DNA of 64,000 nt. Origin: a bacterium. Lineage in GTDB: Bacteria > Desulfobacterota > Binatia > DP-6. The notes under the pieces are model-generated. The model saw nothing but the letters and a program-made list of their open reading frames with translations. It made no database searches and was not told the DNA's origin. Of the stretch, positions 1-64,000 are shown in pieces (the stretch's first letter is position 1; each line of letters starts with the position of its first letter). The stretch spans positions 124,001 through 188,000 of the forward strand of contig JAHCID010000006.1 of NCBI GenBank assembly GCA_026129405.1. Reading direction: 5' to 3'. The position numbers were made by a program, and so were the translations under genes.

Positions 1-36
1 ATGGCCCCGGCCCAGAGGCCGAGCAGGAGTGCGCGC

Positions 37-1665
37 CTAAGCGACTTTCGAGCGACCATAGAACTCGAGCGGGTGGCGGCGCGGCGCCCAGCGATGGCGT
101 CCCAGCGCCGCATCGAGCGCGCTCCACAGCGTCCAGATGGCGACCGCGGACACGAGCGCGTTGACGGCGATCACCCGCGCCGACGTGGTGTGCGCCAGCG
201 CGGCATAGAGCGGCAGGAAGAGGTTCGCAGCGATGAGCACGACCTGCGGCAGCACTGCGAGGACCGCCGGACGGCGGCGACGCTTGCCGGCGTTGTTGGG
301 CCGATAGCCCGGCTTACCGCGACGCCAGCGCAGGGCCCGCAGCGTCCCCATGAGGTAGATCGGGAAGAAGCCGACGAGCATCTGGAACTGGCGCCCCGGC
401 TGCTCGCCGCGGGCGAGATAGCGCAGCGCCCAGGCCATGGCGCCGAAGTAGACGCCGCGCGCGATCGCGAAGTGCACGGCGGAGCAGAGCAGGACCTCCT
501 GCCCGGTGACGTAGGTCCACGGCGGCACCACGAAGAGGAACGGCACCGCGAAGCCGACGGTGAGATAGGTGAAACCGATGAGGAAGTAGTTGAGCCGCTT
601 GCGCCACGGGAGCCCGCGCTTCACCAGCGGGTTGTCCCAGAAGAAGAGGCGCATGGTGTCGAGCGCCCACTGTCCGCGCTGCCGGTACACGCCCCACACG
701 TCCTCGGGCGCGAGACCCTCCGAGAGCGGGTACGGATAGTAGAACGACTTCCAGCCCTTCGCGTGCAGGTGGTACGAGGTCGTCAGATCCTCGACCAGGT
801 TCCAGGTCGCGAAGCCGCCGATGTCCTCGAGCGCCGCACGCCGGTAGAGTACGCCGGAGCCGCACGAGATCACGGTGTCGTGCGCATCCATGGCGAGTTG
901 CACGGCGCCGTAGAACACGCGGTCCTCGTTGAAGAGCGGATCGCCCTCGGCGACGAGGTACGACTGCCGCGACTGGACGAACGCGAGGCGCTCGAAGCGG
1001 AAGTAGCCGGCCAGCGACTCGAGGATGTCGGGGTGCGGGACCTGGTCCGCGTCGAGCACGAGCACGAGATCGCCGTGCGAGCGCGCGAGACCGAAGTTCA
1101 TGTTCCCGGCCTTGGCGTCGTCCTTCGCGACGCCGTCGCGGGGCCGCGAGTGGTAGGCGAAGCCGAGCCGCCGCACGACGGCCTCGACGTCGGCCGAGCC
1201 GCCGTCGTCGAGCACGTGCACGGCGAGCGGCCCCGACCAGCGGATGCGCGTCACCGCCTCGAGCGTGGTCGTGATCACCTCGATCGGCTCGCCGCACACC
1301 GGCACGAGCACGTCGATGGCGTACGCCTTCTCCGGCACCGGCGATCGCCGCGGCTTGAAGCGCAGCCGCCAGAGGCTGGAGCCGCCGATGGTGAACAGGA
1401 CGAGGCAGGCGCTCTCGCTGAGCAGGAACGCGATCCCCATGAGGAGATGCGCCGGGTTGATCGCCGTCGCGACCCACCCGATGTAGACGCCGCCGGTGAC
1501 GACGGTGAGGAGGACGAGGGCCTGGGCGCGGATGCGCCGCGGCCGATCCTCCCCGTCCCCGAAGCGCCGGTACGTGATCTCCTCGGGACGCAGCGCCTCC
1601 TCGAGCAACCCACCGATCACCGGCACCCGACCGTACCAACGCCGCGGGCGCTCCATCACGGTCAT
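37..1665 (-). CDS. Processive family 2 glycosyltransferase (cellulose synthase-like), membrane
   Basis: A 542-residue inner-membrane glycosyltransferase of the BcsA/hyaluronan-synthase type that would polymerise a UDP- or GDP-sugar while moving the chain across the membrane. Two hydrophobic segments lie near residues 48-70 and 75-95. The GT-A catalytic region follows, with VLDDGG near 151-156, NMNF at 188-191, LDADQVP at 204-210, a VED acid pair near 291-293 and QRGQW (the Q-x-x-R-W motif) at 329-333. Several more membrane segments lie from about 358 on. There is no PilZ domain, so c-di-GMP control is not evident. I chose the ATG at 1665 (MTVMERP); an in-frame ATG at 1656 is equally possible. 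It is divergent from cysK. The polymer made cannot be told from sequence alone. Confidence 0.88.
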   Translation of the reverse strand: MTVMERPRRWYGRVPVIGGLLEEALRPEEITYRRFGDGEDRPRRIRAQALVLLTVVTGGVYIGWVATAINPAHLLMGIAFLLSESACLVLFTIGGSSLWRLRFKPRRSPVPEKAYAIDVLVPVCGEPIEVITTTLEAVTRIRWSGPLAVHVLDDGGSADVEAVVRRLGFAYHSRPRDGVAKDDAKAGNMNFGLARSHGDLVLVLDADQVPHPDILESLAGYFRFERLAFVQSRQSYLVAEGDPLFNEDRVFYGAVQLAMDAHDTVISCGSGVLYRRAALEDIGGFATWNLVEDLTTSYHLHAKGWKSFYYPYPLSEGLAPEDVWGVYRQRGQWALDTMRLFFWDNPLVKRGLPWRKRLNYFLIGFTYLTVGFAVPFLFVVPPWTYVTGQEVLLCSAVHFAIARGVYFGAMAWALRYLARGEQPGRQFQMLVGFFPIYLMGTLRALRWRRGKPGYRPNNAGKRRRRPAVLAVLPQVVLIAANLFLPLYAALAHTTSARVIAVNALVSAVAIWTLWSALDAALGRHRWAPRRHPLEFYGRSKVA

Positions 1666-1706
1666 TCTCGGTCGGAGGGCGCCCGTAGTTGAGCCCGGCA
1701 CGCCCT

Positions 1707-1731
1707 GGCGGCGGCAATCCTTGCCGCCGCC
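1707..1731. promoter_or_regulatory. Perfect 11-bp inverted repeat with 3-nt loop
   Basis: GGCGGCGGCAA at 1707-1717 is followed by the loop TCC and the exact reverse complement at 1721-1731. It lies between the divergent glycosyltransferase and cysK genes, within the 144-bp intergenic region. It could be an operator or a hairpin in either leader. No U-tract follows, so a classical intrinsic terminator is not supported. Confidence 0.45.
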
Positions 1732-1809
1732 GCCGGGCGGCGGTGGGCGCCGTGCACCCGGCGTCCGCCGATGCTGGAACGATGCGCGGCGGCGGGATAG
1801 CAACGACCC

Positions 1810-2766
<957 letters not shown>

Positions 2767-3535
2767 CGCCGCCCGTCGAGGCGCGCCGTCAGCCAGGCGG
2801 CGACGTCGCGCAGCTCGGCGTCGGTGATGCCGTGCGCCACCGGGTACTCCCGGTAGGTGACGTCGGCCCCGCCGGCGAACGCCTCGCGCGTGGCCCGGCC
2901 CTGCGCCACCGGCAGCACGTCGTCGTACAGGCCGTGGCCGACGAAGAGCGGCACCGCGGCGACGGCCGCGGCCGTCGCGGCGGGCGGGAACAGGTCACCC
3001 GGGGCGCGGCCGCTCAGTGCGACGACGGCGAACGTCAGCACGGGCTCGGTGCGCACGACGCCGAGGCTCATCATCGCCCCCTGGCTGAAGCCGAGCAGCA
3101 CGGTGCGCCCGGGATCGGTGCCGAAGCGCGCCGGCGCCGCGGTGAGCCAGCGACGCAGCTCGGCGAGCGTGCGGCGCGCGCCGGCGACGTCGGGCACGAT
3201 GGTGCCGTCGCGCCCGAACTCGATGTGGAACCAGCTGTGCCCCATCACGTAGGCGCCGGGCGCACGCAGGCTCACCACCTGGAAGCGCGGGTCGAGCAGG
3301 TCGGCGACGGGGAAGAGGTCGTTCTCGTCGGTGCCGATGCCGTGCAGGAGCACCAGCAACGGGGGGCGTCCCGGGCTCGACGCCCGCGGCGCGCGCGTGC
3401 GCACCACCCAGTCCGGAGCCGCTGCGTCCATCGTCGACCCTCCCGCTCCGCAGGCGACGGCGAGCGCGGCCCCGGAGAGCGCCAGACCGATCGCCACCCG
3501 CCCCTGCACGTGGGGCGGCTCTTACACCGCCCGCC

Positions 3536-3712
3536 CTACTTGAGGAAGGTCGCGATCAGGCGCTCGCCGCAATCGATGCACCAGGCGCTCTGCCGTCGGC
3601 GGGCGGCGGCGTGCTTGTCGTCGTCGCACGGCGACGGATCGACGTGCGGGTTCACCGTCGCGCCGCACTGCGGACAGTGTGCGACCGGCGCGTTCGGACG
3701 GCTGTGGTTCAT
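3536..3712 (-). CDS. Small double-CxxC zinc-ribbon protein
   Basis: A 58-residue protein with two knuckles, CPQC at 13-16 and CIDC at 45-48, plus a central C29 and histidines. This is consistent with a single zinc-ribbon fold. Nothing else is recognisable and no function is assigned. It begins at the ATG at 3712 and stops at TAG 3536-3538, 26 bases upstream of the start of the esterase gene on the same strand, so the two could be co-transcribed. The short length keeps confidence moderate, although cysteine spacing of this quality rarely arises by chance. Confidence 0.5.
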   Translation of the reverse strand: MNHSRPNAPVAHCPQCGATVNPHVDPSPCDDDKHAAARRRQSAWCIDCGERLIATFLK

Positions 3713-4013
3713 GTTGTCGCAGCGCTCGGGCTGTCGATGGGGCCGCAGGCTGTGCATGCTGCGGCTCGGCGAGCAACGCGCATGCCGTGCGTCCGCCGGC
3801 GGTGATGTCTGGACGGCCGGGGGGATGCACACGGGGCTGCATGATGCGGATGCCGTGCGCGTGCCGACGGCCCCGCGCACGGCAGGCGGCACGGCATCTG
3901 GGGGGCGACGCGACGCAACCGTACCGCGGCGTCCCGTTTTCGTCGTCTGCGGCGCGCTGGAGCGTTTGCCGCTTGGTATGGGGTGGCGGCACATGGGTTG
4001 CAATGTACTCCGG
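3713..4013. other. Intergenic region, no gene seen
   Basis: About 300 bases lie between the start of the zinc-ribbon gene and the start of the GAF/coiled-coil gene. It should hold divergent promoters. I see no convincing ORF, tRNA or repeat. Confidence 0.5.
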
Positions 4014-6491
4014 ATGGCCGCCATGCCCGACTCGCGCGCCCGGAGCGGGCCCCCACCGCGTACGCCCCCGAAGAATCCGCTCGGGGAGAAGGCCGCGGAC
4101 GAGCTGCGTGCCATCGCCCGGGACGCGCACGCGCCCGAGGACGCGATCGAGCCGGCCCTGCGCATCCTGCTCGAAGCGGTCGGCGCCACCGCGGGCGCCA
4201 TCTGTCTCTTCGACCAGCGCCAGGAGCTGCTGCGGCTGGCGGCCGAGGTGGGCCTGTCCGACGAGGGCTGCCGGCAGCTGCGCAGCGTGCGGCGCGGCGG
4301 CGTCGGCACCTGGGACATGCCGCTCCACAGCCTGCTCAACCGGCGCGCGTACCTGATCGAGAGCGCGGCGCGGAACCGCTACGTGCCGCCCCTCGTCGAG
4401 CCCGCGTCTTCGGTGCGGACGCTCGCGTGCATCCCGCTCTACACCGGCTCCACCGCGCTCGCGAGCCTCGTCCTGGTGGCGATGACGCCGCAGTCGTTCG
4501 GCGAACGCGAGATCCGGGTCCTCGACCCCGCGCTGCGCGAGCTGATCACGATCATCGAGTCGGTCCGCAAGCGCGTCCCCGGCGGCGCCGGCGCCGAGCG
4601 GAGCGAACCGGCCCCGGCATCCGCTCCCGCCCCGCCGCCGCTGCCCCCAGGTGCCCGCCGTCCGCAGCGCGCCACCCTGTCGCCCGAGCTGAGCCGCGAC
4701 ACGCGGCGCGCCGCGGCGCCACGCGCCCTGCCCGGCGCCGCCACCGCGCTCGAAGGCGGAGGCCGAGCGCGGCGGCGAGCCGGCCGCGCTCGCCGCGCGG
4801 CTCGAGGAGGCCGAGCACGCGACCGCGTCCGGCTCGCCGCCGCGCTCGAGAAGGCCGCCGCCGAGCGGGCCGCCGACGTGACCCGGCTCATGACGCGGCT
4901 GCTCGACGCCGAGAGCGCCGGCGCCCGCCAGACCGGCACGTCGCCGCGCGAAGGGGCCGAGGATCTGCGGCGGGCTCTCGAGGCCGCCCAGCTCGCCGAG
5001 ACGGCGCGGGCGACCGCCGCGGTCGAAGCCGAGGCGGCGCGCGTCGAGGCCACGCGCGCCCGCTCCGAGATCCAGCGTCTCCAGACCTCCGAGCGCGAGG
5101 CCCGCGAGGAGCGCGGTCGCCTCGAGCGCACGATCACGGACCTCGAGGGCCGGCTCGATGCGGCGAGCGCCGCACGCGGGCCGCAGGACGAGGCCCTCGC
5201 TGCCGCCACCGCCCGCGCCGAAGCCGCTGCGTCGGAGACGGCCGCGCTGCAGCGCGAGCGCGACGCCCTCGTCGCCGAGCGCGACAGCCTGCGCCAGGCC
5301 GGAGGCCGCCGGCGACGCCGACACGGCGCGCGCCGACCTCGCCCAGGCCCGCGCGCAGCTCGCCACGCTGAGCGCCGAGGTCCGAGCGCCTGGGCGCGGG
5401 GCCGCGACCGGCGCGCGCTGGCCGCCGACGCGGCCCGCGCCGCGCAAGCCGAGCACGGGCCCAGGCGACGCGCGCGCTCGCCGAGGCCGGCACCGCCCGC
5501 ATGCGGGTCGATGATCTCGGCGCGGCTCACCGGCGCACCGCGCCGAGCGCGGTCAGGCCACTCGCCGACGCCGACGCGCTGCGCGCCGCCGCCGCGCGGC
5601 CGAGGAGCACAAGTGCTGCGCGCGGAGCTCGATGCCACCCGCGGCGCCGCCAGTCGCTCCAGGCCGACGCGCCGACCGCCTGCGCGCCGAGGCGGAGCGC
5701 GCGAGCGCCATTATTGCCGGCCACAGCGGGCGGCGGCAGCCGAAGCGCGGGCGGCGCTCGACGCCGCCCTGACGGCGCAGACCACCGCCGTCGAGTCGCT
5801 GCGCGGCGAGCACGAGCGCGCGCTCGCGGGTCTGCGCGGTGAGCACGAGGGCACGCTCGCGAGCCTGCGTCGGGACCACGACGCCGCCCTCGCAGGGCTC
5901 GAGAGCGAGCACGCCGTCGCGCTCGACGGGCTGCGCACGGAGCACGCGACCATGCTCGCGGAGCGCGACGCGGCAGCAGCCGCCGCCGCGGAGCAGCTCG
6001 GCACGCTCGCCGCCGAGCGCGACGCCCTCGTAGCGCGCACCGAAGAGCTGACCGCGGCGCAGGCCCGCGCGGCCGAGGAAGCGGACGCCGCGCTGCGGGC
6101 CGCGGTCGAGGCCGCCCAGGCGGCCGCACGCAGCGAGCTCGATGCCGCCCACGCAGAGCTCGCGCCGCTGCGCAGCGAGCGCGACGCCCTGAAGGCCGCG
6201 CACGACGATCTCCTCGCTCGTGTCGACGCGCTGGCCGGCGAGCGCGACGAGCTGCGCGCCGCCACGGCCACGCTCACCGCGGAGCGCGACGTCCACGCCA
6301 CCGCGCGTGCCGAGCTCGAGGCGACGCTGCGTGCCACGCGTGACGAGGCCGCCGCGACGCTGCACGCCGAGCGCGCCCGCCTGGCGGCGGAGCTGACGGC
6401 GGCGCGCACCGGCACCCTGCCCACGGGCGATGCGGGTCGCGGCGCCGCTCGGCGCATCGTCGCGCCGCCGACGGACGAGCCACTTGGGTGA
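4014..6491 (+). CDS. GAF-domain plus long coiled-coil protein, frame-disrupted
   Basis: Residues 1-30 are a basic Pro-rich tail. About 30-170 form a GAF-like sensory domain (AGAICLFDQRQELLRLAAEVGLS, then the lipid-like pocket region ending in ITIIESV). A Pro/Ala linker and a very long Ala/Glu/Arg coiled coil follow. The frame is open throughout, but coding character moves between frames. KAEAERGGEPAALAARLEEAE is read one frame over at 4753-4830, then the original frame returns. From about 5300 to 5710 there are several further jumps before the heptads resume. This points to multiple indels, from sequencing error or decay. The start may be 4014 or 4023. The gene ends in a GTGA overlap with the receiver-like gene, which may be part of the same protein. 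The role is probably signalling or scaffolding. Confidence 0.6.
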   Translation: MAAMPDSRARSGPPPRTPPKNPLGEKAADELRAIARDAHAPEDAIEPALRILLEAVGATAGAICLFDQRQELLRLAAEVGLSDEGCRQLRSVRRGGVGTWDMPLHSLLNRRAYLIESAARNRYVPPLVEPASSVRTLACIPLYTGSTALASLVLVAMTPQSFGEREIRVLDPALRELITIIESVRKRVPGGAGAERSEPAPASAPAPPPLPPGARRPQRATLSPELSRDTRRAAAPRALPGAATALEGGGRARRRAGRARRAARGGRARDRVRLAAALEKAAAERAADVTRLMTRLLDAESAGARQTGTSPREGAEDLRRALEAAQLAETARATAAVEAEAARVEATRARSEIQRLQTSEREAREERGRLERTITDLEGRLDAASAARGPQDEALAAATARAEAAASETAALQRERDALVAERDSLRQAGGRRRRRHGARRPRPGPRAARHAERRGPSAWARGRDRRALAADAARAAQAEHGPRRRARSPRPAPPACGSMISARLTGAPRRARSGHSPTPTRCAPPPRGRGAQVLRAELDATRGAASRSRPTRRPPARRGGARERHYCRPQRAAAAEARAALDAALTAQTTAVESLRGEHERALAGLRGEHEGTLASLRRDHDAALAGLESEHAVALDGLRTEHATMLAERDAAAAAAAEQLGTLAAERDALVARTEELTAAQARAAEEADAALRAAVEAAQAAARSELDAAHAELAPLRSERDALKAAHDDLLARVDALAGERDELRAATATLTAERDVHATARAELEATLRATRDEAAATLHAERARLAAELTAARTGTLPTGDAGRGAARRIVAPPTDEPLG
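5799..5963 (+). repeat. Five tandem 33-bp (11-residue) coiled-coil repeats
   Basis: Within the coiled-coil gene the pattern L-R-x-E-H-x-x-x-L-A-x is repeated five times: LRGEHERALAG, LRGEHEGTLAS, LRRDHDAALAG, LESEHAVALDG, LRTEHATMLAE. Each unit is exactly 33 bases. Hendecad spacing implies a slightly right-handed coiled coil, and the DNA similarity suggests duplication within the gene. Confidence 0.8.
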
Positions 6492-7444
6492 TCTGGCGGG
6501 AGACGCCCGCCGACGCCGTTCCCCCGCCGCCCGAGACTCCCGTCGCCGCGGCCGGCTCGGACGAGCCCGACGCGCTCGTCGTCGACCCGCTCGCCGCCGG
6601 CGAGATGGCTCCGGCTCCCGCCCTCCAGGACGAGGCACCGCCGGCGGCCGGCGCGGACGCTCCCGTCGAAGCGCCGGCCGGCGCAGGCGGCACCCTGCCG
6701 CCGCCCGGCCCCGAGGTCGCCACCCGCACCGTCGTCCTCGACGACGATCTCGCCGCCTGGGACGGGATCGCGCCGGGCGAGGATCGTGAGCTGTGCCTGC
6801 GCTGTCCTGCGCCCGACACGGTCGCCGAGACGCTCGTCCTCTCGCCCGCGCGCGTGATCGCCAACCTCGCACGCCCCGGCGTCGTCGATCAGCTGCTGCG
6901 GCTGCGTGCCGCCGGCTACCCCGGCCGACTCCACGGCTATCTCGCGGCGCCGGCGGCGCGCGCCGTCCTGCCGCTCGCCGCGATCGAGCTGGGCAGCCGC
7001 CCGCTCGACCCCGACGCGGTCATCGCCTCGCTCGGCAACCACGGCGGTCAGGGCACGCGCGTCGTCATGGTCGGCGCCGACGTCGATGCCCTGATCAGCG
7101 CCCGCCAGGCCCTCGCCCGGCAGGGCATGTCCGTCTCCATGGCCTGGAACGCGAAGCAGGCCGACGATCTCCTCGGCATGGTGCGCCCGCAGGTCGTCGT
7201 CGTCGATCTCGACCTGCCCGGCCGCGACGGCTACGGCATCGTCGCGCGGCTCGCGGCGATGGCGACGGTCCCCGCGACGCTGCTCGTCGTCGGGGCCGAC
7301 GACCCCGCTCCGCGCCTCGCCGCCCTGGTCGGCGATCCGGCGCTCGCCGAGCGCCAGCAGCCCCGGGACCGTTACCTCCAGGCCGTGCTCAGCGCGAAGA
7401 GCACCGCGCCCGAGAAGAAGCGCACCGTCCGCGCCCTGCGCTAG
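6488..7444 (+). CDS. Pro-rich linker plus atypical response-regulator receiver domain
   Basis: A 318-residue product starting at GTG 6488, whose last bases overlap the TGA of the coiled-coil gene (GTGA). Residues 1-85 are Pro/Ala/Glu-rich and look disordered. Residues 90-190 form an alpha/beta region resembling a degenerate receiver or PATAN-like module. About 195-295 match a receiver domain with VVVVDLDLPGRDGYG holding the usual phospho-acceptor Asp. The switch Thr and conserved Lys positions look replaced (LLVVGAD), so phosphorylation may be absent or unconventional. No output domain is seen. The stop TAG at 7442-7444 is the left end of a CTAG-ended palindromic element. It may be the C-terminal part of the preceding GAF/coiled-coil protein. 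Confidence 0.65.
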   Translation: MIWRETPADAVPPPPETPVAAAGSDEPDALVVDPLAAGEMAPAPALQDEAPPAAGADAPVEAPAGAGGTLPPPGPEVATRTVVLDDDLAAWDGIAPGEDRELCLRCPAPDTVAETLVLSPARVIANLARPGVVDQLLRLRAAGYPGRLHGYLAAPAARAVLPLAAIELGSRPLDPDAVIASLGNHGGQGTRVVMVGADVDALISARQALARQGMSVSMAWNAKQADDLLGMVRPQVVVVDLDLPGRDGYGIVARLAAMATVPATLLVVGADDPAPRLAALVGDPALAERQQPRDRYLQAVLSAKSTAPEKKRTVRALR

Positions 7445-7529
7445 TCCCGAGTCCGAAGCTCGTTGCCGAAGATCGGGTGGGATCGCGCCGCCCGAGATAT
7501 GGTGACGCGCTTCGCACGCGGGACACTCG
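7441..7529. repeat. CTAG-ended palindromic element, copy A (internally shortened)
   Basis: The left arm starts CTAGTCCCGAGTCCGAAG and continues through GCCGAAGATCGGGTGGGATC. The right arm ends GGTGACGCGCTTCGCACGCG then GGGACACT. Both arms match copies at 38537 and 57262, but the central region is missing. It lies between convergent genes: the receiver gene stop is inside its left end and the rhomboid stop is 2 bases past its right end. Confidence 0.8.
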
Positions 7530-7530
7530 G

Positions 7531-8719
7531 CTACCGCCGGGTGTGCAGGTGGCCGATGCGCGGCTGCTGCGCCGCCTCGAGGCGCGCGAGCGCCCCGCGC
7601 GCCTGCGCGCCGACGCAGCCGTGCGGATCGGCGTCGAGCACGGCCCGCAGGTACTGATATGCCGACGCCCACTCGCCGCGAGCCAGGAGGATCTCGCCCG
7701 CGAGCAGCTGCGCCTCCGCCGCGCCGGGGCCGCGGGGATGGTCCCGCAGGTGGTTGCGCGCGACGACGAGCGCGCCCTCGCCGTGGCCGTGCTCGGCGAG
7801 CCAGCCGGCGAGGGCGAGCGAGTCGGCGGCACCGAGGGCGCCGCGCCGGGCGGGCGAGCGGCCGCGCCAGAACCAGTGGCGCCGCCGCCTCGGCCGCCGC
7901 CGCGAGCGCATCGTCGAGACGGGTCCGCGCCGGCCCGGCCGGCTCGTGCAGCGGGGCGTACTCGGGCGGGCGCTCGCCGAGCCTGCGGCGATCGAGCACC
8001 CAGGCGGCGGCGAGCCCGGCGACGAAGCCGCCGATGTGCGCGCCGTGCGCGATGCCCGCGCCGCCGGCGTCGCGGACCAGGTAGGGCAGCAGGTTCTCGA
8101 GCACCAGGTAGATGCCGAGGACGAGCCGCGCCGGCACCTCGAAGACCTGCATCACGAACGGCGGCAGCAGCCACAGCAGGCGCACCTGGTTGCGCGGAAA
8201 CCAGGCGAAGTAGAAGCCGAGCACGCCCGAGATGGCGCCCGACGCGCCCACCATCGGAATGGCGGAGCCGCGCTCGCCGACGGCGTGGAAGGCGGTCGCC
8301 GCCACCCCGGTCGCGAGGTAGGCGACGAGATAGGCCGGGGCGCCGAGCCGATGCTCGACGTTGTCGCCGTAGATCCACAGGAACAGCATGTTCCCCGCGA
8401 GGTGCAGGAAGCCCCCGTGCAGGAACATCGAGACGACGAGGTCGACCGCCGACGGCGCGACCGGCCGGAAGCCGTGCGTGAAGACGAAGAGGTCGTACGC
8501 CGTCGCCTCGTGCAGAAGGCGCGCCGGCGCCACCTGCCCGCGCGTCGCCTCCACCATCACCCGCAGGTACTCGTGCAGCGCGGGGTCGCCGGGATCGACG
8601 GGCCGCGCCGAGAGCGGCATCGTCACCAGCACGTAGACGGCGACGTTCACCGCGATCAGCGCCCAGGTGACGACGGGCGTGCTGCGCGGGTTCGGCGCGT
8701 CGCCGATCGGGAGGACCAT
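7531..8719 (-). CDS. Rhomboid-family intramembrane serine protease with C-terminal TPR-like tail (one frameshift)
   Basis: An integral membrane protease cutting transmembrane helices. Residues 1-245 carry six or seven hydrophobic segments, the loop HGGFLHLAGN at 101-110, the catalytic Ser160 in MVGASGAISG and the catalytic His228 in GAHIGG. After the membrane domain the coding sense leaves the starting frame near 7876-7900. It continues in another frame as HWFWRGRSPARRGALG, then helical TPR-like repeats (LLAGEILLARGEWASAYQYL), and stops at 7531. If the original frame is followed instead, the product becomes Arg-rich nonsense for hundreds of residues. I therefore infer one indel in a GGC-rich run, either a sequencing error or a real mutation. 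The start at 8719 gives MVLPIGD. Confidence 0.8.
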
Positions 8720-8777
8720 GAGCGCGCGGTGCGCGCCGCGGCCGGGTCCGCACGGAGCGGCCCGACCGCGGACGGCG

Positions 8778-9260
8778 TCAACCCCGCTTCATGGACGGAT
8801 GGTACAGCACGACCATCTCGTAGATCAGCGCCGGCCGCTCGTTGCCGACCACGTGCACGTTGATCTCCTGGGTCACCTGGGTGCCCTTCGGGTGCGCCTC
8901 CGCGCCGACCAGCCGCGCATGCGCGTGCAGCTTCGAGCCGGCCGGGACGGGCGACACGAAGCGCAGCTTGTTGGCGCCGTAGTTCGTGGCGTTGCCGTAG
9001 CCGACGATCTTCCACGTCTGCTTGCTGCGCAGCGCCGGCAGCAGGCTCAGCGTGAGGAAGCCGTGCGCGATCGTGCCGCCGAACGGGCTCTGCGTCTTCG
9101 CCCGCTCGACGTCGACGTGGATCCACTGGTGGTCGCCCGTCAGGTCGGCGAACTGGTTGATCTTCTCCTGGGTGACCTCGAGCGGATCGCTCCAGTCCCC
9201 GAACGTGTCGCTGATCTTCGCCTGTAGGGCGGGAATGTCGTCGAAGCGGATATCTTCCAC
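8778..9260 (-). CDS. MaoC-like (R)-specific enoyl-CoA hydratase
   Basis: A 160-residue single hot-dog-fold protein predicted to hydrate trans-2-enoyl-CoA thioesters to (R)-3-hydroxyacyl-CoA. The hydratase 2 motif is present: FADLTGDHQWIHVD near 36-50 supplies the Asp/His pair, followed by PFGGTIAHGFLTLSLL. The length matches stand-alone MaoC proteins. The start is GTG at 9260, supported by AAGGAGGAAG about 10 bases upstream on the minus strand. It is transcribed toward the rhomboid gene, 58 bases away. It likely belongs with the fatty-acyl catabolism represented elsewhere in the window. Confidence 0.9.
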   Translation of the reverse strand: MEDIRFDDIPALQAKISDTFGDWSDPLEVTQEKINQFADLTGDHQWIHVDVERAKTQSPFGGTIAHGFLTLSLLPALRSKQTWKIVGYGNATNYGANKLRFVSPVPAGSKLHAHARLVGAEAHPKGTQVTQEINVHVVGNERPALIYEMVVLYHPSMKRG

Positions 9261-9370
9261 GGGCTTCCTCCTTGCGGGAAAGGCCGACCCTGTAGCCCAG
9301 GAGCGCCGGCGGCCTCAAGCCGAACGGACCGCGGGCTGGCACGACGAACGGCGCGTGCTACCTTCGAGCC

Positions 9371-9679
9371 ATGCCCGCGGCGAGCCGCCCGATGCGCCCC
9401 GTGTCGATGCGCCTCCTGCTCCAGCTGCCGCGCCAGGTGCGTCTCTGCTGGCGCCTCCTCGGCGAGCGCCGCGTCACGCCCTGGTCGAAGATGGTGCTGC
9501 TCGCCGCGCTCCTCTATCTGATCCTGCCCTTCGACCTCGTGCCCGACATCCTCGTCGGCCCGGGACAGCTCGACGACCTCGGGCTGCTGGTCGCCGCCGG
9601 CTGGTGGTTCGTGCACCAGTGTCCGCCCGACGTCGTCGCCGAGCACCTGCGCGCGATCGACGGCGACGCCGCGGGCTGA
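9371..9679 (+). CDS. DUF1232 (YkvA-type) small membrane protein
   Basis: A 102-residue protein with a basic N-terminus and one or two membrane helices. The family signature LYLILPFDLVPDILVGPGQLDDL runs from about residue 48, followed by a second hydrophobic stretch LLVAAGWWF. DUF1232 proteins have no established function. The ATG at 9371 is the first of several (residues 1, 8 and 13). It is divergent from maoC and convergent with the TPR gene, whose stop is 14 bases past its own. Confidence 0.75.
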   Translation: MPAASRPMRPVSMRLLLQLPRQVRLCWRLLGERRVTPWSKMVLLAALLYLILPFDLVPDILVGPGQLDDLGLLVAAGWWFVHQCPPDVVAEHLRAIDGDAAG

Positions 9680-9693
9680 CAGCGCCCGGCGTC

Positions 9694-10311
9694 TCAGGGC
9701 GTCCCGATCCTGGCGACCAGCGCCTTCGCCTCGGCGGTGTCCGCGGCGTCACCGTCCCGCTCCGCTACGGCGACCGCCGCGCGGGCCACGCTCGCGGCCT
9801 CGGCGCGTGCGCCGCGCGCGAGCAGCGCCTCGGCGAGCGTCAGACGCGGTCGCACCCAGCCCGGATCGAGGCGGATCGCCCGCCGCAGCAGCGCCTCGCC
9901 CTCGGCGCAGTCGCCGCCGAGCAGGCGCGGCGTCTCGCACAGCAGCGAGCCCTTACCGGCAAGCGCGGCCGCATAGTCCGGCGCGAGCGCGAGCGTGCGA
10001 TCGACGGCCTGACGCAGGCGGCGCAGGCTCGTCAGCGCCGCGAGCGAGATGCCCTGGCGCTCCATCCTGCCGCCGAGCGCGCAGAACACCGCGAAGTGGG
10101 CGAGCGCGTCGTCGGCGGCGGCGGCGACGGCGCGCTCCGCCGCCGCCAACGCGTCGGTGAAGAGACGCTCCTGCTCGGCCGCGGGAGCGGCGCGCGCGCG
10201 AGCACATGCCGCCATGGCGTCCCGCGACGCCGGCGTCCCCTCCGGCCGGCCGGCCGCGAGCGCCGGCGCGACCGCGGCCAGCGTCAGCACGAGCGCCCAT
10301 CCCCCTCGCAT
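9694..10311 (-). CDS. Exported TPR-repeat protein
   Basis: A 205-residue protein with a clear signal peptide (MRGGWALVLTLAAVAPALAA). It continues with helix-turn-helix TPR-like repeats: ALAAAERAVAAAADDALAHF, AVDRTLALAPDYAAALAGKGSLL, and AEGEALLRRAIRLDPGWVRPRLTLAEALLARG near the C-terminus. It is probably periplasmic. Such proteins usually mediate protein-protein contacts; no partner can be named. It is divergent from the OB-fold gene. Confidence 0.7.
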   Translation of the reverse strand: MRGGWALVLTLAAVAPALAAGRPEGTPASRDAMAACARARAAPAAEQERLFTDALAAAERAVAAAADDALAHFAVFCALGGRMERQGISLAALTSLRRLRQAVDRTLALAPDYAAALAGKGSLLCETPRLLGGDCAEGEALLRRAIRLDPGWVRPRLTLAEALLARGARAEAASVARAAVAVAERDGDAADTAEAKALVARIGTP

Positions 10312-10449
10312 CGGGCGCCTCTGCTACGAGTCGACCGCCGGAGCGTCAAGCGCGCACGTGCCGCCGTGACGGGCGGGGCATCTCGACCGCCACCGACGTC
10401 GCGGCCGAGCTTGCGCCGGCCGGCACGCGCCCGCTAGAGCGTGGCGCCC

Positions 10450-11406
10450 ATGCGCCTCCGCTTGCCGCTGCGAGCCCTCACGGTGATCGGGCTCGTGCTC
10501 GCGGTCGCACTCCCGGCGGCCGGCTGGGAGACCATCTCCTGGGAGCAGGCCGCCGACCACGACGGCGAAACCGTCGTCGTCGAGGGCGACGTGGTCGCGG
10601 CGCGCATGGAGACGATCGGCTGCGTGCTCGAATTCGCGCCCGACGACCCGAAGGGCTTTCGCGTGGTGATCGTCATCCCGATGATCTCGGACCTGCCGCG
10701 ACGCCCCGATCGTCTGTACGAGGGGAAACGCGTGCGCATCACCGGGCGCATCGACGTCTTCAAGCGCCGTCCCGAGATCATCGTGCGCGATCCCGACGTC
10801 ATCCAGGTCGTCGACGTCGCCACCGGCGTCGCCGCGCCGATCTCGACCGACACGACGACGACCACGCCGCCGCCGGCCGCGCTCACGACGACCCTGTCGC
10901 CGATACCGGCGCCGGCCGTCCAGGCCGCGCCGCCGCCCGCGCCGGATTCCGCGCCCGCGCGCCGCCGGCCGCCGCGGCGGGCATGTCCGCCCCCGCCCCG
11001 CCGCCCGCCACGGCGCCGCGCCGCGCCGGCGGCCGCCGCAGCGGCGCCCATCCCCGCGCCGGCGCCCACCACCGCCGCCCCCGCCGCACCCCGCCGGTGA
11101 CGCTGCCCGCCGGCCGCGCCGGCGACGCCGCCGGTCACCGTTCCGCCGGCACCCGCCCCGAGGGCGAAGGATCTCGACGAGCCCGCCGCCGAGGAGCCGA
11201 CGCGGCTGTGGCCGCGGGCCGACCCCTGCGAGGAAGCGCGCGCGAAGTGGCGCGAGGCCGCGGCCGCCCTCGAGGCGCGGACCGCCGCACTCGGGAGCTG
11301 CCTGCGGGCCGGCGGCTATCGCTGCCGCGACACCGCGGCGCCGCTCGGGCCGGCGCTGACCGCGCTCGAGTGGGCGGAGCAGGAGGTGGAGGCGCGCTGC
11401 GAGTGA
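10450..11406 (+). CDS. Secreted OB-fold protein with Pro/Thr linker and Cys-rich C-terminus; frame interrupted at 11098
   Basis: A signal peptide (residues 1-25, ending PAAG) is followed by an OB-fold-like domain. It has WEQAADHDGETVVVEGDVV, a long beta region and GKRVRITGRIDVFKRRPEIIV, resembling the nucleic-acid/DUF4131-type or tRNA-anti OB family. A Thr/Pro/Ala linker follows. TGA at 11098-11100 stops the frame, but the same frame reopens at once as CPPAAPATPPVTVPPAPAPR. It then reads KDLDEPAAEEPTRLWPRADP and a helical tail with paired cysteines, ending at TGA 11404. Reading one base over around 11040-11120 bridges the stop as PPVTLP. I infer two compensating indels in a proline-rich tract rather than two genes. 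The ATG at 10450 is preferred over GTG 10441. Confidence 0.6.
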
Positions 11407-11431
11407 GCCGCAGCGCGCCTCCACCGCTCGC

Positions 11432-11857
11432 CTACTCGGCGGCGTCCTCTTCGGTCTCGACGAAGACGTCGATCTCGTCGTTGCCCTTGTAGTTGCGGGA
11501 GTCGGTGACCGTCAGGGTCGCCGTGTACTCGCCGATCTTGTCGTAGGTGTGGACGGGGTTCTGCTCGGTGCTCGTCTTGCCGTCGCCGAAGTCCCACAGG
11601 AACTTCCACGGCCCGCCCTCGTCCTCTTCGACCGAAGCGGTGAACTGCACCTTGAGCGGCGGGGCGCCCTCGTCGGGCTCGGCCTCGGCGATGACGTCGA
11701 GCTCGTACTCTTCCTCGTCCCCTGCGGCCGCCGTGGGCGCGGTCGCGGCCGGCGCGGTCGTCGTGGTGGTCGCAGGGGGCTCGCTGCTTCCGCCGCATCC
11801 GGCGAGGATCAGCGGTGCCACCGCCAGGCACGCGAGCCAGCGCTTCGTTCGCATCAT
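11432..11857 (-). CDS. PKD-domain lipoprotein
   Basis: A 141-residue lipoprotein. The signal peptide ends LILAGC with the lipidated cysteine near residue 21. A Thr/Ala/Pro linker, an acidic stretch (GDEEEYELD) and one PKD beta-sandwich follow, with the hallmark WDFGDG, NPVHTY and [13 protein letters not shown] domains usually mediate surface or polysaccharide contacts. A strong GGAGGAGG lies just before tandem ATG codons at 11857 and 11854. It is convergent with the OB-fold gene, with 25 bases between stops. Confidence 0.85.
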
Positions 11858-11956
11858 CCCTCCTCCTCGAGGCAGCCGGCCTGACCGCCGGTCCGCGCGC
11901 GCTAGCTAACCCAGGGTCCCCGGGGACCGCAAGCTGGTCCGCTCCCCGCCGCAGGC

Positions 11957-12868
11957 TCAGACGGGGGTCAGCCAGTGGGCGTAGCGACGCTCCTCGCCGC
12001 GCACGGCGGCGAAGAACAGCTGCTGGATGCGGGTCGTGATCTCGCCCGGCTTCCCTGCCCCGACGCGGCGGTCGTCGAGCTCCCGGATGGGTGTGACCTC
12101 CGCCGCCGTTCCGGTGAAGAAGGCCTCGTCGGCGAGATACACCTCGTCGCGCGTGAACCGCTCCTCGCGGCTGGGGATGCCGAGGTCGGCGCACATCGTC
12201 AGCACCGCGTCGCGGGTGATCCCGGAGAGCACGGTGGGGAGCGCCGTCGTCCGCACGACGCCGTCGCGCACGACGAAGATGTTCTCGCCGCTCGCCTCGG
12301 AGACGTAGCCGTCGACGTCGAGCAGGAGCGCCTCGTCGTATCCCGCCCCGCGCGCCTCGCGCGCCGCGAGGATCGAGTTGACGTAGTGCCCGACGGCCTT
12401 GGCCTTGGTCATCATCGTGTTCGGGTGGAAGCGCTGGAAGGAGCTGGTCTTGAGACGGATGCCGTTGCGGAGGCCCTCGTCGCCGAGGTACGAGCCCCAG
12501 GGCCAGACCGCGATGGCGAGCCGGGTCTGCGGGCGGGCGGAGAGCCCCATCTCCCCGTCGCCCATGAACGCCAGGGGCCGGATGTAGCACTCCTCCATGC
12601 GGTTCGCGCGCACCGTCTCGATGCACGCCGCCACCACCTCCTCGCGGCTCCACGGCATCGCCAGGTCGAGGACGTGGGCCGAGCCGAACAGGCGCTCGAC
12701 GTGCTCGCCCAGCCGGAAGATGGCCGACACGCCGCCCCGACCGCGGTAGCAGCGGATGCCCTCGAAGACGCCGAGCCCGTAGTGCAGGGTGTGGGTGAGG
12801 ACGTGCACGTTGGCCTCGGCCCACGGGACCAGGCGGCCGTCGAGCCAGATACGATCGGTCGTCTGCAT
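11957..12868 (-). CDS. ilvE: Branched-chain amino acid aminotransferase
   Basis: A 303-residue fold-type IV PLP enzyme interconverting Leu, Ile and Val with their 2-oxo acids. The start MQTTDRIWLDG is typical. THTLHYGLGVFEGIRCY forms the family signature near 25-41. The PLP lysine is K157 in KAKAVGHYVNS. EASGENIFVV near 190 and LSGITRD bind substrate and cofactor phosphate. An upstream GTG/ATG extension to 12904 exists, but 12868 aligns with the family. It is divergent from the antiporter gene, 100 bases away. Confidence 0.93.
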   Translation of the reverse strand: MQTTDRIWLDGRLVPWAEANVHVLTHTLHYGLGVFEGIRCYRGRGGVSAIFRLGEHVERLFGSAHVLDLAMPWSREEVVAACIETVRANRMEECYIRPLAFMGDGEMGLSARPQTRLAIAVWPWGSYLGDEGLRNGIRLKTSSFQRFHPNTMMTKAKAVGHYVNSILAAREARGAGYDEALLLDVDGYVSEASGENIFVVRDGVVRTTALPTVLSGITRDAVLTMCADLGIPSREERFTRDEVYLADEAFFTGTAAEVTPIRELDDRRVGAGKPGEITTRIQQLFFAAVRGEERRYAHWLTPV

Positions 12869-12968
12869 CGGGAGGAGGTAGCCCGCCGCGCCCGGGTCAG
12901 GCAACCACGCGCCAGACGGCTTTCGGATCGCCGTCGGAACGGGCGGCTGCTACCATCGCTTCCGGGCA

Positions 12969-14720
12969 ATGCACGGCGCCGAGCTCATCCGCGATCTGGC
13001 CATCATCATGTTCACCGCCGGGGTGGTGACGGTGGTCTTCCACCGCCTGCGCCAACCCGTCGTCCTCGGCTACATCGTCGCGGGCGTCATCGTCGGGCCG
13101 CACACCCCGCCCTTCAGCCTGGTCCACGACGAGAAGACGATCGAGACGCTCGCCGAGCTGGGCGTGGTCTTCTTGCTCTTCTCGCTCGGCCTCGAGTTCA
13201 GCCTGCGCAAGCTGGCGCGGGTCGGCGTGACCGCCGTGGTCGCGGCACTCGCCGAGATCCTCCTCATGGCATGGCTCGGCTGGACGTTGGGAACCGCCTT
13301 CGGCTGGGGGCCGATGGACGCCCTCTTCCTCGGTGCCATCCTCGCCATCTCCTCGACCACGATCATCGTGAAGGCACTCGACGAGCTCGGCATGAAGCAG
13401 GAGCGCTTCGCGCAGCTCGTCTTCGGCATCCTCATCGTCGAGGACATCCTCGCCATCGGCATGATCGCGCTGCTCTCCGGGCTCGCGGTCACCGGCGCCC
13501 TCAGCGCCGCCCAGACGGCGACGACGATCGGCGCACTGGTGCTCTTCCTCGTGGTGTCGTTCGTCGTCGGCATTCTGCTCGTACCACGACTCCTCGCATA
13601 CGTGGCGGCCTTCGAGAGCCGGGAGATGCTCCTCGTCACGGTGCTCGGCCTCTGCTTCGGCTTCTGCCTGCTGGTGCTCTCGATGGGCTACAGCGTCGCG
13701 CTCGGGGCCTTCGTGATCGGCGCGATCATGGCGGAATCGCGCCAGCGGCACACGATCGAGGCGCTGATCGAGCCGGTGCGCGACATGTTCAGCGCCATCT
13801 TCTTCGTCGCGATCGGCATCCTGCTCGATCCGCGCGCGCTGGTGACCTACGCAGGCCCGATCGCGATCCTCACGCTCGCCGTCGTCGCCGGCAAGGTCCT
13901 GTCCTGCGGCCTCGGAGCCTTCGTCTCCGGGCAGGACGGGCGGACCTCGCTGCGCGTCGGCATGGGCCTCGCCCAGATCGGCGAGTTCTCCTTCATCATC
14001 GCCTCGATGGGCCTCGCCCTCGGCGTGACCAGCCACTTCCTCTATCCCATCGCGGTCGCGGTCTCCGCCGTGACGACGCTGCTGACGCCCTACCTCATCC
14101 GCGCCGCCGATCCGTTGGCCGACGCCCTGGCGCGCGTGATGCCGCCGCCGGTCGCGCGCGTCTTCGAGACCTACACGGCGTGGCTCGGCAGCCTGCAGCC
14201 GAGCGGCGACCGCGCCGCGCTGGCGCGCATCGTCCGGCGCATCGTGATCCACGTCGCCGTCAACTGTGCGCTCGTCCTCGCCCTCTTCGTCGCGAGCGGG
14301 CACGTCGGGCCGCGCGTGGAGATGCTCGAGGCCTGGGTCCCCGACGCACGCGTGCGCAACGCCGGCCTCTGGGGCGCGACCTTCCTCGTGTCCCTACCCT
14401 TCCTGGTCGCGGCCTATCGCAAGCTGAAGGCCCTGAGCCTCCTCCTCGCCGAAGTGCAGGTGACGCCCGCGCGCGCCGGCCAGTACACCGAGCCCGCGCG
14501 CCGCGTGGTCGCGGAGGTCATCCCGGTGATCGGCCTGGCCCTGCTCTTCGTCCTCATCACGGCCGCGAGCGGCAGCATCCTGCCGCCCGCCGAGCTGCTC
14601 ATGCTGACGCTGGCGTTGGGCGCGCTGCTCACCGGGCTCCTCTGGCACCGCATGGTGCGCCTGCACGCGCGGCTCCAGATCGCACTGCTCGACGCGCGCG
14701 CCGACGGCGAGTCCGACTGA
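12969..14720 (+). CDS. CPA2-family monovalent cation:proton antiporter, KefB/YbaL-like core without RCK domain
   Basis: A 583-residue polytopic membrane protein. The Na_H_exchanger core spans about residues 5-380 with twelve or so helices. It includes LGYIVAGVIVGPHTPP, LGVVFLLFSLGLEFSLRKL, SSTTIIVKALDELG and VEDILAI, which holds the acidic residue of the exchange site. After the core there is no TrkA-N/RCK nucleotide-binding domain. About 200 residues with four or five extra hydrophobic helices follow (INCALVLALFVASG-like, VIGLALLFVLITAASG, LLMLTLALGALLTGLL). It probably exchanges K+ or Na+ for H+ and supports pH or osmotic balance. Regulation must differ from Kef systems. Confidence 0.85.
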   Translation: MHGAELIRDLAIIMFTAGVVTVVFHRLRQPVVLGYIVAGVIVGPHTPPFSLVHDEKTIETLAELGVVFLLFSLGLEFSLRKLARVGVTAVVAALAEILLMAWLGWTLGTAFGWGPMDALFLGAILAISSTTIIVKALDELGMKQERFAQLVFGILIVEDILAIGMIALLSGLAVTGALSAAQTATTIGALVLFLVVSFVVGILLVPRLLAYVAAFESREMLLVTVLGLCFGFCLLVLSMGYSVALGAFVIGAIMAESRQRHTIEALIEPVRDMFSAIFFVAIGILLDPRALVTYAGPIAILTLAVVAGKVLSCGLGAFVSGQDGRTSLRVGMGLAQIGEFSFIIASMGLALGVTSHFLYPIAVAVSAVTTLLTPYLIRAADPLADALARVMPPPVARVFETYTAWLGSLQPSGDRAALARIVRRIVIHVAVNCALVLALFVASGHVGPRVEMLEAWVPDARVRNAGLWGATFLVSLPFLVAAYRKLKALSLLLAEVQVTPARAGQYTEPARRVVAEVIPVIGLALLFVLITAASGSILPPAELLMLTLALGALLTGLLWHRMVRLHARLQIALLDARADGESD

Positions 14721-14790
14721 GTCCTGGCGCGGGGATCGCCGCGTGCCCGGCCCTAGACGAATGTGCCTCGCATGCCGTAGTACGATTTGC

Positions 14791-15441
14791 ATGACGCCGC
14801 TCGCGCTCGTCGGTATGCTCGCCGTGCTGCTGCTCGCGACCCCGGACCTCGACGCGAAGCCGCGCGCCGCGAGCCGCAGCGCGTGCCGCGCCGCCTGCGA
14901 CCGCGCCACGGCCGCCTGCGTCGCCAGCGCCGGCCCTGCCACGCGCCCGCGGGCCGAGCGGCGATGCCGGCACCGCACCATCCGGCGTTGCATGCGCGTG
15001 GGGCTCGGCGAATGCCCGCCCCCGCGGGACCCCGCGGGTGATCCCGATCCCTGCCAGGGTGTCCCGAACGTCCTCGGGACCTGGCAGGGGCCGACCCTCT
15101 CCTGCGAGGTCGTCTGCTCCGACCCGGTCACCGATCCCGACGGCATCGTCGTCGAGCCCTGCGAGCCGCCGGTCGCCCCGGTACAGTCCCTCGTCGTCGC
15201 CTGGCAGGACTGCCGGCAGCTTGCCACGGACCGCGCCTCGGGTGTGCTGGGGGACACCGATCCCGTCCGCTTCACCATCGCGCCCCCGAGCATCTCCGAT
15301 CAGAGCTCCCGGCACTGGAGCGGGATCGTCTCGGGCGAGACCCTGACGGACGTGGAGCTCTGGATCGGAACCCCGCTGCTCGTGCGAGCCTGCCGGACGC
15401 GCCTGGCGATCGGCCCGATGACGCGCGTCGCGGCAGACTGA
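14791..15441 (+). CDS. Secreted cysteine-rich protein, unknown function
   Basis: A 216-residue product from the ATG at 14791 with a signal peptide (MTPLALVGMLAVLLLATPDLDA). The mature N-terminus has closely spaced cysteines (SACRAACDRATAACV, RRCRHRTIRRCM), then a Pro/Asp-rich turn, then a beta-rich domain (VLGTWQGPTLSC, HWSGIVSGETLTDVELWIG). No family is recognised. An upstream in-frame GTG at 14743 would add 16 residues and spoil the signal peptide. It ends 18 bases before the stop of the convergent glnE. Confidence 0.6.
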   Translation: MTPLALVGMLAVLLLATPDLDAKPRAASRSACRAACDRATAACVASAGPATRPRAERRCRHRTIRRCMRVGLGECPPPRDPAGDPDPCQGVPNVLGTWQGPTLSCEVVCSDPVTDPDGIVVEPCEPPVAPVQSLVVAWQDCRQLATDRASGVLGDTDPVRFTIAPPSISDQSSRHWSGIVSGETLTDVELWIGTPLLVRACRTRLAIGPMTRVAAD

Positions 15442-15459
15442 GCCCGGGCGCGCCCCGGC

Positions 15460-18400
15460 TCAGACGGCGGTGAGTCGGGCCACCGCCCGCGCCCAGGTCT
15501 CCCGGATCGCGGCGCGGTGCCGCGCGACGTCCGCACGGAGTCGCGCCGGTGCGTCATCGCCATCGTAGCCGAGACGGCGGGCGAGCGCGCGGAGCGCCTC
15601 GGGCTGCTCGTCGAGCGCTTCGACCGCCTGATCGCGCTCGATGCGCAGGCGGGCGCCGAGCTGCTGGAGGAACGCCCAGCCGTCACGGAGGGCCTGCGCG
15701 TCGGCGGCGGGGAGCAGCCCGGTCTCCGCCAGCACGTCGAGCGCGGCACGGGTCGAGCGTACGCGGAGCCGCGGCTCGGCATGGCCGTGCGCGAGCTGCA
15801 GCATCTGGACGAGGAACTCGACGTCGACCAGCCCGCCCCAGTCCGTCTTGATGTTGACCCGTCCCGCCGCCGCGCCGCGTTCGGCGGCGATGCGCTCGCG
15901 CATGTGCGCCACCTCGCGTGCCTCGTCCGGCGTCAGCCCGCGACCGTAGACGACGCGGGCGATGATCGCCTCGACGTGCACGCGCAGCGGCGCCGGCCCG
16001 GTTGCGGCGCGCGCCTTCACCAGCGCCTGCCGCTCCCACAGCGCGGCCTCGGTGCGATGGTAGGTCTCGAACGCCTCGATCGACGAGACCAGCGTGCCCT
16101 TGTTGCCGGACGGACGCAGACGCGTGTCGATCTTGTAGACGATCCCCTCGCGCGTCGGCGTCTGGAGCACGCTGATCGTGCGCTGCGCGATGCGGGTGAA
16201 GACCTCGTGCGCGCCGACGCCCGGCGGCCACAGCGCGGGGTCGCCGGGATCGTAGACGAAGATGAGGTCGAGGTCGGAGTGGTAGGCCAGCTCGGCGCCG
16301 CCGAGCTTGCCCATGGCCAGCACGACGAGGTTCTCGGTCGGCACCCGTGCCGACAGCTCGAGCTTCCGCCCGACGTCGCGCCGTGCGATCGCGAGCGCGG
16401 CCGACAGGCACACGTCGGCGAGGAGCGACAGCTGGCTGCCGACGTCGGGCGCGTCGAGCTCGCCCTGGATGTCGTGCACGCCGATGCGGAGGAACTCCTC
16501 GTGACGGAAGCGGCGCAGGGTGTCGAGCTCGGCCTCGAAGTCGTCGCCGGTGGCGGCGAGCCGCTCGAACAGCTCGTCGACGAGCTCGTCACGCGTGCGC
16601 ACCAGGCGGACGAGGTCCGCGCGCACGAGGCTGTCGAGCAGCTCGGGATGGCGCAGGAAGTAGCGGGAGAGGAACTCGCTGGTCGCGAACAGACGCACGA
16701 GCAGCCGCATGACCCCGGGGTTCTCGAGCAGCAGGTGCAGGTAGCTCGTGCGCGCGCCGATGCTGGCGATGAAGCTCGCGAGCAGGTGGAGGGCGCGATC
16801 GGGATCGGCCGAGGCGGCGATCTCGCCGAGGAGCCGCGGGGCGAGCGCGGTGAGCGCGGCCCGGCGACGCGGCGACGACGGCGCGTGCGGCGGGCCGTCG
16901 CGCAGCAGGCGCAGGTCTTCGTAGGCCGCGGCAGGGTCGCGGAAGCCGAGCTGCCCCAGCTGCCAGCGTGCGGCATCGGCCTGCTCCAGCAAGTCGAGCA
17001 GCGCGGCCAGCTCGGGGCGCTCGTCGCGACGCCGCTCCTCCTCGGCGGCGTGGAACAGCGCCGAGAACGCCTCGTCCACGGCGCCGGTGTGCTGCACGTA
17101 GGCCGCCTGGAACGCCGCCGCCGGATCGGGAGCGAAGAGCCGCAGGCGGCGCGCCAGCAGCGCGCGCTCCTCGGGGTCCGTCGGCAGGCGCTGCGTCTGG
17201 CGCTCATGGACGATCTGGAGCTTGTGCTCGACGTCGCGCAGGAACCGGTAGGCGGCGGCGAGCGTCCGCACGAGCCCGGGCTCGGCATAGCCGCAGGCAG
17301 CCAGGCGCTCGAGCGCGGGCAGCGTGCCGCGCACGCGCAGGCGGGCGTCCTTGCCGCCGTGGACCAGCTGATGCGCCTGGACCCAGAACTCGACGCTGCG
17401 GATGCCGCCGCGGCCGAGCTTCACGTCGCGGGCGTGCGCGTCGGGGCCGCGCAGCGAGGCGTCCACCTTGCGCTTCATCGCCTTCAGGTCGTCGAGGGTC
17501 GCGAAGTCGAGGAAGCGCCGGAACACGAACGGGTCGAGCTGGCGCAGCAGGTCGTGGCCCAGCGCCGCGGTGCCGCCCACCGGGCGGCCCTTCAGCCAGA
17601 CGGCGCGCTCCCAGGTCTGGCCCCAGGTCTCGTAGTACGAGATCGCCGCCGGCAGGGACACCGCGAGCGGCCCCTCGGCGCCGCCCGGGCGCAGCCGCAG
17701 ATCGACGCGGAAGCAGAACCCGTCCTCGGTCACCTCGGCGACGACGCGGGTCACCTCCTCGGCGAGGCGCACGAAGAACTCGCGTGCCGTGCGGCCGGAC
17801 GGCAGCTCCTCGTCGCGCTCGTAGACGTACACGAGGTCGACGTCGGAGCTGTAGTTGAGCTCACCGCCGCCGAGCTTTCCCATGCCGAGCACGACGAACG
17901 GCACGTCGGGATCGCCGCCCCACTCGGCGGCGAGACGCCGGCGGGTGCTCGCCACCGCGGCGGCGATGACGCCGTCGGCGAGCGCGCTCAGCTCGCGCAC
18001 GGTGTCGTCGACCACGCCGAGCCCGAGGAGATCGCGGCCGCCGATGCGCACCAGCTCGCGCCGGCGGTGGACGCGCAGCCGGTTCTGGAGCGCCGGGCGC
18101 GACACGGGCTCCGGCGTCTGATCGGCGAGCAGCGTCGCGTGCTCGTCGGCGAGGCGTGACGGCACGTCCGCGACGGTCGCGAACAACGCCGGCCACGCCG
18201 GGCCTTCGGCGAGGAGCCCTGCCGCGATCGCCGGGCTGCCGCCGCACACCGCGAGCAGCGCCGTGACCTCGCCGGCGGCGATGGCCGCATGCTCGGCGAG
18301 CCGCCCCACGGCGTGCAACGCGGCGGCCGGGTCGGCGGCGCGTGCGAGCCCACCGACGATCGCCGGCAGCGGCAGCGCGGCCAGCCAGGCGCCCTGCCGC

Positions 18401-18483
18401 TCCGCGACCTCGAGCACCCGTGCCGGCTCCGGCACGCCCGCCGCCGCGAGCGCCTCGCGCGTCAGCCCCCCGTCGGCTCCCAT
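15460..18483 (-). CDS. glnE: Bifunctional glutamine synthetase adenylyltransferase/adenylyl-removing enzyme
   Basis: A roughly 1007-residue enzyme that adenylylates and deadenylylates glutamine synthetase in response to nitrogen status. Two nucleotidyltransferase domains are visible. The N-terminal one (deadenylylase) has GGGELNYSSDVDLVYVYERD. The C-terminal one (adenylylase) has GGAELAYHSDLDLIFVYDPG. Each is followed by a helical GlnD-PII uridylyltransferase-type domain (KLGRGGIRSVEFWVQAHQL; TDWGGLVDVEFLVQMLQL). The start is ATG 18483, overlapping the end of the ppx gene by 22 bases; an alternative start at 18501 exists. It is the last gene of a minus-strand run from dprA. Confidence 0.95.
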   Translation of the reverse strand: MGADGGLTREALAAAGVPEPARVLEVAERQGAWLAALPLPAIVGGLARAADPAAALHAVGRLAEHAAIAAGEVTALLAVCGGSPAIAAGLLAEGPAWPALFATVADVPSRLADEHATLLADQTPEPVSRPALQNRLRVHRRRELVRIGGRDLLGLGVVDDTVRELSALADGVIAAAVASTRRRLAAEWGGDPDVPFVVLGMGKLGGGELNYSSDVDLVYVYERDEELPSGRTAREFFVRLAEEVTRVVAEVTEDGFCFRVDLRLRPGGAEGPLAVSLPAAISYYETWGQTWERAVWLKGRPVGGTAALGHDLLRQLDPFVFRRFLDFATLDDLKAMKRKVDASLRGPDAHARDVKLGRGGIRSVEFWVQAHQLVHGGKDARLRVRGTLPALERLAACGYAEPGLVRTLAAAYRFLRDVEHKLQIVHERQTQRLPTDPEERALLARRLRLFAPDPAAAFQAAYVQHTGAVDEAFSALFHAAEEERRRDERPELAALLDLLEQADAARWQLGQLGFRDPAAAYEDLRLLRDGPPHAPSSPRRRAALTALAPRLLGEIAASADPDRALHLLASFIASIGARTSYLHLLLENPGVMRLLVRLFATSEFLSRYFLRHPELLDSLVRADLVRLVRTRDELVDELFERLAATGDDFEAELDTLRRFRHEEFLRIGVHDIQGELDAPDVGSQLSLLADVCLSAALAIARRDVGRKLELSARVPTENLVVLAMGKLGGAELAYHSDLDLIFVYDPGDPALWPPGVGAHEVFTRIAQRTISVLQTPTREGIVYKIDTRLRPSGNKGTLVSSIEAFETYHRTEAALWERQALVKARAATGPAPLRVHVEAIIARVVYGRGLTPDEAREVAHMRERIAAERGAAAGRVNIKTDWGGLVDVEFLVQMLQLAHGHAEPRLRVRSTRAALDVLAETGLLPAADAQALRDGWAFLQQLGARLRIERDQAVEALDEQPEALRALARRLGYDGDDAPARLRADVARHRAAIRETWARAVARLTAV

Positions 18484-19448
18484 AGGGCTCCCAGATCGCA
18501 CGGCACGCCTGCGCCCGCGAGCCGGCTACGCAGGAGCGCGTGGCGGACGCCGTGATCGCTGATCACGAGGGCGGCGGCGCCGCTGCTTGCCAGCACCGCG
18601 TCGAGGATCGCCGCACCGGCGGGCAGGATGCGCGCCCGGCCCGCATCGAGCGCGGTCCGCCGCGTACGCTCGGCCAGCGACATCCCCCACAGCATCGCGC
18701 AGAGCGCCGCCAGACGGTCGCGGCCGATGGCATGGCCGTGCACGCGGGCCGGGTCGTACGCCGCGAGGTCGAGGTCGATCGCCGCGAGCGCGCTCGCCGT
18801 GCCGCCGGAGGCGACGACGCGCGGCGCCGGCGCGTCCACCCGCAGGGGCGCGACCTCGGTCAGCGCGGCGGCGATCGCACGCGCGACGCGCGCGACGTCG
18901 CCGGCCGACGGCGGGTCGTCGCCGACGTGGCGCTCCGTCAGCACGAGCGCGCCGATCGGCAGGCTCACCGCGGCGACGACGGCGCCGTCCTCGCCGCGCG
19001 TCAGCTCGGTGGTCGCCCCGCCGACGTCGACGGCGAGCAGCTGCGACGCGCCGGCGCCGGCGCCCGCGGCCACCGCCTCCCAGGCGAAGCGCGCCTCGTC
19101 GCGTCCGCTCAGCAGTGCGATCGGGCAGCCGGCTCGCAGCGCCAGCGCCTGCACGAACGCGGCGCCGTCGGCGGCCGTGCGCGCGGCGCCGGTGGCGAAG
19201 GCCCAGACGAAGCGCGCACCCAGCGCCCGCGCCCGGCGCGCGAACGCGACCACCGCCTCGCCGGTGCGCCCCGCCGCGACACGGTCGAGGGGCCGTCCCG
19301 GGGAGAGCCCCGTGCCGAGCTGCGTCGTCGCCAGGGCGGCGTCGATCTGGCGCGCGCGGCCGCCGCTCACCGCGACCGTCAGCAGCAGCACCGAGTTGCT
19401 GCCGACGTCGATCACCGACGCGACCAGGCCGCCGTCGGCGGCCGGCAT
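18462..19448 (-). CDS. Ppx/GppA-family phosphatase (exopolyphosphatase-like)
   Basis: A 328-residue protein of the ASKHA fold. VIDVGSNSVLLLTVAVSGG near 12-30 is the first phosphate loop and AVDVGGATTELTRGE near 145 the second; ASGGTASALAAIDL follows. It has only the short two-domain form without the C-terminal HD-like domain of E. coli Ppx. It could hydrolyse polyphosphate or pppGpp. The start ATG at 19448 overlaps the trmFO stop by one base (TGATG), so translation is probably coupled. Confidence 0.85.
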   Translation of the reverse strand: MPAADGGLVASVIDVGSNSVLLLTVAVSGGRARQIDAALATTQLGTGLSPGRPLDRVAAGRTGEAVVAFARRARALGARFVWAFATGAARTAADGAAFVQALALRAGCPIALLSGRDEARFAWEAVAAGAGAGASQLLAVDVGGATTELTRGEDGAVVAAVSLPIGALVLTERHVGDDPPSAGDVARVARAIAAALTEVAPLRVDAPAPRVVASGGTASALAAIDLDLAAYDPARVHGHAIGRDRLAALCAMLWGMSLAERTRRTALDAGRARILPAGAAILDAVLASSGAAALVISDHGVRHALLRSRLAGAGVPCDLGALWEPTGG

Positions 19449-20784
19449 CACGCCACCGAGGCGGAGCCGGGGGCCGGGGCGACGCCCTGCTCGTCGCGCC
19501 AGGCGGCGAGATCGCGCAGCGCGCGGTCGGCGAACGCCAGCTTCTTCTCGCGCCCGCGCAGCCCGCGCGCGAGCGGCGGGAAGAGCCCGTAGTTGGCGTT
19601 CATGGGCTGGAAGTCCTTCTTCCCGCGCTGCGACACGTAGGCGAGCAGCGAGCCGAGCGCGGTGCTCGCGGGCGGTACGGCGAGCGGGCGGCCGGCCAGG
19701 AGGCGCGCGGCGTTGAGTCCCGCGAGCAGCCCCGTCGCCGCGGACTCGACGTACCCCTCGACGCCAACGATCTGTCCGGCGAGCATCAGCGAGCGCCGCT
19801 GCACCACCTGGAGCGTCGGCAGCAGGAGCGAGGGCGAGTCGACGTACGTGTTGCGGTGCAGGCTGCCGAGCCGCACGAATTCCGCCTTCTCGAGCCCCGG
19901 GATCATGCGGAAGATGCGGCGCTGCTCGGGGTGGGTCATCTTGGTCTGGAAGCCCACCATGTTGAACAGCCGGCCCTCGGCGTCGTCCTGGCGCAGCTGC
20001 ACGCAGGCGAACGGGCGGCGGCCGGTGCGCGGATCGTCGAGGCCGACGGGACGCATGGGGCCGAACGCGAGCGTGTCGGGGCCACGGCGCACCATCTCCT
20101 CGATGGGCATGCAGCCCTCGAAGTAGATGCAGCGCTCGAACTCGCGCGTCGGCACCTTCTCGGCCGCCGCCACCGCCTCGACGAAGGCGTAGTAGCGCTC
20201 GCGATCGAGCGGGCAGTTGACGTAGTCCTCGCCGCCCTTGTCCCAGCGCGACGCCTTCCACGCGACCGACATGTCGATCGACTCGGTGGTGATCGTCGGC
20301 GCGATGGCGTCGTAGAAGTAGAGGTGCTTGGTGCCGAGCACGCTCGCCAGCGCCTCGGACAGCGCGGGCGACGTCAGCGGGCCGGACGCGAGGATCGTGA
20401 GGCCGTCGGGAAGCGCGGTGACCTCCTCGCGCACGAGCCGCACCGACGGCAACGCCGCGATCGCCTCGGTGACGCTCTCCGCGAAGCGCCCGCGATCGAC
20501 CGCGAGACACGCACCCGCCGGCACCTGGTGGCGGTCGGCCACCTGCATGACCAGCGAGCCCAGGTGCCGCATCTCCTCCTTGAGGAGCCCGACCGCCGTC
20601 TCGAGCGTGGCGTTGCGAAAGGAGTTCGAGCAGACCAGCTCACCGAGCCGGTCGCCCGTGTGCGCCGCGGTGCCGCGCACCGGACGCATCTCGTAGAGGT
20701 CGACGCCGACGCCCGCGTGCGCGAGCTGCCAGGCGGCCTCGCAGCCCGCGAGCCCGCCGCCGACGATGGTGACGCGCGGCGCGC

Positions 20785-20788
<4 letters not shown>
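19448..20788 (-). CDS. trmFO: Folate-dependent tRNA (uracil-54-C5) methyltransferase
   Basis: A 446-residue FAD enzyme that makes ribothymidine-54 in tRNA using methylenetetrahydrofolate. The FAD dinucleotide fold starts VTIVGGGLAGCEAAWQLA. Family signatures include the CSNSFRN cysteine region near 53-59, KEEMRHLGSLVM, DKGGEDYVNCPL, NMVGFQTKMTHPEQ and the C-terminal MNANYGLFPPL. The GTG start at 20788 overlaps the topA stop by four bases (GTGA). The gene order dprA-topA-trmFO is a widely conserved arrangement. Confidence 0.95.
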
Positions 20789-23396
<2,608 letters not shown>

Positions 23397-23397
<1 letters not shown>

Positions 23398-24521
23398 CAG
23401 GCCGCCCACCTCCGCGCGAAGCGCATCCCGGGTCGTTGCTCGACGAGGCCGCGCAGCTCGAGCGCGAGCAGGGTCTCGAGCGCCGCCTGCGGTCCGAGGC
23501 CGGTCGTCCGGATCACGTCGTCGACGTGCGCCGGCCCGCCCTCGAGCGCCGCCAGCGCCGCCCGCTCGTCCGCGCCCAGCGCGGCGGCCTCCGCCGCGGC
23601 GCGCGCCGCCTGCATCTGCGGCACCAGGGCCGGCGCGAGCACGGCGAGCACGTCGGCCGCCCCGGTGACGAGCTGCGCGCCCTCCTGGATCAGGCGATGA
23701 CAGCCGACGTGGCCGGCGACGCCGACCGGGCCCGGCACCGCGAACACCTCGCGCCCCTGCTCCAGCGCCAGCCGCGCCGTTCCGAGCGAGCCGCTGCGCT
23801 CGGCCGCCTCGACGACGACGGTGCCCAGCGCGAGCCCGCTCACCACGCGGTTGCGGCGGGGGAAGTGATGCGGCAGCGCCGGCGCGCCGCAGGGCAGCTC
23901 GCTGACCAGCGCCCCCTGCCCCGCCACCTGCCGCGCCAGCGGCCGATGCCAGGCCGGATAGACGCGATCGATGCCGGTGCCGAGCACGGCGGTGGTACGC
24001 CCGCCCGCCTCGAGCGCCCCGCGATGCGCCGCGGCGTCGATGCCGGCGGCGAGCCCGCTCACCACGACGAGCCCGGCCCCGGCGAGGGCCCGCGCCAGCT
24101 CGCCCGCTACCCGCCGGCCGTAGTCGCTGCATCGCCGGGCGCCGACGATGGCGACGGCCGGAGCCGCGAGGGCGGCGACGTCGCCACGCACGGCCAGGAC
24201 CAGCGGCGGATCGGGAAGCGTGCGCAGGGGCTCGGGATAGGCGGCGTCGTCCCAGGCGATCAGCACGGCTTGCGCACGCTCGAGCGCCTCGACCTCGTCG
24301 CGGATGCGGGCGGCGATGCCGTCGCGCGCGGCCAGGAACGTCGTCCGGGCGGCGTCGCGCATGCCCGCGGAGCGCAGAGCGGCGTCGGAGGAACCGAGCA
24401 CCGCGGCCGGACCACCGAGGTGATCCGCCATCCGCAGCGCTTGTCGCGGCCCGAGAGCGGGCAGGAGCGCCAGCCCCAGCCACGCCGCGGCGCCGTCCGT
24501 GCGCAGCGTGCCGGCCTTCAT
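23397..24521 (-). CDS. dprA: DNA-processing protein DprA
   Basis: A 374-residue single-stranded-DNA-binding protein that loads RecA during natural transformation. The Rossmann-like core has VAIVGARRCSDYGRRV, SGLAAGIDAAAHRGAL, VLGTGIDRVYP and FPRRNRVVSGLA, all in family order. A helical N-terminal region and a C-terminal winged-helix (VDDVIRTTGLGPQAALETLLALELRG) are present. It starts at ATG 24521 (MKAGTLR). With comM also in the window, at least two competence-related genes are present. It leads the dprA-topA-trmFO-ppx-glnE run. Confidence 0.95.
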
Positions 24522-24574
24522 GGAAGCGAGGCCGATAATACAGGCTCCGGGGGGAAGCAACCTGTGGCGTATCG

Positions 24575-25426
24575 TCACACGAGATTCGCATGAGGTCGAC
24601 CCGGGTCGGATCGATCCCAGCGGAACACCCCGAGCGCGTTCTCCCGCAGGTACTTCTCGAGCACCCCGGGACGCAGCGGCAGCGCCTCGGCCTCGGCCCG
24701 GCAGCGCGCGAAGGATAGGACCGGATGGTCCGAGGCGAATATGACTTTGCCCTGCCCGCGCGTGTTCATGAACTGGATCAGCTCCGGCGGCAGGTACTTC
24801 GGCGCGTAGGCCGAGGTCATCATGTAGAGGTTCGGGTACTTGAGGAGGAGTCGGATCGCCTCGCCCCACCACGGATCGGCGCCGTGGGCCATGACCAGCG
24901 TCAGCTCGGGGAAGAAGAGGCAGACCTCGTCCAGGTAGAGCGGCCGCTGCGGCTCGGCGGGCATCGGCGGCCCCGGAATGCCGGTGTTGATGGAGACCGG
25001 GATGCCGAGCTCGACGCACTTCGCGTACACCGGGTAGTAGGCCTTGTCGTTCGGCGGCCGGTTCACGAGGAACGGGATCATCCGCACGAGCCGCATGCTG
25101 TGGCGGGTCGCGAGCTTCTCGACCAGCCGCACCGCCTCCATGCCCGTCGTCGGGTCGATGACCGCGGCGCACACGAACTTGCCCGGGAAGGCGCTCACGA
25201 TCTCGTCGAACGGCGCCGGATCGTGCGCGTCCATGGAGATGATCGCGCGCTCGATGCCGGCGGCGTCCATGGCCGTGAGGAGGTCGGGCAGCGGCGCGGG
25301 CTCGAGGATCTCGCGCTCGCGTCTGAAGTAGTCGCGGGCGACGCGGACGAGGAAGTCGGGCCGGTAGGCGGCGAACCCGACCGGGACGTTCACCCAGCAG
25401 TCGATCGCGCCCAGCCGGTCGCTCAT
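24575..25426 (-). CDS. Amidohydrolase 2 family (TIM-barrel) protein
   Basis: A 283-residue protein of the ACMSD/amidohydrolase-related family: metal-dependent hydrolases or decarboxylases of aromatic and cyclic acids. Visible features are GAIDCWVNVPVG at the N-terminus (the usual HxH is replaced by D-C-W-V), IPVSINTGIPGPPMP in mid-sequence, LVMAHGADPWWGEAIRL and the metal-binding FASDHPVLSF near the C-terminus. The loss of the first His pair may mean altered metal binding. The ATG at 25426 overlaps the preceding glycosyltransferase stop (ATGA). Confidence 0.8.
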   Translation of the reverse strand: MSDRLGAIDCWVNVPVGFAAYRPDFLVRVARDYFRREREILEPAPLPDLLTAMDAAGIERAIISMDAHDPAPFDEIVSAFPGKFVCAAVIDPTTGMEAVRLVEKLATRHSMRLVRMIPFLVNRPPNDKAYYPVYAKCVELGIPVSINTGIPGPPMPAEPQRPLYLDEVCLFFPELTLVMAHGADPWWGEAIRLLLKYPNLYMMTSAYAPKYLPPELIQFMNTRGQGKVIFASDHPVLSFARCRAEAEALPLRPGVLEKYLRENALGVFRWDRSDPGRPHANLV

Positions 25427-26178
25427 CGCAGCTCCCGCGTGAGCCGCGCGAGCTCGAGGAAGGCGCGCAGCACCACCGCCGGCGCCGCGCCCGATGCCTG
25501 CCCCGCCCGGCGCGGCAGGTGCGTCACCGACACCTCGACGATGCGCGCGCCGCGTTGCCGCAGGCGCGCGAGCAGCTCGGTCGAGATCATGGCGCCGTCG
25601 GCGACCGTCGCCGCGGCGCCCAGGGCCTCGCGCCGCAGCAGCTTGAAGGCGCAGTTGACATCGCGCACCGGCAGGCGGAACAGCGTGCGCACGAGCCGGT
25701 TCCACCCCGCGGTGTTCACCCGCCGCACCCATGGATCGGCGCGGCGCTCGCGCCAGCCGACCACCGCGTCGGCATCGGCGTGGGCGGCGCACAGGCGCGG
25801 CAGCTCGCCCGGATCGAACTGCCCGTCGCCGTCCATGAGGAAGAGCCAGCCGTGGCGGGCGGCGGCGAAGCCGGTGCGGATGGCGGCCCCGTAGCCGCGG
25901 TTGCGGGCGTGGCGCACCACGCGCACGCCGGCATCCGCCGCGGCCAGCGCGTCGACCAGCGCGCCGGTGCCGTCGCGGCTGCCGTCGTCGACGAGGACCA
26001 CCTCCCAGTGCTCCGCGACCTCCGGCAGGACGGCCCGCAGACCGGCGACCACCGCAGCGACGTTCTCGACCTCGTCGTGCAGCGGGACGACGGCGCTCAG
26101 ACCCGGAAGTCGCGGGACCGCTTCGCTGGAGGCGAGGGCCACAGCATGATCGGCGCGCTGCACGGACGGCCAGCCCAA
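25423..26178 (-). CDS. Family 2 glycosyltransferase, polyprenol-phosphate type (DPM1-like)
   Basis: A 251-residue soluble or peripheral GT-A enzyme likely moving a sugar onto a lipid phosphate. Motifs are LSAVVPLHDEVENVAAVV, VVLVDDGSRDGT, HARNRGYGAAIRTG and the metal-binding LMDGDGQFDPGEL. DVNCAFKLLRR and a positive C-terminus follow. No C-terminal membrane helices are evident. The start appears to be TTG at 26178; no better ATG precedes the fold. It is translationally coupled (ATGA) to the amidohydrolase gene. Confidence 0.85.
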   Translation of the reverse strand: MGWPSVQRADHAVALASSEAVPRLPGLSAVVPLHDEVENVAAVVAGLRAVLPEVAEHWEVVLVDDGSRDGTGALVDALAAADAGVRVVRHARNRGYGAAIRTGFAAARHGWLFLMDGDGQFDPGELPRLCAAHADADAVVGWRERRADPWVRRVNTAGWNRLVRTLFRLPVRDVNCAFKLLRREALGAAATVADGAMISTELLARLRQRGARIVEVSVTHLPRRAGQASGAAPAVVLRAFLELARLTRELR

Positions 26179-26209
26179 TAGGGAGGCCGGGCGCCGCTTG
26201 CAACCGTCG

Positions 26210-26689
26210 TCAGCTGCGCCCGGAGCCGGCGAGCCGCATCGCCATCATCATCCGTGAGGGATCGCGCCCCGCCGACTTCCACCCGTCGGGCCCGAGGACC
26301 TCCATCCGCCGCTGGCCGTCCTCCTCCACCATGCGCGCCCAGGTACCGTCCTCGTGCACCGGCCCGGCGATCACGACCGGCGGCCGCCGCGCACGCGGGA
26401 CGCGGCCGACGTGCTGGTTGCGCCGCAGCCCGACCATCGCGATCCAGGTACCGACCACGCCGCCCGTGACCACGCTGCCGCCGAACGCCAGCACGAAGAT
26501 GGTGAAGTAGCCGAAGATGCGCCGCTGAAAGCAGCCTGGGGAGTCGTCGTGGCAGGGCTCCACGGGCTCGAAGATGGCGTCGATGTCGACCAGCTCGGTG
26601 CTCTCGGTCGCGCCCGCCGCCCCGGTCCAGAGCAGCACCGCCAGCGCTCCGGCGATGACCGCTCGCGACGCTGCCGACACCCCAATCAC
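26210..26689 (-). CDS. Exported/membrane protein of unknown function
   Basis: A 159-residue protein with a signal peptide (AVIAGALAVLLWTGAAGA) and an acidic region with paired cysteines (EPCHDDSPGC). One membrane helix follows (YFTIFVLAFGGSVVTGGVVGTWIAMVGL), then a basic cytoplasmic or periplasmic tail ending in Met-rich RMMMAMRLAG. Start GTG at 26689. It lies next to the IS3 remnant at the boundary of the lower-GC island. No family is recognised. Confidence 0.6.
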   Translation of the reverse strand: MIGVSAASRAVIAGALAVLLWTGAAGATESTELVDIDAIFEPVEPCHDDSPGCFQRRIFGYFTIFVLAFGGSVVTGGVVGTWIAMVGLRRNQHVGRVPRARRPPVVIAGPVHEDGTWARMVEEDGQRRMEVLGPDGWKSAGRDPSRMMMAMRLAGSGRS

Positions 26690-26899
26690 GCGCGAATCCT
26701 ACGCTGCGTGGTGTACCGCGTGAAGGGGGGTCGCCCTACATACATGGAGAGCCTCGGTCGGAGGTACGAGCGACCCGCGCAGTCTGGCCCACCGCGGGCA
26801 CGGCGCCGCCCTATCGGGTCCCTCGGAAGTGGACCGCCCCGTAGACGAGGCCGTCGCAGGCGGCGAGGCTCGGGAACGGGCCGTTCCAGACGCAACGCA

Positions 26900-27312
26900 G
26901 CGTGGGCGTCTCGAACGCGCACCTCGGCGATCTCCCGCAGGCGACGACGCAGGGCCGTGTGTGGCGGCCGGCGACCGATGTACTGCACGCTCAAGCGCGC
27001 GACCTCGAGCGCCCGGCAGGCGCGCCGCTGGCTCAGGCGGTACGCCGCCTGCACCCCCGCGACGATCTCCCGCCGTCGGACCGACGCTACCACTTTTTCC
27101 CAGCGCCTCCGACCTGCTTCAGCTTGCGGTTCTCCTCGCGCAGCTGGCGCAGCTCTCGTACCTCGGCCGTCCCCAGGTCGCTGAACTTCTTCTTCCAGCG
27201 GTAGTAGGTCTGCTCGCTGATCCCATGCTGGCGGCTCCGCCACCGGCACGCCGCTACCCCCTTGCCGAACGATGTGCACCATCTGCTCGGGCGTGAACTT
27301 GCTCGTCCGCAT
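26900..27312 (-). pseudogene. IS3-family insertion sequence remnant (OrfA and OrfB fragments)
   Basis: The OrfA N-terminus MRTSKFTPEQMVHIVRQ starts at 27312. After a frame break near 27235 it continues in another frame as RQHGISEQTYYRWKKKFSDL and REENRKLKQ. The usual ADLTLDKxMLQ segment is deleted and the frame stops at 27087. An OrfB fragment (REIVAGVQAAYRLSQRRACR ... ALRRRLREIAEVRVR) follows and fades out by about 26900, with no DDE catalytic domain. The element is clearly dead. No terminal inverted repeats could be identified with confidence. Confidence 0.85.
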
Positions 27313-27527
27313 CGCCGCGGCTCCCTCATCGCCCGGTTGGGGACCGCGCCGAGTCCTTTGCGCGAGTCGCCGCGGCTCAGGAAGCGGGGTGAAGACCAAG
27401 AGCCCGCCCACGACCTGGGCTTCGGGGAGAGTCGAGGTACCGCCTTTGTTCGCGTCCCGGATTCGAGTGACTGCGTTCCGGTAGCGCTTAGCCCTGCGAC
27501 GGGCGACGATCAGCGGCCGAGCGCAGG

Positions 27528-29075
27528 CTAGCGCTTGGGTCCATCCAGGCGCTCCCTCACAGCATCCCTGTCGGACTCAATAGCTGCGCCACCTGGGCGT
27601 ACAAGCACACGGGCAAGGCGACTGGGCCGGGCCGTGAATGCTTCGAATACGACTTGGTTTCGCTCCTCAAAGCGCACAATACGACCAGCGACCTCGTTCG
27701 AAGGAAATGCAATCACGAATAGCGCGGCGAGCCCAGGGAGCGCAATCGTCGTGTTTGGCATCCATCCGAGATGCGGAATCATGTGATTCTGGAGCACTAC
27801 GGTATCGCCAGGCGGAGCTGCCCGAATCGCATCACCCACGCCGCTCAGCGCGCGCTCGACTCGATTGCGGGTGACGGAATGGAGGTCGAGCAGTTGCGCG
27901 GGGACGGGGCGGACGCTGACACCGACCAGGAGGGTCACTATCGCCAGATACGCGCATGCATCTCGCCACCTGATGGGCAATGTCGACAGCGCCACGCATA
28001 CGGTCACCGCCATGAATGCCTGCGCCGAGTAGTGGTACCGTAGCGTGGCAGCTACCTGCGCTGGAGTCTCATGGAGCAATCCGACCAGCATGGGCCCACG
28101 GGAGAGAGCGACTGACGCATAGAGTGCCACTGCCGGAACTGCGAACGCGACGCATACCGTGCGGGTGGCTGCCTTAGCCTTGCTGAGCAACCCACAACAC
28201 AGAATGACAGCCGAGCTCAGGATGACCCACCCCAGAGGTGACGTCTCGCTTGACGGGTGCCACCAGGGTCCCGCGAAAAGGGACGTCACCCCGACACGGA
28301 GCAGTTCAACGAAGGACAGTCCCGCTGCCCGGACCCCGTGCACAAGCCAAAGAATGCTGTCGCCATGGATGGAGGGAACCGAGTACACTGAAGAAGCGAT
28401 CCAATGCAGAACAACATGAACGAACGCTGGCGTCGCGGCTGCACACACCAGAGCAAGACGGAGGCGGCCCTTATGCGGCCCGCGAAGTATGTTAGGAAAC
28501 AGTAGGACAATGACCGCAGGCAATGTAATCGCAACGATCATGGCAGTGCCGAAGAACAGATTGCCCAGCACAAGCCAGAAGCCCACGACAAGCAGATCGC
28601 CGGGCAGCAGCGCACCCGAGTTGGCTCGACATGCGGCCAGCCGGCCCATGCCCAAGAGTACGCAGCCGGTCGCCGCCAGCTGCGCATAGACGGAGTACCA
28701 GGTGAGCGATTCGCTCGCCGTCAGGCACACCCCCCATGCGAGAGCACCCAACGCAGCAATGACTGCGCTGTCGGTTAGCAACCAGATGATCCGCGCTAGC
28801 AGGACGACATTGACCGCATGCGTTAGCAGAACGGTTGCGAAGTATGGCTGGGCGTCTAGCCCCGCGAATCGATCAAGCGCCGCAAATACGAGATTGCGAG
28901 CCACCAAGGTGTGGCCTCCAAGCGGAGTGAGCAGCACCTCAAGGATCGGCCGATCGTGAAGCAGGTACAGCCATACGAAATCGTCGTTCCAGAAGTAGGC
29001 GCCGATGCTGTGGCGATAGTAACATCCAGAGGCAACGGCTGCGCCGATAGCACCTAGCCAAACGGCGCGGGGCAT
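27528..29075 (-). CDS. Polytopic membrane protein, GT-C glycosyltransferase-like
   Basis: A 515-residue protein with ten or more hydrophobic segments. The first large loop carries YFWNDDFVWLYLLHDRP, resembling the acidic DD/DE motif of the GT-C superfamily that uses polyprenyl-phosphate sugars outside the membrane. A hydrophilic C-terminal domain of about 110 residues begins after VSVRPVPAQLLDL. Its base composition is clearly lower in GC than its surroundings and codon use is less GC-biased, suggesting transfer. It follows the secreted propeller gene by 56 bases on the same strand, so both may be one transcript. Confidence 0.65.
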   Translation of the reverse strand: MPRAVWLGAIGAAVASGCYYRHSIGAYFWNDDFVWLYLLHDRPILEVLLTPLGGHTLVARNLVFAALDRFAGLDAQPYFATVLLTHAVNVVLLARIIWLLTDSAVIAALGALAWGVCLTASESLTWYSVYAQLAATGCVLLGMGRLAACRANSGALLPGDLLVVGFWLVLGNLFFGTAMIVAITLPAVIVLLFPNILRGPHKGRLRLALVCAAATPAFVHVVLHWIASSVYSVPSIHGDSILWLVHGVRAAGLSFVELLRVGVTSLFAGPWWHPSSETSPLGWVILSSAVILCCGLLSKAKAATRTVCVAFAVPAVALYASVALSRGPMLVGLLHETPAQVAATLRYHYSAQAFMAVTVCVALSTLPIRWRDACAYLAIVTLLVGVSVRPVPAQLLDLHSVTRNRVERALSGVGDAIRAAPPGDTVVLQNHMIPHLGWMPNTTIALPGLAALFVIAFPSNEVAGRIVRFEERNQVVFEAFTARPSRLARVLVRPGGAAIESDRDAVRERLDGPKR

Positions 29076-29131
29076 GCGATCTCACTTTGCGACTGCACGA
29101 AGGCGGCCTCGGGAATGGCGCGGCCGGCGTC

Positions 29132-31420
29132 CTACCGCACCCCGTAGACGAGCACCTCTGCCAACTGCAGGGGGTCGCTCGACCCCAACAGCTGTATGCG
29201 AATGTATCGCCCGCTACGGTTGATTGGCGAGGCGAACACCCTTCCCGGCGCCGGCCCCTGATGAATCCGCAAGACACCCGGCTGCATGGCGGTCACCGCG
29301 GGATCGGTCGAGACGAATGGATTGTCTGACACGAACACATCAAAGTTCTGCAGGCGAGCTGCGCAGCAATCCGTTCGGTTCCACAGCTCGAGCTCCTCCA
29401 AGGCGAATGAGTTGCCAAGATCCACCTGCCAGTATGGCTTGTTGGTAAAGAACGAATGCGCCACCGACTCATTCGCCCAGTTTCCATCGATATCCCCGTC
29501 GATCGCATTTGATGCAGTCCCGCAAATCCCAAAGAAGCATAATCCAGGGTCCGACATGGATGCGACGACACCAGGCCTGGCGAGGGCAAGATTGGTAACG
29601 ATTGGGGACAGCCGGCCAAGACGCCACCGGCAGTAGTCAGCGAACCACGTGTCGCCCGTGGAATCATCCACGGCAATGCCAGCTAAGAGGGGTGCGACCG
29701 GCTGCGACGGAAAGCAGGGATCAAGGCATGCGTTATTGACGGCCTCACCGGGCGCAAGGGGATACAACGATAGCGGCGGGAAGAGCGACAGAGAGTTCCA
29801 TCGGGGCGATACGAAGCCAACCGTAGCCCGGGACTTTGGATCACGCGGGCTGCCCCAAGTAGTGAACCAGGTGCTTCCGTATGCGTCGAGATTTAGCGAG
29901 TGAAGCACGTAAGGTTCAGGGTTCGTGCATGCCGGGGGGGAGGGGCTCGGAGGAACCGCAGTGAGGGGTCCCGGAATGTCTATCGTGGTGACGCACGGAT
30001 TGGCTCCACCTATCAGGGATTCACATGCCCCAGGTGGGCCTAGCTGGCTTACGTCAAGGCGGCTCGCGGAGAAGTCGAGGAATTCCCCAACAACGACATC
30101 TCCATTTCGCGCGATCGATATCTCCCATGGGGCCGCACCACGGGGCGTTGCCGGCCCTCGTCCTGCGTTGTCGCCAAGCGGATATCGCGTTACGGTGGCG
30201 GAAACTGGATCCAATCGAACTAGCCCACTTTGGCCCCAGTAGTCGGCGGCCCACACGCTCCCGTCGGAACCAATGGCCATGTGGCCGAGAAAGGACGTTA
30301 GAGTACCTCCGAAATGCGGGAAGGAGCCGACGGGCTCAAGGGGATACTCCACGAATCCGCAATTTGCATGCGAGGACGAGCCGACTTCGTTCCACCAGCA
30401 CACTTGGTCCGTGTGTGCGCAGTCAGACGACTGCGCACACGGTCGCGTGGGGTTATCCGAGCAGAATCCCGCAGTACAGCTGGCTGGCGGATCAAATGAG
30501 AGCGACCCGTCGTGCCACAATGTTGCGTCGTCAGTGTCGAACCACCCGATCCTGGCAGGGAGAATCGTACTGACCCCGGTCGTTTGTGACCGAGCGTTGT
30601 ACCACACACGATCTCGTCCCGGCTCGTAGTCCTTCTCGTACGCGAGCCCGAACGTCTCCGTCTGGTTCCCAGGGATATTCCACACGCGTGGGAATGCGAT
30701 GCTCGCCGGATCGTAAAGCACGACGCGACTATGGTTACCCGAGGCCAGAGGAGGCAGGTGATCGCCGCCCTGGTTGAACCACACTCGGCCATAGGGGTCG
30801 ACGAGGGTGTCTTCTCCGTTGCCGCTCACATTCGTCTGAACGCCCCCTCGGTAGAACGGGCCTGGGGTTGGGGCCGAAACGGGGAGAAACGAAATCGGGC
30901 TCCCTGGAGTCAGGACCTTGAAACCCACGTGAACCTCGTCATTCAACCATACCCGGTGGAGTGGGTCGTCATAGGGAGCGGCATTGTTGTTAACTGCAAT
31001 CGCGAGGGGATTGCTGCTGATCGGACCGGCAGGAGTCTTCTGCCATTCGTACTCCCAGTACTGTGCCCGAGACGGCTCGCTGACTAGGGCCCCGCCGCCG
31101 ACGGTGATGTACATTCGTCCGCGCTGTATCGTTGTTGGGAGCTTGACGACGACCACCTCCGGCTCCCACGACACGACGCAAGGCACTGGGTGAGAATCGC
31201 AGTCATCCTGCGAGAACACGACCGATATTCCGGTTGGATCGAGCACCAAGAGCGCCGACCCGGGGTCCGGAGTACCAAAGCCGGCACCGGTCATCGCTAC
31301 TGCAAGAAAGGAGGCTGCAGAGTTCACCAGGGCAATCGCCGGCTGATGAATAAGCGGCTGAGCGTGGCCCGAGGCATTCAGGCCAACCACCATCACTAAC
31401 GCCAATACCCAGCGAAGCAT
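29132..31420 (-). CDS. Secreted beta-propeller (streptogramin-lyase-like) protein with C-terminal discoidin domain
   Basis: A 762-residue exported protein. The signal peptide is MLRWVLALVMVVGLNASGHAQ. Residues of about 20-110 look like an IPT/TIG-type beta domain. A long region of Vgb/NHL-like propeller blades follows (VDPYGRVWFNQGG, IGSDGSVWAADYWGQSG, LDAYGSTWFTTWGS, VDDSTGDTWFADYCRWRLG). It is interrupted by a Cys-rich insert (CTAGFCSDNPTRPCAQSSDC). The last 150 residues form an F5/8-type C (fucolectin/discoidin) carbohydrate-binding domain with ASNAIDGDIDGNWANES, YWQVDLGNSFALEELELWN and GRYIRIQLLG. The start at 31420 is fixed by GAGGAGGGGGG just upstream. Lower GC marks it as part of the island. 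Role inferred: surface glycan binding. Confidence 0.8.
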   Translation of the reverse strand: MLRWVLALVMVVGLNASGHAQPLIHQPAIALVNSAASFLAVAMTGAGFGTPDPGSALLVLDPTGISVVFSQDDCDSHPVPCVVSWEPEVVVVKLPTTIQRGRMYITVGGGALVSEPSRAQYWEYEWQKTPAGPISSNPLAIAVNNNAAPYDDPLHRVWLNDEVHVGFKVLTPGSPISFLPVSAPTPGPFYRGGVQTNVSGNGEDTLVDPYGRVWFNQGGDHLPPLASGNHSRVVLYDPASIAFPRVWNIPGNQTETFGLAYEKDYEPGRDRVWYNARSQTTGVSTILPARIGWFDTDDATLWHDGSLSFDPPASCTAGFCSDNPTRPCAQSSDCAHTDQVCWWNEVGSSSHANCGFVEYPLEPVGSFPHFGGTLTSFLGHMAIGSDGSVWAADYWGQSGLVRLDPVSATVTRYPLGDNAGRGPATPRGAAPWEISIARNGDVVVGEFLDFSASRLDVSQLGPPGACESLIGGANPCVTTIDIPGPLTAVPPSPSPPACTNPEPYVLHSLNLDAYGSTWFTTWGSPRDPKSRATVGFVSPRWNSLSLFPPLSLYPLAPGEAVNNACLDPCFPSQPVAPLLAGIAVDDSTGDTWFADYCRWRLGRLSPIVTNLALARPGVVASMSDPGLCFFGICGTASNAIDGDIDGNWANESVAHSFFTNKPYWQVDLGNSFALEELELWNRTDCCAARLQNFDVFVSDNPFVSTDPAVTAMQPGVLRIHQGPAPGRVFASPINRSGRYIRIQLLGSSDPLQLAEVLVYGVR

Positions 31421-31789
31421 CTCCCCCCCTCCTCGCTGCAAGCCCTGAAGCGTGCACTCATGTCCACGATAGGCTGGCGGCTTGTCAAGGCTGACGTCAC
31501 CGAACGCATAGTCCCCATCGACCGTCCCCAGGCATCCGACGTCGAGGAAGGAGCGCCCCTGCGCCACGCGGCGATGAGGAGCCGGTTGAAGTCCTGAGGC
31601 GGCGGCTAACGTCGCAGGCGACGGACGACAGCTGCTAGCAAGTCTCCCAAGCGCGCGGCGCGAATAGCAGGTATTTACTTGATCCACCTCGCGCCGACGC
31701 GAGACGTTGCTCAAGGACTTCGTGAGTCCCTAGTCTAGAGCCCGCGCCGGCGGCGGCCGTCGCCGCGCGAACGACGAGGAGAACGCGGC
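31421..31789. other. Intergenic region between divergent genes, no gene seen
   Basis: About 370 bases separate the start of the propeller gene from the Dabb gene. Composition returns to high GC toward 31.73 kb. It should hold divergent promoters and the right boundary of the island; no ORF, RNA or repeat is convincing. Confidence 0.5.
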
Positions 31790-32101
31790 ATGCCCATCGA
31801 GCGCTATCACTTCTTCAAGCTGAAGCCGGCCTTTGCGACCACCGCAGGGCGCCGCGAGACGCGCGACCGGCTCCTCGCGGTCCTGCCCGGCCTGCCGGGC
31901 GTACGCGGCGTCGTCGCCGGCATCCCCGCCGACGACGAGGCCCTCGCCGCCTGGGACGTCAGCCTCGTCGTGCGCTTCGACGACCTCGCCGCCGCCGCGA
32001 CCTACCGGGCCGCCCCGGGCCACCGGCGCTTCGTCGACGAGTTCATGGTGCCGCGGCTCGAGGTGAAGAAGAGCTGGAACTTCGAGGTCGCCGCGGCCTG
32101 A
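31790..32101 (+). CDS. Dabb (stress-responsive A/B barrel) domain protein
   Basis: A 103-residue ferredoxin-like-fold protein. It has the Dabb pattern: RYHFFKLKPAF at the N-terminus, VRGVVAGIPADDE, the WDVSLVVRFDDLAAAATYRA core and HRRFVDEFMVPRLE near the end. Dabb proteins form dimeric barrels and vary from stress proteins to cyclases or monooxygenase-like enzymes. AGGAG sits about eight bases before the ATG. It is convergent with the serine hydrolase, with six bases between stops. Confidence 0.85.
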   Translation: MPIERYHFFKLKPAFATTAGRRETRDRLLAVLPGLPGVRGVVAGIPADDEALAAWDVSLVVRFDDLAAAATYRAAPGHRRFVDEFMVPRLEVKKSWNFEVAAA

Positions 32102-32107
32102 CCCACC

Positions 32108-33391
32108 TCAGTCGACCGTGGGGCAGGCCCGCCCGATCTGACGCAGCACGTCCCACAGGTACCACAGCTCGGGATAGACGAACGGCTTGCCGCTCGTCAG
32201 CAGCGCCACCGCCAGCTCGCGCTCGGGATCGGCCCAGCAGACGACGTTCGTGAAGCCGAGGTGGCCGAAGGCGTGCTGCGTGTCGGGTCCGTAGAGGCTG
32301 AACCACTCGGCGCCGAGCATGAAGCCCATGCCGTAGCGGAACGGCAGGACGAGCGAGAAGTCGAACTCGAGATACGACTGCTCACCGGTCGCGCGCCGGA
32401 TCGTGCGCGGATCGAACACGCGCACGCCGTCGAGCTCGCCGCCGTCGAGGAGCAGCTGGTAGAAGCGGCTCATCTCGTTCGCCGTCGCGACGACGTTCGC
32501 CGAGGGGATCACGCCGCGCAGGAAGCGCGCGTCGTTCGAGAGCGCGATCGCCTCGTGGAAGCCGACGCCGAGCACGCGCGCGAAGAGGAGATTCGCGGGC
32601 GGGATCAACGGCGGCCCGGTGAAGTAGTTGCGGACGACCTGATCGGTCCGCTCCGCCGGCACGCCGTAGGACAGCCAGCGGAACCCGAGCGGCCGCCGCA
32701 GCTCCTCGTCGAGGAACGTGCGCGGGTCGCGCCCGGTGACGCGGCGGATGATCTCGCCGAGCAGGAAGCCGCCGCTCACCGCGTGATAGGCGAGCTCGCG
32801 TCCGGGGCGCCACGTCGGACGGGCGTCGCAGAGGATACGGATCACCGGCGCGGTCTCGTCGAAGTGCTCGAGCGCCATCACCTCCGGCGGCAGGTTCGGG
32901 ATGCCGGCGCGATGGCAGAGGACGTGACGGATCGTGATCCACTGCTTTCCGTACACGCCGAACTCGGGGATGTACTCGCAGACCGGGTCGTCGAGGCGGA
33001 TCAGGTTCCGCTGATCGAGCAGGTGGATCAGCATCGCCGTCACCGCCTTCGACGCCGACAGCGTGAGGAACGGCGTGTCGGGCGTGAGCGGCCGCTTGGG
33101 GGCGTCGGGCAGATCGTCCGGGCCGTTGCCGGCCGCGTGGCCGATCGTACGGTCGAGGAGCACGCGGCCGTGCCGGCGCACGCAGAGGCCGATGGCGGGA
33201 TGGAGGCCGCTGCGGTAGAGGCGCTGGACGGCGCTCCAGATCGCCTCGACGCCGGCCGCCTCGACCCCGAGCGCCCGCGGCGCCGTCTCCGCCTCCCAGC
33301 GCACCACCGTGACACTCTCGAGGTCCCGCGGAACGCGGGCGCGGGCGACACAGCGGACCAACGACACGGCCCCCGGAATGGTACGGCGCAC
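32108..33391 (-). CDS. Serine hydrolase of the beta-lactamase/class C PBP (EstB-like) family
   Basis: A 427-residue protein with no obvious signal peptide. The catalytic SxxK is SASK in LTLSASKAVTAMLIHL, the tyrosine motif is YHAVSGGFLLGEII, and the third motif is HLG in FGHLGFTNVV. These are the three hallmarks of class C beta-lactamase-like esterases. It is probably a cytoplasmic ester hydrolase rather than a true beta-lactamase, given its location and the HxG third motif. Start at 33391, 70 bases below the Spy-like gene on the same strand. Confidence 0.85.
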   Translation of the reverse strand: MRRTIPGAVSLVRCVARARVPRDLESVTVVRWEAETAPRALGVEAAGVEAIWSAVQRLYRSGLHPAIGLCVRRHGRVLLDRTIGHAAGNGPDDLPDAPKRPLTPDTPFLTLSASKAVTAMLIHLLDQRNLIRLDDPVCEYIPEFGVYGKQWITIRHVLCHRAGIPNLPPEVMALEHFDETAPVIRILCDARPTWRPGRELAYHAVSGGFLLGEIIRRVTGRDPRTFLDEELRRPLGFRWLSYGVPAERTDQVVRNYFTGPPLIPPANLLFARVLGVGFHEAIALSNDARFLRGVIPSANVVATANEMSRFYQLLLDGGELDGVRVFDPRTIRRATGEQSYLEFDFSLVLPFRYGMGFMLGAEWFSLYGPDTQHAFGHLGFTNVVCWADPERELAVALLTSGKPFVYPELWYLWDVLRQIGRACPTVD

Positions 33392-33461
33392 CGCCCGCGG
33401 TTGCGAGCAGTGCGCCGTGCGGGCCGGCGGCGGCCCGAGACAGATGGGGGTGCGGCCCGCG

Positions 33462-34079
33462 CTACTGCGGCGGGGGGGGCGGTGGGGGCAGCCCGATCTC
33501 GACCGGGTCGCCGACCAGCTGACGCATCTCCTCGCGCAGCTCGCGCATCCGGGTCTTCACCGCGGCGCCCTTGGCCAGCTGCTCGGGGGTGAGGATGGCC
33601 CGCACCTCGAGCGCGATCGCGAGGCCCTCGCGCATCAGCTGCGCGCGCACCGCGATCGCGTCGTCGAGCTTCTGGGTGGCGGCCTCGGGCGTCGTGTCCG
33701 GAACGATGAGGGTGTCGGCCACGGCCTGGTTCGCCGTCCGCAGCTTGGCGAAGAGCTCGGAGAGCGTCTCGTGATGACGCTGCAGGATCGCCCGCACCTG
33801 CGCCTGCTGCTCGGCGGTGAGCCCGACGCCCTGGAGCATCGCGGGCAGCATCATGCCGGGGTCGCCGTCGAGCAGCATGTGGTCGCCGAACGGGCCGCCG
33901 AAGCCCTTCACACGCATGTGCCTGCCGCCGCCCTGCGGCGGCAGGCACGGGTGCGGCGCCGCCATGGCCGGCGTCGCGGGCGGCGAAGCGTCCGGCTGCG
34001 CCTGGGCCGGCCCGGCGATCGCGAGGAGGCTGCTCAGCGCGACGGCGGTGAGCGTGCACGTGGAACGTACGAGTCGCAT
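33462..34079 (-). CDS. Spy/CpxP/CnrX-like periplasmic stress or metal sensor
   Basis: A 205-residue exported protein (signal peptide SLLAIAGPAQA). It has a His/Met-containing linker (HPCLPP, GGGRHMRVKG, DHMLLDGDPGMMLP) and then the helical LTxxQ architecture. VGLTAEQQAQVRAILQRHH and AILTPEQLAKGAAVKTRMREL mark the two repeats. It ends in a polyproline tail. GGAG precedes the ATG at 34079. Its position directly after a sigma/anti-sigma pair suggests a CnrX-type sensor role, although Spy-like chaperone activity is also possible. Confidence 0.8.
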   Translation of the reverse strand: MRLVRSTCTLTAVALSSLLAIAGPAQAQPDASPPATPAMAAPHPCLPPQGGGRHMRVKGFGGPFGDHMLLDGDPGMMLPAMLQGVGLTAEQQAQVRAILQRHHETLSELFAKLRTANQAVADTLIVPDTTPEAATQKLDDAIAVRAQLMREGLAIALEVRAILTPEQLAKGAAVKTRMRELREEMRQLVGDPVEIGLPPPPPPPQ

Positions 34080-34105
34080 TGCGTGTCTCCTTGGTTGGTT
34101 GACGG

Positions 34106-34564
34106 TCACTCGCATCCCCGGTCCGTCCAGGGATCCGGGCGGGCGCAGGGCCATCCCCCGCGCAAGGCCGCCGCGAGCGGCTGGAGGCTCGAGCGCTGGA
34201 CGGGCCGTGCCAGCCATTCCGTGTCGTCGAGCGCGAAGAGCGCCTGCGAGACGTCGCCGATCGAGACCTCGGCGTACGCCCGGGGCGGCGTCGCATCGGG
34301 TACGAGGAGGACGCCGGCGAGCAACGCCGCCGCGCCGGCGAGGGCGAGGGCGAGGGACAGCCACGCCGCCCCGGGCCGCGCAGGCGGCCGCAGCACGGGG
34401 GCCGGTCCGTCGCGCAGCAACGCCGCCACCAGCGCGGTGTCGGCGACCAGCGCGTCGCGCCGGCGCCGGCAGGGGACGCAGTCCGCGAGGTGCCCGCGCG
34501 CCGACGGATCGGCGACCGTGCCCTCGACGAGATCCTGGAGCACGCGCTCGCTGAGGCAGGTCAT
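34106..34564 (-). CDS. Anti-sigma factor with zinc-binding ZAS motif and one membrane helix
   Basis: A 152-residue protein. The N-terminal cytosolic domain has the zf-HC2 motif GHLADCVPCRRR (H-x3-C-x2-C). One transmembrane helix follows (AAWLSLALALAGAAALLAGVLLV), then a short periplasmic domain. Its ATG at 34564 overlaps the sigma-factor stop (ATGA), the standard arrangement for an anti-sigma factor holding its partner inactive. The Spy/CnrX-like gene follows 26 bases downstream and may supply the periplasmic signal. Confidence 0.88.
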   Translation of the reverse strand: MTCLSERVLQDLVEGTVADPSARGHLADCVPCRRRRDALVADTALVAALLRDGPAPVLRPPARPGAAWLSLALALAGAAALLAGVLLVPDATPPRAYAEVSIGDVSQALFALDDTEWLARPVQRSSLQPLAAALRGGWPCARPDPWTDRGCE

Positions 34565-35085
34565 CGGATCGCTCCTCCGAGCGCGCCGCGCAGCGTGTGC
34601 ACGGCGCGGAAGAGATGTCGCTTCACGCTCCCCGTCCGCAGGCCCAGGGCGTCGGCGACCTCCTGCGTGGTGAAGCCTTCGACGTGCCGCAGGACGAACA
34701 CCTCGCGCTGGCGCGCGGGCAGCCGGCGGAACGCCGTCCACACGGCGCCCCGGAGCTCGGTGCGCAGGGCGGTCAGCTCGGGCGTCCCCCCCGGCGCCGC
34801 CAGGCTCGCGACGTCGATCTCGAGGCCCGCGTCGCGCCACCACCGCCACCAGCGTCCGCGCCGCCGGTCGCGACAGGCGTTCACCGTCACGCGCGAGAGC
34901 CACGCCCCCCATGCGGCGGGCGTCCGCCCGGCCTCGGCCGCACGCAGGAGACGGAGGAAGACCTCCTGCGCGACGTCCTGCGCCTCGGCCGGGTCGCGGA
35001 GCAGCAGCTGGCAGAGGCGCACCACCCGGGGACGGTGACGCCGGTAGAGCGCTTCGGGGTCGTCCGGCGCGGGAATCGTCGCCAT
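34561..35085 (-). CDS. ECF-type RNA polymerase sigma factor
   Basis: A 174-residue sigma-70 family protein with only regions 2 and 4. Region 2 has RLCQLLLRDPAEAQDVAQEVFLRLLR. Region 4 has FRRLPARQREVFVLRHVEGF followed by a helix-turn-helix (TTQEVADALGLRTGSVKRHLFRAV). A Trp/Arg-rich linker (RRRGRWWRWWRDAG) joins them. Start taken at ATG 35085 (MATIPAP). It is followed by an overlapping anti-sigma gene. The PPOX gene lies 44 bases upstream on the same strand, so a longer operon is possible. Confidence 0.93.
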   Translation of the reverse strand: MATIPAPDDPEALYRRHRPRVVRLCQLLLRDPAEAQDVAQEVFLRLLRAAEAGRTPAAWGAWLSRVTVNACRDRRRGRWWRWWRDAGLEIDVASLAAPGGTPELTALRTELRGAVWTAFRRLPARQREVFVLRHVEGFTTQEVADALGLRTGSVKRHLFRAVHTLRGALGGAIR

Positions 35086-35129
35086 GCGCACGCCCCTTCG
35101 ACGTACGCCGGCCGCAAACGGTTGACCGC

Positions 35130-35570
35130 TCAGCCCATCATCTTGCGATAGTCGACGGTGCGCCAGCGCTCCGGCGTCAGCTCGACCAGGACGTTCGGCT
35201 CGGCGGCGCGCTCGGCCTCGGTCATCTGGACGTAGCGGCGTCCCATCTCGGGGCCGAGGTAGCGTAGCGCGACGGCCTCGACGTCGCGCCCGAAGTCCAC
35301 CTCGACGAGGCGCACCGGACCTTCGATGCTGACGTAGCGGTAGGGCGGCGTCTCGTCCTGCACGCACAGCCCCATGCGGCCCGCCGCCCGCAGCAACGCC
35401 GCCTTGCGGGAGCGCGTCCCGGTGACGAGGCGCACGACGCCGCCCGGCTCGTACGCGTACCACACGGGAACCGTCAGCGGCCCGTTGCCGGGATCGACGA
35501 TCGACACCACGGCCACCCGCGTCGCCGCCAGGAAGGCCTCCCGCTCCGCGCGCGTCATCGCAAGGCTCAT
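35130..35570 (-). CDS. PPOX-class flavin/F420-binding split-barrel protein
   Basis: A 146-residue pyridoxamine-phosphate-oxidase-like split barrel. Features are FLAATRVAVVSIVDPGNGPLTVPVWYAYEPGG at the N-terminus, TRSRKAALLRAAGRMGLCVQDE and YVSIEGPVRLVEVDFGRD. Members bind FMN or F420 and often reduce or bind small ligands; the substrate here is unknown. The start is ATG 35570, 31 bases after the stop of the NtrC-type regulator gene. Together with the LLM-family flavoenzyme at 45.1 kb it leaves F420 use as an open possibility. Confidence 0.85.
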   Translation of the reverse strand: MSLAMTRAEREAFLAATRVAVVSIVDPGNGPLTVPVWYAYEPGGVVRLVTGTRSRKAALLRAAGRMGLCVQDETPPYRYVSIEGPVRLVEVDFGRDVEAVALRYLGPEMGRRYVQMTEAERAAEPNVLVELTPERWRTVDYRKMMG

Positions 35571-35601
35571 GAGCCGGACCTGTCCGCCGCGGGCGGACGA
35601 G

Positions 35602-36960
35602 TCAACCGTGCGTCGGGTCGAGACCGAGCCGGCGCATGAGGCGGTAGAGCGTCGTGCGATCGATCCCGAGGACCCGCGCCGCCTCCGCCCGGTTGCCGGC
35701 CGCCGCCTCGAGCGCGCCGCGCACGCGCGCCGCCGTCGCGCGCTCGACCGCCGCCTGGAGCGTCTCCTCGCCGCCCGTCGGCGCCGCCGCGGGCGTCTCG
35801 AGCAGGAGGTCCTCGGGCTCGATGGCGCCGCCGCGCGCGAGGACCACGGCGCGCTCCACGGCGTTCTCGAGCTCACGGACGTTGCCCGGCCACGCGTGGG
35901 ACTCGAGCGCCGCGAGCGCCGCCGGTGCGAACGCGAGCGCGCGCCCCGCCTCCGCCGCATGGCGCGCGAGGACGTGCCGCGCGAGCGGGAGCACGTCCTC
36001 CCGGCGCTCGCGCAGCGGCGCGAGCTGGATCGGGATGACGTGCAGACGGAAGTAGAGATCCTCACGGAAGCGGCCCGCCGCGATCTCCTCGCGCAGGACG
36101 CGATTGGTGGCGGCGACGACGCGCACGTCGATCGGCCGCGGCTCGTTGCCGCCGACGCGCAGCACCTCGCCCTCCTGGAGCACGCGCAGCAGCTTCGCCT
36201 GCAGGTCGGGTGCGATCTCGCCGATCTCGTCGAGGAACAGCGTCCCGCCCGAGGCGCGCTCGAAGCAGCCGGCGCGCGTCGCCTGCGCGCCGGTGAACGC
36301 GCCCTTCTCGTGCCCGAAGAGCTCGCTCTCGACCACCCCCTCGGCGAACGCCTTCAGGTTGACGGCCACGAACGGCCGTCCCACCCGCTCGCTCCAGTAG
36401 TGCAGCAGGCGCGCGACGAGCTCCTTGCCGGTGCCGCTCTCGCCCTGCACCAGGACCGTCGCGCGGCTCGGCGCCACGCGGCGGACGAGGTCGAGCACCG
36501 CCCGGCTCTTCTCGCTCTCCGCGACCACGGCCGCCGGCGCGTAGCGGCTCGCGACCTCCTGCCGCAGCCAGCGGTTCTCGCGCTCGAGCCGGCCCAGCTC
36601 GAGCGCGCGACCGACCACCGCGCGCAGCTCCTCGTTGTCGAAGGGCTTGGTCACGTAGTCGAACGCGCCCGCCCGCATCGCCGCCACCGCGGCGCGCACG
36701 TCGCCGTAGGCGGTGAGCAGGACCACGGGGCGGTTCGGCCGCTGCGCCTTCAGACGCGTCAGCAGCTCGAGGCCGTCCATCTCCGGCATCTTCCAGTCGG
36801 TGACGACGGCGTCCGCGTCGCGTGCCTCGAGCGCCGCCAGCGCGGCGGCGCCGCCGGAAGCGACCTCGCAGATCCACCCGGCGCGCCCGAGCGCACCCGC
36901 GACCACGCTCGCCATGCGCGGCTCGTCGTCGACCACGAGGATGCGGGGCGCGACGCTCAC
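35602..36960 (-). CDS. Sigma-54-dependent response regulator (NtrC family)
   Basis: A 452-residue regulator. The receiver domain (1-120) has ILVVDDEP and the phospho-acceptor Asp55 in VTDWKMPEMDG. The AAA+ domain has GESGTGKE (Walker A), ESELFGHEKGAFTGA with an intact GAFTGA loop for sigma-54 contact, GGTLFLDEIGE (Walker B) and the WPGNVRELEN sensor II region. A Fis-type helix-turn-helix ends the protein (NRAEAARVLGIDRTTLYRL). The GTG start at 36960 overlaps the kinase stop (GTGA). Confidence 0.95.
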   Translation of the reverse strand: MSVAPRILVVDDEPRMASVVAGALGRAGWICEVASGGAAALAALEARDADAVVTDWKMPEMDGLELLTRLKAQRPNRPVVLLTAYGDVRAAVAAMRAGAFDYVTKPFDNEELRAVVGRALELGRLERENRWLRQEVASRYAPAAVVAESEKSRAVLDLVRRVAPSRATVLVQGESGTGKELVARLLHYWSERVGRPFVAVNLKAFAEGVVESELFGHEKGAFTGAQATRAGCFERASGGTLFLDEIGEIAPDLQAKLLRVLQEGEVLRVGGNEPRPIDVRVVAATNRVLREEIAAGRFREDLYFRLHVIPIQLAPLRERREDVLPLARHVLARHAAEAGRALAFAPAALAALESHAWPGNVRELENAVERAVVLARGGAIEPEDLLLETPAAAPTGGEETLQAAVERATAARVRGALEAAAGNRAEAARVLGIDRTTLYRLMRRLGLDPTHG

Positions 36961-37940
36961 GCCGCCACCGCCGCGGCCGTTGCCGGCAGCCGCACGACGA
37001 AGCGGGCGCCGCCGCCGGCGCGCTCGCCGACGTGGATCGCGCCGCCGTGCGCCTCCGCGATCTGCCTTGCGACGGCCAACCCGAGTCCCGTGCCGCGTTG
37101 GCGCGTCGTGAAGAACGGCTCGAAGACCCGCTCGCGCAGCTCCGCGGGCACGCCGGGCCCACTGTCCGCGACCTCGAGCTCGACGGCGTCGCCGGCCGAG
37201 CGTGCGTCGATCGTCACCAGGCCGGCCCGTCCGGCCGCTTCCCCCGCGTTCGACAGGAGGCCGAGCAGCAGCTGGCAGACGAGGTCGGGATCGACGCGCA
37301 GCGCGGGCAGGCCGGGCGCCGCCGCACGCTCGACGCGCACGCCGCGGTCGCGCAGCTCCTCGTCGGCCAGCGCCAGCGCCCGCGCGACGACGTCGCCGAC
37401 GGCCACCGGGCGCAGCGCCGGCTGGAGCGGCCGCGCGAAGGCGAGCAGCGAGGTGACGACGCTCGAGAGCCGATCGATCTCCGTGATGACGAACCCGCAC
37501 GCCCGGCGCGTGTGGCCGTCGTCCGGCGCCGCCTCCTCCTGGAGCCCCTGCGCGGCGGAGCGGATCACGGCGAGCGGGTTGCGCACCTCGTGCGCGATCG
37601 AGCTCGCGAGCTGGCCGAGCGCCGCCAGCTTCTCCTGCTGTGCCAGCCGCCCGCGCGTCGCCGCGAGCACGTCCTGCTGGGCCTGGATCGTGGCGCTCGC
37701 CGCCCGGTCGCGCCGCCGCGCCTCCACCGCGTACCCGACGGCGAAGCCGAGGGCCGCGAACGAGACGCCGAACCACAGCGCGACGAGGGCCGTCGCGTCC
37801 CGCCCGCCGATCTCGAAGCGGAAGCCGAGGGCGCTCGCGAGCAACGTGTCGACGCCCGCCCACACGATGCCGACGACGAGGCCGGTCCAGCGGTCGAGAC
37901 CCGCGGCGAGCGGGGCCAGCGCGGTGAGGGGTCGGGTCAT
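36957..37940 (-). CDS. Membrane sensor histidine kinase, partner of the NtrC-type regulator
   Basis: A 327-residue kinase with two N-terminal membrane helices (TGLVVGIVWAGVDTLLASALGF; ATALVALWFGVSFAALGFAVG) and almost no periplasmic loop. A coiled-coil linker follows, then HisKA with LASSIAHEVRNPLAVIRSA. The HATPase has LLSNAGEAAGRAG, VADSGPGVP and RGTGLGLAVARQIAEAHGG. The missing external domain suggests it senses the membrane or a cytosolic cue. Start ATG 37940. It is divergent from mscL. Confidence 0.92.
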   Translation of the reverse strand: MTRPLTALAPLAAGLDRWTGLVVGIVWAGVDTLLASALGFRFEIGGRDATALVALWFGVSFAALGFAVGYAVEARRRDRAASATIQAQQDVLAATRGRLAQQEKLAALGQLASSIAHEVRNPLAVIRSAAQGLQEEAAPDDGHTRRACGFVITEIDRLSSVVTSLLAFARPLQPALRPVAVGDVVARALALADEELRDRGVRVERAAAPGLPALRVDPDLVCQLLLGLLSNAGEAAGRAGLVTIDARSAGDAVELEVADSGPGVPAELRERVFEPFFTTRQRGTGLGLAVARQIAEAHGGAIHVGERAGGGARFVVRLPATAAAVAA

Positions 37941-37996
37941 GCAAGCGCTCCGCCGGCTCGGATCATCGTCCCCGCGGGCACGCGGGCGCAACCCGG

Positions 37997-38033
37997 CGTG
38001 GCGCCGCCACCACGCCGTGGCGGCGGCGCCACG
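37997..38033. promoter_or_regulatory. 17-bp inverted repeat with 3-nt loop in the kinase/mscL intergenic region
   Basis: The arm CGTGGCGCCGCCACCAC at 37997-38013 and its partner GTGGCGGCGGCGCCACG at 38017-38033 pair with one mismatch around the loop GCC. It lies between the divergent kinase and mscL genes. It may act as an operator or an RNA hairpin in a leader; there is no T-tract. Confidence 0.5.
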
Positions 38034-38117
38034 GCGCGCCCCTCGGCCTCGGGATTGACACCCCGCACCAGCGCGCTATCCGCATCGCCAGCAATCTCGC
38101 TGCGAGGAGGCGTCGCC

Positions 38118-38540
38118 ATGCTGAAGGAGTTCAAGGAGTTCGCGCTGCGCGGAAACGTCGTCGACATGGCCGTCGGCATCGTCATCGGCGCGGCCTTCGG
38201 CACCATCGTCACGTCCTTCGTGACCGACCTCATCACGCCCCTGCTCGGCCTCGTCACCGGCGGCACCGATTTCTCGAACCTTTTCTTCGTCCTGCGCGAC
38301 GGCTCGCCGGCGGGTCCCTACCCGTCCCTGCCGCGGGCCGCCGAGGCCGGCGCGGTCACCCTGAACCTGGGGGTGTTCCTGAACGCGGTCCTGAGCTTCC
38401 TCATCGTCGCGGTCGCGCTCTTCGCGGTGGTGAAGGCGATGAACGCGCTCCGCCGCGAGGCGCCCGCCGCCGAGCCGCCGCCGCCCCCGGCCGAGGAGAT
38501 CCTGCTGCGCGAGATCCGCGACCTCCTGAAGAGCCGCTAG
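38118..38540 (+). CDS. mscL: Large-conductance mechanosensitive channel
   Basis: A 140-residue channel that opens under high membrane tension to release solutes on osmotic downshock. MLKEFKEFALRGNVVDMAVGIVIGAAFG is the typical N-terminal helix and TM1. A periplasmic loop (DFSNLFFVLRDGS) follows, then TM2 (AVLSFLIVAVALFAVVKAMNAL), and the C-terminal bundle helix EEILLREIRDLLKSR sits after a Pro-rich linker. GAGGAGG lies seven bases before the ATG at 38118. Its TAG stop is the left end of palindromic element copy B. Confidence 0.96.
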   Translation: MLKEFKEFALRGNVVDMAVGIVIGAAFGTIVTSFVTDLITPLLGLVTGGTDFSNLFFVLRDGSPAGPYPSLPRAAEAGAVTLNLGVFLNAVLSFLIVAVALFAVVKAMNALRREAPAAEPPPPPAEEILLREIRDLLKSR

Positions 38541-38684
38541 TCCCGAGCCCGAAGCTGGTTGCCGAAGATCGGGTGGGATCGCGCCGCCCGGCGCGGCGCG
38601 ACGACGAGGCATGGCCGTCACCACGGTGAGGGGGAGCAACGCAGCCGGGCGGCGTGGGGTGACGAGCTTCGCACCCGGGACTAG
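38537..38684. repeat. CTAG-ended palindromic element, copy B
   Basis: The left arm starts CTAGTCCCGAGCCCGAAG with GCCGAAGATCGGGTGGGATC inside. The right arm ends GACGAGCTTCGCACCCGGGA then CTAG. The centre (GCGACGACGAGGCATGGCCG and onward) is the reverse complement of the centre of copy C at 57262, so the copies lie in opposite orientation. It fills the whole gap between convergent mscL and the DUF748 gene, and both genes use TAG codons inside its two CTAG ends. It has no coding capacity. Confidence 0.88.
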
Positions 38685-41623
38685 CTCGACACCTCCATCG
38701 CGACCGACGGCGTCCCGTCCGCGCGCTCGACCTGCACCGCCCCCATCGTGATGCGGTCGGCGGCGACGCCGTGCTGCTCGGCGAGCAGCCGGCGCAGCGC
38801 CTCGGCCCGCTGCTGCGCCAGCTCCGTGAGGGCGCCGTCGCTCACCTCCTGCTCCTGCGCCCACTCGTCGAGCCGGGCCTGGGCGCCCGGCTCGAGCGCC
38901 GGCGTCCCGCCGCGCGCCTTCTCCTCGAGCGCCTGGCGGATGGCCTTGCGGTCGCCCAGCGTGGCGAGGTTGCGGAACGTGCCCATGACGCCGCCCTCGT
39001 TGCGCAGGCTCGCGAGCAGCGCCGCCTCCTGGAGCGCGCGCACGTCGTCGGCGCCGCCGGCGCGGCCGTGCAGCGTCAGCGTGACGCCCGGCGCGCTGCC
39101 GACGAGCCCGGCCAGCTGCTCCACCTTCTCGGTCGCCTCGGGCGCGGGCGTCGCGCGCCCGGGCGGGAACGCCACCGGCTCGGGCTGGAACGAGGCGATC
39201 CGGTCGCCCTGCATGGTGACCGCGCCGAGCAGCTTCAGCGGCGAGGCCAGCGCGTTGACGATGGCGCGCGCGAGCGCCTGGCCGACGACGACTCCCAGGT
39301 CGACGCGCGTCCCCCGCTGGTCGCCGGCGACCGGGACGCCGAGGGCGATACGCCCGTTGACGTCGCGCATGAGCGCCAGCGCCAGCGTGAGCGGCACGCC
39401 GAACTGCTGGAGGAAGAGGCTGTCGCCCTGCGCGCCTTTCAGGTCGAACTGGTCGAGCGTCAGCTGGTTCGTGCTCTCGAACGCGTCGGCTCCCCACGTC
39501 ACCCTGCTGTCGAACGTGAACGTGCCGCGCGGCGCGATGCTGTAGCCGGCGCGCGGGATCACGTAGGGGTTGAACTGCGCGAGGCCGAGCTTCTGCGTGC
39601 TCACCTGGTACGCGACGCGGCTGCCCTGGCGCTTGCCCGTCACCTGGATGGGCGCGCCGCCGGGCGCCTTCGCCCGCACCTCGAACTCGGCGAACGTGCC
39701 CGCGGGCAGCGCGACGTCGCGCGCCTGCACGCCGAGGTCGGTGATCGCGCCGCGGTAGAACGGCCTGGTCGTGCGATCCGTGACCGACACCTCGCCCTTC
39801 GTGAGGCTCAGGCCCGCGATCTTCACCTGCGGCGCCGGGGCCGCAGCGGCGGCCGGCGATGCCGCCTCGGCGGCGGGCGCCGGCGTGGGCGCTGCGGCCG
39901 GGGCGCCCTCCTCGCCCGCCGGCGCGGGCGTCGCCCCGGCGGCCGGCAGGACGATGCCCGTCTCGGTGCGCGTCAGCACCACCTTCGGCGCCACCAGCTC
40001 CACGCTGGCGAGGTCGACGGTGATCGGCTCCGTCGCCGGGCTCGGGCCGCCGAGCGCTCCGGGCACCCGCAGCCCGTCGATCGCGACCGCGAGCCGCTCC
40101 CACGCCGCGCGGAACTCGTCGCCGCCCTGGAGCGGCAGCACCGTGACGTCGCCCAGCGTGACGGTGCCCTTCACCGTGGCCGCCGTCTCGGCCGTGGCGA
40201 CGTGGAGGTCGGCGTCGAGCCGACTCGTCGGTAGCTGCACCGGCGCGCCGCCCACCGCCGCGAGGAGATGGCCGAGCTCGACGCCGGCCAGGGTCACCTG
40301 GACGTCCGGCGCCGGCGGATCGAGCCGCACGGAGCCGACCACGCCGAGGGCGGCATTCGACTCCGTCACCCGGAGATCGACCTTCACGACGCTGCCCGGC
40401 TCGCTCGAGAGCCCGGTGACGGTGGCGTGCGGGATGACGATCGCCAGCGGCGGCGGATCGAGCACGAGCCGCACGCCGGAGTCCGTGACCTCGACCGTGT
40501 GCACCTGCCAGGCCCAGGGCTTCGCCTCGGGGGCCGGCGCCGTCGTCGTGCCGGGCTCCGGCGCAGGCTTCACCGCCGGCGAGCCGAGGAGCCCGCGCAG
40601 GAGCGGCAGCGCGACCGGATCGCGCGGGCGAGCCAGCACCCCCGCCCCGTCGAGCGCGACCCGCGACACCACCGCGCGGCGCGCGTTCGGGTCGACGCTC
40701 TCCAGCTCGATGCGCAACGAGCGCCACGCCAGCACCGGGTCGGGCTCGTCCTGTACCGAGACCACGAGGTCGCGCAGGGTGGTCGCGCCGCGCACCACGG
40801 GCAGCTCGCCGGCGCCGAGGCGCATCGCGAGCTGGAGGTCGAGGCGTCCCTGGAAGCTGCTCCAGCCGAGCTGCGGGACGTGTGTCTGGGTGCGGTCGAG
40901 CGGCAGGTTGCGGGCGTCGATCCAGGCGGTGGTGGTGAAGCCCTTCGGACGGCGCTGGACGCTCGCCTTGATGCGCAGCGAGCCGTCGCCGAAGGTCGCG
41001 AGGATCTCGCCGCTGCCCGGCTTGCCGTCGGGCCCGGCCTGGAGCGCGAAGTTGCGTAGCACGAAGGTGCCGAGGTCGAGCTCGGCGTCCTGGGGCGGCT
41101 CCGCCACGCGGTCGCGCAGGCGCACGCGTCCCTGGCGCAGGGTCGCGAGGTCGATGACGACGCTCCACGGCGTGCCCGTCTCGGCCGGCGCCGCTTCCGC
41201 GGCCGGCGCCGCACCCGCCGCCGGCGCGGCTTCCCCGGCCGCCGGGGCCTCGCGCAGCCCGGGGAGCGGCACCGAGCCGTCGCGCTCGCGCACGGGGTAG
41301 AGCGCGGGGCCGTCGATGTCCAGCTCCTCGACCTGCACGATGCGCGAGAGCAGCGGCCGCCAGGCGAGGTTCACGTAGAGGCGATGCAGCTTGGCGACGG
41401 GCGGCCCGATCTCGCCGCGGACGGCGACGCGCTCGAGCGCGATCGCGCCGCGCAGCAGCCACAGATCGACGTCGCCGATGTCGAGGCGGCCCGCGATCGC
41501 CTGATTCGCCTGCGCCACGGCGACCCGACGCACGATCTCCGGCAGCGCGATGCGCAACGCGACCAGAAGGACCACCACGCCGATCGCGAGCCAACGTACC
41601 CAGCGACGACGCCACAATCCCAT
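38681..41623 (-). CDS. DUF748/AsmA-like large envelope protein
   Basis: A 980-residue protein anchored by one N-terminal helix (WLAIGVVVLLVALRIALPEIV), the rest predicted periplasmic. It has the long beta-rich AsmA-like groove pattern typical of DUF748. LDIGDVDLWLLRGAIALERVAV opens it, and repeated segments such as LRVTESNAALGVVGSVRL and FTFDSRVTWGADAFESTNQL follow. Two Ala/Pro linkers interrupt it (near 128-150 and 590-640). The C-terminal 150 residues resemble an OmpA-type region (ALTELAQQRAEALRRLLAEQ). By analogy with the AsmA clan it may help move lipids between membranes. Its TAG stop lies in palindromic element copy B. Confidence 0.8.
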   Translation of the reverse strand: MGLWRRRWVRWLAIGVVVLLVALRIALPEIVRRVAVAQANQAIAGRLDIGDVDLWLLRGAIALERVAVRGEIGPPVAKLHRLYVNLAWRPLLSRIVQVEELDIDGPALYPVRERDGSVPLPGLREAPAAGEAAPAAGAAPAAEAAPAETGTPWSVVIDLATLRQGRVRLRDRVAEPPQDAELDLGTFVLRNFALQAGPDGKPGSGEILATFGDGSLRIKASVQRRPKGFTTTAWIDARNLPLDRTQTHVPQLGWSSFQGRLDLQLAMRLGAGELPVVRGATTLRDLVVSVQDEPDPVLAWRSLRIELESVDPNARRAVVSRVALDGAGVLARPRDPVALPLLRGLLGSPAVKPAPEPGTTTAPAPEAKPWAWQVHTVEVTDSGVRLVLDPPPLAIVIPHATVTGLSSEPGSVVKVDLRVTESNAALGVVGSVRLDPPAPDVQVTLAGVELGHLLAAVGGAPVQLPTSRLDADLHVATAETAATVKGTVTLGDVTVLPLQGGDEFRAAWERLAVAIDGLRVPGALGGPSPATEPITVDLASVELVAPKVVLTRTETGIVLPAAGATPAPAGEEGAPAAAPTPAPAAEAASPAAAAAPAPQVKIAGLSLTKGEVSVTDRTTRPFYRGAITDLGVQARDVALPAGTFAEFEVRAKAPGGAPIQVTGKRQGSRVAYQVSTQKLGLAQFNPYVIPRAGYSIAPRGTFTFDSRVTWGADAFESTNQLTLDQFDLKGAQGDSLFLQQFGVPLTLALALMRDVNGRIALGVPVAGDQRGTRVDLGVVVGQALARAIVNALASPLKLLGAVTMQGDRIASFQPEPVAFPPGRATPAPEATEKVEQLAGLVGSAPGVTLTLHGRAGGADDVRALQEAALLASLRNEGGVMGTFRNLATLGDRKAIRQALEEKARGGTPALEPGAQARLDEWAQEQEVSDGALTELAQQRAEALRRLLAEQHGVAADRITMGAVQVERADGTPSVAMEVSS

Positions 41624-41717
41624 TCTGCTCGCACCATAGCAGAGTGAGCCCGGCTGCCCATCGGGGTCGTGCGTGCGTTTGCACCCCTCCCGGGCCGCCG
41701 CCATCCTCCTCCTCGGC

Positions 41718-42524
41718 ATGTCTCCCGCACGGCGTCTGCTGCCGATTCTCGTCGTCCTCCTCGGTGCCGGCTGCGCGCGCCTCCTGCCGTCGCCCGAGCC
41801 GCCCGCGCCGCCGCCGGGCATTCCCTGGACGAGTCGCATGGTCGAGCGCCAGGACGGCGTCTGCGGTCGGGACGGCGGCTGCGCGCGCGTGCAGATCGTG
41901 TGGCCCGTGGTCGCCGGTGGCGACGACACGCGGTCGGCGGCGATCGACGCCGAGGTCCTCGCCCTGCTGCTGAAGCCCTGGCCCGACGGACCGAGCGCCG
42001 CGTCGCCCGAGGCGCTGGCCGACGCCTCGATCGCCGAGTGGCGCCGCTTCCGCGAAGAGTATCCCGACGCCACCGGCGACTGGCAGGTACGCCGCTCGAT
42101 CCGCGTCCTCTTCGAAACCCCGACCGTCCTCACGCTGGGACTCGAGAACGTCGGCGAGACCGGGCCCGAGCACACCTTCGAGGCGCTGCGCTATCGGCTG
42201 CTACGGCCGGCGACCGGCGCGCGTCTCGCGATCGGCGACCTGTTGATCGACGGCGGGACCGGGCAGCTGGCGGCGCTCGCCGAGCAGGCCTTCCGCGCCA
42301 CGCGCGGCGTCGCGCCCGGCACGTCTCTCGCCGCCGCCGGCTTCACGTTCCCCGACGATCGCTTCGCGCTGCCCGACGACGTCGGCGTCCTGCGCGAGGG
42401 CGTCGCCGTGCACTGGGACGCGGCGGCGATCGCGCCGTATGCGAGCGGGGCGACCGACCTCCTGCTGTCGTGGTCCGCCGTGCAGCCGCTGCTGCGCGAG
42501 GACAGCGCCCTCCCGCCGCGCTGA
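41718..42524 (+). CDS. DUF3298-like lipoprotein
   Basis: A 268-residue lipoprotein. The signal peptide [15 protein letters not shown] ends at a lipobox cysteine near residue 19, followed by a Pro-rich tether. The C-terminal 100 residues match the DUF3298/RsiV-type fold: [14 protein letters not shown], then [20 protein letters not shown] and [22 protein letters not shown]. Related domains occur in lysozyme-sensing and peptidoglycan deacetylase proteins, but the ligand here is unknown. ATG 41718 is preferred over an upstream GTG at 41673. It is divergent from the DUF748 gene. Confidence 0.75.
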
Positions 42525-42604
42525 CGCCGCCGCGCACGGCGGGGCTTGCACGCTGCCGGCGCTCCGGGCGAGTCTGCCCCGTCCCATACGGAAGGAGGCA
42601 CGCG

Positions 42605-43804
42605 GTGCATTTCGCATACTCGGAGAAGGTGGAGCGGCTTCGCAAGCAGGTCGCGGAGTTCATGGCCGAGCACGTCTATCCGGCGGAGCGGACCTACGCG
42701 GACGAGGTCGCGCAGAACCGCTGGGGGCAGCCGCCCGTCATGGAGTACCTGAAGAAGCGGGCGCGCGAGGCGGGGCTGTGGAACCTGTTCCTCCCCGAGA
42801 GCAAGCGCGGCGCCGGCCTCACGAACCTCGAGTATGCGCCGCTGTGCGAGATCATGGGCCGCTCCGGCATCGCGCCGGAGGTCTTCAACTGCGCCGCACC
42901 CGACACCGGCAACATGGAGGTGATCGACCGCTACGGGAGCGCCGAGCAGCAGGAGCGCTGGCTGAAGCCGCTGCTCGACGGCGAGATCCGCTCCGCCTTC
43001 GCCATGACCGAGCCCGGGGTCGCCTCGTCCGACGCCACCAACATCGAGACCTCGATCACGCGCGACGGCGACCACTACGTCATCAACGGCCGCAAGTGGT
43101 GGACGTCGGGCATCCTCCATCCGCACTGCAAGATCCTGATCGTGATGGGCAAGACCGATCCGTCGGCGCCGCGTCACCAGCAGCAGTCGCAGATCCTCGT
43201 GCCGCGCGACACGCCCGGCATCACCGTCGTGCGCCACCTGCCCGTGTTCGGCTACGACGACGCGCCGCACGGGCACGGCGAGGTCGTGTTCGAGAACGTG
43301 CGCGTGCCCGTGTCGAGCATCGTCCTCGGCGAGGGGCGCGGCTTCGAGATCGCGCAGGGCCGTCTCGGGCCGGGCCGGATCCACCACTGCATGCGCGTCA
43401 TCGGCGTCGCCGAGCGCGCGCTCGACGCCATGTGCCGGCGGGTGAAGACGCGCGTCGCCTTCGGCAAGACGCTGGCCGAGCGCACCGTCACGCAGGAGCG
43501 CATCGCCGAATCGCGCATCATGATCGAGCAGGCGCGCCTCCTCGTCCTGAAGGCCGCCTACATGATGGACACGGTCGGCAACAAGGTGGCGCGCAAGGAG
43601 ATCGCCATGATCAAGGTCGCCGCCCCGAACATGGCGCTGCAGGTGATCGACTGGGCGATCCAGGCGCACGGCGGCGGCGGCGTCTCCGACGACTTCGGCC
43701 TCGCCAGGGCGTGGGCCGGCGTGCGCACGCTGCGCCTCGCCGACGGTCCCGACGAGGTGCACCGCAACCAGATCGCCCAGCTCGAGCTGCGGGAGCACGA
43801 ATGA
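42605..43804 (+). CDS. Acyl-CoA dehydrogenase (ACAD10/11-like)
   Basis: A 399-residue FAD enzyme that introduces a trans-2 double bond into acyl-CoA and passes electrons to ETF. Signatures include [55 protein letters not shown] and the C-terminal [27 protein letters not shown] near 385 carries the likely catalytic glutamate of the ACAD10/11 branch. The start is GTG 42605 with GGAGG nine bases upstream. It opens an operon: its stop overlaps the SDR start (ATGA). Confidence 0.93.
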
Positions 43805-44580
43805 GCGGCGCCGTGCCGGTCGCCGTCGTCACGGGCGCCAGCCGCGGCATCGGCAAGCGGCTGTGCGTCGACCTGGCGGCGGCCGGCTGGGACGTCGTCT
43901 GCGCCGCGCGCAGCGCCGCGGGCTCGCCCGGCAAGCTGCCGGGCAGCGTCGAGGAGACCGCGGCCCTCGTCGAGGCCGCCGGCCGGCGCGCGCTGCCGAT
44001 CGCGCTCGACGTCGGCAGCGAATCGTCGTGCGCCGCGATGGCCGAGCAGGTGCAGCGCGAGTGGGGCCGCTGCGACCTCCTCGTCAACAACGCCGCGCTG
44101 GCGCCGCCGCGGCCGGCGCTCGACGACACCATCAAGCGCTGGCGCACCGCGGTCGACGTCAACCTGAACGGGCCGTTCTATCTGTCGTGGCACTTCGGGC
44201 GGCGCATGCGTGCCGCGGGCGCGGGCCGCATCGTCAACGTCTCGTCGCAGGCGGCGGACCTGCCCGAGTTCGGCCGCGCGTCGTACACCGCGACCAAGCG
44301 CGGGCTCGAGGGGCTCACCGAGGCGCTGGGCCACGATCTGAAGGGCAGCGTCGCGGTGAACTGCATCCGCATCGACTTCCCGATCTGGACGGAAGGCTTC
44401 GACGCGACGCTGCCGGACGACTTCGACACGACGGGGTTCGAGGATCCGGTGGTCATGTCGGACGCCCTCCTCTGGCTCGTCGCCCAGCCGCTCGAGGTCA
44501 CGGCGCGCATCCTCAAGCTGACCGAGATGCGCAAGGCGGGCTGGATCCGTCCCGCGACGCCGTACGTCCGCGGCGGCTGA
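43801..44580 (+). CDS. Short-chain dehydrogenase/reductase
   Basis: A 259-residue Rossmann oxidoreductase using NAD(P)H. It has [11 protein letters not shown] near 11-21, [32 protein letters not shown] with the catalytic Ser, Tyr and Lys, and a C-terminal lid that is atypical after [15 protein letters not shown]. Placement directly between an acyl-CoA dehydrogenase and a thioesterase suggests a 3-hydroxyacyl-CoA or alcohol step in the same pathway. Overlaps ATGA with the upstream gene and TGATG with the downstream gene indicate translational coupling. Confidence 0.92.
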
Positions 44581-45008
44581 TGTCGCAGGTCACCGCCGCC
44601 GAGTTGGACGCGTTCCTGCGCGCCGAGTTCCCGCAGAGCCGGCCCGAGCGCTACACGATCGAGACGATCGACGACGGCTTCGTGTGCCTGCGTCGCCGGG
44701 TCGACGCCGACGACCTCCGCCCCGGCGGCACGATCTCGGGCCCGGTGCTGATGGCCGTCGGCGACATGGCGGCCTACCTCGTCGTCCTCGCCGCGATCGG
44801 GCTCGTGCCGCTCGCGGTCACGACCGATCTCACCGCGCACTTCCTGCGCCGCCCCGCGCCCGGCGCGGACCTGATCGCCGAGGCGCGGCTCCTCAAGTGC
44901 GGGCAGAAGCTCGCCGTCGCCGAGGTCGTCATCCGCTCCGACGGCCTCGCCGACGGTCCCGTGGCGCACGTCGTCGCCACCTACGCCATCCCGCCGGGCC
45001 GCACGTGA
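44580..45008 (+). CDS. PaaI-type hot-dog thioesterase
   Basis: A 142-residue hot-dog-fold protein predicted to hydrolyse acyl-CoA thioesters. RPGGTISGPVLMAVGDMAAYLVVLAAIG is the family HGG/Gx4D-like active-site helix (Asp in VGDMAAY). It is followed by VTTDLTAHFLRRPAPGADLIAEARLL. The start ATG at 44580 overlaps the SDR stop by one base. It likely releases CoA from a product or stalled intermediate of the acyl-CoA dehydrogenase/SDR operon. Confidence 0.88.
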   Translation: MSQVTAAELDAFLRAEFPQSRPERYTIETIDDGFVCLRRRVDADDLRPGGTISGPVLMAVGDMAAYLVVLAAIGLVPLAVTTDLTAHFLRRPAPGADLIAEARLLKCGQKLAVAEVVIRSDGLADGPVAHVVATYAIPPGRT

Positions 45009-45072
45009 CCCGGTGCGGCGGGGCATGCGCGCGGGGGTGCACGCCGATGACGGCTGTGTCATAGACGCCCGC

Positions 45073-46242
45073 ATGCTGCGTCCCCGCCTGCGCTTCGGCG
45101 TCTTCATGGCCCCCTACCACTCCCCGTACGAGAGCCCGACGGCCCACCTCGAGCGCGATCGCGCGCTCATCCAGTGGCTCGACGAGCTCGGCTACGACGA
45201 GGCGTGGATCGGCGAGCACCACTCGGCCGGCTACGAGATCATCGCCAGCCCCGAGCTCTTCATCGCCGACGTCGCGGCCCGCACGCGCAGCATCCGCCTG
45301 GGCACGGGCGTCGTCTCCCTGCCCTACCACAACCCCTTCATGGTCGCGGAGCGCATGAACCTCCTCGACCATCTGACGCGCGGGCGCGCCATGCTCGGCG
45401 TCGGACCGGGCCTGCTGCCGTCCGACGCGCACATGCTCGGCATCGACCCGCGCGAGCAGCGGCGCATGATGGGCGAGTCGCTCGACGTCATCCTGCGCCT
45501 GCTGCGCGGCGAGGTCGTCACCGAGAAGACCGACCGCTTCGAGCTGCGCGAGGCGAAGCTGCACATCTCGCCGTTCTCGCGCCCCCACCTCGAGGTCGCC
45601 GTCGCCGCCTCGGTGACGCCGTCGGGCCCGCGCACCGCCGGCCGCTACGGCATCTCCATGCTCTCCCCCGCCGCCACCACCTCGGGCGGCTTCAATGCGC
45701 TCCAGTACCACTGGGGCATGGTCGAGGAGACGGCCGCGGAGCACGGCCAGGCGGTGTCGCGCGACCGCTGGCGTCTCGCCGGCTGGTGCCACGTCGCGGA
45801 GTCGCGCGAGCAGGCCCGCAAGGAGGTCCTCCAGGGCCTGCCGGCGTTCCTGCGCTACTTCCAGCAGGTCGTCGCCCTGCCCGGCATCCCCGAGACCGGC
45901 ACGCCCGAGGAGTGTCTCGACGCCATGACCAACCTGGGCGTCGCCGTCGTCGGCACGCCCGACGACCTCGTGACACAGATCACGCGCCTCGAGGAGCAGT
46001 CGGGCGGCTTCGGCGCGTACCTCTCGATCGCCCACGACTGGGCGAGCCGCGAGGCGACGTGGCGCAGCTACGACCTCATCCAGCGCCACGTCGCGCCGCA
46101 CTTCCAGGATGCGGGCACGTACGGCGCGCGCAGCGCGGACTGGGTGGGCGCGAACCGCGGCGCCCTCCTCGGCGCCGCCACCCAGGGCGTGCTCGAGGCG
46201 ATCCAGAAGGACGCCGCGGAGCGCGCGGCGAAGGCGGGGTGA
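45073..46242 (+). CDS. LLM-class flavin-dependent monooxygenase (luciferase-like)
   Basis: A 389-residue TIM-barrel enzyme of the bacterial luciferase superfamily using reduced FMN or F420. Signatures are LRFGVFMAPYHSPYESP at the N-terminus, YDEAWIGEHHSAGYEIIASPELF, RLGTGVVSLPYHNPFMVAERM and GRAMLGVGPGLLPSDAHMLG. The EHHSAGYE and RMMGESLDVI segments resemble limonene/alkanal monooxygenase-type members. It is 64 bases after the thioesterase on the same strand, probably with the same catabolic operon. The substrate is unknown. Start ATG 45073; upstream start codons would add a non-family extension. Confidence 0.9.
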   Translation: MLRPRLRFGVFMAPYHSPYESPTAHLERDRALIQWLDELGYDEAWIGEHHSAGYEIIASPELFIADVAARTRSIRLGTGVVSLPYHNPFMVAERMNLLDHLTRGRAMLGVGPGLLPSDAHMLGIDPREQRRMMGESLDVILRLLRGEVVTEKTDRFELREAKLHISPFSRPHLEVAVAASVTPSGPRTAGRYGISMLSPAATTSGGFNALQYHWGMVEETAAEHGQAVSRDRWRLAGWCHVAESREQARKEVLQGLPAFLRYFQQVVALPGIPETGTPEECLDAMTNLGVAVVGTPDDLVTQITRLEEQSGGFGAYLSIAHDWASREATWRSYDLIQRHVAPHFQDAGTYGARSADWVGANRGALLGAATQGVLEAIQKDAAERAAKAG

Positions 46243-46249
46243 CGCCGCC

Positions 46250-46924
46250 TCATCCCTCGTGCTGCCGCAAGCACTCGCCGAGCGCGGGGGCCGGCGTCCA
46301 GCCGCAGGCGCCGTCCGGCTGCCGCGCGCAGGTCGCGCTGCGGTAGCAGGCGAACGCCGGCGTCCACACGCACGCGCTCGCGACCGGCGCCTCGGCGCAC
46401 ACCTCGGCGTTGCAGCCGGAGACGAGGCAGCCGCCCGACGGCAGCGTGCTCGTCGTCGCCGCCGGCCGCGTCGTGCTCGTCGTCGTCACCGGCACGCAGC
46501 CGAGCCAGCCGCCGTCGGGCAGGCATTCGAGCAGGAGCTGATCGCGGTCGAGCGGTCGGTCGCAGGCGTCGAGGGCGACCGCACGGAAGCGGGTGCGGGT
46601 CTCGGGCGGCACCACGATCGCGGCCGGCGGCCCGCACGCGGTATCCGCGGGTGGCGGGGTGACGGCCGCGGCGAGGGCGGCATCGGGATACGAGGTCAGG
46701 CGCACCCGGCTCACCACATCGCCGGGACAGCCGTCGCCCGCGCGGGCGCGGCACACCTGCAACGAGAACTCGCAGCCCGCCCCACAGGCATGGGCGACGG
46801 CGCGCGTGGTCCGCGTCGGCGGGGTGACATGGACGCGCAGCGCGCACTCCGCGGCCCGGGCCGGCCGCACCAGCAGCCCGACCGCCGCGATCGTCGTGAG
46901 CATCAGCACGCAGGCACGAGACAC
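46250..46924 (-). CDS. Secreted eight-cysteine-cluster protein, paralogue 1
   Basis: A 224-residue exported protein (signal peptide ending PARA). The N-terminal domain has six cysteines (CALRVHV, HACGAGCEFSLQVC, GDGCPG) and a beta-rich region. A Thr-rich linker (TTTSTTRPAATTSTLPSG) leads to a C-terminal cluster of exactly eight cysteines. The pattern runs GGCLVSGCNAEVC, SACVW, AFACYRSATC, GACGW and GECL. It is homologous along its length to the gene at 47053-47703. No function is established. The start is GTG 46924 or ATG 46903. Confidence 0.78.
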   Translation of the reverse strand: MSRACVLMLTTIAAVGLLVRPARAAECALRVHVTPPTRTTRAVAHACGAGCEFSLQVCRARAGDGCPGDVVSRVRLTSYPDAALAAAVTPPPADTACGPPAAIVVPPETRTRFRAVALDACDRPLDRDQLLLECLPDGGWLGCVPVTTTSTTRPAATTSTLPSGGCLVSGCNAEVCAEAPVASACVWTPAFACYRSATCARQPDGACGWTPAPALGECLRQHEG

Positions 46925-47052
46925 CGCCAGAGGAGCCCTCCCGCCCGGCGCCGCCGGGTCGTCGGGTTCCTCCTACTCCGCGGCCGGGATCGCGCAAGCC
47001 GTGACCGCAGACAGCCACCGATCTAGACCCCTAGAACCCACGGGGCCACCCG

Positions 47053-47703
47053 TCACGACCCGGGCGGAACGGCGCCGCCATACCGACCGAGGCACGTCCG
47101 CAAGGCCTCGTCGATGATCCAGCCGCACTGCCCGTCCGCCTGGGGGGCGCAGGTCGCGCTCGAGAAGCAGACGAACGCCGGGAACCACCAGCAGACGCTC
47201 ATCAGCGGCTCCTTGGCGCAGATCTCGCCGCTGCACCCGGTCACCACGCAACCGCCGACAGGGAGCGTGGTGGTGGTGGTCGTCGTCCCCGGGCACGGCG
47301 CGCTCTCCGGCCGACAGACGAGCACGAGGCGATCGCGGTCCAGCGGGCGTCCGTCGCGGTCGACGCTCGTCACCCGGATGCGGCGCCGCTCGCCGGGCCT
47401 GAGGACGACGGAGGTGCTCCCACCGCACCTGCCGTCCGTCTCCGGCACGGCCAGGCCGTCGGCCGGGGGCTGCAGGCGAACCCGCACCGCGCTCGCGGGC
47501 GGTGCGGCGCAGCCGTTCACGGCTCGACAGACGACCACGTCGAAGCGGCAGCGTCCCTCGCAGGCCGTCTGCACGACGCGGTTGCGGGTCGCGGCGGGCC
47601 TGGTCTGCAGGCTGACCGCGCACTCACGGTCGGCGTCGGCCAGGGCGAGGCCGCCATGCACGAGGACGGCAACCGGAAGGACCGCCAGACGCAGGACTCG
47701 CAT
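47053..47703 (-). CDS. Secreted eight-cysteine-cluster protein, paralogue 2
   Basis: A 216-residue exported protein (hydrophobic leader VLRLAVLPVAVLVHGGLALA). It shares the plan of its neighbour: an N-terminal Cys domain with TACEGRCRFDVVVCRA, a conserved DGRPLDRDRLVLVC element (matching DRPLDRDQLLLEC in paralogue 1), a TTTTTTTLP linker and the eight-cysteine C-terminus (GGCVVTGCSGEIC, SVCWW, AFVCFSSATC, GQCGW, RTCL). AGGAGGTG lies five bases before the ATG at 47703. It follows the MFS gene by 44 bases on the same strand. Confidence 0.8.
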   Translation of the reverse strand: MRVLRLAVLPVAVLVHGGLALADADRECAVSLQTRPAATRNRVVQTACEGRCRFDVVVCRAVNGCAAPPASAVRVRLQPPADGLAVPETDGRCGGSTSVVLRPGERRRIRVTSVDRDGRPLDRDRLVLVCRPESAPCPGTTTTTTTLPVGGCVVTGCSGEICAKEPLMSVCWWFPAFVCFSSATCAPQADGQCGWIIDEALRTCLGRYGGAVPPGS

Positions 47704-47747
47704 ACCCACCTCCTCGGCGGCTCATACCCGGACCGGACGTCGCTTGC

Positions 47748-48956
47748 CTAGGGTGCCGAGGGTCCCGCGGACACGCCGCGCGGCCGTCCGGCCAGCCACA
47801 GCCACCACGCCGGGGCGAGCGCCAGCACCATCACCCCGGTGTAGGTCTGCCAGACCGGCAGATAGCTGCCCGCCCGGTCGAACTCGAAGGCCGTCCACTG
47901 GTTGCCGATCAGCGTCGCGCCCATGCAGAACACCATCGCGACGCCGATGATCTCGCCGATGCGCCGCGGCCCGAAGATCTCGTGCAGGACCAGCGCCAGC
48001 ACCGCGACGACGCCGCTGTTGACGATGCCATGGAACACCGCCCACGCGACCACCGCGTCGGGGCTGCGCAGCGTCCAGATGCCGAGCGCGGACAGCACGA
48101 GCCCGCCGACGTTCCAGCACAGCGCCGTGCGTGCGCTCGTGCGCTCGGCGATCCAGCCGAAGAGCGGCGCGCCGATCGCGCCCACGAGGATCTGGATCGA
48201 CAGCAGCCGCGACGCCTCCGCCATGCTGCGCCCGCCGTCGGTCTGGAAGGCGTGGAAGTGCAGCTGGAGCGACGTGATGAAGGCGTAGATCAGCGCGTAG
48301 GTGAGGCATACCGCCCACAGCCGTGCATCCTTCCAGGGCATCGGCTCGTCCGGCCGGCCCGCCGCCGGCGCCGTGCGGCCGTCCTCGCGGCGCAGCGTCA
48401 GCGCGATCAGCACGGCGAGGAGCACGTAGGCCACCGCGAGGCCGCGTAGCGAGAAGCGCCAGCCGCCGATGCCGAGCAGCGACGCCGCGGCGAACGGCAC
48501 CATGCTGTTCACGAGGTTGTCGCCGCCGTTGAGCACGCCGATGGCGACGCCGCGGTGCCGCTCGAACAGCCGCAGCACGAGCGCCGACGCCGCCACCGAG
48601 CCGATGCACGCCTGCCCCGGCCCCATCGCCACGTTCACGGCGACGAACTGCCAGTGCTCGGTCACCAGCGACGCCAGCGCGACGCACGTCCCGACCAGCA
48701 GCGCCCCGCCGGCCAGCACCACGCGGGCGCCGACCGCGTCGGCGAGCTTGCCGGCGACCGGCATCATCACGGTGATGGCGAGGATGCGCCCGGTCATCGC
48801 CCAGGCGAAGTCGGCGCGCTGCCAGCCGAAGTCGGCGACGATCGACTTCATCAGGACGGACACGGCGAGCGACGAGGCCGAGTGGGCGCTGACGGCCAGC
48901 ACGCCGACCCCGAGCGCCGCCCAGGCGCGGCCCGACTCGCCGAGGAAGCGCGGCAA
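47748..48956 (-). CDS. Major facilitator superfamily transporter
   Basis: A 402-residue protein with twelve predicted membrane helices in two halves. Between helices 2 and 3 is the MFS loop GKLADAVGARVVL; the repeat-related FGWIAERTSARTALC appears in the second half. It resembles the oxalate/formate or monocarboxylate-type branch in helix spacing, but the substrate cannot be assigned. The apparent start is TTG 48956, 15 bases after the stop of the aldehyde dehydrogenase gene, suggesting co-transcription and import or export of a related carbonyl or acid. Confidence 0.85.
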   Translation of the reverse strand: MPRFLGESGRAWAALGVGVLAVSAHSASSLAVSVLMKSIVADFGWQRADFAWAMTGRILAITVMMPVAGKLADAVGARVVLAGGALLVGTCVALASLVTEHWQFVAVNVAMGPGQACIGSVAASALVLRLFERHRGVAIGVLNGGDNLVNSMVPFAAASLLGIGGWRFSLRGLAVAYVLLAVLIALTLRREDGRTAPAAGRPDEPMPWKDARLWAVCLTYALIYAFITSLQLHFHAFQTDGGRSMAEASRLLSIQILVGAIGAPLFGWIAERTSARTALCWNVGGLVLSALGIWTLRSPDAVVAWAVFHGIVNSGVVAVLALVLHEIFGPRRIGEIIGVAMVFCMGATLIGNQWTAFEFDRAGSYLPVWQTYTGVMVLALAPAWWLWLAGRPRGVSAGPSAP

Positions 48957-48971
48957 CGGGCGCGCCGTCGC

Positions 48972-50693
48972 CTAGAAGAGGACTCGCGCGAGCACGCCGG
49001 GGAGCTTCCAGACGCTGCCGGTGGCCTCGAGCTCGGCCACGCGCGGCGCCACCGCCGCCGCCTTGGGCGCGTCCCAGAACCAGGTCGGATACGGCCACAC
49101 CGTGAGCGGGCCGCGGATCACCGACTTGTCGACCCCCTCCAGCATGTACGTGTTGTGCACCCAGCCGAGGCCGCTCTGGATGTCGCGCAGCGTGGCGCTC
49201 TGGTGCCCGCCCCACGGCATGACGCCCCACGCGTAGCAGAGGGCCGGCCAATGGTTGATCGCGACCGTGCCGTAGCGCAGGCCGACGATCGCGCGATCGA
49301 GCGCCGCCGCCACCGGCGGCTGCGCCTCGCACTTCGGGTGGACGACGATCATCGCGTTGAGCGTGCCCCACAGGCGCTCGTTCATGAAATCGGTGGCCAG
49401 GTCGAGGAACGCAGCCGGATCGGTCGGCCCGAGCGGCGCCTCGCTGAGGAGCCCGCAGAACGGCTCGGTGCGGAAGAGCGGCTCGTCCGGATCGTTCGCG
49501 TCGAGGCCGCGCACGAGCGCCCATTGGAGCTTCGTGTCGCTGCCCGCGCCGAACTTCTCGGCCTCCGGATGCCGGCCGAGCAGCGTGCGGTAACGGTCGA
49601 ACGCGCCCGGGTAGTACGCCTCGCGCGTCGGCGCCGCGGCCAGGCCCTCGGCGACGAGGTCGAGGAAGCGGTCACGCTGCGGCCAACCCTTCGCCGTGAG
49701 CAGCACCTTGGCGGCGTTGCAGTTGAACGAGCCGTTGTTCCACACCATCGACACGACGTTCTTCGCGACGAAGTGCAGCTCGGCGTCGGAGTACGTCCAC
49801 GGCACGATCGCGACCGGGCTGACGTTGCCCAGCTCGGAGCTGATCGGCACGCGCAGCAGCGGCTCGTTGGTGGCGATGCGGCGATCGCGCTCCGGGCCCG
49901 GCGCGCCCCAGACGATGAGGTCGTGCGTGCGGTCGGAGCCGGTGATGTGCACGTCGCCGACGTCGGGATGATAGACGAGGTGCGCGCCGACCTCGGCGCC
50001 GCCGTAGACCACGCGCAGGTAGCCCGGGCGGATGAGCGGCTCGAGCGCGCGCTCGAGGAACGGGCCGACCCACTCGTTCACCGGATTCATCTTGAGGACG
50101 CAGGTGAGCCCCTCGACGAAGAGCTTCGAGGCGACGTCCATCGGCGGGATGCTCGACACGTTGCCCGCGCCGAGGATCACCGACACGCCGCCCTCGGGGT
50201 CCCGCTGGGCGTAGAACGACGCCTGCCGCGCGCGCGCGATCTCGGGCGTCACGCCGGGCTCCATCAGCGCGTAGCCGGTGAAGCCGCCGAAGGTGATCCC
50301 GTCGATCGTGCTCGCCGGGAAGAGGTCGATCTCGGTGCGACCGTCGGGCCGCACCCGCACCTTGCGGCCGAGCGGCGGCTTGCCCTCGCGGGCGATCGTC
50401 TCGAGGCTCTCCGCGAGGAGCCGGAACATGCGGATCGTCGCCGACGGCCCGCCGAGCCACTCCTCGGCCGGCGACGCGCCCCGCTGCGTCGCACCCTCGG
50501 CGACCCACGCCGGCGCCTCCGCGAGCAGGCGCGGGATGCAGTCGCGCACGAGCTGAGCCTTGGCCGCCGGCGCGAGCCGCGCGAACGCGGTCGCGGTCGC
50601 GCGGGTGGCGGCGACCGCCTCGTCCATCGTGCGCCGATCGGTCGACTTCCGGCTCGACGCATCGGCGCTCATCTTGAGGGAGGCACTCGACAT
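48972..50693 (-). CDS. Aldehyde dehydrogenase superfamily protein
   Basis: A 573-residue NAD(P)-dependent oxidoreductase, longer than the usual 480-500. The catalytic Cys is in WNNGSFNCNAAKVLLTAKG and the Rossmann segment is VSVILGAGNVSSIPPMDVASKLF. DVHITGSDRTHDLI corresponds to the nucleotide-binding GS element and SSELGNVSPVAIV holds the general-base region. The N-terminal 60 residues (with TMDEAVAATRATATAFARL) are typical of the family. The long C-terminal region includes WGTLNAMIVVHPK. Substrate unknown. The start could be 50693 or 50672. Confidence 0.88.
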   Translation of the reverse strand: MSSASLKMSADASSRKSTDRRTMDEAVAATRATATAFARLAPAAKAQLVRDCIPRLLAEAPAWVAEGATQRGASPAEEWLGGPSATIRMFRLLAESLETIAREGKPPLGRKVRVRPDGRTEIDLFPASTIDGITFGGFTGYALMEPGVTPEIARARQASFYAQRDPEGGVSVILGAGNVSSIPPMDVASKLFVEGLTCVLKMNPVNEWVGPFLERALEPLIRPGYLRVVYGGAEVGAHLVYHPDVGDVHITGSDRTHDLIVWGAPGPERDRRIATNEPLLRVPISSELGNVSPVAIVPWTYSDAELHFVAKNVVSMVWNNGSFNCNAAKVLLTAKGWPQRDRFLDLVAEGLAAAPTREAYYPGAFDRYRTLLGRHPEAEKFGAGSDTKLQWALVRGLDANDPDEPLFRTEPFCGLLSEAPLGPTDPAAFLDLATDFMNERLWGTLNAMIVVHPKCEAQPPVAAALDRAIVGLRYGTVAINHWPALCYAWGVMPWGGHQSATLRDIQSGLGWVHNTYMLEGVDKSVIRGPLTVWPYPTWFWDAPKAAAVAPRVAELEATGSVWKLPGVLARVLF

Positions 50694-50784
50694 GGCCGGG
50701 GGAAGATAGAGGGCCGCTCCGACGGGAACAACCCTCGCGCGGCCGCGGTTGCGCCGGAACCGGGGCGGCGCTACCCGGGCGGCC

Positions 50785-51213
50785 ATGCCCGAGCCGGTCC
50801 TCGAGACGGTGGCCCGCCATCGCGTCCTGTTCGCCGACTGCGACCCCATGCGGGTCGTGTACTACGCCAACTACTTCCGCTTCTTCGAGATCGGGCGCGC
50901 CGAGCTGTGCCGCTCGCTCGGGCACGACTTCGGCTTCTACGTCGACCGCGGCCTCTACCTCGCCGTCACCGGCGCCTCCTGCCAGTACCGCCGCCCCGCC
51001 CGCTACGACGAGGTGCTCGACATCCGCGCCGCCATCGTCGACATGCGGCGCGCCCGGCTGAGCTTCGTCTACGCCATCCACCGCGACGGCGAGCTGCTGG
51101 TCGACGGCCGTACCGACCACGCCGTCCTCGACGACGCCGGCCGCCCGCAGCGCATCCCGGAGGCGTTCCGGCAGGTCGTGCTGGCGCGCATGCCGGGCGC
51201 CGCACAGCCCTGA
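50785..51213 (+). CDS. 4-hydroxybenzoyl-CoA-thioesterase/YbgC-type hot-dog thioesterase
   Basis: A 142-residue hot-dog thioesterase. The family signature FADCDPMRVVYYANYFRFFEIGRAEL places the catalytic acidic residue in ADCDPMRVVYYANY, in the position of the YbgC/4HBT aspartate. YRRPARYDEVLDIRAAI follows. It is divergent from the aldehyde dehydrogenase and 52 bases upstream of the large secreted protein gene. Probable acyl-CoA hydrolysis; YbgC in the Tol-Pal locus is the nearest well-known relative, but no tol genes are here. Confidence 0.87.
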   Translation: MPEPVLETVARHRVLFADCDPMRVVYYANYFRFFEIGRAELCRSLGHDFGFYVDRGLYLAVTGASCQYRRPARYDEVLDIRAAIVDMRRARLSFVYAIHRDGELLVDGRTDHAVLDDAGRPQRIPEAFRQVVLARMPGAAQP

Positions 51214-51265
51214 GCGCCGGCCCAGCCTTCCGCGCCGCGCCGGCGGCGTGGTAGCCCGTGACACG

Positions 51266-54200
51266 ATGCTCCGCGCGCTACCGGCCGTGCTCGCCCTCGC
51301 CGTCCTCGTGCTCGCGGCGCCCGCCGCCGCCCGCAAGCGTCCGCCCGCCTGCCCCGACGGCGGCTTCATCGTGACCGGCACGACGCTCACCGGACTCCCC
51401 GGCTCGAGCGACGGCGTCTTCGTCGTGGGCAAGCAGGTGCGGCTCGCGAGCGGCTGCGACGCGACCAAGCTCCGGCGCCGCAGCCGCGCCGCACGCGACC
51501 GCCTCGCGGCGCGCTGGAAGCGCTGCACCGCGGGCGACGCGGTCGTGAAGCGGGTACGCCTCCGCGCCCGCGTCGCGGCGCCGGCGTGCGATACCCTCGA
51601 GGGCACGGTGAAGGTGCGCGGCCGCAAGAAGATGCGCTTCACCGCGACACGCTCGCGCTGCGGCGACGGCGTCGTCGACGGCTCGGCGGGCGAGATCTGC
51701 GACGACGGCAACACCACGCCCTGCGACGGCTGCTCCGCCGACTGCACCAGCGCCGACACCTGCATCGCGGACTGCGCCGCGTACACCCGCCCCACCCTCG
51801 CGGTCGCCGCCTGCCCCGATCCGAACGTCGCCGCGCCGGCGGCGCTCGCCGGCTGCGGCGCCGGCGCCGGGCACCTCGGCGCCTGGGTGGTCGACGCCGA
51901 CGGTCTCCCCGCCTACGACTTCGCCGTCGACCAGCGCTGCGACGCCGCCGCGCACGCGTTCTCGCCGCGCCCGACCCCGCTGCGCGATCCCATCCACGTC
52001 GTCGCCGACGGCCGCGGCACGATCGCCATGGCGCACGCGTCCGGCGCCGTCGAGCTGTACTCGCAGGACCGCGGCCACAAGTGGATCAACCGGGTCGACA
52101 CCTGGACCGACCCCGAGAACCCGGGCTACCCGCCGCAGGTCGGCGGCGGCTTCTCCTACTACGGCGTCGACGACCGCGTCGGCTCGACGCGCTTCGAGGA
52201 CCTGCCGATCGACGTCGCCACCGGCATGCAGGCGCGGCGCTTCGGCGTCGGCTACGTCGAGACGGTGACGCACGACGGCGCGCTCACGATCCGCCGTCGC
52301 ACCTACGCGCCCGGCCTCGGCACGGCCGCGCTCGCCGTCGACGTCACCATCGAGAACGCCGGCGGTGCCGACGCCCAGATCGGGCTCGTCGAGCTGTGGG
52401 ACGTGAACCTGCATCAGGTCTCGCTCGAGCTGCTGACGAGCGACGTGCTCATCCCCGGCACCACGGACGGCATCGCGCGCCGTCGCCGTGCGCAGGCCGC
52501 CGCCTTCACGCACGCGGCGACCTGGGACCCGGCAGCGCGCACCGCCGTCCTCACCACCGCCGCGAAGACGCTCCCCGGCGACGTGACGAGCCGCGACGAC
52601 CCGTCCTTCGTCGACTTCTTCCCCGACCCCGTCTTCCTCGCCGTGCTCGACGACGGCCCCGCGCCCGATCGCGTCTGGCTCGCCGACGCCGAGCTGTGGC
52701 CCGACGGCACGCGCCGCCCGCCCGCGACCGTGCTCGCCGACGGCGACGGCGCCCCGGCTCGCACGCGCGCGCTCGACGGCGCCGGCCAACCGGCGGTGCT
52801 CGCACTGCGCGTGCCGGCGACGGTGCCGGCGGGCGGCCGCGTCACGCGCCGCTTCGCCTTCGGCCACACGCGCGGCGGCGCCGCCCCGGCCGCGTCCGTC
52901 GCCGCACTTCGTGCCGCCGGCCCGACCCTCGCCGCCGACACGGCCGCCGCCTGGCGGGATCGTCTCGTGTGGGCCGCCTTCCCCGGCCTTCCCGACGCGG
53001 CCACCATCCAGCGCGAGCTCGCGTGGGCCAGCTACGGTGCGCTCGCGAGCGTGTCGCAGGACGAGTACCGCGGCCGCCGCGTCCTCGGACAGGGCGGCGC
53101 GTACCGCTTCATCCACGGCCTCGACGGCGCCATGGGCGATCTCGCGCTCTTCGCCGAGGCGGTGGTCCTCGTCGATCCCGAGGTCGCACGCGACACGCTC
53201 GCCTATGCCTTCACGACCCAGCACGCCGCCGGCCAGACGAGGCCCGGCCGCTTCCCGTACGCCACCACCGGCGTCGGCCAGTTCAGCGACGTGATCATCT
53301 ACGATCTGCGCAGCGACGCGTACTGGTTCCTGCCCTCCGCGCTCGGCACCTACGTCGGGCTGACGCGCGACCGCGCCTTCCTCGAGACGCCCCTGCCCTT
53401 CTGGCCGAAGCACGCCGGCGACACCGGCACGGTGCTCGAGCACGTCGCGCGCGGGCTCGACTTCGCGGAGCTGGAGAGCGTGCTCGGGTATGGCGCCCGC
53501 GGGCTCGTCGCCATGGGCACCAACGACTACGCCGACGGCGTCAACGCGCTGGCGCAGGAGCCGGTCACGCCGAACGGAACCTCGTCGGCCTACAACGCCG
53601 GCATGATCGCGCTCGGCTTTCCGCCCGCCGCCGACGTGATCGAGGCGATCGACCCCGAACTCGCCACGCGCATGCGCGCGATCGCCGACGGGCAGGCCGC
53701 TGCGCTCCGCAGCGAGGCGTGGACCGGCCGATACTTCCTGCGCGGCTTCGTCGACAGCGGCAATCCGCTGGCGCCGGACATCTTCTTCCTCGAGCCGCAG
53801 GTGCTGCCCATCCTGGCCGGGCTCGCCGACCCGACCATGACCGCGAGCGCGCTCGACGAGGTCGCCGCGCTGCTCGAGACGCCGTACGGCGCCATCAGCA
53901 ACGTCGCGATCGGCGACGCCGGCCCACCGACGGGCATTGACCTGCCGCTCATCGGCGGCGTCTGGCCGGTCGCGAACGCCTGGCTCACCGCGGCCTGGGC
54001 GCGGCGCGACCCCGCCGCGGGCTGGGATAGCTTCCGCCGCAACACGCTTGCCGCCCACGCCGCCGCGTTCCCGGAGCTCTGGTACGGCATCTGGACCGGG
54101 CCCGACTCGTTCAACGGCCCCGACAAGGAGCGCCCCGGCGAAGCGGACGCGCATCCCGCCACCGCGCTCACCGACTACCCGGCGCTGAACGTGCACGTGC

Positions 54201-54544
54201 ACGCCGGACCGCTGCGCGCCCTCCAACGCCTCGTCGGCGTCGAGGGCACGGCGGACGGCCTGCGCCTCGCGCCGGTGCTCCCCACCGAGACGTTCCATGT
54301 GCGCTGGCCGCAGCTCACGTTGGAGAGCCGGCCCGACCGCATCGCCGGCACGCTGCGCACGGCGGCGACGGCTCCCCTCACGCTCACGGTGGGGCTGCCG
54401 TCGCTGCTCGCCGCCGCGCCGTCGGTCCAGGCGACGGTGGGCGGCGCCGTCACGACCGCGGCGGTCGTCGACGGCGCCGTCGTGCTCGTCCTGCCCGCCG
54501 ACGACGGCACGCCCGTCGCCTGGGCGATCACCCCGGCACCGTGA
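51266..54544 (+). CDS. Large secreted GH94-like (cellobiose-phosphorylase-related) protein with Cys-rich repeat
   Basis: A 1092-residue exported protein (signal peptide ending APAAA). An N-terminal basic beta region runs to about 130. A Myxococcus-type Cys-rich repeat follows (CGDGVVDGSAGEICDDGN, then CDGCSADC). From about 175 on, a beta-sandwich leads into an (alpha/alpha)6-barrel like GH94/cyclic-glucan phosphorylases: GYPPQVGGGFSYYGVDD, GQGGAYRFIHGLDGAMGDLAL, FPYATTGVGQFSD, TNDYADGVNALAQ and GGVWPVANAWLTAAW. The acidic residues of LDGAMGD and TNDYAD are candidate catalytic positions. The N-terminal secretion signal is unusual for phosphorylases, which are cytosolic, so a hydrolase or binding role is plausible. 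Confidence 0.8.
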   Translation: MLRALPAVLALAVLVLAAPAAARKRPPACPDGGFIVTGTTLTGLPGSSDGVFVVGKQVRLASGCDATKLRRRSRAARDRLAARWKRCTAGDAVVKRVRLRARVAAPACDTLEGTVKVRGRKKMRFTATRSRCGDGVVDGSAGEICDDGNTTPCDGCSADCTSADTCIADCAAYTRPTLAVAACPDPNVAAPAALAGCGAGAGHLGAWVVDADGLPAYDFAVDQRCDAAAHAFSPRPTPLRDPIHVVADGRGTIAMAHASGAVELYSQDRGHKWINRVDTWTDPENPGYPPQVGGGFSYYGVDDRVGSTRFEDLPIDVATGMQARRFGVGYVETVTHDGALTIRRRTYAPGLGTAALAVDVTIENAGGADAQIGLVELWDVNLHQVSLELLTSDVLIPGTTDGIARRRRAQAAAFTHAATWDPAARTAVLTTAAKTLPGDVTSRDDPSFVDFFPDPVFLAVLDDGPAPDRVWLADAELWPDGTRRPPATVLADGDGAPARTRALDGAGQPAVLALRVPATVPAGGRVTRRFAFGHTRGGAAPAASVAALRAAGPTLAADTAAAWRDRLVWAAFPGLPDAATIQRELAWASYGALASVSQDEYRGRRVLGQGGAYRFIHGLDGAMGDLALFAEAVVLVDPEVARDTLAYAFTTQHAAGQTRPGRFPYATTGVGQFSDVIIYDLRSDAYWFLPSALGTYVGLTRDRAFLETPLPFWPKHAGDTGTVLEHVARGLDFAELESVLGYGARGLVAMGTNDYADGVNALAQEPVTPNGTSSAYNAGMIALGFPPAADVIEAIDPELATRMRAIADGQAAALRSEAWTGRYFLRGFVDSGNPLAPDIFFLEPQVLPILAGLADPTMTASALDEVAALLETPYGAISNVAIGDAGPPTGIDLPLIGGVWPVANAWLTAAWARRDPAAGWDSFRRNTLAAHAAAFPELWYGIWTGPDSFNGPDKERPGEADAHPATALTDYPALNVHVHAGPLRALQRLVGVEGTADGLRLAPVLPTETFHVRWPQLTLESRPDRIAGTLRTAATAPLTLTVGLPSLLAAAPSVQATVGGAVTTAAVVDGAVVLVLPADDGTPVAWAITPAP

Positions 54545-54594
54545 GGCGCGCGCCCTTGTGACCCCCCTCGCCCCGCCGCTAGGATCGCCGCACG

Positions 54595-55677
54595 GTGGGG
54601 AACACGTTCGGCAGGCTCTTTCGCGTGACGACGTGGGGCGAGTCGCACGGCCCCACGATCGGCGCCGTGGTCGACGGCTGCCCGTCGCTCCTGCCGCTCT
54701 CCGAGGCCGACATCCAGCCCGACCTCGACCGCCGCGCGCCGGGCCAGAGCCGCCTCACCACGCAACGGAAGGAATCGGACACCGTCCGCATCCTCTCGGG
54801 CGTGTTCGAGGGCAAGACGCTCGGCACGCCGATCGCGCTCATGATCCCGAACCAGGACCAGCGCTCCGGCGACTACGCCGAGGTGCAGACGAAATACCGC
54901 CCGAGCCACGCCGACTACACCTACGACGCCAAGTACGGCATCCGCGACTGGCGCGGCGGCGGCCGCACGAGCGCGCGCGAGACGGCGGCGCGGGTCGCGG
55001 GCGGCGCCGTCGCCCGCAAGCTGCTGCACGCGCGCTTCGGCGTCGAGATCGTCGCCTGGGTGACGAAGATCGCGACGCTGACCGCCGTCTGCGACACGGA
55101 GACGGTGACGCGCGCCGACGTCGAGCGCACGCCGGTGCGCTGCCCCGATCCCGCCGCCGCCGCCGAGATGGTCGCCGCCGTCGAGCAGGCCCGCAAGGCC
55201 GGCAACTCGCTCGGCGGCGTCGTCGCCTGCGCCGTTCGCGGCTGCCCGCCCGGCTGGGGCGCGCCGGTGTTCGACCGCCTCGAAGCCGACCTGGCCAAGG
55301 CCATGATGAGCCTGCCCGCCAGCAAGGGCTTCGAGATCGGCTCCGGCTTCCGCGGCACCGAGCTGACCGGCCTCGAGCACAACGACGAGTTCTACATGGA
55401 CGCGGGCCGCGTGCGGACGCGCACGAACCGCAGCGGCGGCGTCCAGGGCGGCATCTCGACGGGCGAGACGATCTGGTTCCACACGGCGTTCAAGCCGACG
55501 GCCACCGTGATGCGCGAGCAGCGCACCGTCAGCGTCGCCGGCGAGGACACGACCATCACCGGCCGCGGGCGCCACGATCCGTGCGTGCTGCCGCGCGCCG
55601 TGCCGATGGTCGAGGCGATGGCCGCGCTGGTCCTCGCCGACCACGCCCTCCGCAACGAGACCGCGCGCGGCCGCTGA
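54595..55677 (+). CDS. aroC: Chorismate synthase
   Basis: A 360-residue FMN-dependent enzyme converting EPSP to chorismate, the last shared step of aromatic amino acid synthesis. Family motifs are in order: [52 protein letters not shown] and [31 protein letters not shown] completes the set. Length is usual. Start GTG 54595. Its TGA stop abuts the stop of the convergent MgtC gene, making the palindrome TGATCA. Confidence 0.96.
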
Positions 55678-56409
55678 TCAATCGCCCGTCGGGGCGATGC
55701 GGAACTCGACGACGTCGGGCCGTGCGCGGAGCGTGCGCGCCAGCGCGTCGGCGTTGCGCTCGGCGTGCGTGCGGATGGTCATGCGATACTCGAAGGTCGT
55801 GCCGTCGCCGTTCAGGCGGTAGCTGACGTTCGCCACGCTGAACCCGTGCTCGACGAGCAGCGCCCGCAGCTGCGGCTCCGGCATCACGGCGTCGCGGCGG
55901 AAGCGGATCTGGTGGTGCGCGTAGAGGAGCGTCGGCATCGCCGACTCGATCCAGCGGAAGACCGACAGCGTGCCGAGCGACAGCGCGGTCGCGATCACCA
56001 CCGCGACGTGGAAGCCGACGCCCGCGAGGATGCCGATCGCCGCCGTCATCCAGATCGACGCCGCGGTGGTGAGGCCGCGCACCGACAGCCCCTCCTGCAT
56101 GATGACGCCGGCACCGAGGAAGCCGATGCCGGTCATCACGCCCTGGGCCATGCGCGTCGGGTCGACGCGGACGCTCTCGGGCGCCGCCGCGGCGAACCAG
56201 CGCTCCTGGTAGAGCGTCACCAGCATCAGCAGGCTCGACGCCATGCACACGAGCGCGTGCGTGCGAAAACCCGCCGGGCGGCCGTGGTAGCTGCGCTCGA
56301 GCCCGATCAGCCCGCCCGCGACCAGCGCGGTGCCGAGGTGGATGCACACGTCGAGCGCGGCGTCGGCGCGCACGGAGCCGAGGAGCAGATCGAGCAGGGT
56401 GCCGTTCAT
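55678..56409 (-). CDS. MgtC/SapB-family membrane protein
   Basis: A 243-residue membrane protein. Four or five N-terminal helices contain LGTALVAGGLIGLERSYHGRPAGFRTHALVCMASSLLML and GVMTGIGFLGAGVIMQEGLSVRGLTTAASIW, which are the MgtC hallmarks. A C-terminal ACT-like soluble domain follows (LRALLVEHGFSVANVSYRL, then TIRTHAERNADALARTL). In pathogens MgtC inhibits F-type ATP synthase and supports growth at low Mg2+; the role here is unproven. The leader region contains a strong hairpin (see the intergenic entry). Confidence 0.9.
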   Translation of the reverse strand: MNGTLLDLLLGSVRADAALDVCIHLGTALVAGGLIGLERSYHGRPAGFRTHALVCMASSLLMLVTLYQERWFAAAAPESVRVDPTRMAQGVMTGIGFLGAGVIMQEGLSVRGLTTAASIWMTAAIGILAGVGFHVAVVIATALSLGTLSVFRWIESAMPTLLYAHHQIRFRRDAVMPEPQLRALLVEHGFSVANVSYRLNGDGTTFEYRMTIRTHAERNADALARTLRARPDVVEFRIAPTGD

Positions 56410-56785
56410 CGATGGGTCGCCTCATGCGACGCCCACCACACCAGGGACGGCGATCACCCCATGCGACGCACCGCCCGCTGGCCGGTGGTGCGTCGTTGCC
56501 GTCGGTCCGCCGCCGCCTACGCAGCCGCGGCCGGGCAGCCGCCCGACCACCGGAGCCACGTACAGCGACACTGCGTCCGAGCCGTCACGGGCGCGACCCT
56601 ACGCCCCCGGGCGCCCCCTGGCAACGACTTTCACGCGCTCGCGCGCGCATGGCGTCTGCTTCGATCGGCGCCGCGTCGTCTCGAGGACCGACAGCCGCGC
56701 ACCGGTCGCTCTCCCGTTGCCGGCGGCCGAGCGAGCTCGCCGGCGGGCGGGCGCCGTCGTCCCGACCCGCCGGCGGCCCGCTGCG
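56410..56785. other. Intergenic region with inverted repeat and direct repeat upstream of mgtC-like gene
   Basis: About 375 bases with no credible gene. CGACGCACC at 56464-56472 pairs with GGTGCGTCG at 56487-56495, a perfect 9-bp stem with a 14-nt loop. ATGCGACGC occurs twice (56424 and 56461). Both lie within 90 bases upstream of the mgtC-like start and could form part of a leader regulator; I could not match it to a known Mg2+ riboswitch. Confidence 0.45.
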
Positions 56786-57235
56786 CTACTCGAGCGTGAT
56801 CTTGATGCCTTCGGGGCCGGCCTGCGCCTCGAGACCCTGCGTGGTCTTGCGGAACGTCAGCCGCACGCCGCTGGCGTTCTTCAGGCTGGTGATGCCGACG
56901 CCGCCGCCCGCGGTCGCGCTGGCGGAGATGGCCGTGTAGGTGCCCGCGAAGTCGCTCAGCTTGTGGAGGTCGTAGACGAAGCCGTCGATCTCGGCGCTGG
57001 ACACGCCGACCGCATTGACCGAGAAGCCGTCGACCTTGAAGCGGTGCTTGGCCCCCTTGTAGTGCAGCACGCCGCTGCCCCACGTCCATCCCACACCCAC
57101 CGCCACCTGCTTCACCTCGAGCGTGAGCGTGCCGTCGGCCTTCTCCTCGGCGCGCACCGCGGCGGGCAGCATGAGCGCCCCCACGGCCAGCACCACCGTC
57201 ATCGTCATCGTCGTCGTCCACCGGATCGTCCGCAT
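56786..57235 (-). CDS. Secreted beta-rich protein of unknown function
   Basis: A 149-residue exported protein (leader TMTVVLAVGALMLPAAVRA). The mature domain is glycine-rich and beta-strand-rich: VGVGWTWGSGVLHYKG, FKVDGFSVNAVGVSSAEIDG, then TAGGGVGITSLKNASGVRL and a C-terminal EGIKITLE. This pattern recurs in small envelope proteins of many Proteobacteria (DUF1134/EipA or YSC84-like proteins are possible relatives), but I cannot assign the family. A strong AAGGAGGAG precedes the ATG at 57235. Palindromic element copy C lies directly upstream. Confidence 0.72.
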   Translation of the reverse strand: MRTIRWTTTMTMTVVLAVGALMLPAAVRAEEKADGTLTLEVKQVAVGVGWTWGSGVLHYKGAKHRFKVDGFSVNAVGVSSAEIDGFVYDLHKLSDFAGTYTAISASATAGGGVGITSLKNASGVRLTFRKTTQGLEAQAGPEGIKITLE

Positions 57236-57261
57236 CGCGAAGCTCCTCCTTCCCGCGCATC

Positions 57262-57427
57262 TAGTGTCTCGAGTCCGAAGTTCGTCGCCGAATCTCGGGC
57301 GGTCTCACGCCGCCCGCCTGCGTTGCTCCTCCTCACCATAGCGACGGCTATGCCTCGTCGTCGCGCCGCGCCGGACGGTGCGATCCCACCCGATCTTCGG
57401 CGACGAACTTCGGACTCGGGACACTAG
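57262..57427. repeat. CTAG-ended palindromic element, copy C (most complete)
   Basis: A 166-bp element running CTAG to CTAG. The left end is CTAGTGTCTCGAGTCCGAAG and the right end is GAACTTCGGACTCGGGACAC then TAG. The first 32 bases of both arms match as inverted repeats with one mismatch, and looser similarity continues to about 58 bases. The centre (TGCGTTGCTCCTCCTCACCA and onward) is shared, inverted, with copy B. It lies 32 bases past the 3' end of the M28 peptidase gene and just upstream of the small secreted protein gene. No coding capacity. Confidence 0.92.
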
Positions 57428-57459
57428 CGGGAAAGCCCGGCAGGGTCGACTCCGCGCGG

Positions 57460-58689
57460 CTATTTCATCGGGCCGCACTCGAGCGTCTTGATCGTACCGA
57501 CGGTCTGGACCGCGGCGCCGAGCAGCGCGTTCACGTCGCTCGCGTCGAAGGCCGCGGGGCCGTCGGCGATGATCTGCGAGAGCGTCGCCTGGAGGCCGGT
57601 CAGCGTGGCCTGCTGCGGCGGCGCGAAGAGGCCGAGGTCGGTCTGACCGAGCGCCACCGCCTGCCCGAGCGAGAGCGCGTCGGCGTAGACCGCGAGCGCC
57701 GGGTTCGGGGCCACGAACGCCGGCGTGGTCGCGCCCTCGGCGAGCGCCATGGCGACGCGGTAGGCGATGCGGCTCTGCGCCTTCAGCTTCTTCATGTTGA
57801 CGATGCGGATGGTGTCGCCGACGGTGTGGTAGCAGGCGCCGTCGGCGTCGGAGAAGAAGACCGTCGGCACGCTCGCGGTGACGAAGTTCACGTAGTCGCT
57901 GCGCAGCTGTCCGAAGATGAAGCTCAGCGGCAGCGTGCCGAGGCCCTCGGCCTCGGCGGCCTCGGCGACGAAGGCCTGGAACGCCGAGCCGCCGGTCTCG
58001 GCACCGATCGAGAAGCTCGTGTTGCGCAGGCTCGGGAGCAGGTTCTGCCCCATGATGTCGAAGTTGATGTAGCCCTTCGTCTGCACCAGCGGCACGAGCG
58101 GATTCTGCGTGTAGTAGCGCGAGCCGACGAGGCCGTCCTCCTCGCTGTCCCACAGCGCCAGGACGATCGAGCGCCGCGGCGGCGTCCGCAGCTTCTTCAC
58201 GGCGCGGCCGATCGCGAGCACCGCGGCGACGCCGGCGGCGTTGTCCGTGGCGCCGTGGCAGACCGCGCCGCCCGGCGCGCCGTTCGCCGAGCAGTTGCCG
58301 GCGGCGTTGCTGCGCGTGTCGAGGTGGTCGTAGTGCGCGCCGACGACGACGTACTCGTGCGGCAGGTCGCGGCCGGGGATGACGGCGAGGAGGTTCGTGC
58401 CCGTCTGCCCCGAGAGCGTGAAGGGCTGCTTGTAGGCGGCGTCGCCGGCGCCCGGCGCCGGCCCGGCGCCGAGGCGGCGGAGCTTCTTTACGAGGTAGGC
58501 CTGGGTATCGAACGAGCCCTGCGTGTCGTTGTCGCGGCCCTGGAAGCGGTCGCCGGCCAGCGTGCGGGTGACGCCCTTCAGGCCGCCCGCCGCCCGCCGC
58601 GAGCCGCGGTCGATCTCGGCCTGGGTGAGCGCGAGGGCGCTGGTGGCAATGGCGCAGCAGAGGGCGACGGCGAGGAAACGGATCCGCAT
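57460..58689 (-). CDS. Secreted M28-family zinc aminopeptidase
   Basis: A 409-residue exported protein (signal MRIRFLAVALCCAIATSALA). The peptidase M28 metal ligands are in family order: the His/Asp of VVVGAHYDHLDT, the Asp of HGATDNAAGVA, the Glu pair of ALWDSEEDGLVGS, the Asp of GYINFDIMG and the His of CYHTVGDT. It probably trims N-terminal residues from extracellular peptides. The C-terminal 90 residues lie outside the catalytic fold and end near a CTAG-ended palindromic element. Confidence 0.9.
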   Translation of the reverse strand: MRIRFLAVALCCAIATSALALTQAEIDRGSRRAAGGLKGVTRTLAGDRFQGRDNDTQGSFDTQAYLVKKLRRLGAGPAPGAGDAAYKQPFTLSGQTGTNLLAVIPGRDLPHEYVVVGAHYDHLDTRSNAAGNCSANGAPGGAVCHGATDNAAGVAAVLAIGRAVKKLRTPPRRSIVLALWDSEEDGLVGSRYYTQNPLVPLVQTKGYINFDIMGQNLLPSLRNTSFSIGAETGGSAFQAFVAEAAEAEGLGTLPLSFIFGQLRSDYVNFVTASVPTVFFSDADGACYHTVGDTIRIVNMKKLKAQSRIAYRVAMALAEGATTPAFVAPNPALAVYADALSLGQAVALGQTDLGLFAPPQQATLTGLQATLSQIIADGPAAFDASDVNALLGAAVQTVGTIKTLECGPMK

Positions 58690-58738
58690 GGGCGGGGTGG
58701 TACGTCGCCGCCGCCGCGGGGGTCAAGGAAAACCGTCG

Positions 58739-59371
58739 TCAGGGCTTGGGGATGCGCACGCGACTCACCATGAGCATGCCGCTCAGGAGGTAGACGAGGA
58801 CGAGGGGATGGAAGCCGGCCGGCCCGAGCTGGAGGCGCCCGAACCAGACGGCGTCGCCCGTGGCCCCGGACCACCACGCGACGCCGAGCAGCGCGACGAT
58901 GACGAGGCTCGTCGGGATCGGCGTGCCCTCGTAGTAGCGCACCTTCCCGGTGCCGGCGGCGAGCGTCGCCGCCGTCACGTTGTAGCGCGCCAGCCGGGCG
59001 ACGCCGCAGCACACGAACAGCGACAGGATCAGCGAGTCCCACACCCCGCGCAGCCCGACGGTGAAGCCGAGCACGGCGGGCGCGACGCCGAAGGAGACGA
59101 CGTCGGCGAGGGAGTCGAGGTCGGCGCCGTAGGCCGACGCGCGCCGCTGCCGGCGGGCGACGAAGCCGTCGGCCGCGTCGAGCACCGCCGCCAGCGGCAG
59201 GAGGACGAACGCGCCGAAGAGGTCGGGACGATGCCGTCCGCCCTCGAGGTAGTTGAGGCACAGGAAGATCGACACGGTGCCGCAGATGGCGTTGCCCAGC
59301 GTCAGGAAGTCGGCGGGCACGAGGGAGCGCACGAGCGAGCGCGACGAGCCGGCGGGCGTCGGGACGTCCAT
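58739..59371 (-). CDS. pssA: CDP-diacylglycerol-serine O-phosphatidyltransferase
   Basis: A 210-residue membrane enzyme making phosphatidylserine, the precursor of phosphatidylethanolamine. The CDP-alcohol phosphatidyltransferase signature D-G-x2-A-R-x8-G-x3-D-x3-D is intact in LDAADGFVARRQRRASAYGAD followed by LDSLADVVSFG. Five or six hydrophobic helices and the N-terminal LVPADFLTLGNAICG match PssA type II. It could in principle use another alcohol, but SFG after the signature favours the serine enzyme. It is divergent from the DUF493 gene. Confidence 0.87.
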   Translation of the reverse strand: MDVPTPAGSSRSLVRSLVPADFLTLGNAICGTVSIFLCLNYLEGGRHRPDLFGAFVLLPLAAVLDAADGFVARRQRRASAYGADLDSLADVVSFGVAPAVLGFTVGLRGVWDSLILSLFVCCGVARLARYNVTAATLAAGTGKVRYYEGTPIPTSLVIVALLGVAWWSGATGDAVWFGRLQLGPAGFHPLVLVYLLSGMLMVSRVRIPKP

Positions 59372-59464
59372 CGAGCGCCCCGTATGACGCGCCCGCCCGC
59401 CGGCCGCAAACTACACGCACGCACCGTGGTGACGATGCCGCTCGCACCGGCTACGCTCGGCCCC

Positions 59465-59755
59465 ATGTCCACCGCCGACGAGGAGCGCCTGCTGGCGCTC
59501 CTCCAATCGACCCATACGTTCCCCGGCCCGTTCTTCCTGTCCGTGATCACCCACAACGACCCCGACGTCTTCGTCGCGCTGCGCGCCGCCATCGAAGACG
59601 GTCTCGCGACGCCGAGGCTCGACTGGGAGACGCGCGAGAGCGCCAACGCGAAGTACGTGAGCCACCGCGTGACGGTGCCGTGCACGGACGCCGACGCGGT
59701 GCTGGCGCTCTACGCGCGCGTGCGCGCCGTGACGGGGGTGGTCACCATACTCTGA
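59465..59755 (+). CDS. DUF493/UPF0250 (YbeD-like) protein
   Basis: A 96-residue ACT-like-fold protein. STHTFPGPFFLSVITHNDPDVFVALRAAIEDG and a C-terminal LALYARVRAVTGVVTIL match the YbeD family. E. coli YbeD is encoded next to lipB/lipA, but no lipoate genes are present here. The ATG at 59465 begins MSTADEERL. It sits 60 bases upstream of comM on the same strand. Confidence 0.8.
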   Translation: MSTADEERLLALLQSTHTFPGPFFLSVITHNDPDVFVALRAAIEDGLATPRLDWETRESANAKYVSHRVTVPCTDADAVLALYARVRAVTGVVTIL

Positions 59756-59815
59756 GGCGCGCTATCGCGCCCGCAGCGATTGCCGCACCGGGCGGCGGCA
59801 GGCACGGCGGGACGC

Positions 59816-61339
59816 ATGCTCGCCCGCATCCGCTCCGCCGCGCTGCGCGGCATCGACGCGGTCCTCGTCGACGTCGAGGTCGACGTCGCACCCGGCCTGC
59901 CGCAGACGACCACGGTCGGGCTCCCCGACGGCGCCGTGCGCGAGAGCCGCGACCGCATCCGCGCGGCCCTGCGCAATCTCGGCTTCGAGTACCCGCAGCG
60001 GCGCGTGACCGTGAACCTCGCGCCGGCCGGCGTGCGCAAGGAGGGCGCCGCCTACGACCTGCCGATCGCGCTCGCGCTGCTCGCGGCCGAAGCGAAGCCG
60101 CCGCTCCCCGACCTCGCCGTGTGGTGCGTCCTCGGCGAGCTCGGGCTCGACGGCCGCGTCCAGCCGGTGCGCGGCGCCCTGCCCGTCGCGGCGGCGGCGG
60201 CGCAGGCGGGCATTCCCCACGTGATGGTGCCGTCGGCGAACGCGGCCGAGGCGGCGCTGGCGGGCGGCCCGCCGGTGATCGGCGTCGACACGCTCGCCGA
60301 CGCGGTGGCCCACCTCCGCGGCGAGACCGTGCGCAGCCCGACCGTCGTCGACGCGGCGGCGCTGCTCGCCACCGCGCCGGCGGCGTGGGGCGACCTCGCC
60401 GAGGTGCGCGGCCAGGAGCACGCGAAGCGGGCCCTCGAGGTGGCGGCGGCGGGCGGCCACAACCTCCTCCTCCTCGGCCCGCCCGGCTCGGGCAAGACCA
60501 TGCTCGCGCGCCGTCTGCCCTCGATCCTGCCGCCGCTGTCGCTGGCCGAAGCGATCGAGGTGACGGCGGTCCACAGCGTCGCCGGTCTGCTGCGCGACGC
60601 CCCGCTGGTCGCGGCGCGTCCCGTGCGTGCCCCGCACTCCACCATCTCCGACGCCGCCCTCCTCGGCGGTGGCCATCCCATCCGTCCCGGCGAGCTGACG
60701 CTGGCGCATCGCGGCGTCCTCTTCCTCGACGAGCTGCCGGAGTTCCGCCGCAACGCGCTCGAGCCGCTGCGCCAGCCGCTGGAGGAGCGCACCATCACCG
60801 TGTCGCGCGGCGCCGGCGCCGTACGCTTCCCCGCCGACGTCGTGCTGGTCGCAGCGATGAACCCGTGCCCGTGCGGCTGGCTCGGCGACGCCGCCGACCG
60901 CTGCCGCTGCGCGCCGCCGCAGATCGCGCGCTACCGCACGCAGGTCTCCGGACCGCTCCTCGACCGCATCGACCTCCACGTCGAGGTGCCGCGCGTCTCC
61001 GTTGCCCTCCTCGGCGACGCGGAGGTTCGCGGCGAGCCGTCGGCCGCCGTCCGCGCCCGCGTCGAGCGGGCGCGGACGCGCCAGCGGGCGCGCGGGCCGG
61101 CGCTCAACGCGCAGCTGCCCGCACGCGAGCTGCGGCGGGTGGCGACGCTCGACGCACGCGGGCGCCAGCTGCTCGAGGCGGCGAGCGAACGACTCGGCCT
61201 GTCGGCGCGTGCCTGGACGCGCATCGTGCGCATGGCCCGGACGATCGCCGACCTCGCGGGAGACGCCCGAATCACCACCGGGCATCTCGCCGAAGCGATC
61301 CAGTACCGCAGCCTCGACCGCACGCCGCCGCGTCCGTGA
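59816..61339 (+). CDS. comM: YifB/ComM-family Mg-chelatase-like AAA+ ATPase
   Basis: A 507-residue hexameric AAA+ helicase promoting branch migration during transformation. The N-terminal ChlI/Lon-protease-like domain has LRGIDAVLVDVEVDVAPGLP, GLPDGAVRESRDRIRAAL and AAYDLPIALALL. The ATPase has GPPGSGKTMLARRLP (Walker A), GVLFLDELPEF (Walker B) and AMNPCPCGWLGD with the CxCG-type zinc-like element. The C-terminal Mg_chelatase_C domain ends LAEAIQYRSLDR, the family signature. Together with dprA it suggests natural competence. Confidence 0.94.
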   Translation: MLARIRSAALRGIDAVLVDVEVDVAPGLPQTTTVGLPDGAVRESRDRIRAALRNLGFEYPQRRVTVNLAPAGVRKEGAAYDLPIALALLAAEAKPPLPDLAVWCVLGELGLDGRVQPVRGALPVAAAAAQAGIPHVMVPSANAAEAALAGGPPVIGVDTLADAVAHLRGETVRSPTVVDAAALLATAPAAWGDLAEVRGQEHAKRALEVAAAGGHNLLLLGPPGSGKTMLARRLPSILPPLSLAEAIEVTAVHSVAGLLRDAPLVAARPVRAPHSTISDAALLGGGHPIRPGELTLAHRGVLFLDELPEFRRNALEPLRQPLEERTITVSRGAGAVRFPADVVLVAAMNPCPCGWLGDAADRCRCAPPQIARYRTQVSGPLLDRIDLHVEVPRVSVALLGDAEVRGEPSAAVRARVERARTRQRARGPALNAQLPARELRRVATLDARGRQLLEAASERLGLSARAWTRIVRMARTIADLAGDARITTGHLAEAIQYRSLDRTPPRP

Positions 61340-61474
61340 GCGCGACGACATCTCGTCGGCACGCCAGCCGAGTCTTCGCCGCGACCGGCCCACGCGGCTG
61401 CGTCGCATGCGCCGACGTCGCTGGCGCGATTGGTGCAACACCACGCCCACCCGACTTCCGCCGTGACCGACAGC

Positions 61475-61645
61475 ATGCCGACCACCGCCGACCGTGCCGA
61501 CACCGCCGCGCCGCCCCCGGCCGCCGAGTACGCCAGCGAGGATTCGCTGGTGCAGTCCGACCAGGCCGTCGTCGAGGCGCTGATCGCGACCTACAAGGCG
61601 CTCGGCGGCGGCTGGGATGCGGCGACCGTCGTGGCGCAGGAGTGA
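61475..61645 (+). pseudogene. Short ORF matching the C-terminal tail of an outer-membrane efflux protein
   Basis: A 56-residue frame (extendable to 61430) whose end EDSLVQSDQAVVEALIATYKALGGGWD follows the last helix of NodT/OprM-type TolC proteins (typically L-A-x-S-x-x-x-V-x-x-x-L-V-A-L-Y-K-A-L-G-G-G-W). Nothing like the rest of an outer-membrane factor is seen upstream in any frame. It is either a deletion remnant or a small protein with a coincidental match. Confidence 0.45.
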
Positions 61646-61729
61646 CGGCCGCGCTGCTTTCACCCGGGCGCGGCCCTCTGGCATACAGGACGAGGCCGAG
61701 GGGTGCGCCCCGGGCACCGACGAACCTGC

Positions 61730-62281
61730 ATGCGCCGACCCTCCCTGCTCCGCCGACCCGTCCCCGTGCTCCTCGCCGCGGTCCTCCTGGCCGGCTGCGC
61801 GGCGACGCCGCCCCCGGCTCCGCCGCCCCCGCCGCCCGCCGTCGAGGCCGTGGCGCCGCCGTCGCCGGTGCGCCTGCTGCTGAAGCTGCGCGAGCGGCGG
61901 CTCTATCTACTCCACCACGACCCCGAGACGCCGGCCGAGTCCTTCCCGATCGCCATCGGCAAGCCGGGCACCGAGACGCCGACCGGCAGCTTCCACGTCG
62001 AGGAGCTGGTCGTCGATCCCGACTTCACGAAGTACGACCGCTCGGTGGATCCGCCCAAGATCGTCCGGCGCATCCCGCCGGGCGCCCCGGACAACCCGCT
62101 CGGGAAGCGCTGGATCGGCATCACGCACGGCCCCGGCTGGACGCTCGGCATCCACGGGACGCCGCGCCCGGAGCTGCTCGGCCAGGCCGTCAGCAACGGC
62201 TGCGTCCGCATGCGCAACGCGGACGTCGTGCGCATCTACGAGCGCGTGCAGCTCGGCACGCCGGTCGTGGTCGAGGAGTAG
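61730..62281 (+). CDS. L,D-transpeptidase (YkuD family) lipoprotein
   Basis: A 183-residue lipoprotein with lipobox LLAGC and a polyproline linker. The YkuD catalytic domain then runs from RLLLKLRERRLYLLHH to the end. The active site is in GIHGTPRPELLGQAVSNGCVRM, with the His and the catalytic Cys (SNGC). TPTGSFHVEELVVDP is the conserved entry region. It forms meso-DAP cross-links in peptidoglycan or anchors lipoproteins. ATG 61730; an upstream start at 61703 would add nine residues. Confidence 0.92.
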   Translation: MRRPSLLRRPVPVLLAAVLLAGCAATPPPAPPPPPPAVEAVAPPSPVRLLLKLRERRLYLLHHDPETPAESFPIAIGKPGTETPTGSFHVEELVVDPDFTKYDRSVDPPKIVRRIPPGAPDNPLGKRWIGITHGPGWTLGIHGTPRPELLGQAVSNGCVRMRNADVVRIYERVQLGTPVVVEE

Positions 62282-62302
62282 AGGCGGCGCCGGCGCCGCG
62301 GA

Positions 62303-62545
62303 TCAGCCCTTGCGGCGGAGCACGTGGACGTAGACCGTGGCGCCGCCGTCGGTCTCCTCCGCCTGCGACTCGAGCGACGCGAGCTTGCTCGTCTTCGCCC
62401 AGCCCTGGAAGTCGGGCACCGAGCCCGGGTCGGTCGCCAGCACGCGCAGCTGCTGCCCCGGCGCCATCGCGTCGAGCGCCTGCTTCGCCTTGACGATCGG
62501 CACCGGACACTTGGCGCCGCGAACGTCGAGAACCTCGTCCTCCAT
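62303..62545 (-). CDS. tusA: TusA-family sulfurtransferase
   Basis: An 80-residue protein that carries a persulfide between sulfur enzymes. The TusA signature LDVRGAKCPVPIVKAKQALD places the persulfide cysteine at C13. The compact beta-alpha-beta fold continues through LRVLATDPGSVPDFQGWA. AAGGGAG lies upstream of the ATG at 62545. It is the last gene of a three-gene sulfur cluster, 20 bases below the persulfide dioxygenase gene. Confidence 0.92.
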   Translation of the reverse strand: MEDEVLDVRGAKCPVPIVKAKQALDAMAPGQQLRVLATDPGSVPDFQGWAKTSKLASLESQAEETDGGATVYVHVLRRKG

Positions 62546-62565
62546 GGAATGCTCCCTTCCCGGTC

Positions 62566-63663
62566 TCACGCGACGCGAGCGCTCGCGCACTGGTTGCGGC
62601 CGAGCTCCCACTCCGTCGCCGCGTCGGGCGCGATGGTGGCGAGCCCGAGGTTGGCGCGGACGATCTCGGCGTATGCCGCCGGCGGCGGCGCGATGCGCGC
62701 GGTGATGGCGCGCACGAAGGCGTCCTCCGACGCGAGGCGGAACTCGGGCAGCGCCCGCAGGGCCGCCAGCCGCGCGCCCACGGTGCCGTCCGGCCCGGCG
62801 TCGTGCACGCCGGCCGCGTGGGCCGGGAGCACGATCGTGTCGTCGGCCAGCGCCGCGAGCGGCCCGTGCAGCGTGCGGTGCAGGGCGCGCCCCCACTCGT
62901 CGGCGCGATCCCCGAGGTCCGGCCGCCCGACGCCGCGGACGAACAACGTGTCGCCGCACAGCAGGTGCCGGCCGACGCGATACCCGACCGATCCCGGCGT
63001 GTGGCCCGGCGTCGCCAGCACGCGGACGTCGAGGCTGCCGACGGCGAGCCCGCCCTCCCCGGCCGGCGCCTCGACCGGCGCCGCGTACGGCACCCCCCAG
63101 CGCGCCGCCAGCGCGGGCGCCCCGCTCACGTGGTCCGCGTGGACGTGCGTGTCGACCACCCCCACGACCTGGGCCCCGAGGTCCGCGACGAAGCGCGCGT
63201 ACCAGGCGGCGTCGCGCGACGGGTCGACGACCAGCGCCTCCCCGTCGACCACGACGACGTACGAGAGGCACCCCTTGCCGCGGCGGTTCACCTGCCAGAG
63301 CCCGAACGGCGCCGGCACCCGGACCGGCTCCAGATGCTCGCCGTAGGCGACCATCCCGCCGGCGACGTTGCGCGCCGGGACGCCGGCGTCCCGCAGCAGG
63401 TCGACCACCATCGCCGACGAGCCGCCCTTCGCACAGATGGCGACGACGTCGCGGTCGCGCGGGACGCGGGCGATCGCCGCCTCCGCATCCTCGATGAAGT
63501 CGAAGTACGGCACGTGGACGGTCGTGACCGGCCGGCGTCCCTCGACACGCCAGGCGGCGTGCTCGTCCGCGTTGCGCAGGTCGAGGAGCACGAGGGACGC
63601 ACCGTCGTCGACGGCCCGCAGCAGCTCGCCGATGCCGATCTCGGGCGTCTCCACGGCTCGCAC
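62566..63663 (-). CDS. Rhodanese/persulfide dioxygenase (ETHE1-like MBL) fusion
   Basis: A 365-residue two-domain enzyme. Residues 1-110 are a rhodanese domain with the loop ICAKGGSS and catalytic C78. Residues 125-350 are a metallo-beta-lactamase fold like ETHE1/PDO: DTHVHADH at 171-178, TPGHTPGS, CGDTLFVRGVGRPD and LPAH supply the metal ligands. It should oxidise glutathione- or protein-bound persulfide to sulfite with O2, with the rhodanese moving sulfane sulfur. Rhodanese-first domain order is found in some PDO fusions. Start GTG 63663, two bases after the DsrE gene stop. Confidence 0.93.
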   Translation of the reverse strand: MRAVETPEIGIGELLRAVDDGASLVLLDLRNADEHAAWRVEGRRPVTTVHVPYFDFIEDAEAAIARVPRDRDVVAICAKGGSSAMVVDLLRDAGVPARNVAGGMVAYGEHLEPVRVPAPFGLWQVNRRGKGCLSYVVVVDGEALVVDPSRDAAWYARFVADLGAQVVGVVDTHVHADHVSGAPALAARWGVPYAAPVEAPAGEGGLAVGSLDVRVLATPGHTPGSVGYRVGRHLLCGDTLFVRGVGRPDLGDRADEWGRALHRTLHGPLAALADDTIVLPAHAAGVHDAGPDGTVGARLAALRALPEFRLASEDAFVRAITARIAPPPAAYAEIVRANLGLATIAPDAATEWELGRNQCASARVA

Positions 63664-63665
63664 GC

Positions 63666-64000
63666 TCAGATGAAGAGCGACACGCGCGACTTCGACGCGT
63701 CGGCCATGAAGGCCGCCACGCCGCCGTACTGGATGTCGTCCACCAGCTCCTCTCGCGTCACGCCCATCGCGTCCATCGACATCGTGCAGGCGGTGATCTT
63801 GACGCCGAGGTCGCGCGCCATCGCCATCAGCTCCTCGAGCGACGCGATGCCCTGCTCCTTCATCATCGCGCGCAGCATGACGGCACCCATGCCGAAGAAG
63901 TTCAGCTTCGAGGTGCCGAGGCCTTCGGAGCTCGCGGGCGTCATCATCGTGAAGAGCTTCTGCTTGAGCCCCTTCTGCACCGCGCTCGCGGTCGTGCTCT
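63666..64000 (-). CDS. DsrE/DsrF-like sulfur-carrier protein, cut by the window end
   Basis: The C-terminal 110 or so residues of a DsrE-family protein; the frame is open to the window edge, so the true start lies beyond base 64000. Features are KKLNF-like NFFGMGAVMLRAMMKEQG, SLEELMAMARDLGVKITACTMSMDAMGVTREEL with a candidate persulfide Cys in ITACTMSMD, and the C-terminal IQYGGVAAFMADASKSRVSLFI. A GTG at 63980 is probably internal. It is the first visible gene of the DsrE-PDO/rhodanese-TusA cluster. Confidence 0.85.
   Translation of the reverse strand, partial: STTASAVQKGLKQKLFTMMTPASSEGLGTSKLNFFGMGAVMLRAMMKEQGIASLEELMAMARDLGVKITACTMSMDAMGVTREELVDDIQYGGVAAFMADASKSRVSLFI

Follow-up and report, generated by a model that had tools for sequence, protein, structure and literature searches.

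The minus strand of the window (the whole 64-kb stretch of DNA analysed here) carries, in this order, a gene for an ECF sigma factor, a gene for an anti-sigma factor that is likely of the zinc type and a gene for a periplasmic protein of the Spy/CpxP/CnrX fold. This order is not a matter of chance, since it is shown by all 26 testable orthologous loci (of 28) in the class. The trio is probably an autoregulated operon answering envelope (periplasmic protein) stress, as suggested by a promoter motif shared among relatives and by the genes that follow the same motif elsewhere.

Layout and conservation of the three-gene unit

The three genes are as follows:
34561–35085, minus strand: ECF sigma factor, 174 aa (PF04542 61.5 bits, PF08281 58 bits; ortholog search)
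34106–34564, minus strand: likely zinc-type anti-sigma factor, 152 aa, with one predicted membrane helix at residues 67–86 (invariant residues; AlphaFold2 helices)
33462–34079, minus strand: periplasmic protein of the Spy/CpxP/CnrX fold, 205 aa (Pfam, family profile, Foldseek)

Both Pfam scores of the sigma factor lie above their cut-offs, and the protein consists of sigma regions 2 and 4 only, within the range of about 170–200 aa expected of an ECF factor. The ATG of the anti-sigma gene shares four bases (ATGA) with the sigma stop codon, and the overlap of an ECF sigma gene with a zinc-type anti-sigma gene described in an earlier, sequence-only reading of this DNA proved exact in its coordinates. 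A gap of 26 bases separates the anti-sigma gene from the Spy-fold gene.

An ortholog survey of 98 genomes of the class, source genome included, placed the sigma factor at 28 places in 26 genomes (E ≤ 1.8e-33), forming a group separate from the next match at 1.2e-21. Two of these loci (G004 and G078) are cut by a contig end, and each of the 26 testable ones carries, on the same strand, an anti-sigma gene with the zinc motif followed by a Spy-like ORF. The sequence-only reading had proposed that the sigma factor, the ZAS-type anti-sigma factor and the Spy-fold protein form one unit and had called for a gene-order survey in relatives; the survey upheld the unit, the Spy gene being never absent beside an orthologous sigma/anti-sigma pair at the testable loci. 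At one locus (G093), the Spy gene was first recognised by eye and later by a profile that had been built with that same protein included. The ATGA overlap was picked at 20 of 27 anti-sigma starts, where the start codons of relatives were chosen by simple rules and two starts scored −1 have an alternative at −4.

The PPOX-class protein, the NtrC-type regulator and the histidine kinase encoded upstream had no match in the flanks fetched for the other loci with a sigma ortholog, and the downstream serine hydrolase was matched once, weakly and far off. As these neighbours are not kept beside orthologs, the unit comprises three genes. Neither a sigma-70 promoter nor a terminator was found in 33200–35700. 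The 26-base gap, the lack of a terminator-like site in that interval and the shared motif suggest that the three genes are most likely one operon. The distances of sigma, anti-sigma and Spy proteins correlate among relatives (r 0.77–0.80; Spy against anti-sigma, r 0.79), shared trees that may merely mirror the species tree.

The Spy-fold gene of this unit is the single PF13801 gene of the source genome. Among 71 Spy places, drawn from stretches fetched for a Spy or sigma match, 47 had a sigma gene no more than 2.5 kb upstream in the same orientation, and 5 had one elsewhere on that strand; the others had a divergent sigma gene (2), lay near a contig end (3) or were without a sigma gene (14). 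Spy genes also follow more distant sigma factors of the class, sometimes two in tandem. Tandem pairs of Spy-like genes behind a more distant ECF sigma gene were seen in L082, L088, L089, L091, L092 and L093, and a reversed order, with the Spy-like gene before a distant ECF sigma gene on the same strand, in L073, L079 and L084. A scan of named genomes covered 80 loci, mainly of RpoE-type sigma factors, and therefore does not map the spread of the system; a Spy protein of this profile occurred in only two of the 80, both being the G004 and G001 contigs. A search with the Spy protein among plasmids gave no match.

Putative promoter motif and regulon

The motif of the operon lies directly upstream of the sigma gene:
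35100–35126, minus strand: GTCAACC-N16-CGTC, the operon's putative ECF promoter, within the 44 bases that separate the PPOX gene from the sigma gene (exact motif match)

GTCAACC-N16-CGTY is present in 13 of the 28 sigma upstream regions, that of the window included, always with a spacer of 16, compared with a mean of 0.005 upstream regions expected from mononucleotide shuffles. Elsewhere in the same loci, 365,034 bases held nine further matches on the strand of the sigma gene, and three lay on the opposite strand. The strict form is absent from the other 15 upstream regions, several of which show near-matches at the same spacing. In the window, 14 bases separate the end of the motif from the sigma ATG, and the leader would therefore be very short. 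Upstream of 35.09 kb and upstream of 35.57 kb, where a sigma motif had been anticipated, only the former position yielded a site (35100–35126). With one mismatch allowed, the 64-kb window gave five matches against 2.0 expected; these added no convincing site, and the PPOX gene at 35.57 kb was not preceded by any.

In the source genome, the strict motif matched seven times, once in a short gap between genes (the site of the operon) and six times in or over long open frames, while a variant pattern gave three matches, two of them at sites already seen. No target besides the operon was found in these strict and variant searches. Given that only one strict match is intergenic, the regulon of the source genome may be the operon alone.

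In relatives, the sigma factor probably also drives second Spy genes and genes for secreted proteins. The extra Spy genes in G032, G004 and G001 are preceded by GTCAACC-N16-CGTY, and at three loci of one genus the motif is found where the anti-sigma gene ends, directly ahead of Spy. A narrower form of the motif gave 99 sites in 20 genomes versus 36 for the reversed pattern, counts in which related genomes are treated as independent. The 86 distinct sites in loci L229 and up were evaluated, earlier loci being left out and the sigma genes' own promoters being included. An ORF with a signal peptide was detected within 220 bases behind 19 of the 86; the same held for 9.0% of random positions taken from the same loci and, when the sites were read in reverse, for 7 of 86. 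The signal-peptide rule was rough and home-made; it overlooked L264 and L274, two ORFs whose products are likely secreted, and accepted some doubtful ones. ORFs behind motif sites, named by eye, include beta-propeller-like secreted proteins (G010), Cys-rich secreted proteins (G075), a protein resembling polysaccharide deacetylases (G090) and a secreted protein rich in His (G035). Reading by eye behind strict motif sites, with a subset of sites and genes annotated, brought up no recognisable efflux gene.

Several loci carry a second Spy-like gene beside the sigma operon, upstream or divergent, namely L056 (7157–7636), L066 (6720–7097), L060 (10538–10864) and L068 (7599–8072), and GTCAACC-N16-CGTY stands before those of L056, L060 and L068. 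G075 has a trio of related secreted proteins rich in Cys (L248, L272, L273; about 140–180 aa), encoded behind GTCAACC-N16-CGTT sites.

Anti-sigma factor and Spy-fold protein

The following features were distinguished in the two proteins:
34469–34558, minus strand: ZAS-like motif C3-x21-H25-x3-C29-x2-C32 of the anti-sigma factor (sequence; alignment of relatives)
34112–34147, minus strand: C140/C151, a Cys pair in the anti-sigma tail, which is predicted to be periplasmic (tail Cys count in 27 relatives)
33996–34079, minus strand: signal peptide of the Spy-fold protein, residues 1–28, with an AQA cleavage site (sequence; Ala at column 27 in relatives)
33861–33995, minus strand: Gly/Pro/Met/His-rich linker, residues 29–73 (sequence; low confidence in the AlphaFold2 model)
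33513–33860, minus strand: four-helix domain, residues 74–189, with two LTxxQ-like motifs (AlphaFold2; fold search)

The anti-sigma factor of the window had no Pfam match of its own. Its N-terminal domain contains H-x3-C-x2-C together with an upstream Cys, as in ZAS proteins, and C3, H25, C29 and C32 do not vary among 27 relatives, nor do M1 and L9. On these four residues, the protein is likely zinc-type (ZAS-like), with zinc binding and sigma inhibition predicted. The zf-HC2 family was reached by one of the 27 family members (E 0.0025), and Foldseek returned weak matches to ChrR and RslA only (E 2.8–7.2).

The tail of the anti-sigma factor is short and poorly conserved. Two tail Cys were counted in 21 of the 27 proteins, one in two and none in four, with a spacing of 4–11 residues; extra Cys in or near the membrane helix (L080, L094, L141) were excluded. 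Proteins of the family tend to have either both Cys or neither (Fisher p 0.0009, without correction for kinship), a value that is only a guide because the relatives are kin. The AlphaFold2 model has a block pLDDT of 51–68 from residue 91 onward, and the geometry of the Cys is therefore not readable from it. A narrow literature search on this point found no report of a periplasmic Cys pair in anti-sigma factors, and the pair in 21 of 27 members is possibly new. Throughout the class, a tail disulfide made or lost in the periplasm, with Spy possibly bound to that tail as well, might report the oxidative folding of secreted proteins to the sigma factor in such sigma/anti-sigma/Spy switches, which is considered unlikely.

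For the third protein, a Spy/CpxP-like fold had been claimed, and Pfam agreed, with PF13801 (Metal_resist) scoring 50.1 bits (cut-off 29.2) and LTXXQ 27.6 bits (cut-off 24.3). At E ≤ 0.001, PF13801 was matched by 24 of 26 Spy-fold relatives and PF07813 by 16 of 26. The helical hairpin, the LTxxQ-like motifs and the periplasmic location are those of the Spy/CpxP/ZraP/CnrX fold, and the four-helix domain was modelled with a block pLDDT of 93–97 over most of its length, lower at the ends. When the family profile was compared with PDB sequences, E. coli Spy came first (E 3e-8), followed by CpxP (0.021), ZraP (0.024) and CnrX (0.3). Foldseek ranked CnrX first (E 0.0078, probability 1.00), then NccX, CpxP, Spy and ZraP, in agreement with the earlier assignment to the CnrX fold. 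As the profile ranks Spy first and the fold search CnrX, the fold does not decide between sensor and chaperone.

Ala at column 27 is conserved in 21 of 26 Spy relatives and belongs to an AxA-type site, so that the signal peptide, judged by reading the sequence, looks cleavable. The linker, which the sequence-only reading had called His/Met-rich, is moderately so, with 15% H+M in the protein of the window and 4–42% in 26 relatives, and is equally Gly/Pro-rich; its Met and His residues could bind metal. The C-terminus of the protein is a proline run, PPPPPPPQ (33462–33490, minus strand), and Pro-rich ends also occur in several relatives.

Proposed role and comparison with known systems

In the proposed autoregulated operon, the cytoplasmic zinc-type domain of the anti-sigma factor would, as family knowledge suggests, hold the sigma factor at the inner membrane at rest, and a periplasmic signal acting on the tail with the Cys pair would set it free. 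The freed sigma factor would read GTCAACC-N16-CGTY, the observed motif being its presumed recognition site, and would transcribe its own operon, raising the sigma factor, the anti-sigma factor and the putative Spy-like chaperone together. In relatives, it would probably also raise further Spy copies and secreted proteins. Spy, being raised with its own operon and having second copies in relatives, would thus be above all an output, possibly with an added feedback effect on the anti-sigma factor like that of CpxP on CpxA. Of the metal or envelope-stress system suggested earlier, the promoter and putative regulon data favour the envelope half, whereas a CnrX-type metal sensor is not supported by the aligned residues, the signal peptide or the efflux gene search. 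For the envelope-stress reading, only 19 of the 86 evaluated sites fit the picture of secreted genes, and the Foldseek ranking of CnrX above Spy stands against it.

A three-part switch resembling CpxP or RseB, in which Spy shields the periplasmic tail of the anti-sigma factor until misfolded proteins titrate it away and the tail is cut or rearranged to free the sigma factor, would make Spy both input and output. It is possible but rather doubtful. The strict linkage of Spy to the sigma/anti-sigma pair and the correlated divergence of Spy and anti-sigma proteins (r 0.79) are consistent with it, as are the precedents of CpxP, a feedback inhibitor of this kind in Cpx signalling (PMC2912261), and of RseB, which binds RseA (PMC8103513). 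However, co-regulation also accounts for the linkage, the interface with Spy is hypothetical, the tail is short and poorly conserved, and extra Spy genes without an anti-sigma partner have the same motif, as plain outputs would.

A metal switch like that of CnrYXH, with the Spy-fold protein binding metal and signalling via the anti-sigma factor to a sigma factor that controls metal resistance, appears quite unlikely. The name of PF13801 (Heavy-metal resistance), the best Foldseek matches (CnrX and NccX) and the His/Met-rich linker, with its 4–42% H+M in the 26 relatives, point towards it. However, His119 of CnrX, a metal ligand, and Met123 align to I155 and V159, and none of the 26 relatives has His at the first or Met at the second of these positions, a comparison limited by the weak pairwise alignment with CnrX (E 0.41). 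The helices also lack Cys, no His column exceeds 11 of 26, and the ORFs read behind motif sites included no recognisable efflux gene. CnrX is a transmembrane protein (PMC7689651), whereas the Spy-fold protein has a signal peptide that looks cleavable. On the aligned positions I155/V159, a CnrX-type metal site in the Spy-fold protein was rejected, subject to the weakness of that alignment (E 0.41). It is highly improbable that, as in ZraPSR, the histidine kinase and NtrC-type regulator encoded nearby (35602–37991), and not the sigma factor, have the Spy gene as their target or partner. ZraP shares the fold, and ZraS and ZraR are among the many families against which the kinase and the sigma-54-type regulator score. 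Those scores are far below the ZraS/ZraR cut-offs, the kinase, the regulator and the PPOX gene were unmatched in the fetched flanks of other ortholog loci, and Spy always accompanies the sigma factor. The ZraPSR arrangement was rejected on the neighbourhood, as the kinase and regulator are not conserved beside orthologs.

In Cupriavidus, the Cnr genes are ordered Y-X-H, and CnrY is not known to be a ZAS protein. CnrYXH and NccYXH resemble the unit of the window in having an ECF sigma factor, a membrane anti-sigma factor and a periplasmic helical-hairpin protein, CnrX being the top fold match. The Y-X-H order, the transmembrane CnrX sensor, Met123 and, behind the motif sites read, the RND target were not found in the system of the window. 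According to the cited part of its literature, CnrYXH is a metal switch in which CnrX is a transmembrane metal sensor that requires Met123 and the target is an RND efflux pump (PMC7689651). CpxP-CpxAR and Spy of enterobacteria share the fold, with E. coli Spy as the closest PDB sequence to the profile, and the chaperone role in envelope stress that is proposed for the Spy-fold protein, and differ in being under two-component systems, not an ECF sigma factor. RseB is not known to have the Spy/CpxP/CnrX fold. In E. coli, RpoE-RseA-RseB likewise combines a sigma factor, a membrane anti-sigma factor and a periplasmic partner in one envelope-stress operon, as described in the cited part of the source (PMC8103513).

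The closest described system is CirY/CirZ-Spy of Phocaeicola vulgatus, which has the same order of ECF sigma factor, anti-sigma factor and spy on one strand. In the parts of the report cited here (PMC13114119, 2026), spy is co-transcribed with cirYZ, deletion of the anti-sigma gene cirZ increases cirY and spy as well as two genes downstream that encode putative hydrolase/peptidoglycan-binding proteins, and a second spy stands behind another sigma/anti-sigma pair. By analogy, the unit of the window would work most like cirYZ-spy. The likeness noted is one of gene order, the system belongs to another phylum, and those parts of the report mention neither a Cys pair nor a GTCAACC promoter. The same architecture, with rpoE8, is also reported as an operon in Azospirillum brasilense (PMC12826043, 2025); in the cited part of that study, the protein encoded between the other two is not called an anti-sigma factor, and the sole observation given is a rise in levels when RpoE6 is over-expressed.

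The architecture is therefore already known from cirYZ-spy and ordinary in principle, while the class-wide promoter and the tail Cys pair deserve attention. Together with cirYZ-spy, the unit suggests that control of Spy by a sigma/anti-sigma pair of its own has recurred as a solution beyond the Cpx/Bae wiring of enterobacteria. The unit indicates that proteins annotated by family name as 'periplasmic heavy metal sensor' can instead be Spy-like outputs of ECF sigma factors. For this class, known here mainly through metagenome assemblies, it also offers GTCAACC-N16-CGTY as a promoter open to testing, as well as a putative regulon of secreted proteins.

Other genes near the unit, all on the minus strand, were annotated as well. 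Just upstream of the sigma promoter, 35130–35570 encodes a PPOX-class, F420-type oxidoreductase-like protein (TIGR03618 75.2 bits, slightly under the cut-off of 79.05), preceded at 35602–37991 by the histidine kinase and a response regulator of the NtrC/AtoC type, which are not conserved beside orthologs. Downstream of the Spy gene, 32108–33391 encodes a serine hydrolase of the beta-lactamase/LipE family (PF00144, 207 bits), and 29132–31714, in a stretch of lower GC content (61–63%), encodes a large protein that is likely secreted and carries an F5/8-type C domain at its C-terminus.

Follow-up and report, generated by a model that had tools for sequence, protein, structure and literature searches.

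What are the three CTAG-ended palindromic repeats that occur in a single 64,000-nucleotide stretch of a Binatia genome (hereafter the window), and do their ends alone account for their spread? A sequence-only reading had taken copies A (7441–7529), B (38537–38684) and C (57262–57427) for non-coding miniature inverted-repeat transposable elements (MITEs), mobilised by an IS630-type transposase elsewhere in the genome and diversified in length over time. All three copies were confirmed at these positions, and whole-genome searches located element DNA at ∼24 places in the window's genome. Five of the genomic copies, C included, are nearly full length, with 90–100% identity to C. The intact unit is 161 bp, GTGTCCCGAG...CTCGGGACAC, flanked on each side by the dinucleotide TA. 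Diversification describes the length differences only in part: the shorter copies are deletion derivatives, but intact copies measure 161 bp or nearly so. The copies are non-coding; 161 bp is too short for a transposase, and ORFs that overlap the elements run through from outside. RNA folding of copy C gave −109.4 kcal/mol (z = −10.8 versus shuffled sequences), and copy B gave z = −4.6. A central hairpin, detected by its match to a covariance model, is kept in 8 of the ∼24 genomic copies. Several elements start TA-GTCCC rather than TA-GTGTCCC and are 2 bp shorter there (38540, 7444, L008, L012 and L016), copy B at both ends.

IS630 transposase genes, full-length or relic, with matching CTAGTGTCC... 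ends were found in related genomes, among them relatives from the same class, several of which are titled Candidatus Binatia. One such gene (L187; 374 aa, NCBIfam IS630 249 bits) has ends, CTAGTGTCCCGTCCC / TAGTGTCCTGTCCC, that resemble the MITE of the same genome; it carries CTAGTGTCCCGTCCCAT and, inverted, TAGTGTCCTGTCCCAT, and the MITE has CTAGTGTCCTGTCCCGTA. The right end of an IS630 relic (L192), CTAGTGTCCTGAGTTAGAGGTTCG, is close to the window's CTAGTGTCCCGAGTCCGAAGTTCG, and a Longimicrobiales chromosome contains an IS630 (L412) with CTAGTGTAGTGTCCG alongside a MITE with CTAGTGTTGTGTCCC. Nearly all intact copies have TA on both sides. Empty sites with a single TA, a search for which had been suggested, were sought by joining the flanks of copies in the genome of a relative, G071, without the element and searching its congeners; the window's own copies were not used. 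Sites L244 and L250 of G071 are empty in congeners, with a single TA there. Site L240 carries the element in G071 and G137 but lacks it in six other genomes; its sequence in G059, ATTA-ACAC-TAG, resembles a footprint of excision (TA-A-CAC-TA). Given the matching IS630 ends, the empty sites and the footprint, the original interpretation stands: that the elements are non-autonomous IS630-type MITEs is supported, and there is good support for a DDE transposase as the agent of their movement. The family, its ends, insertion at TA and the empty sites are all direct observations.

Elements with matching ends exist in other genomes (L187, L192 and L412), but no cognate autonomous IS630 was found in the window's genome, where the reading had expected one or at least advised looking; the one IS630 there has only CTAGTG in common with the MITEs, and the window's exact ends are matched only by a relic with close ends outside its own genome. 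Nor was any IS630 detected in four copy-rich genomes (G155, G153, G163 and G089; 35–99 copies), most of which are draft MAGs, and these lose repeats. IS701, considered as a partner on account of CTAG duplication, was rejected, with DDE_5 present in 1/19 genomes and without these ends. Among the G071 copies (L237–L256), terminal repeats differ strongly and cores are almost identical; both ends of a copy change together.

While correct about IS630 MITEs, the sequence-only reading was incomplete in that it missed the centre, a conserved structured module common to MITEs of unrelated transposases. BLAST matches in other genomes were confined to the central 60 bp, the arms and ends of the matched elements being different. 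The core is ∼60 nt, GGCAAGGCGCGACGACGAG–apical stem–CGAGGAGGAGCAACGCAGCC, in the order 5′ stem–AAG–GCG–C GA C GA C GA G–apical stem–C GA G GA G GA G–CAA–CGC–N–stem 3′. Above a basal stem lies a GCG/CGC helix bearing a CAA bulge; then come three tandem GA/GA mismatches, with single Watson–Crick pairs between them, and finally a covarying apical stem. The three consecutive mismatches are conserved, being kept in most copies across phyla. Variants exist: in the genus of G071, U-A replaces C-G between two of the tandem GAs, and in a few copies (relaxed hits) the first GA/GA is GC/GC or CC/GG, i.e. Watson–Crick. In the basal and apical stems, 183 double-changed cells were counted versus 71 in shuffles (0/500 as high), and sliding the pairing partner abolishes the covariation. 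Two caveats apply to this observed conservation of structure. The invariant core columns were fixed by the search pattern, leaving only other columns, relaxed hits and the variant in the genus of G071 as independent evidence, and template switching that perfects palindromes can create covariation too.

Table. Positions of element features and of the stop codons they contribute to within the window (GA strand, the strand carrying the tandem GAs).
Feature	Position	Strand	Basis or remark
Copy C, intact 161-bp MITE	57264..57424	- (GA strand of hairpin = minus)	Genome family, RNA fold
Left TA target duplication, copy C	57262..57263	.	Single TA in relatives' empty sites
Right TA target duplication, copy C	57425..57426	.	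Single TA in relatives' empty sites
Core hairpin, copy C (minus strand: GGCGCGACGACGAG...GAGGAGGAGCAACGC)	57318..57369	-	Limits approximate
Copy B, MITE with core	38540..38681	+	Each end 2 bp shorter: TAGTCCC, not TAGTGTCCC
Copy B flanking TAs	38538-38539 and 38682-38683		
Copy A, core-less deletion derivative	7444..7526	+	Core lost between direct repeats CCGCCCG
TAG stop, MscL-domain ORF 36822-38540	38538..38540	+	Target TA + element's first G
TAG stop, DUF748/AsmA-like ORF 38681-42175 (-)	38681..38683	-	Element's last base + target TA
TAG stop, response regulator-like ORF 6488-7444	7442..7444	+	Target TA + element's first G

A scan of one genome per species for the exact two-half core pattern yielded 102 stretches. 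The names of the records include Nitrospirae, Gallionellales, Burkholderiales, Lysobacterales, Krumholzibacteriia, Binatia, Acidobacteria, Thermoanaerobaculia, Myxococcota, Omnitrophica, Gemmatimonadetes, Planctomycetota and Eisenbacteria, among others, giving a host range of about ten phyla. Most of these records are draft MAGs, and single ones may be misbinned; three of the records are whole assembled chromosomes (OY282432, OX639991 and OX638375). Copy number reaches 54–99 in some genomes, based on the covariance model, and in one class the core is present in 30/145 genomes. Three types of ends surround it. The first, TAGTG...CACTA with TA, is that of IS630. The second, C-TGA-GAGTTTGTGAATC..., is like that of an IS1182 element in genome G006 (L403; NCBIfam IS1182 373 bits), whose ends are TCAGAGGTTGTGAAGC / TGAGAGCGTGTGAATTT; the MITE there has TGAGAGTTTGTGAACG, similar but not identical. 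The third is found in Burkholderiales and Gallionellales, on 244-bp elements that end in (W)CCTTGAAACAGCAGTTGAAC and duplicate TNA; no transposase was identified for them. Because the same core is seen inside IS630, IS1182-like and TNA-type ends, it is a portable module rather than a by-product of one transposon.

The two strands of the elements are not equivalent. With RNA parameters, the more stable fold belongs to the GA strand, not its complement, in 64/67 non-redundant whole elements, and DNA parameters give 62/67. When the core was removed and the arms alone were folded, the GA strand was still the better one in 57/67 (mean −10 kcal/mol, P = 5e-11; RNA parameters). G-U pairs number 310 on the GA strand versus 150 on the complement and, in our own reading of the arms, those that are unrelated in sequence retain further tandem GAs. 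The tandem GAs, together with the G-U bias, argue that one strand has been selected to fold while single. The best reading of these data is that selection keeps the GA strand foldable, in arms and core alike, while the terminal repeats change.

We propose, with a probability of roughly 0.75, that these are IS630-mobilised MITEs carrying a selected hairpin module that acts single-stranded, as ssDNA or RNA, the function of the module being inferred. An IS630-family (Tc1/mariner-like) transposase would recognise the TAGTG...CACTA ends, cut and paste the MITE and duplicate TA; mobilisation in trans is an inference. The separate internal module would be a hairpin foldable on one strand only. Folding of that strand would most likely take place in single-stranded DNA at the replication fork, with RNA as the alternative; once folded, the strand might help the element itself to multiply or persist, a benefit likewise inferred. 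As the folding state, ssDNA is somewhat ahead of RNA, again by inference. The window's genome contains four half elements with a single end (L009, L010, L013 and L016), all of which break off where the core hairpin has its 5′ base, at points within 8 bp of one another, with unrelated sequence beyond, and two copies have in common a deletion across the core between direct repeats. Both features are hints of folding in DNA. One caveat here is that copies show no replication-strand bias along the G071 chromosome, for any origin tried, and hence there is no direct sign of fork-linked folding.

It remains possible, if doubtful, that the GA strand acts at the transcript level, forming a stable 3′ hairpin or an RNA bound by protein. 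The twofold excess of G-U pairs on this strand speaks for such an element, and 41/95 IS630-type copies coincide exactly with the stop codon of a gene. The latter figure loses much of its force when compared to the available targets, since 31% of non-coding CTAG sites are themselves stop codons (versus 43% of copies); stop-codon targeting was thus rejected as a special trait, and the placement is mostly explained by CTAG preference plus tolerance. Against a role in RNA, the GA strand has no preferred orientation to the adjoining gene end (86 cases sense, 74 antisense; P = 0.38), and convergent and divergent gene neighbours are equally common. An apparent mRNA orientation bias at 122 sites (P = 0.03) was gone at 189 sites. 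Rfam 15 gave no match at the gathering score and, at a relaxed threshold, only chance eukaryotic or viral families. Random orientation, combined with random strands along the chromosome, means that a cis effect on mRNA, in which the element acts as part of the neighbouring gene's transcript, is not favoured.

Copy B lies between convergent MscL-domain and DUF748/AsmA-like genes and provides the TAG stop of both. The MscL domain occupies the C-terminus of a 572-aa ORF, whose long N-terminal part is only putative coding sequence.

Less probable, and in our judgement unlikely, is that these are plain IS630 MITEs in which the ends alone matter, the centre being an old passenger spread by transfer and its covariation a product of arm correction. 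Correction of palindromes is established, and the lack of orientation bias relative to genes is in keeping with a plain element. However, correction would erase the GA/GA mismatches, which most copies across phyla retain. Passenger status also sits poorly with the IS1182 and TNA-type ends around the same core, and with arms that favour one strand in 57/67 elements. A precedent does exist in the RUP element of pneumococcus, an IS630-driven MITE for which no further parts are known (PMC2229807).

A REP-like element mobilised by a Y1 (RAYT) transposase through recognition of the mismatched hairpin is very improbable: the hairpin is imperfect, with CTAG at its base, intergenic and high in copy number, but a Y1_Tnp gene is absent from element carriers G002, G003, G037, G050, G080, G123 and G148, and two terminal repeats with TA duplication fit IS630 and not RAYT. 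Scarcely tenable is the conserved terminator or structural RNA at fixed loci that the sequence-only reading had named as one potential refutation, for although stable hairpins do occur at gene ends, the sites differ between species, orthologous sites are empty in congeners, and no T-run was seen in the copies read, without a terminator scan.

MITEs are usually thought to require their ends only. The most conserved part of the elements described here is the middle, which is the same across IS630, IS1182 and a third end type in about ten phyla and is maintained as a strand-specific fold whose core of non-Watson–Crick pairs is unusual. A broader form of our proposal, for and against which we could argue with equal conviction, is that the hairpin with three tandem G·A pairs serves bacterial MITEs in general as an accessory: a single-strand structure that is portable, is exchanged among mini-transposons of unrelated transposase families in about ten phyla, and works at the level of ssDNA or RNA through a host factor that is widely conserved. 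If true, the conservation of the middle points to a common way, open to testing, for non-autonomous elements to multiply or survive, as well as to an undescribed nucleic-acid motif recognised by a conserved host factor.

Beyond Rfam, no match to the core was found among plasmids, phages and viral contigs, and its sequence appears in no relevant open-access paper, the sole literature match being one 13-base string in a paper on human sperm; ISfinder and the subscription literature were outside the search. Open-access literature likewise gave no paper on tandem GA in mobile elements. Among Rfam, plasmid, phage, viral and open-access records, then, the hairpin core is undescribed.

Several known repeats share some of its features. 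REP/REPIN sequences with RAYT are also imperfect hairpins with many intergenic copies, whereas the present elements need no RAYT and have DDE-type ends with target duplication. Correia/NEMIS elements of Neisseria are MITE-like, fold in RNA and lie near genes, but they have other ends and sequence and are confined to one genus, and we know of no tandem G·A core in them. ERIC and CIR, like the present elements, are intergenic palindromic repeats with conserved folding; to our knowledge, they have no link to IS630 or IS1182 ends and no sequence in common with the core. The closest published MITE is RUP of Streptococcus pneumoniae, which is driven by IS630-Spn1 (PMC2229807). RUP differs in having no reported conserved strand-specific core and in not being common to MITEs of other transposases, but it resembles the elements of the window in being ∼0.1–0.16 kb and non-coding, with inverted ends that match an IS630 element and a TA target (PMC2229807).
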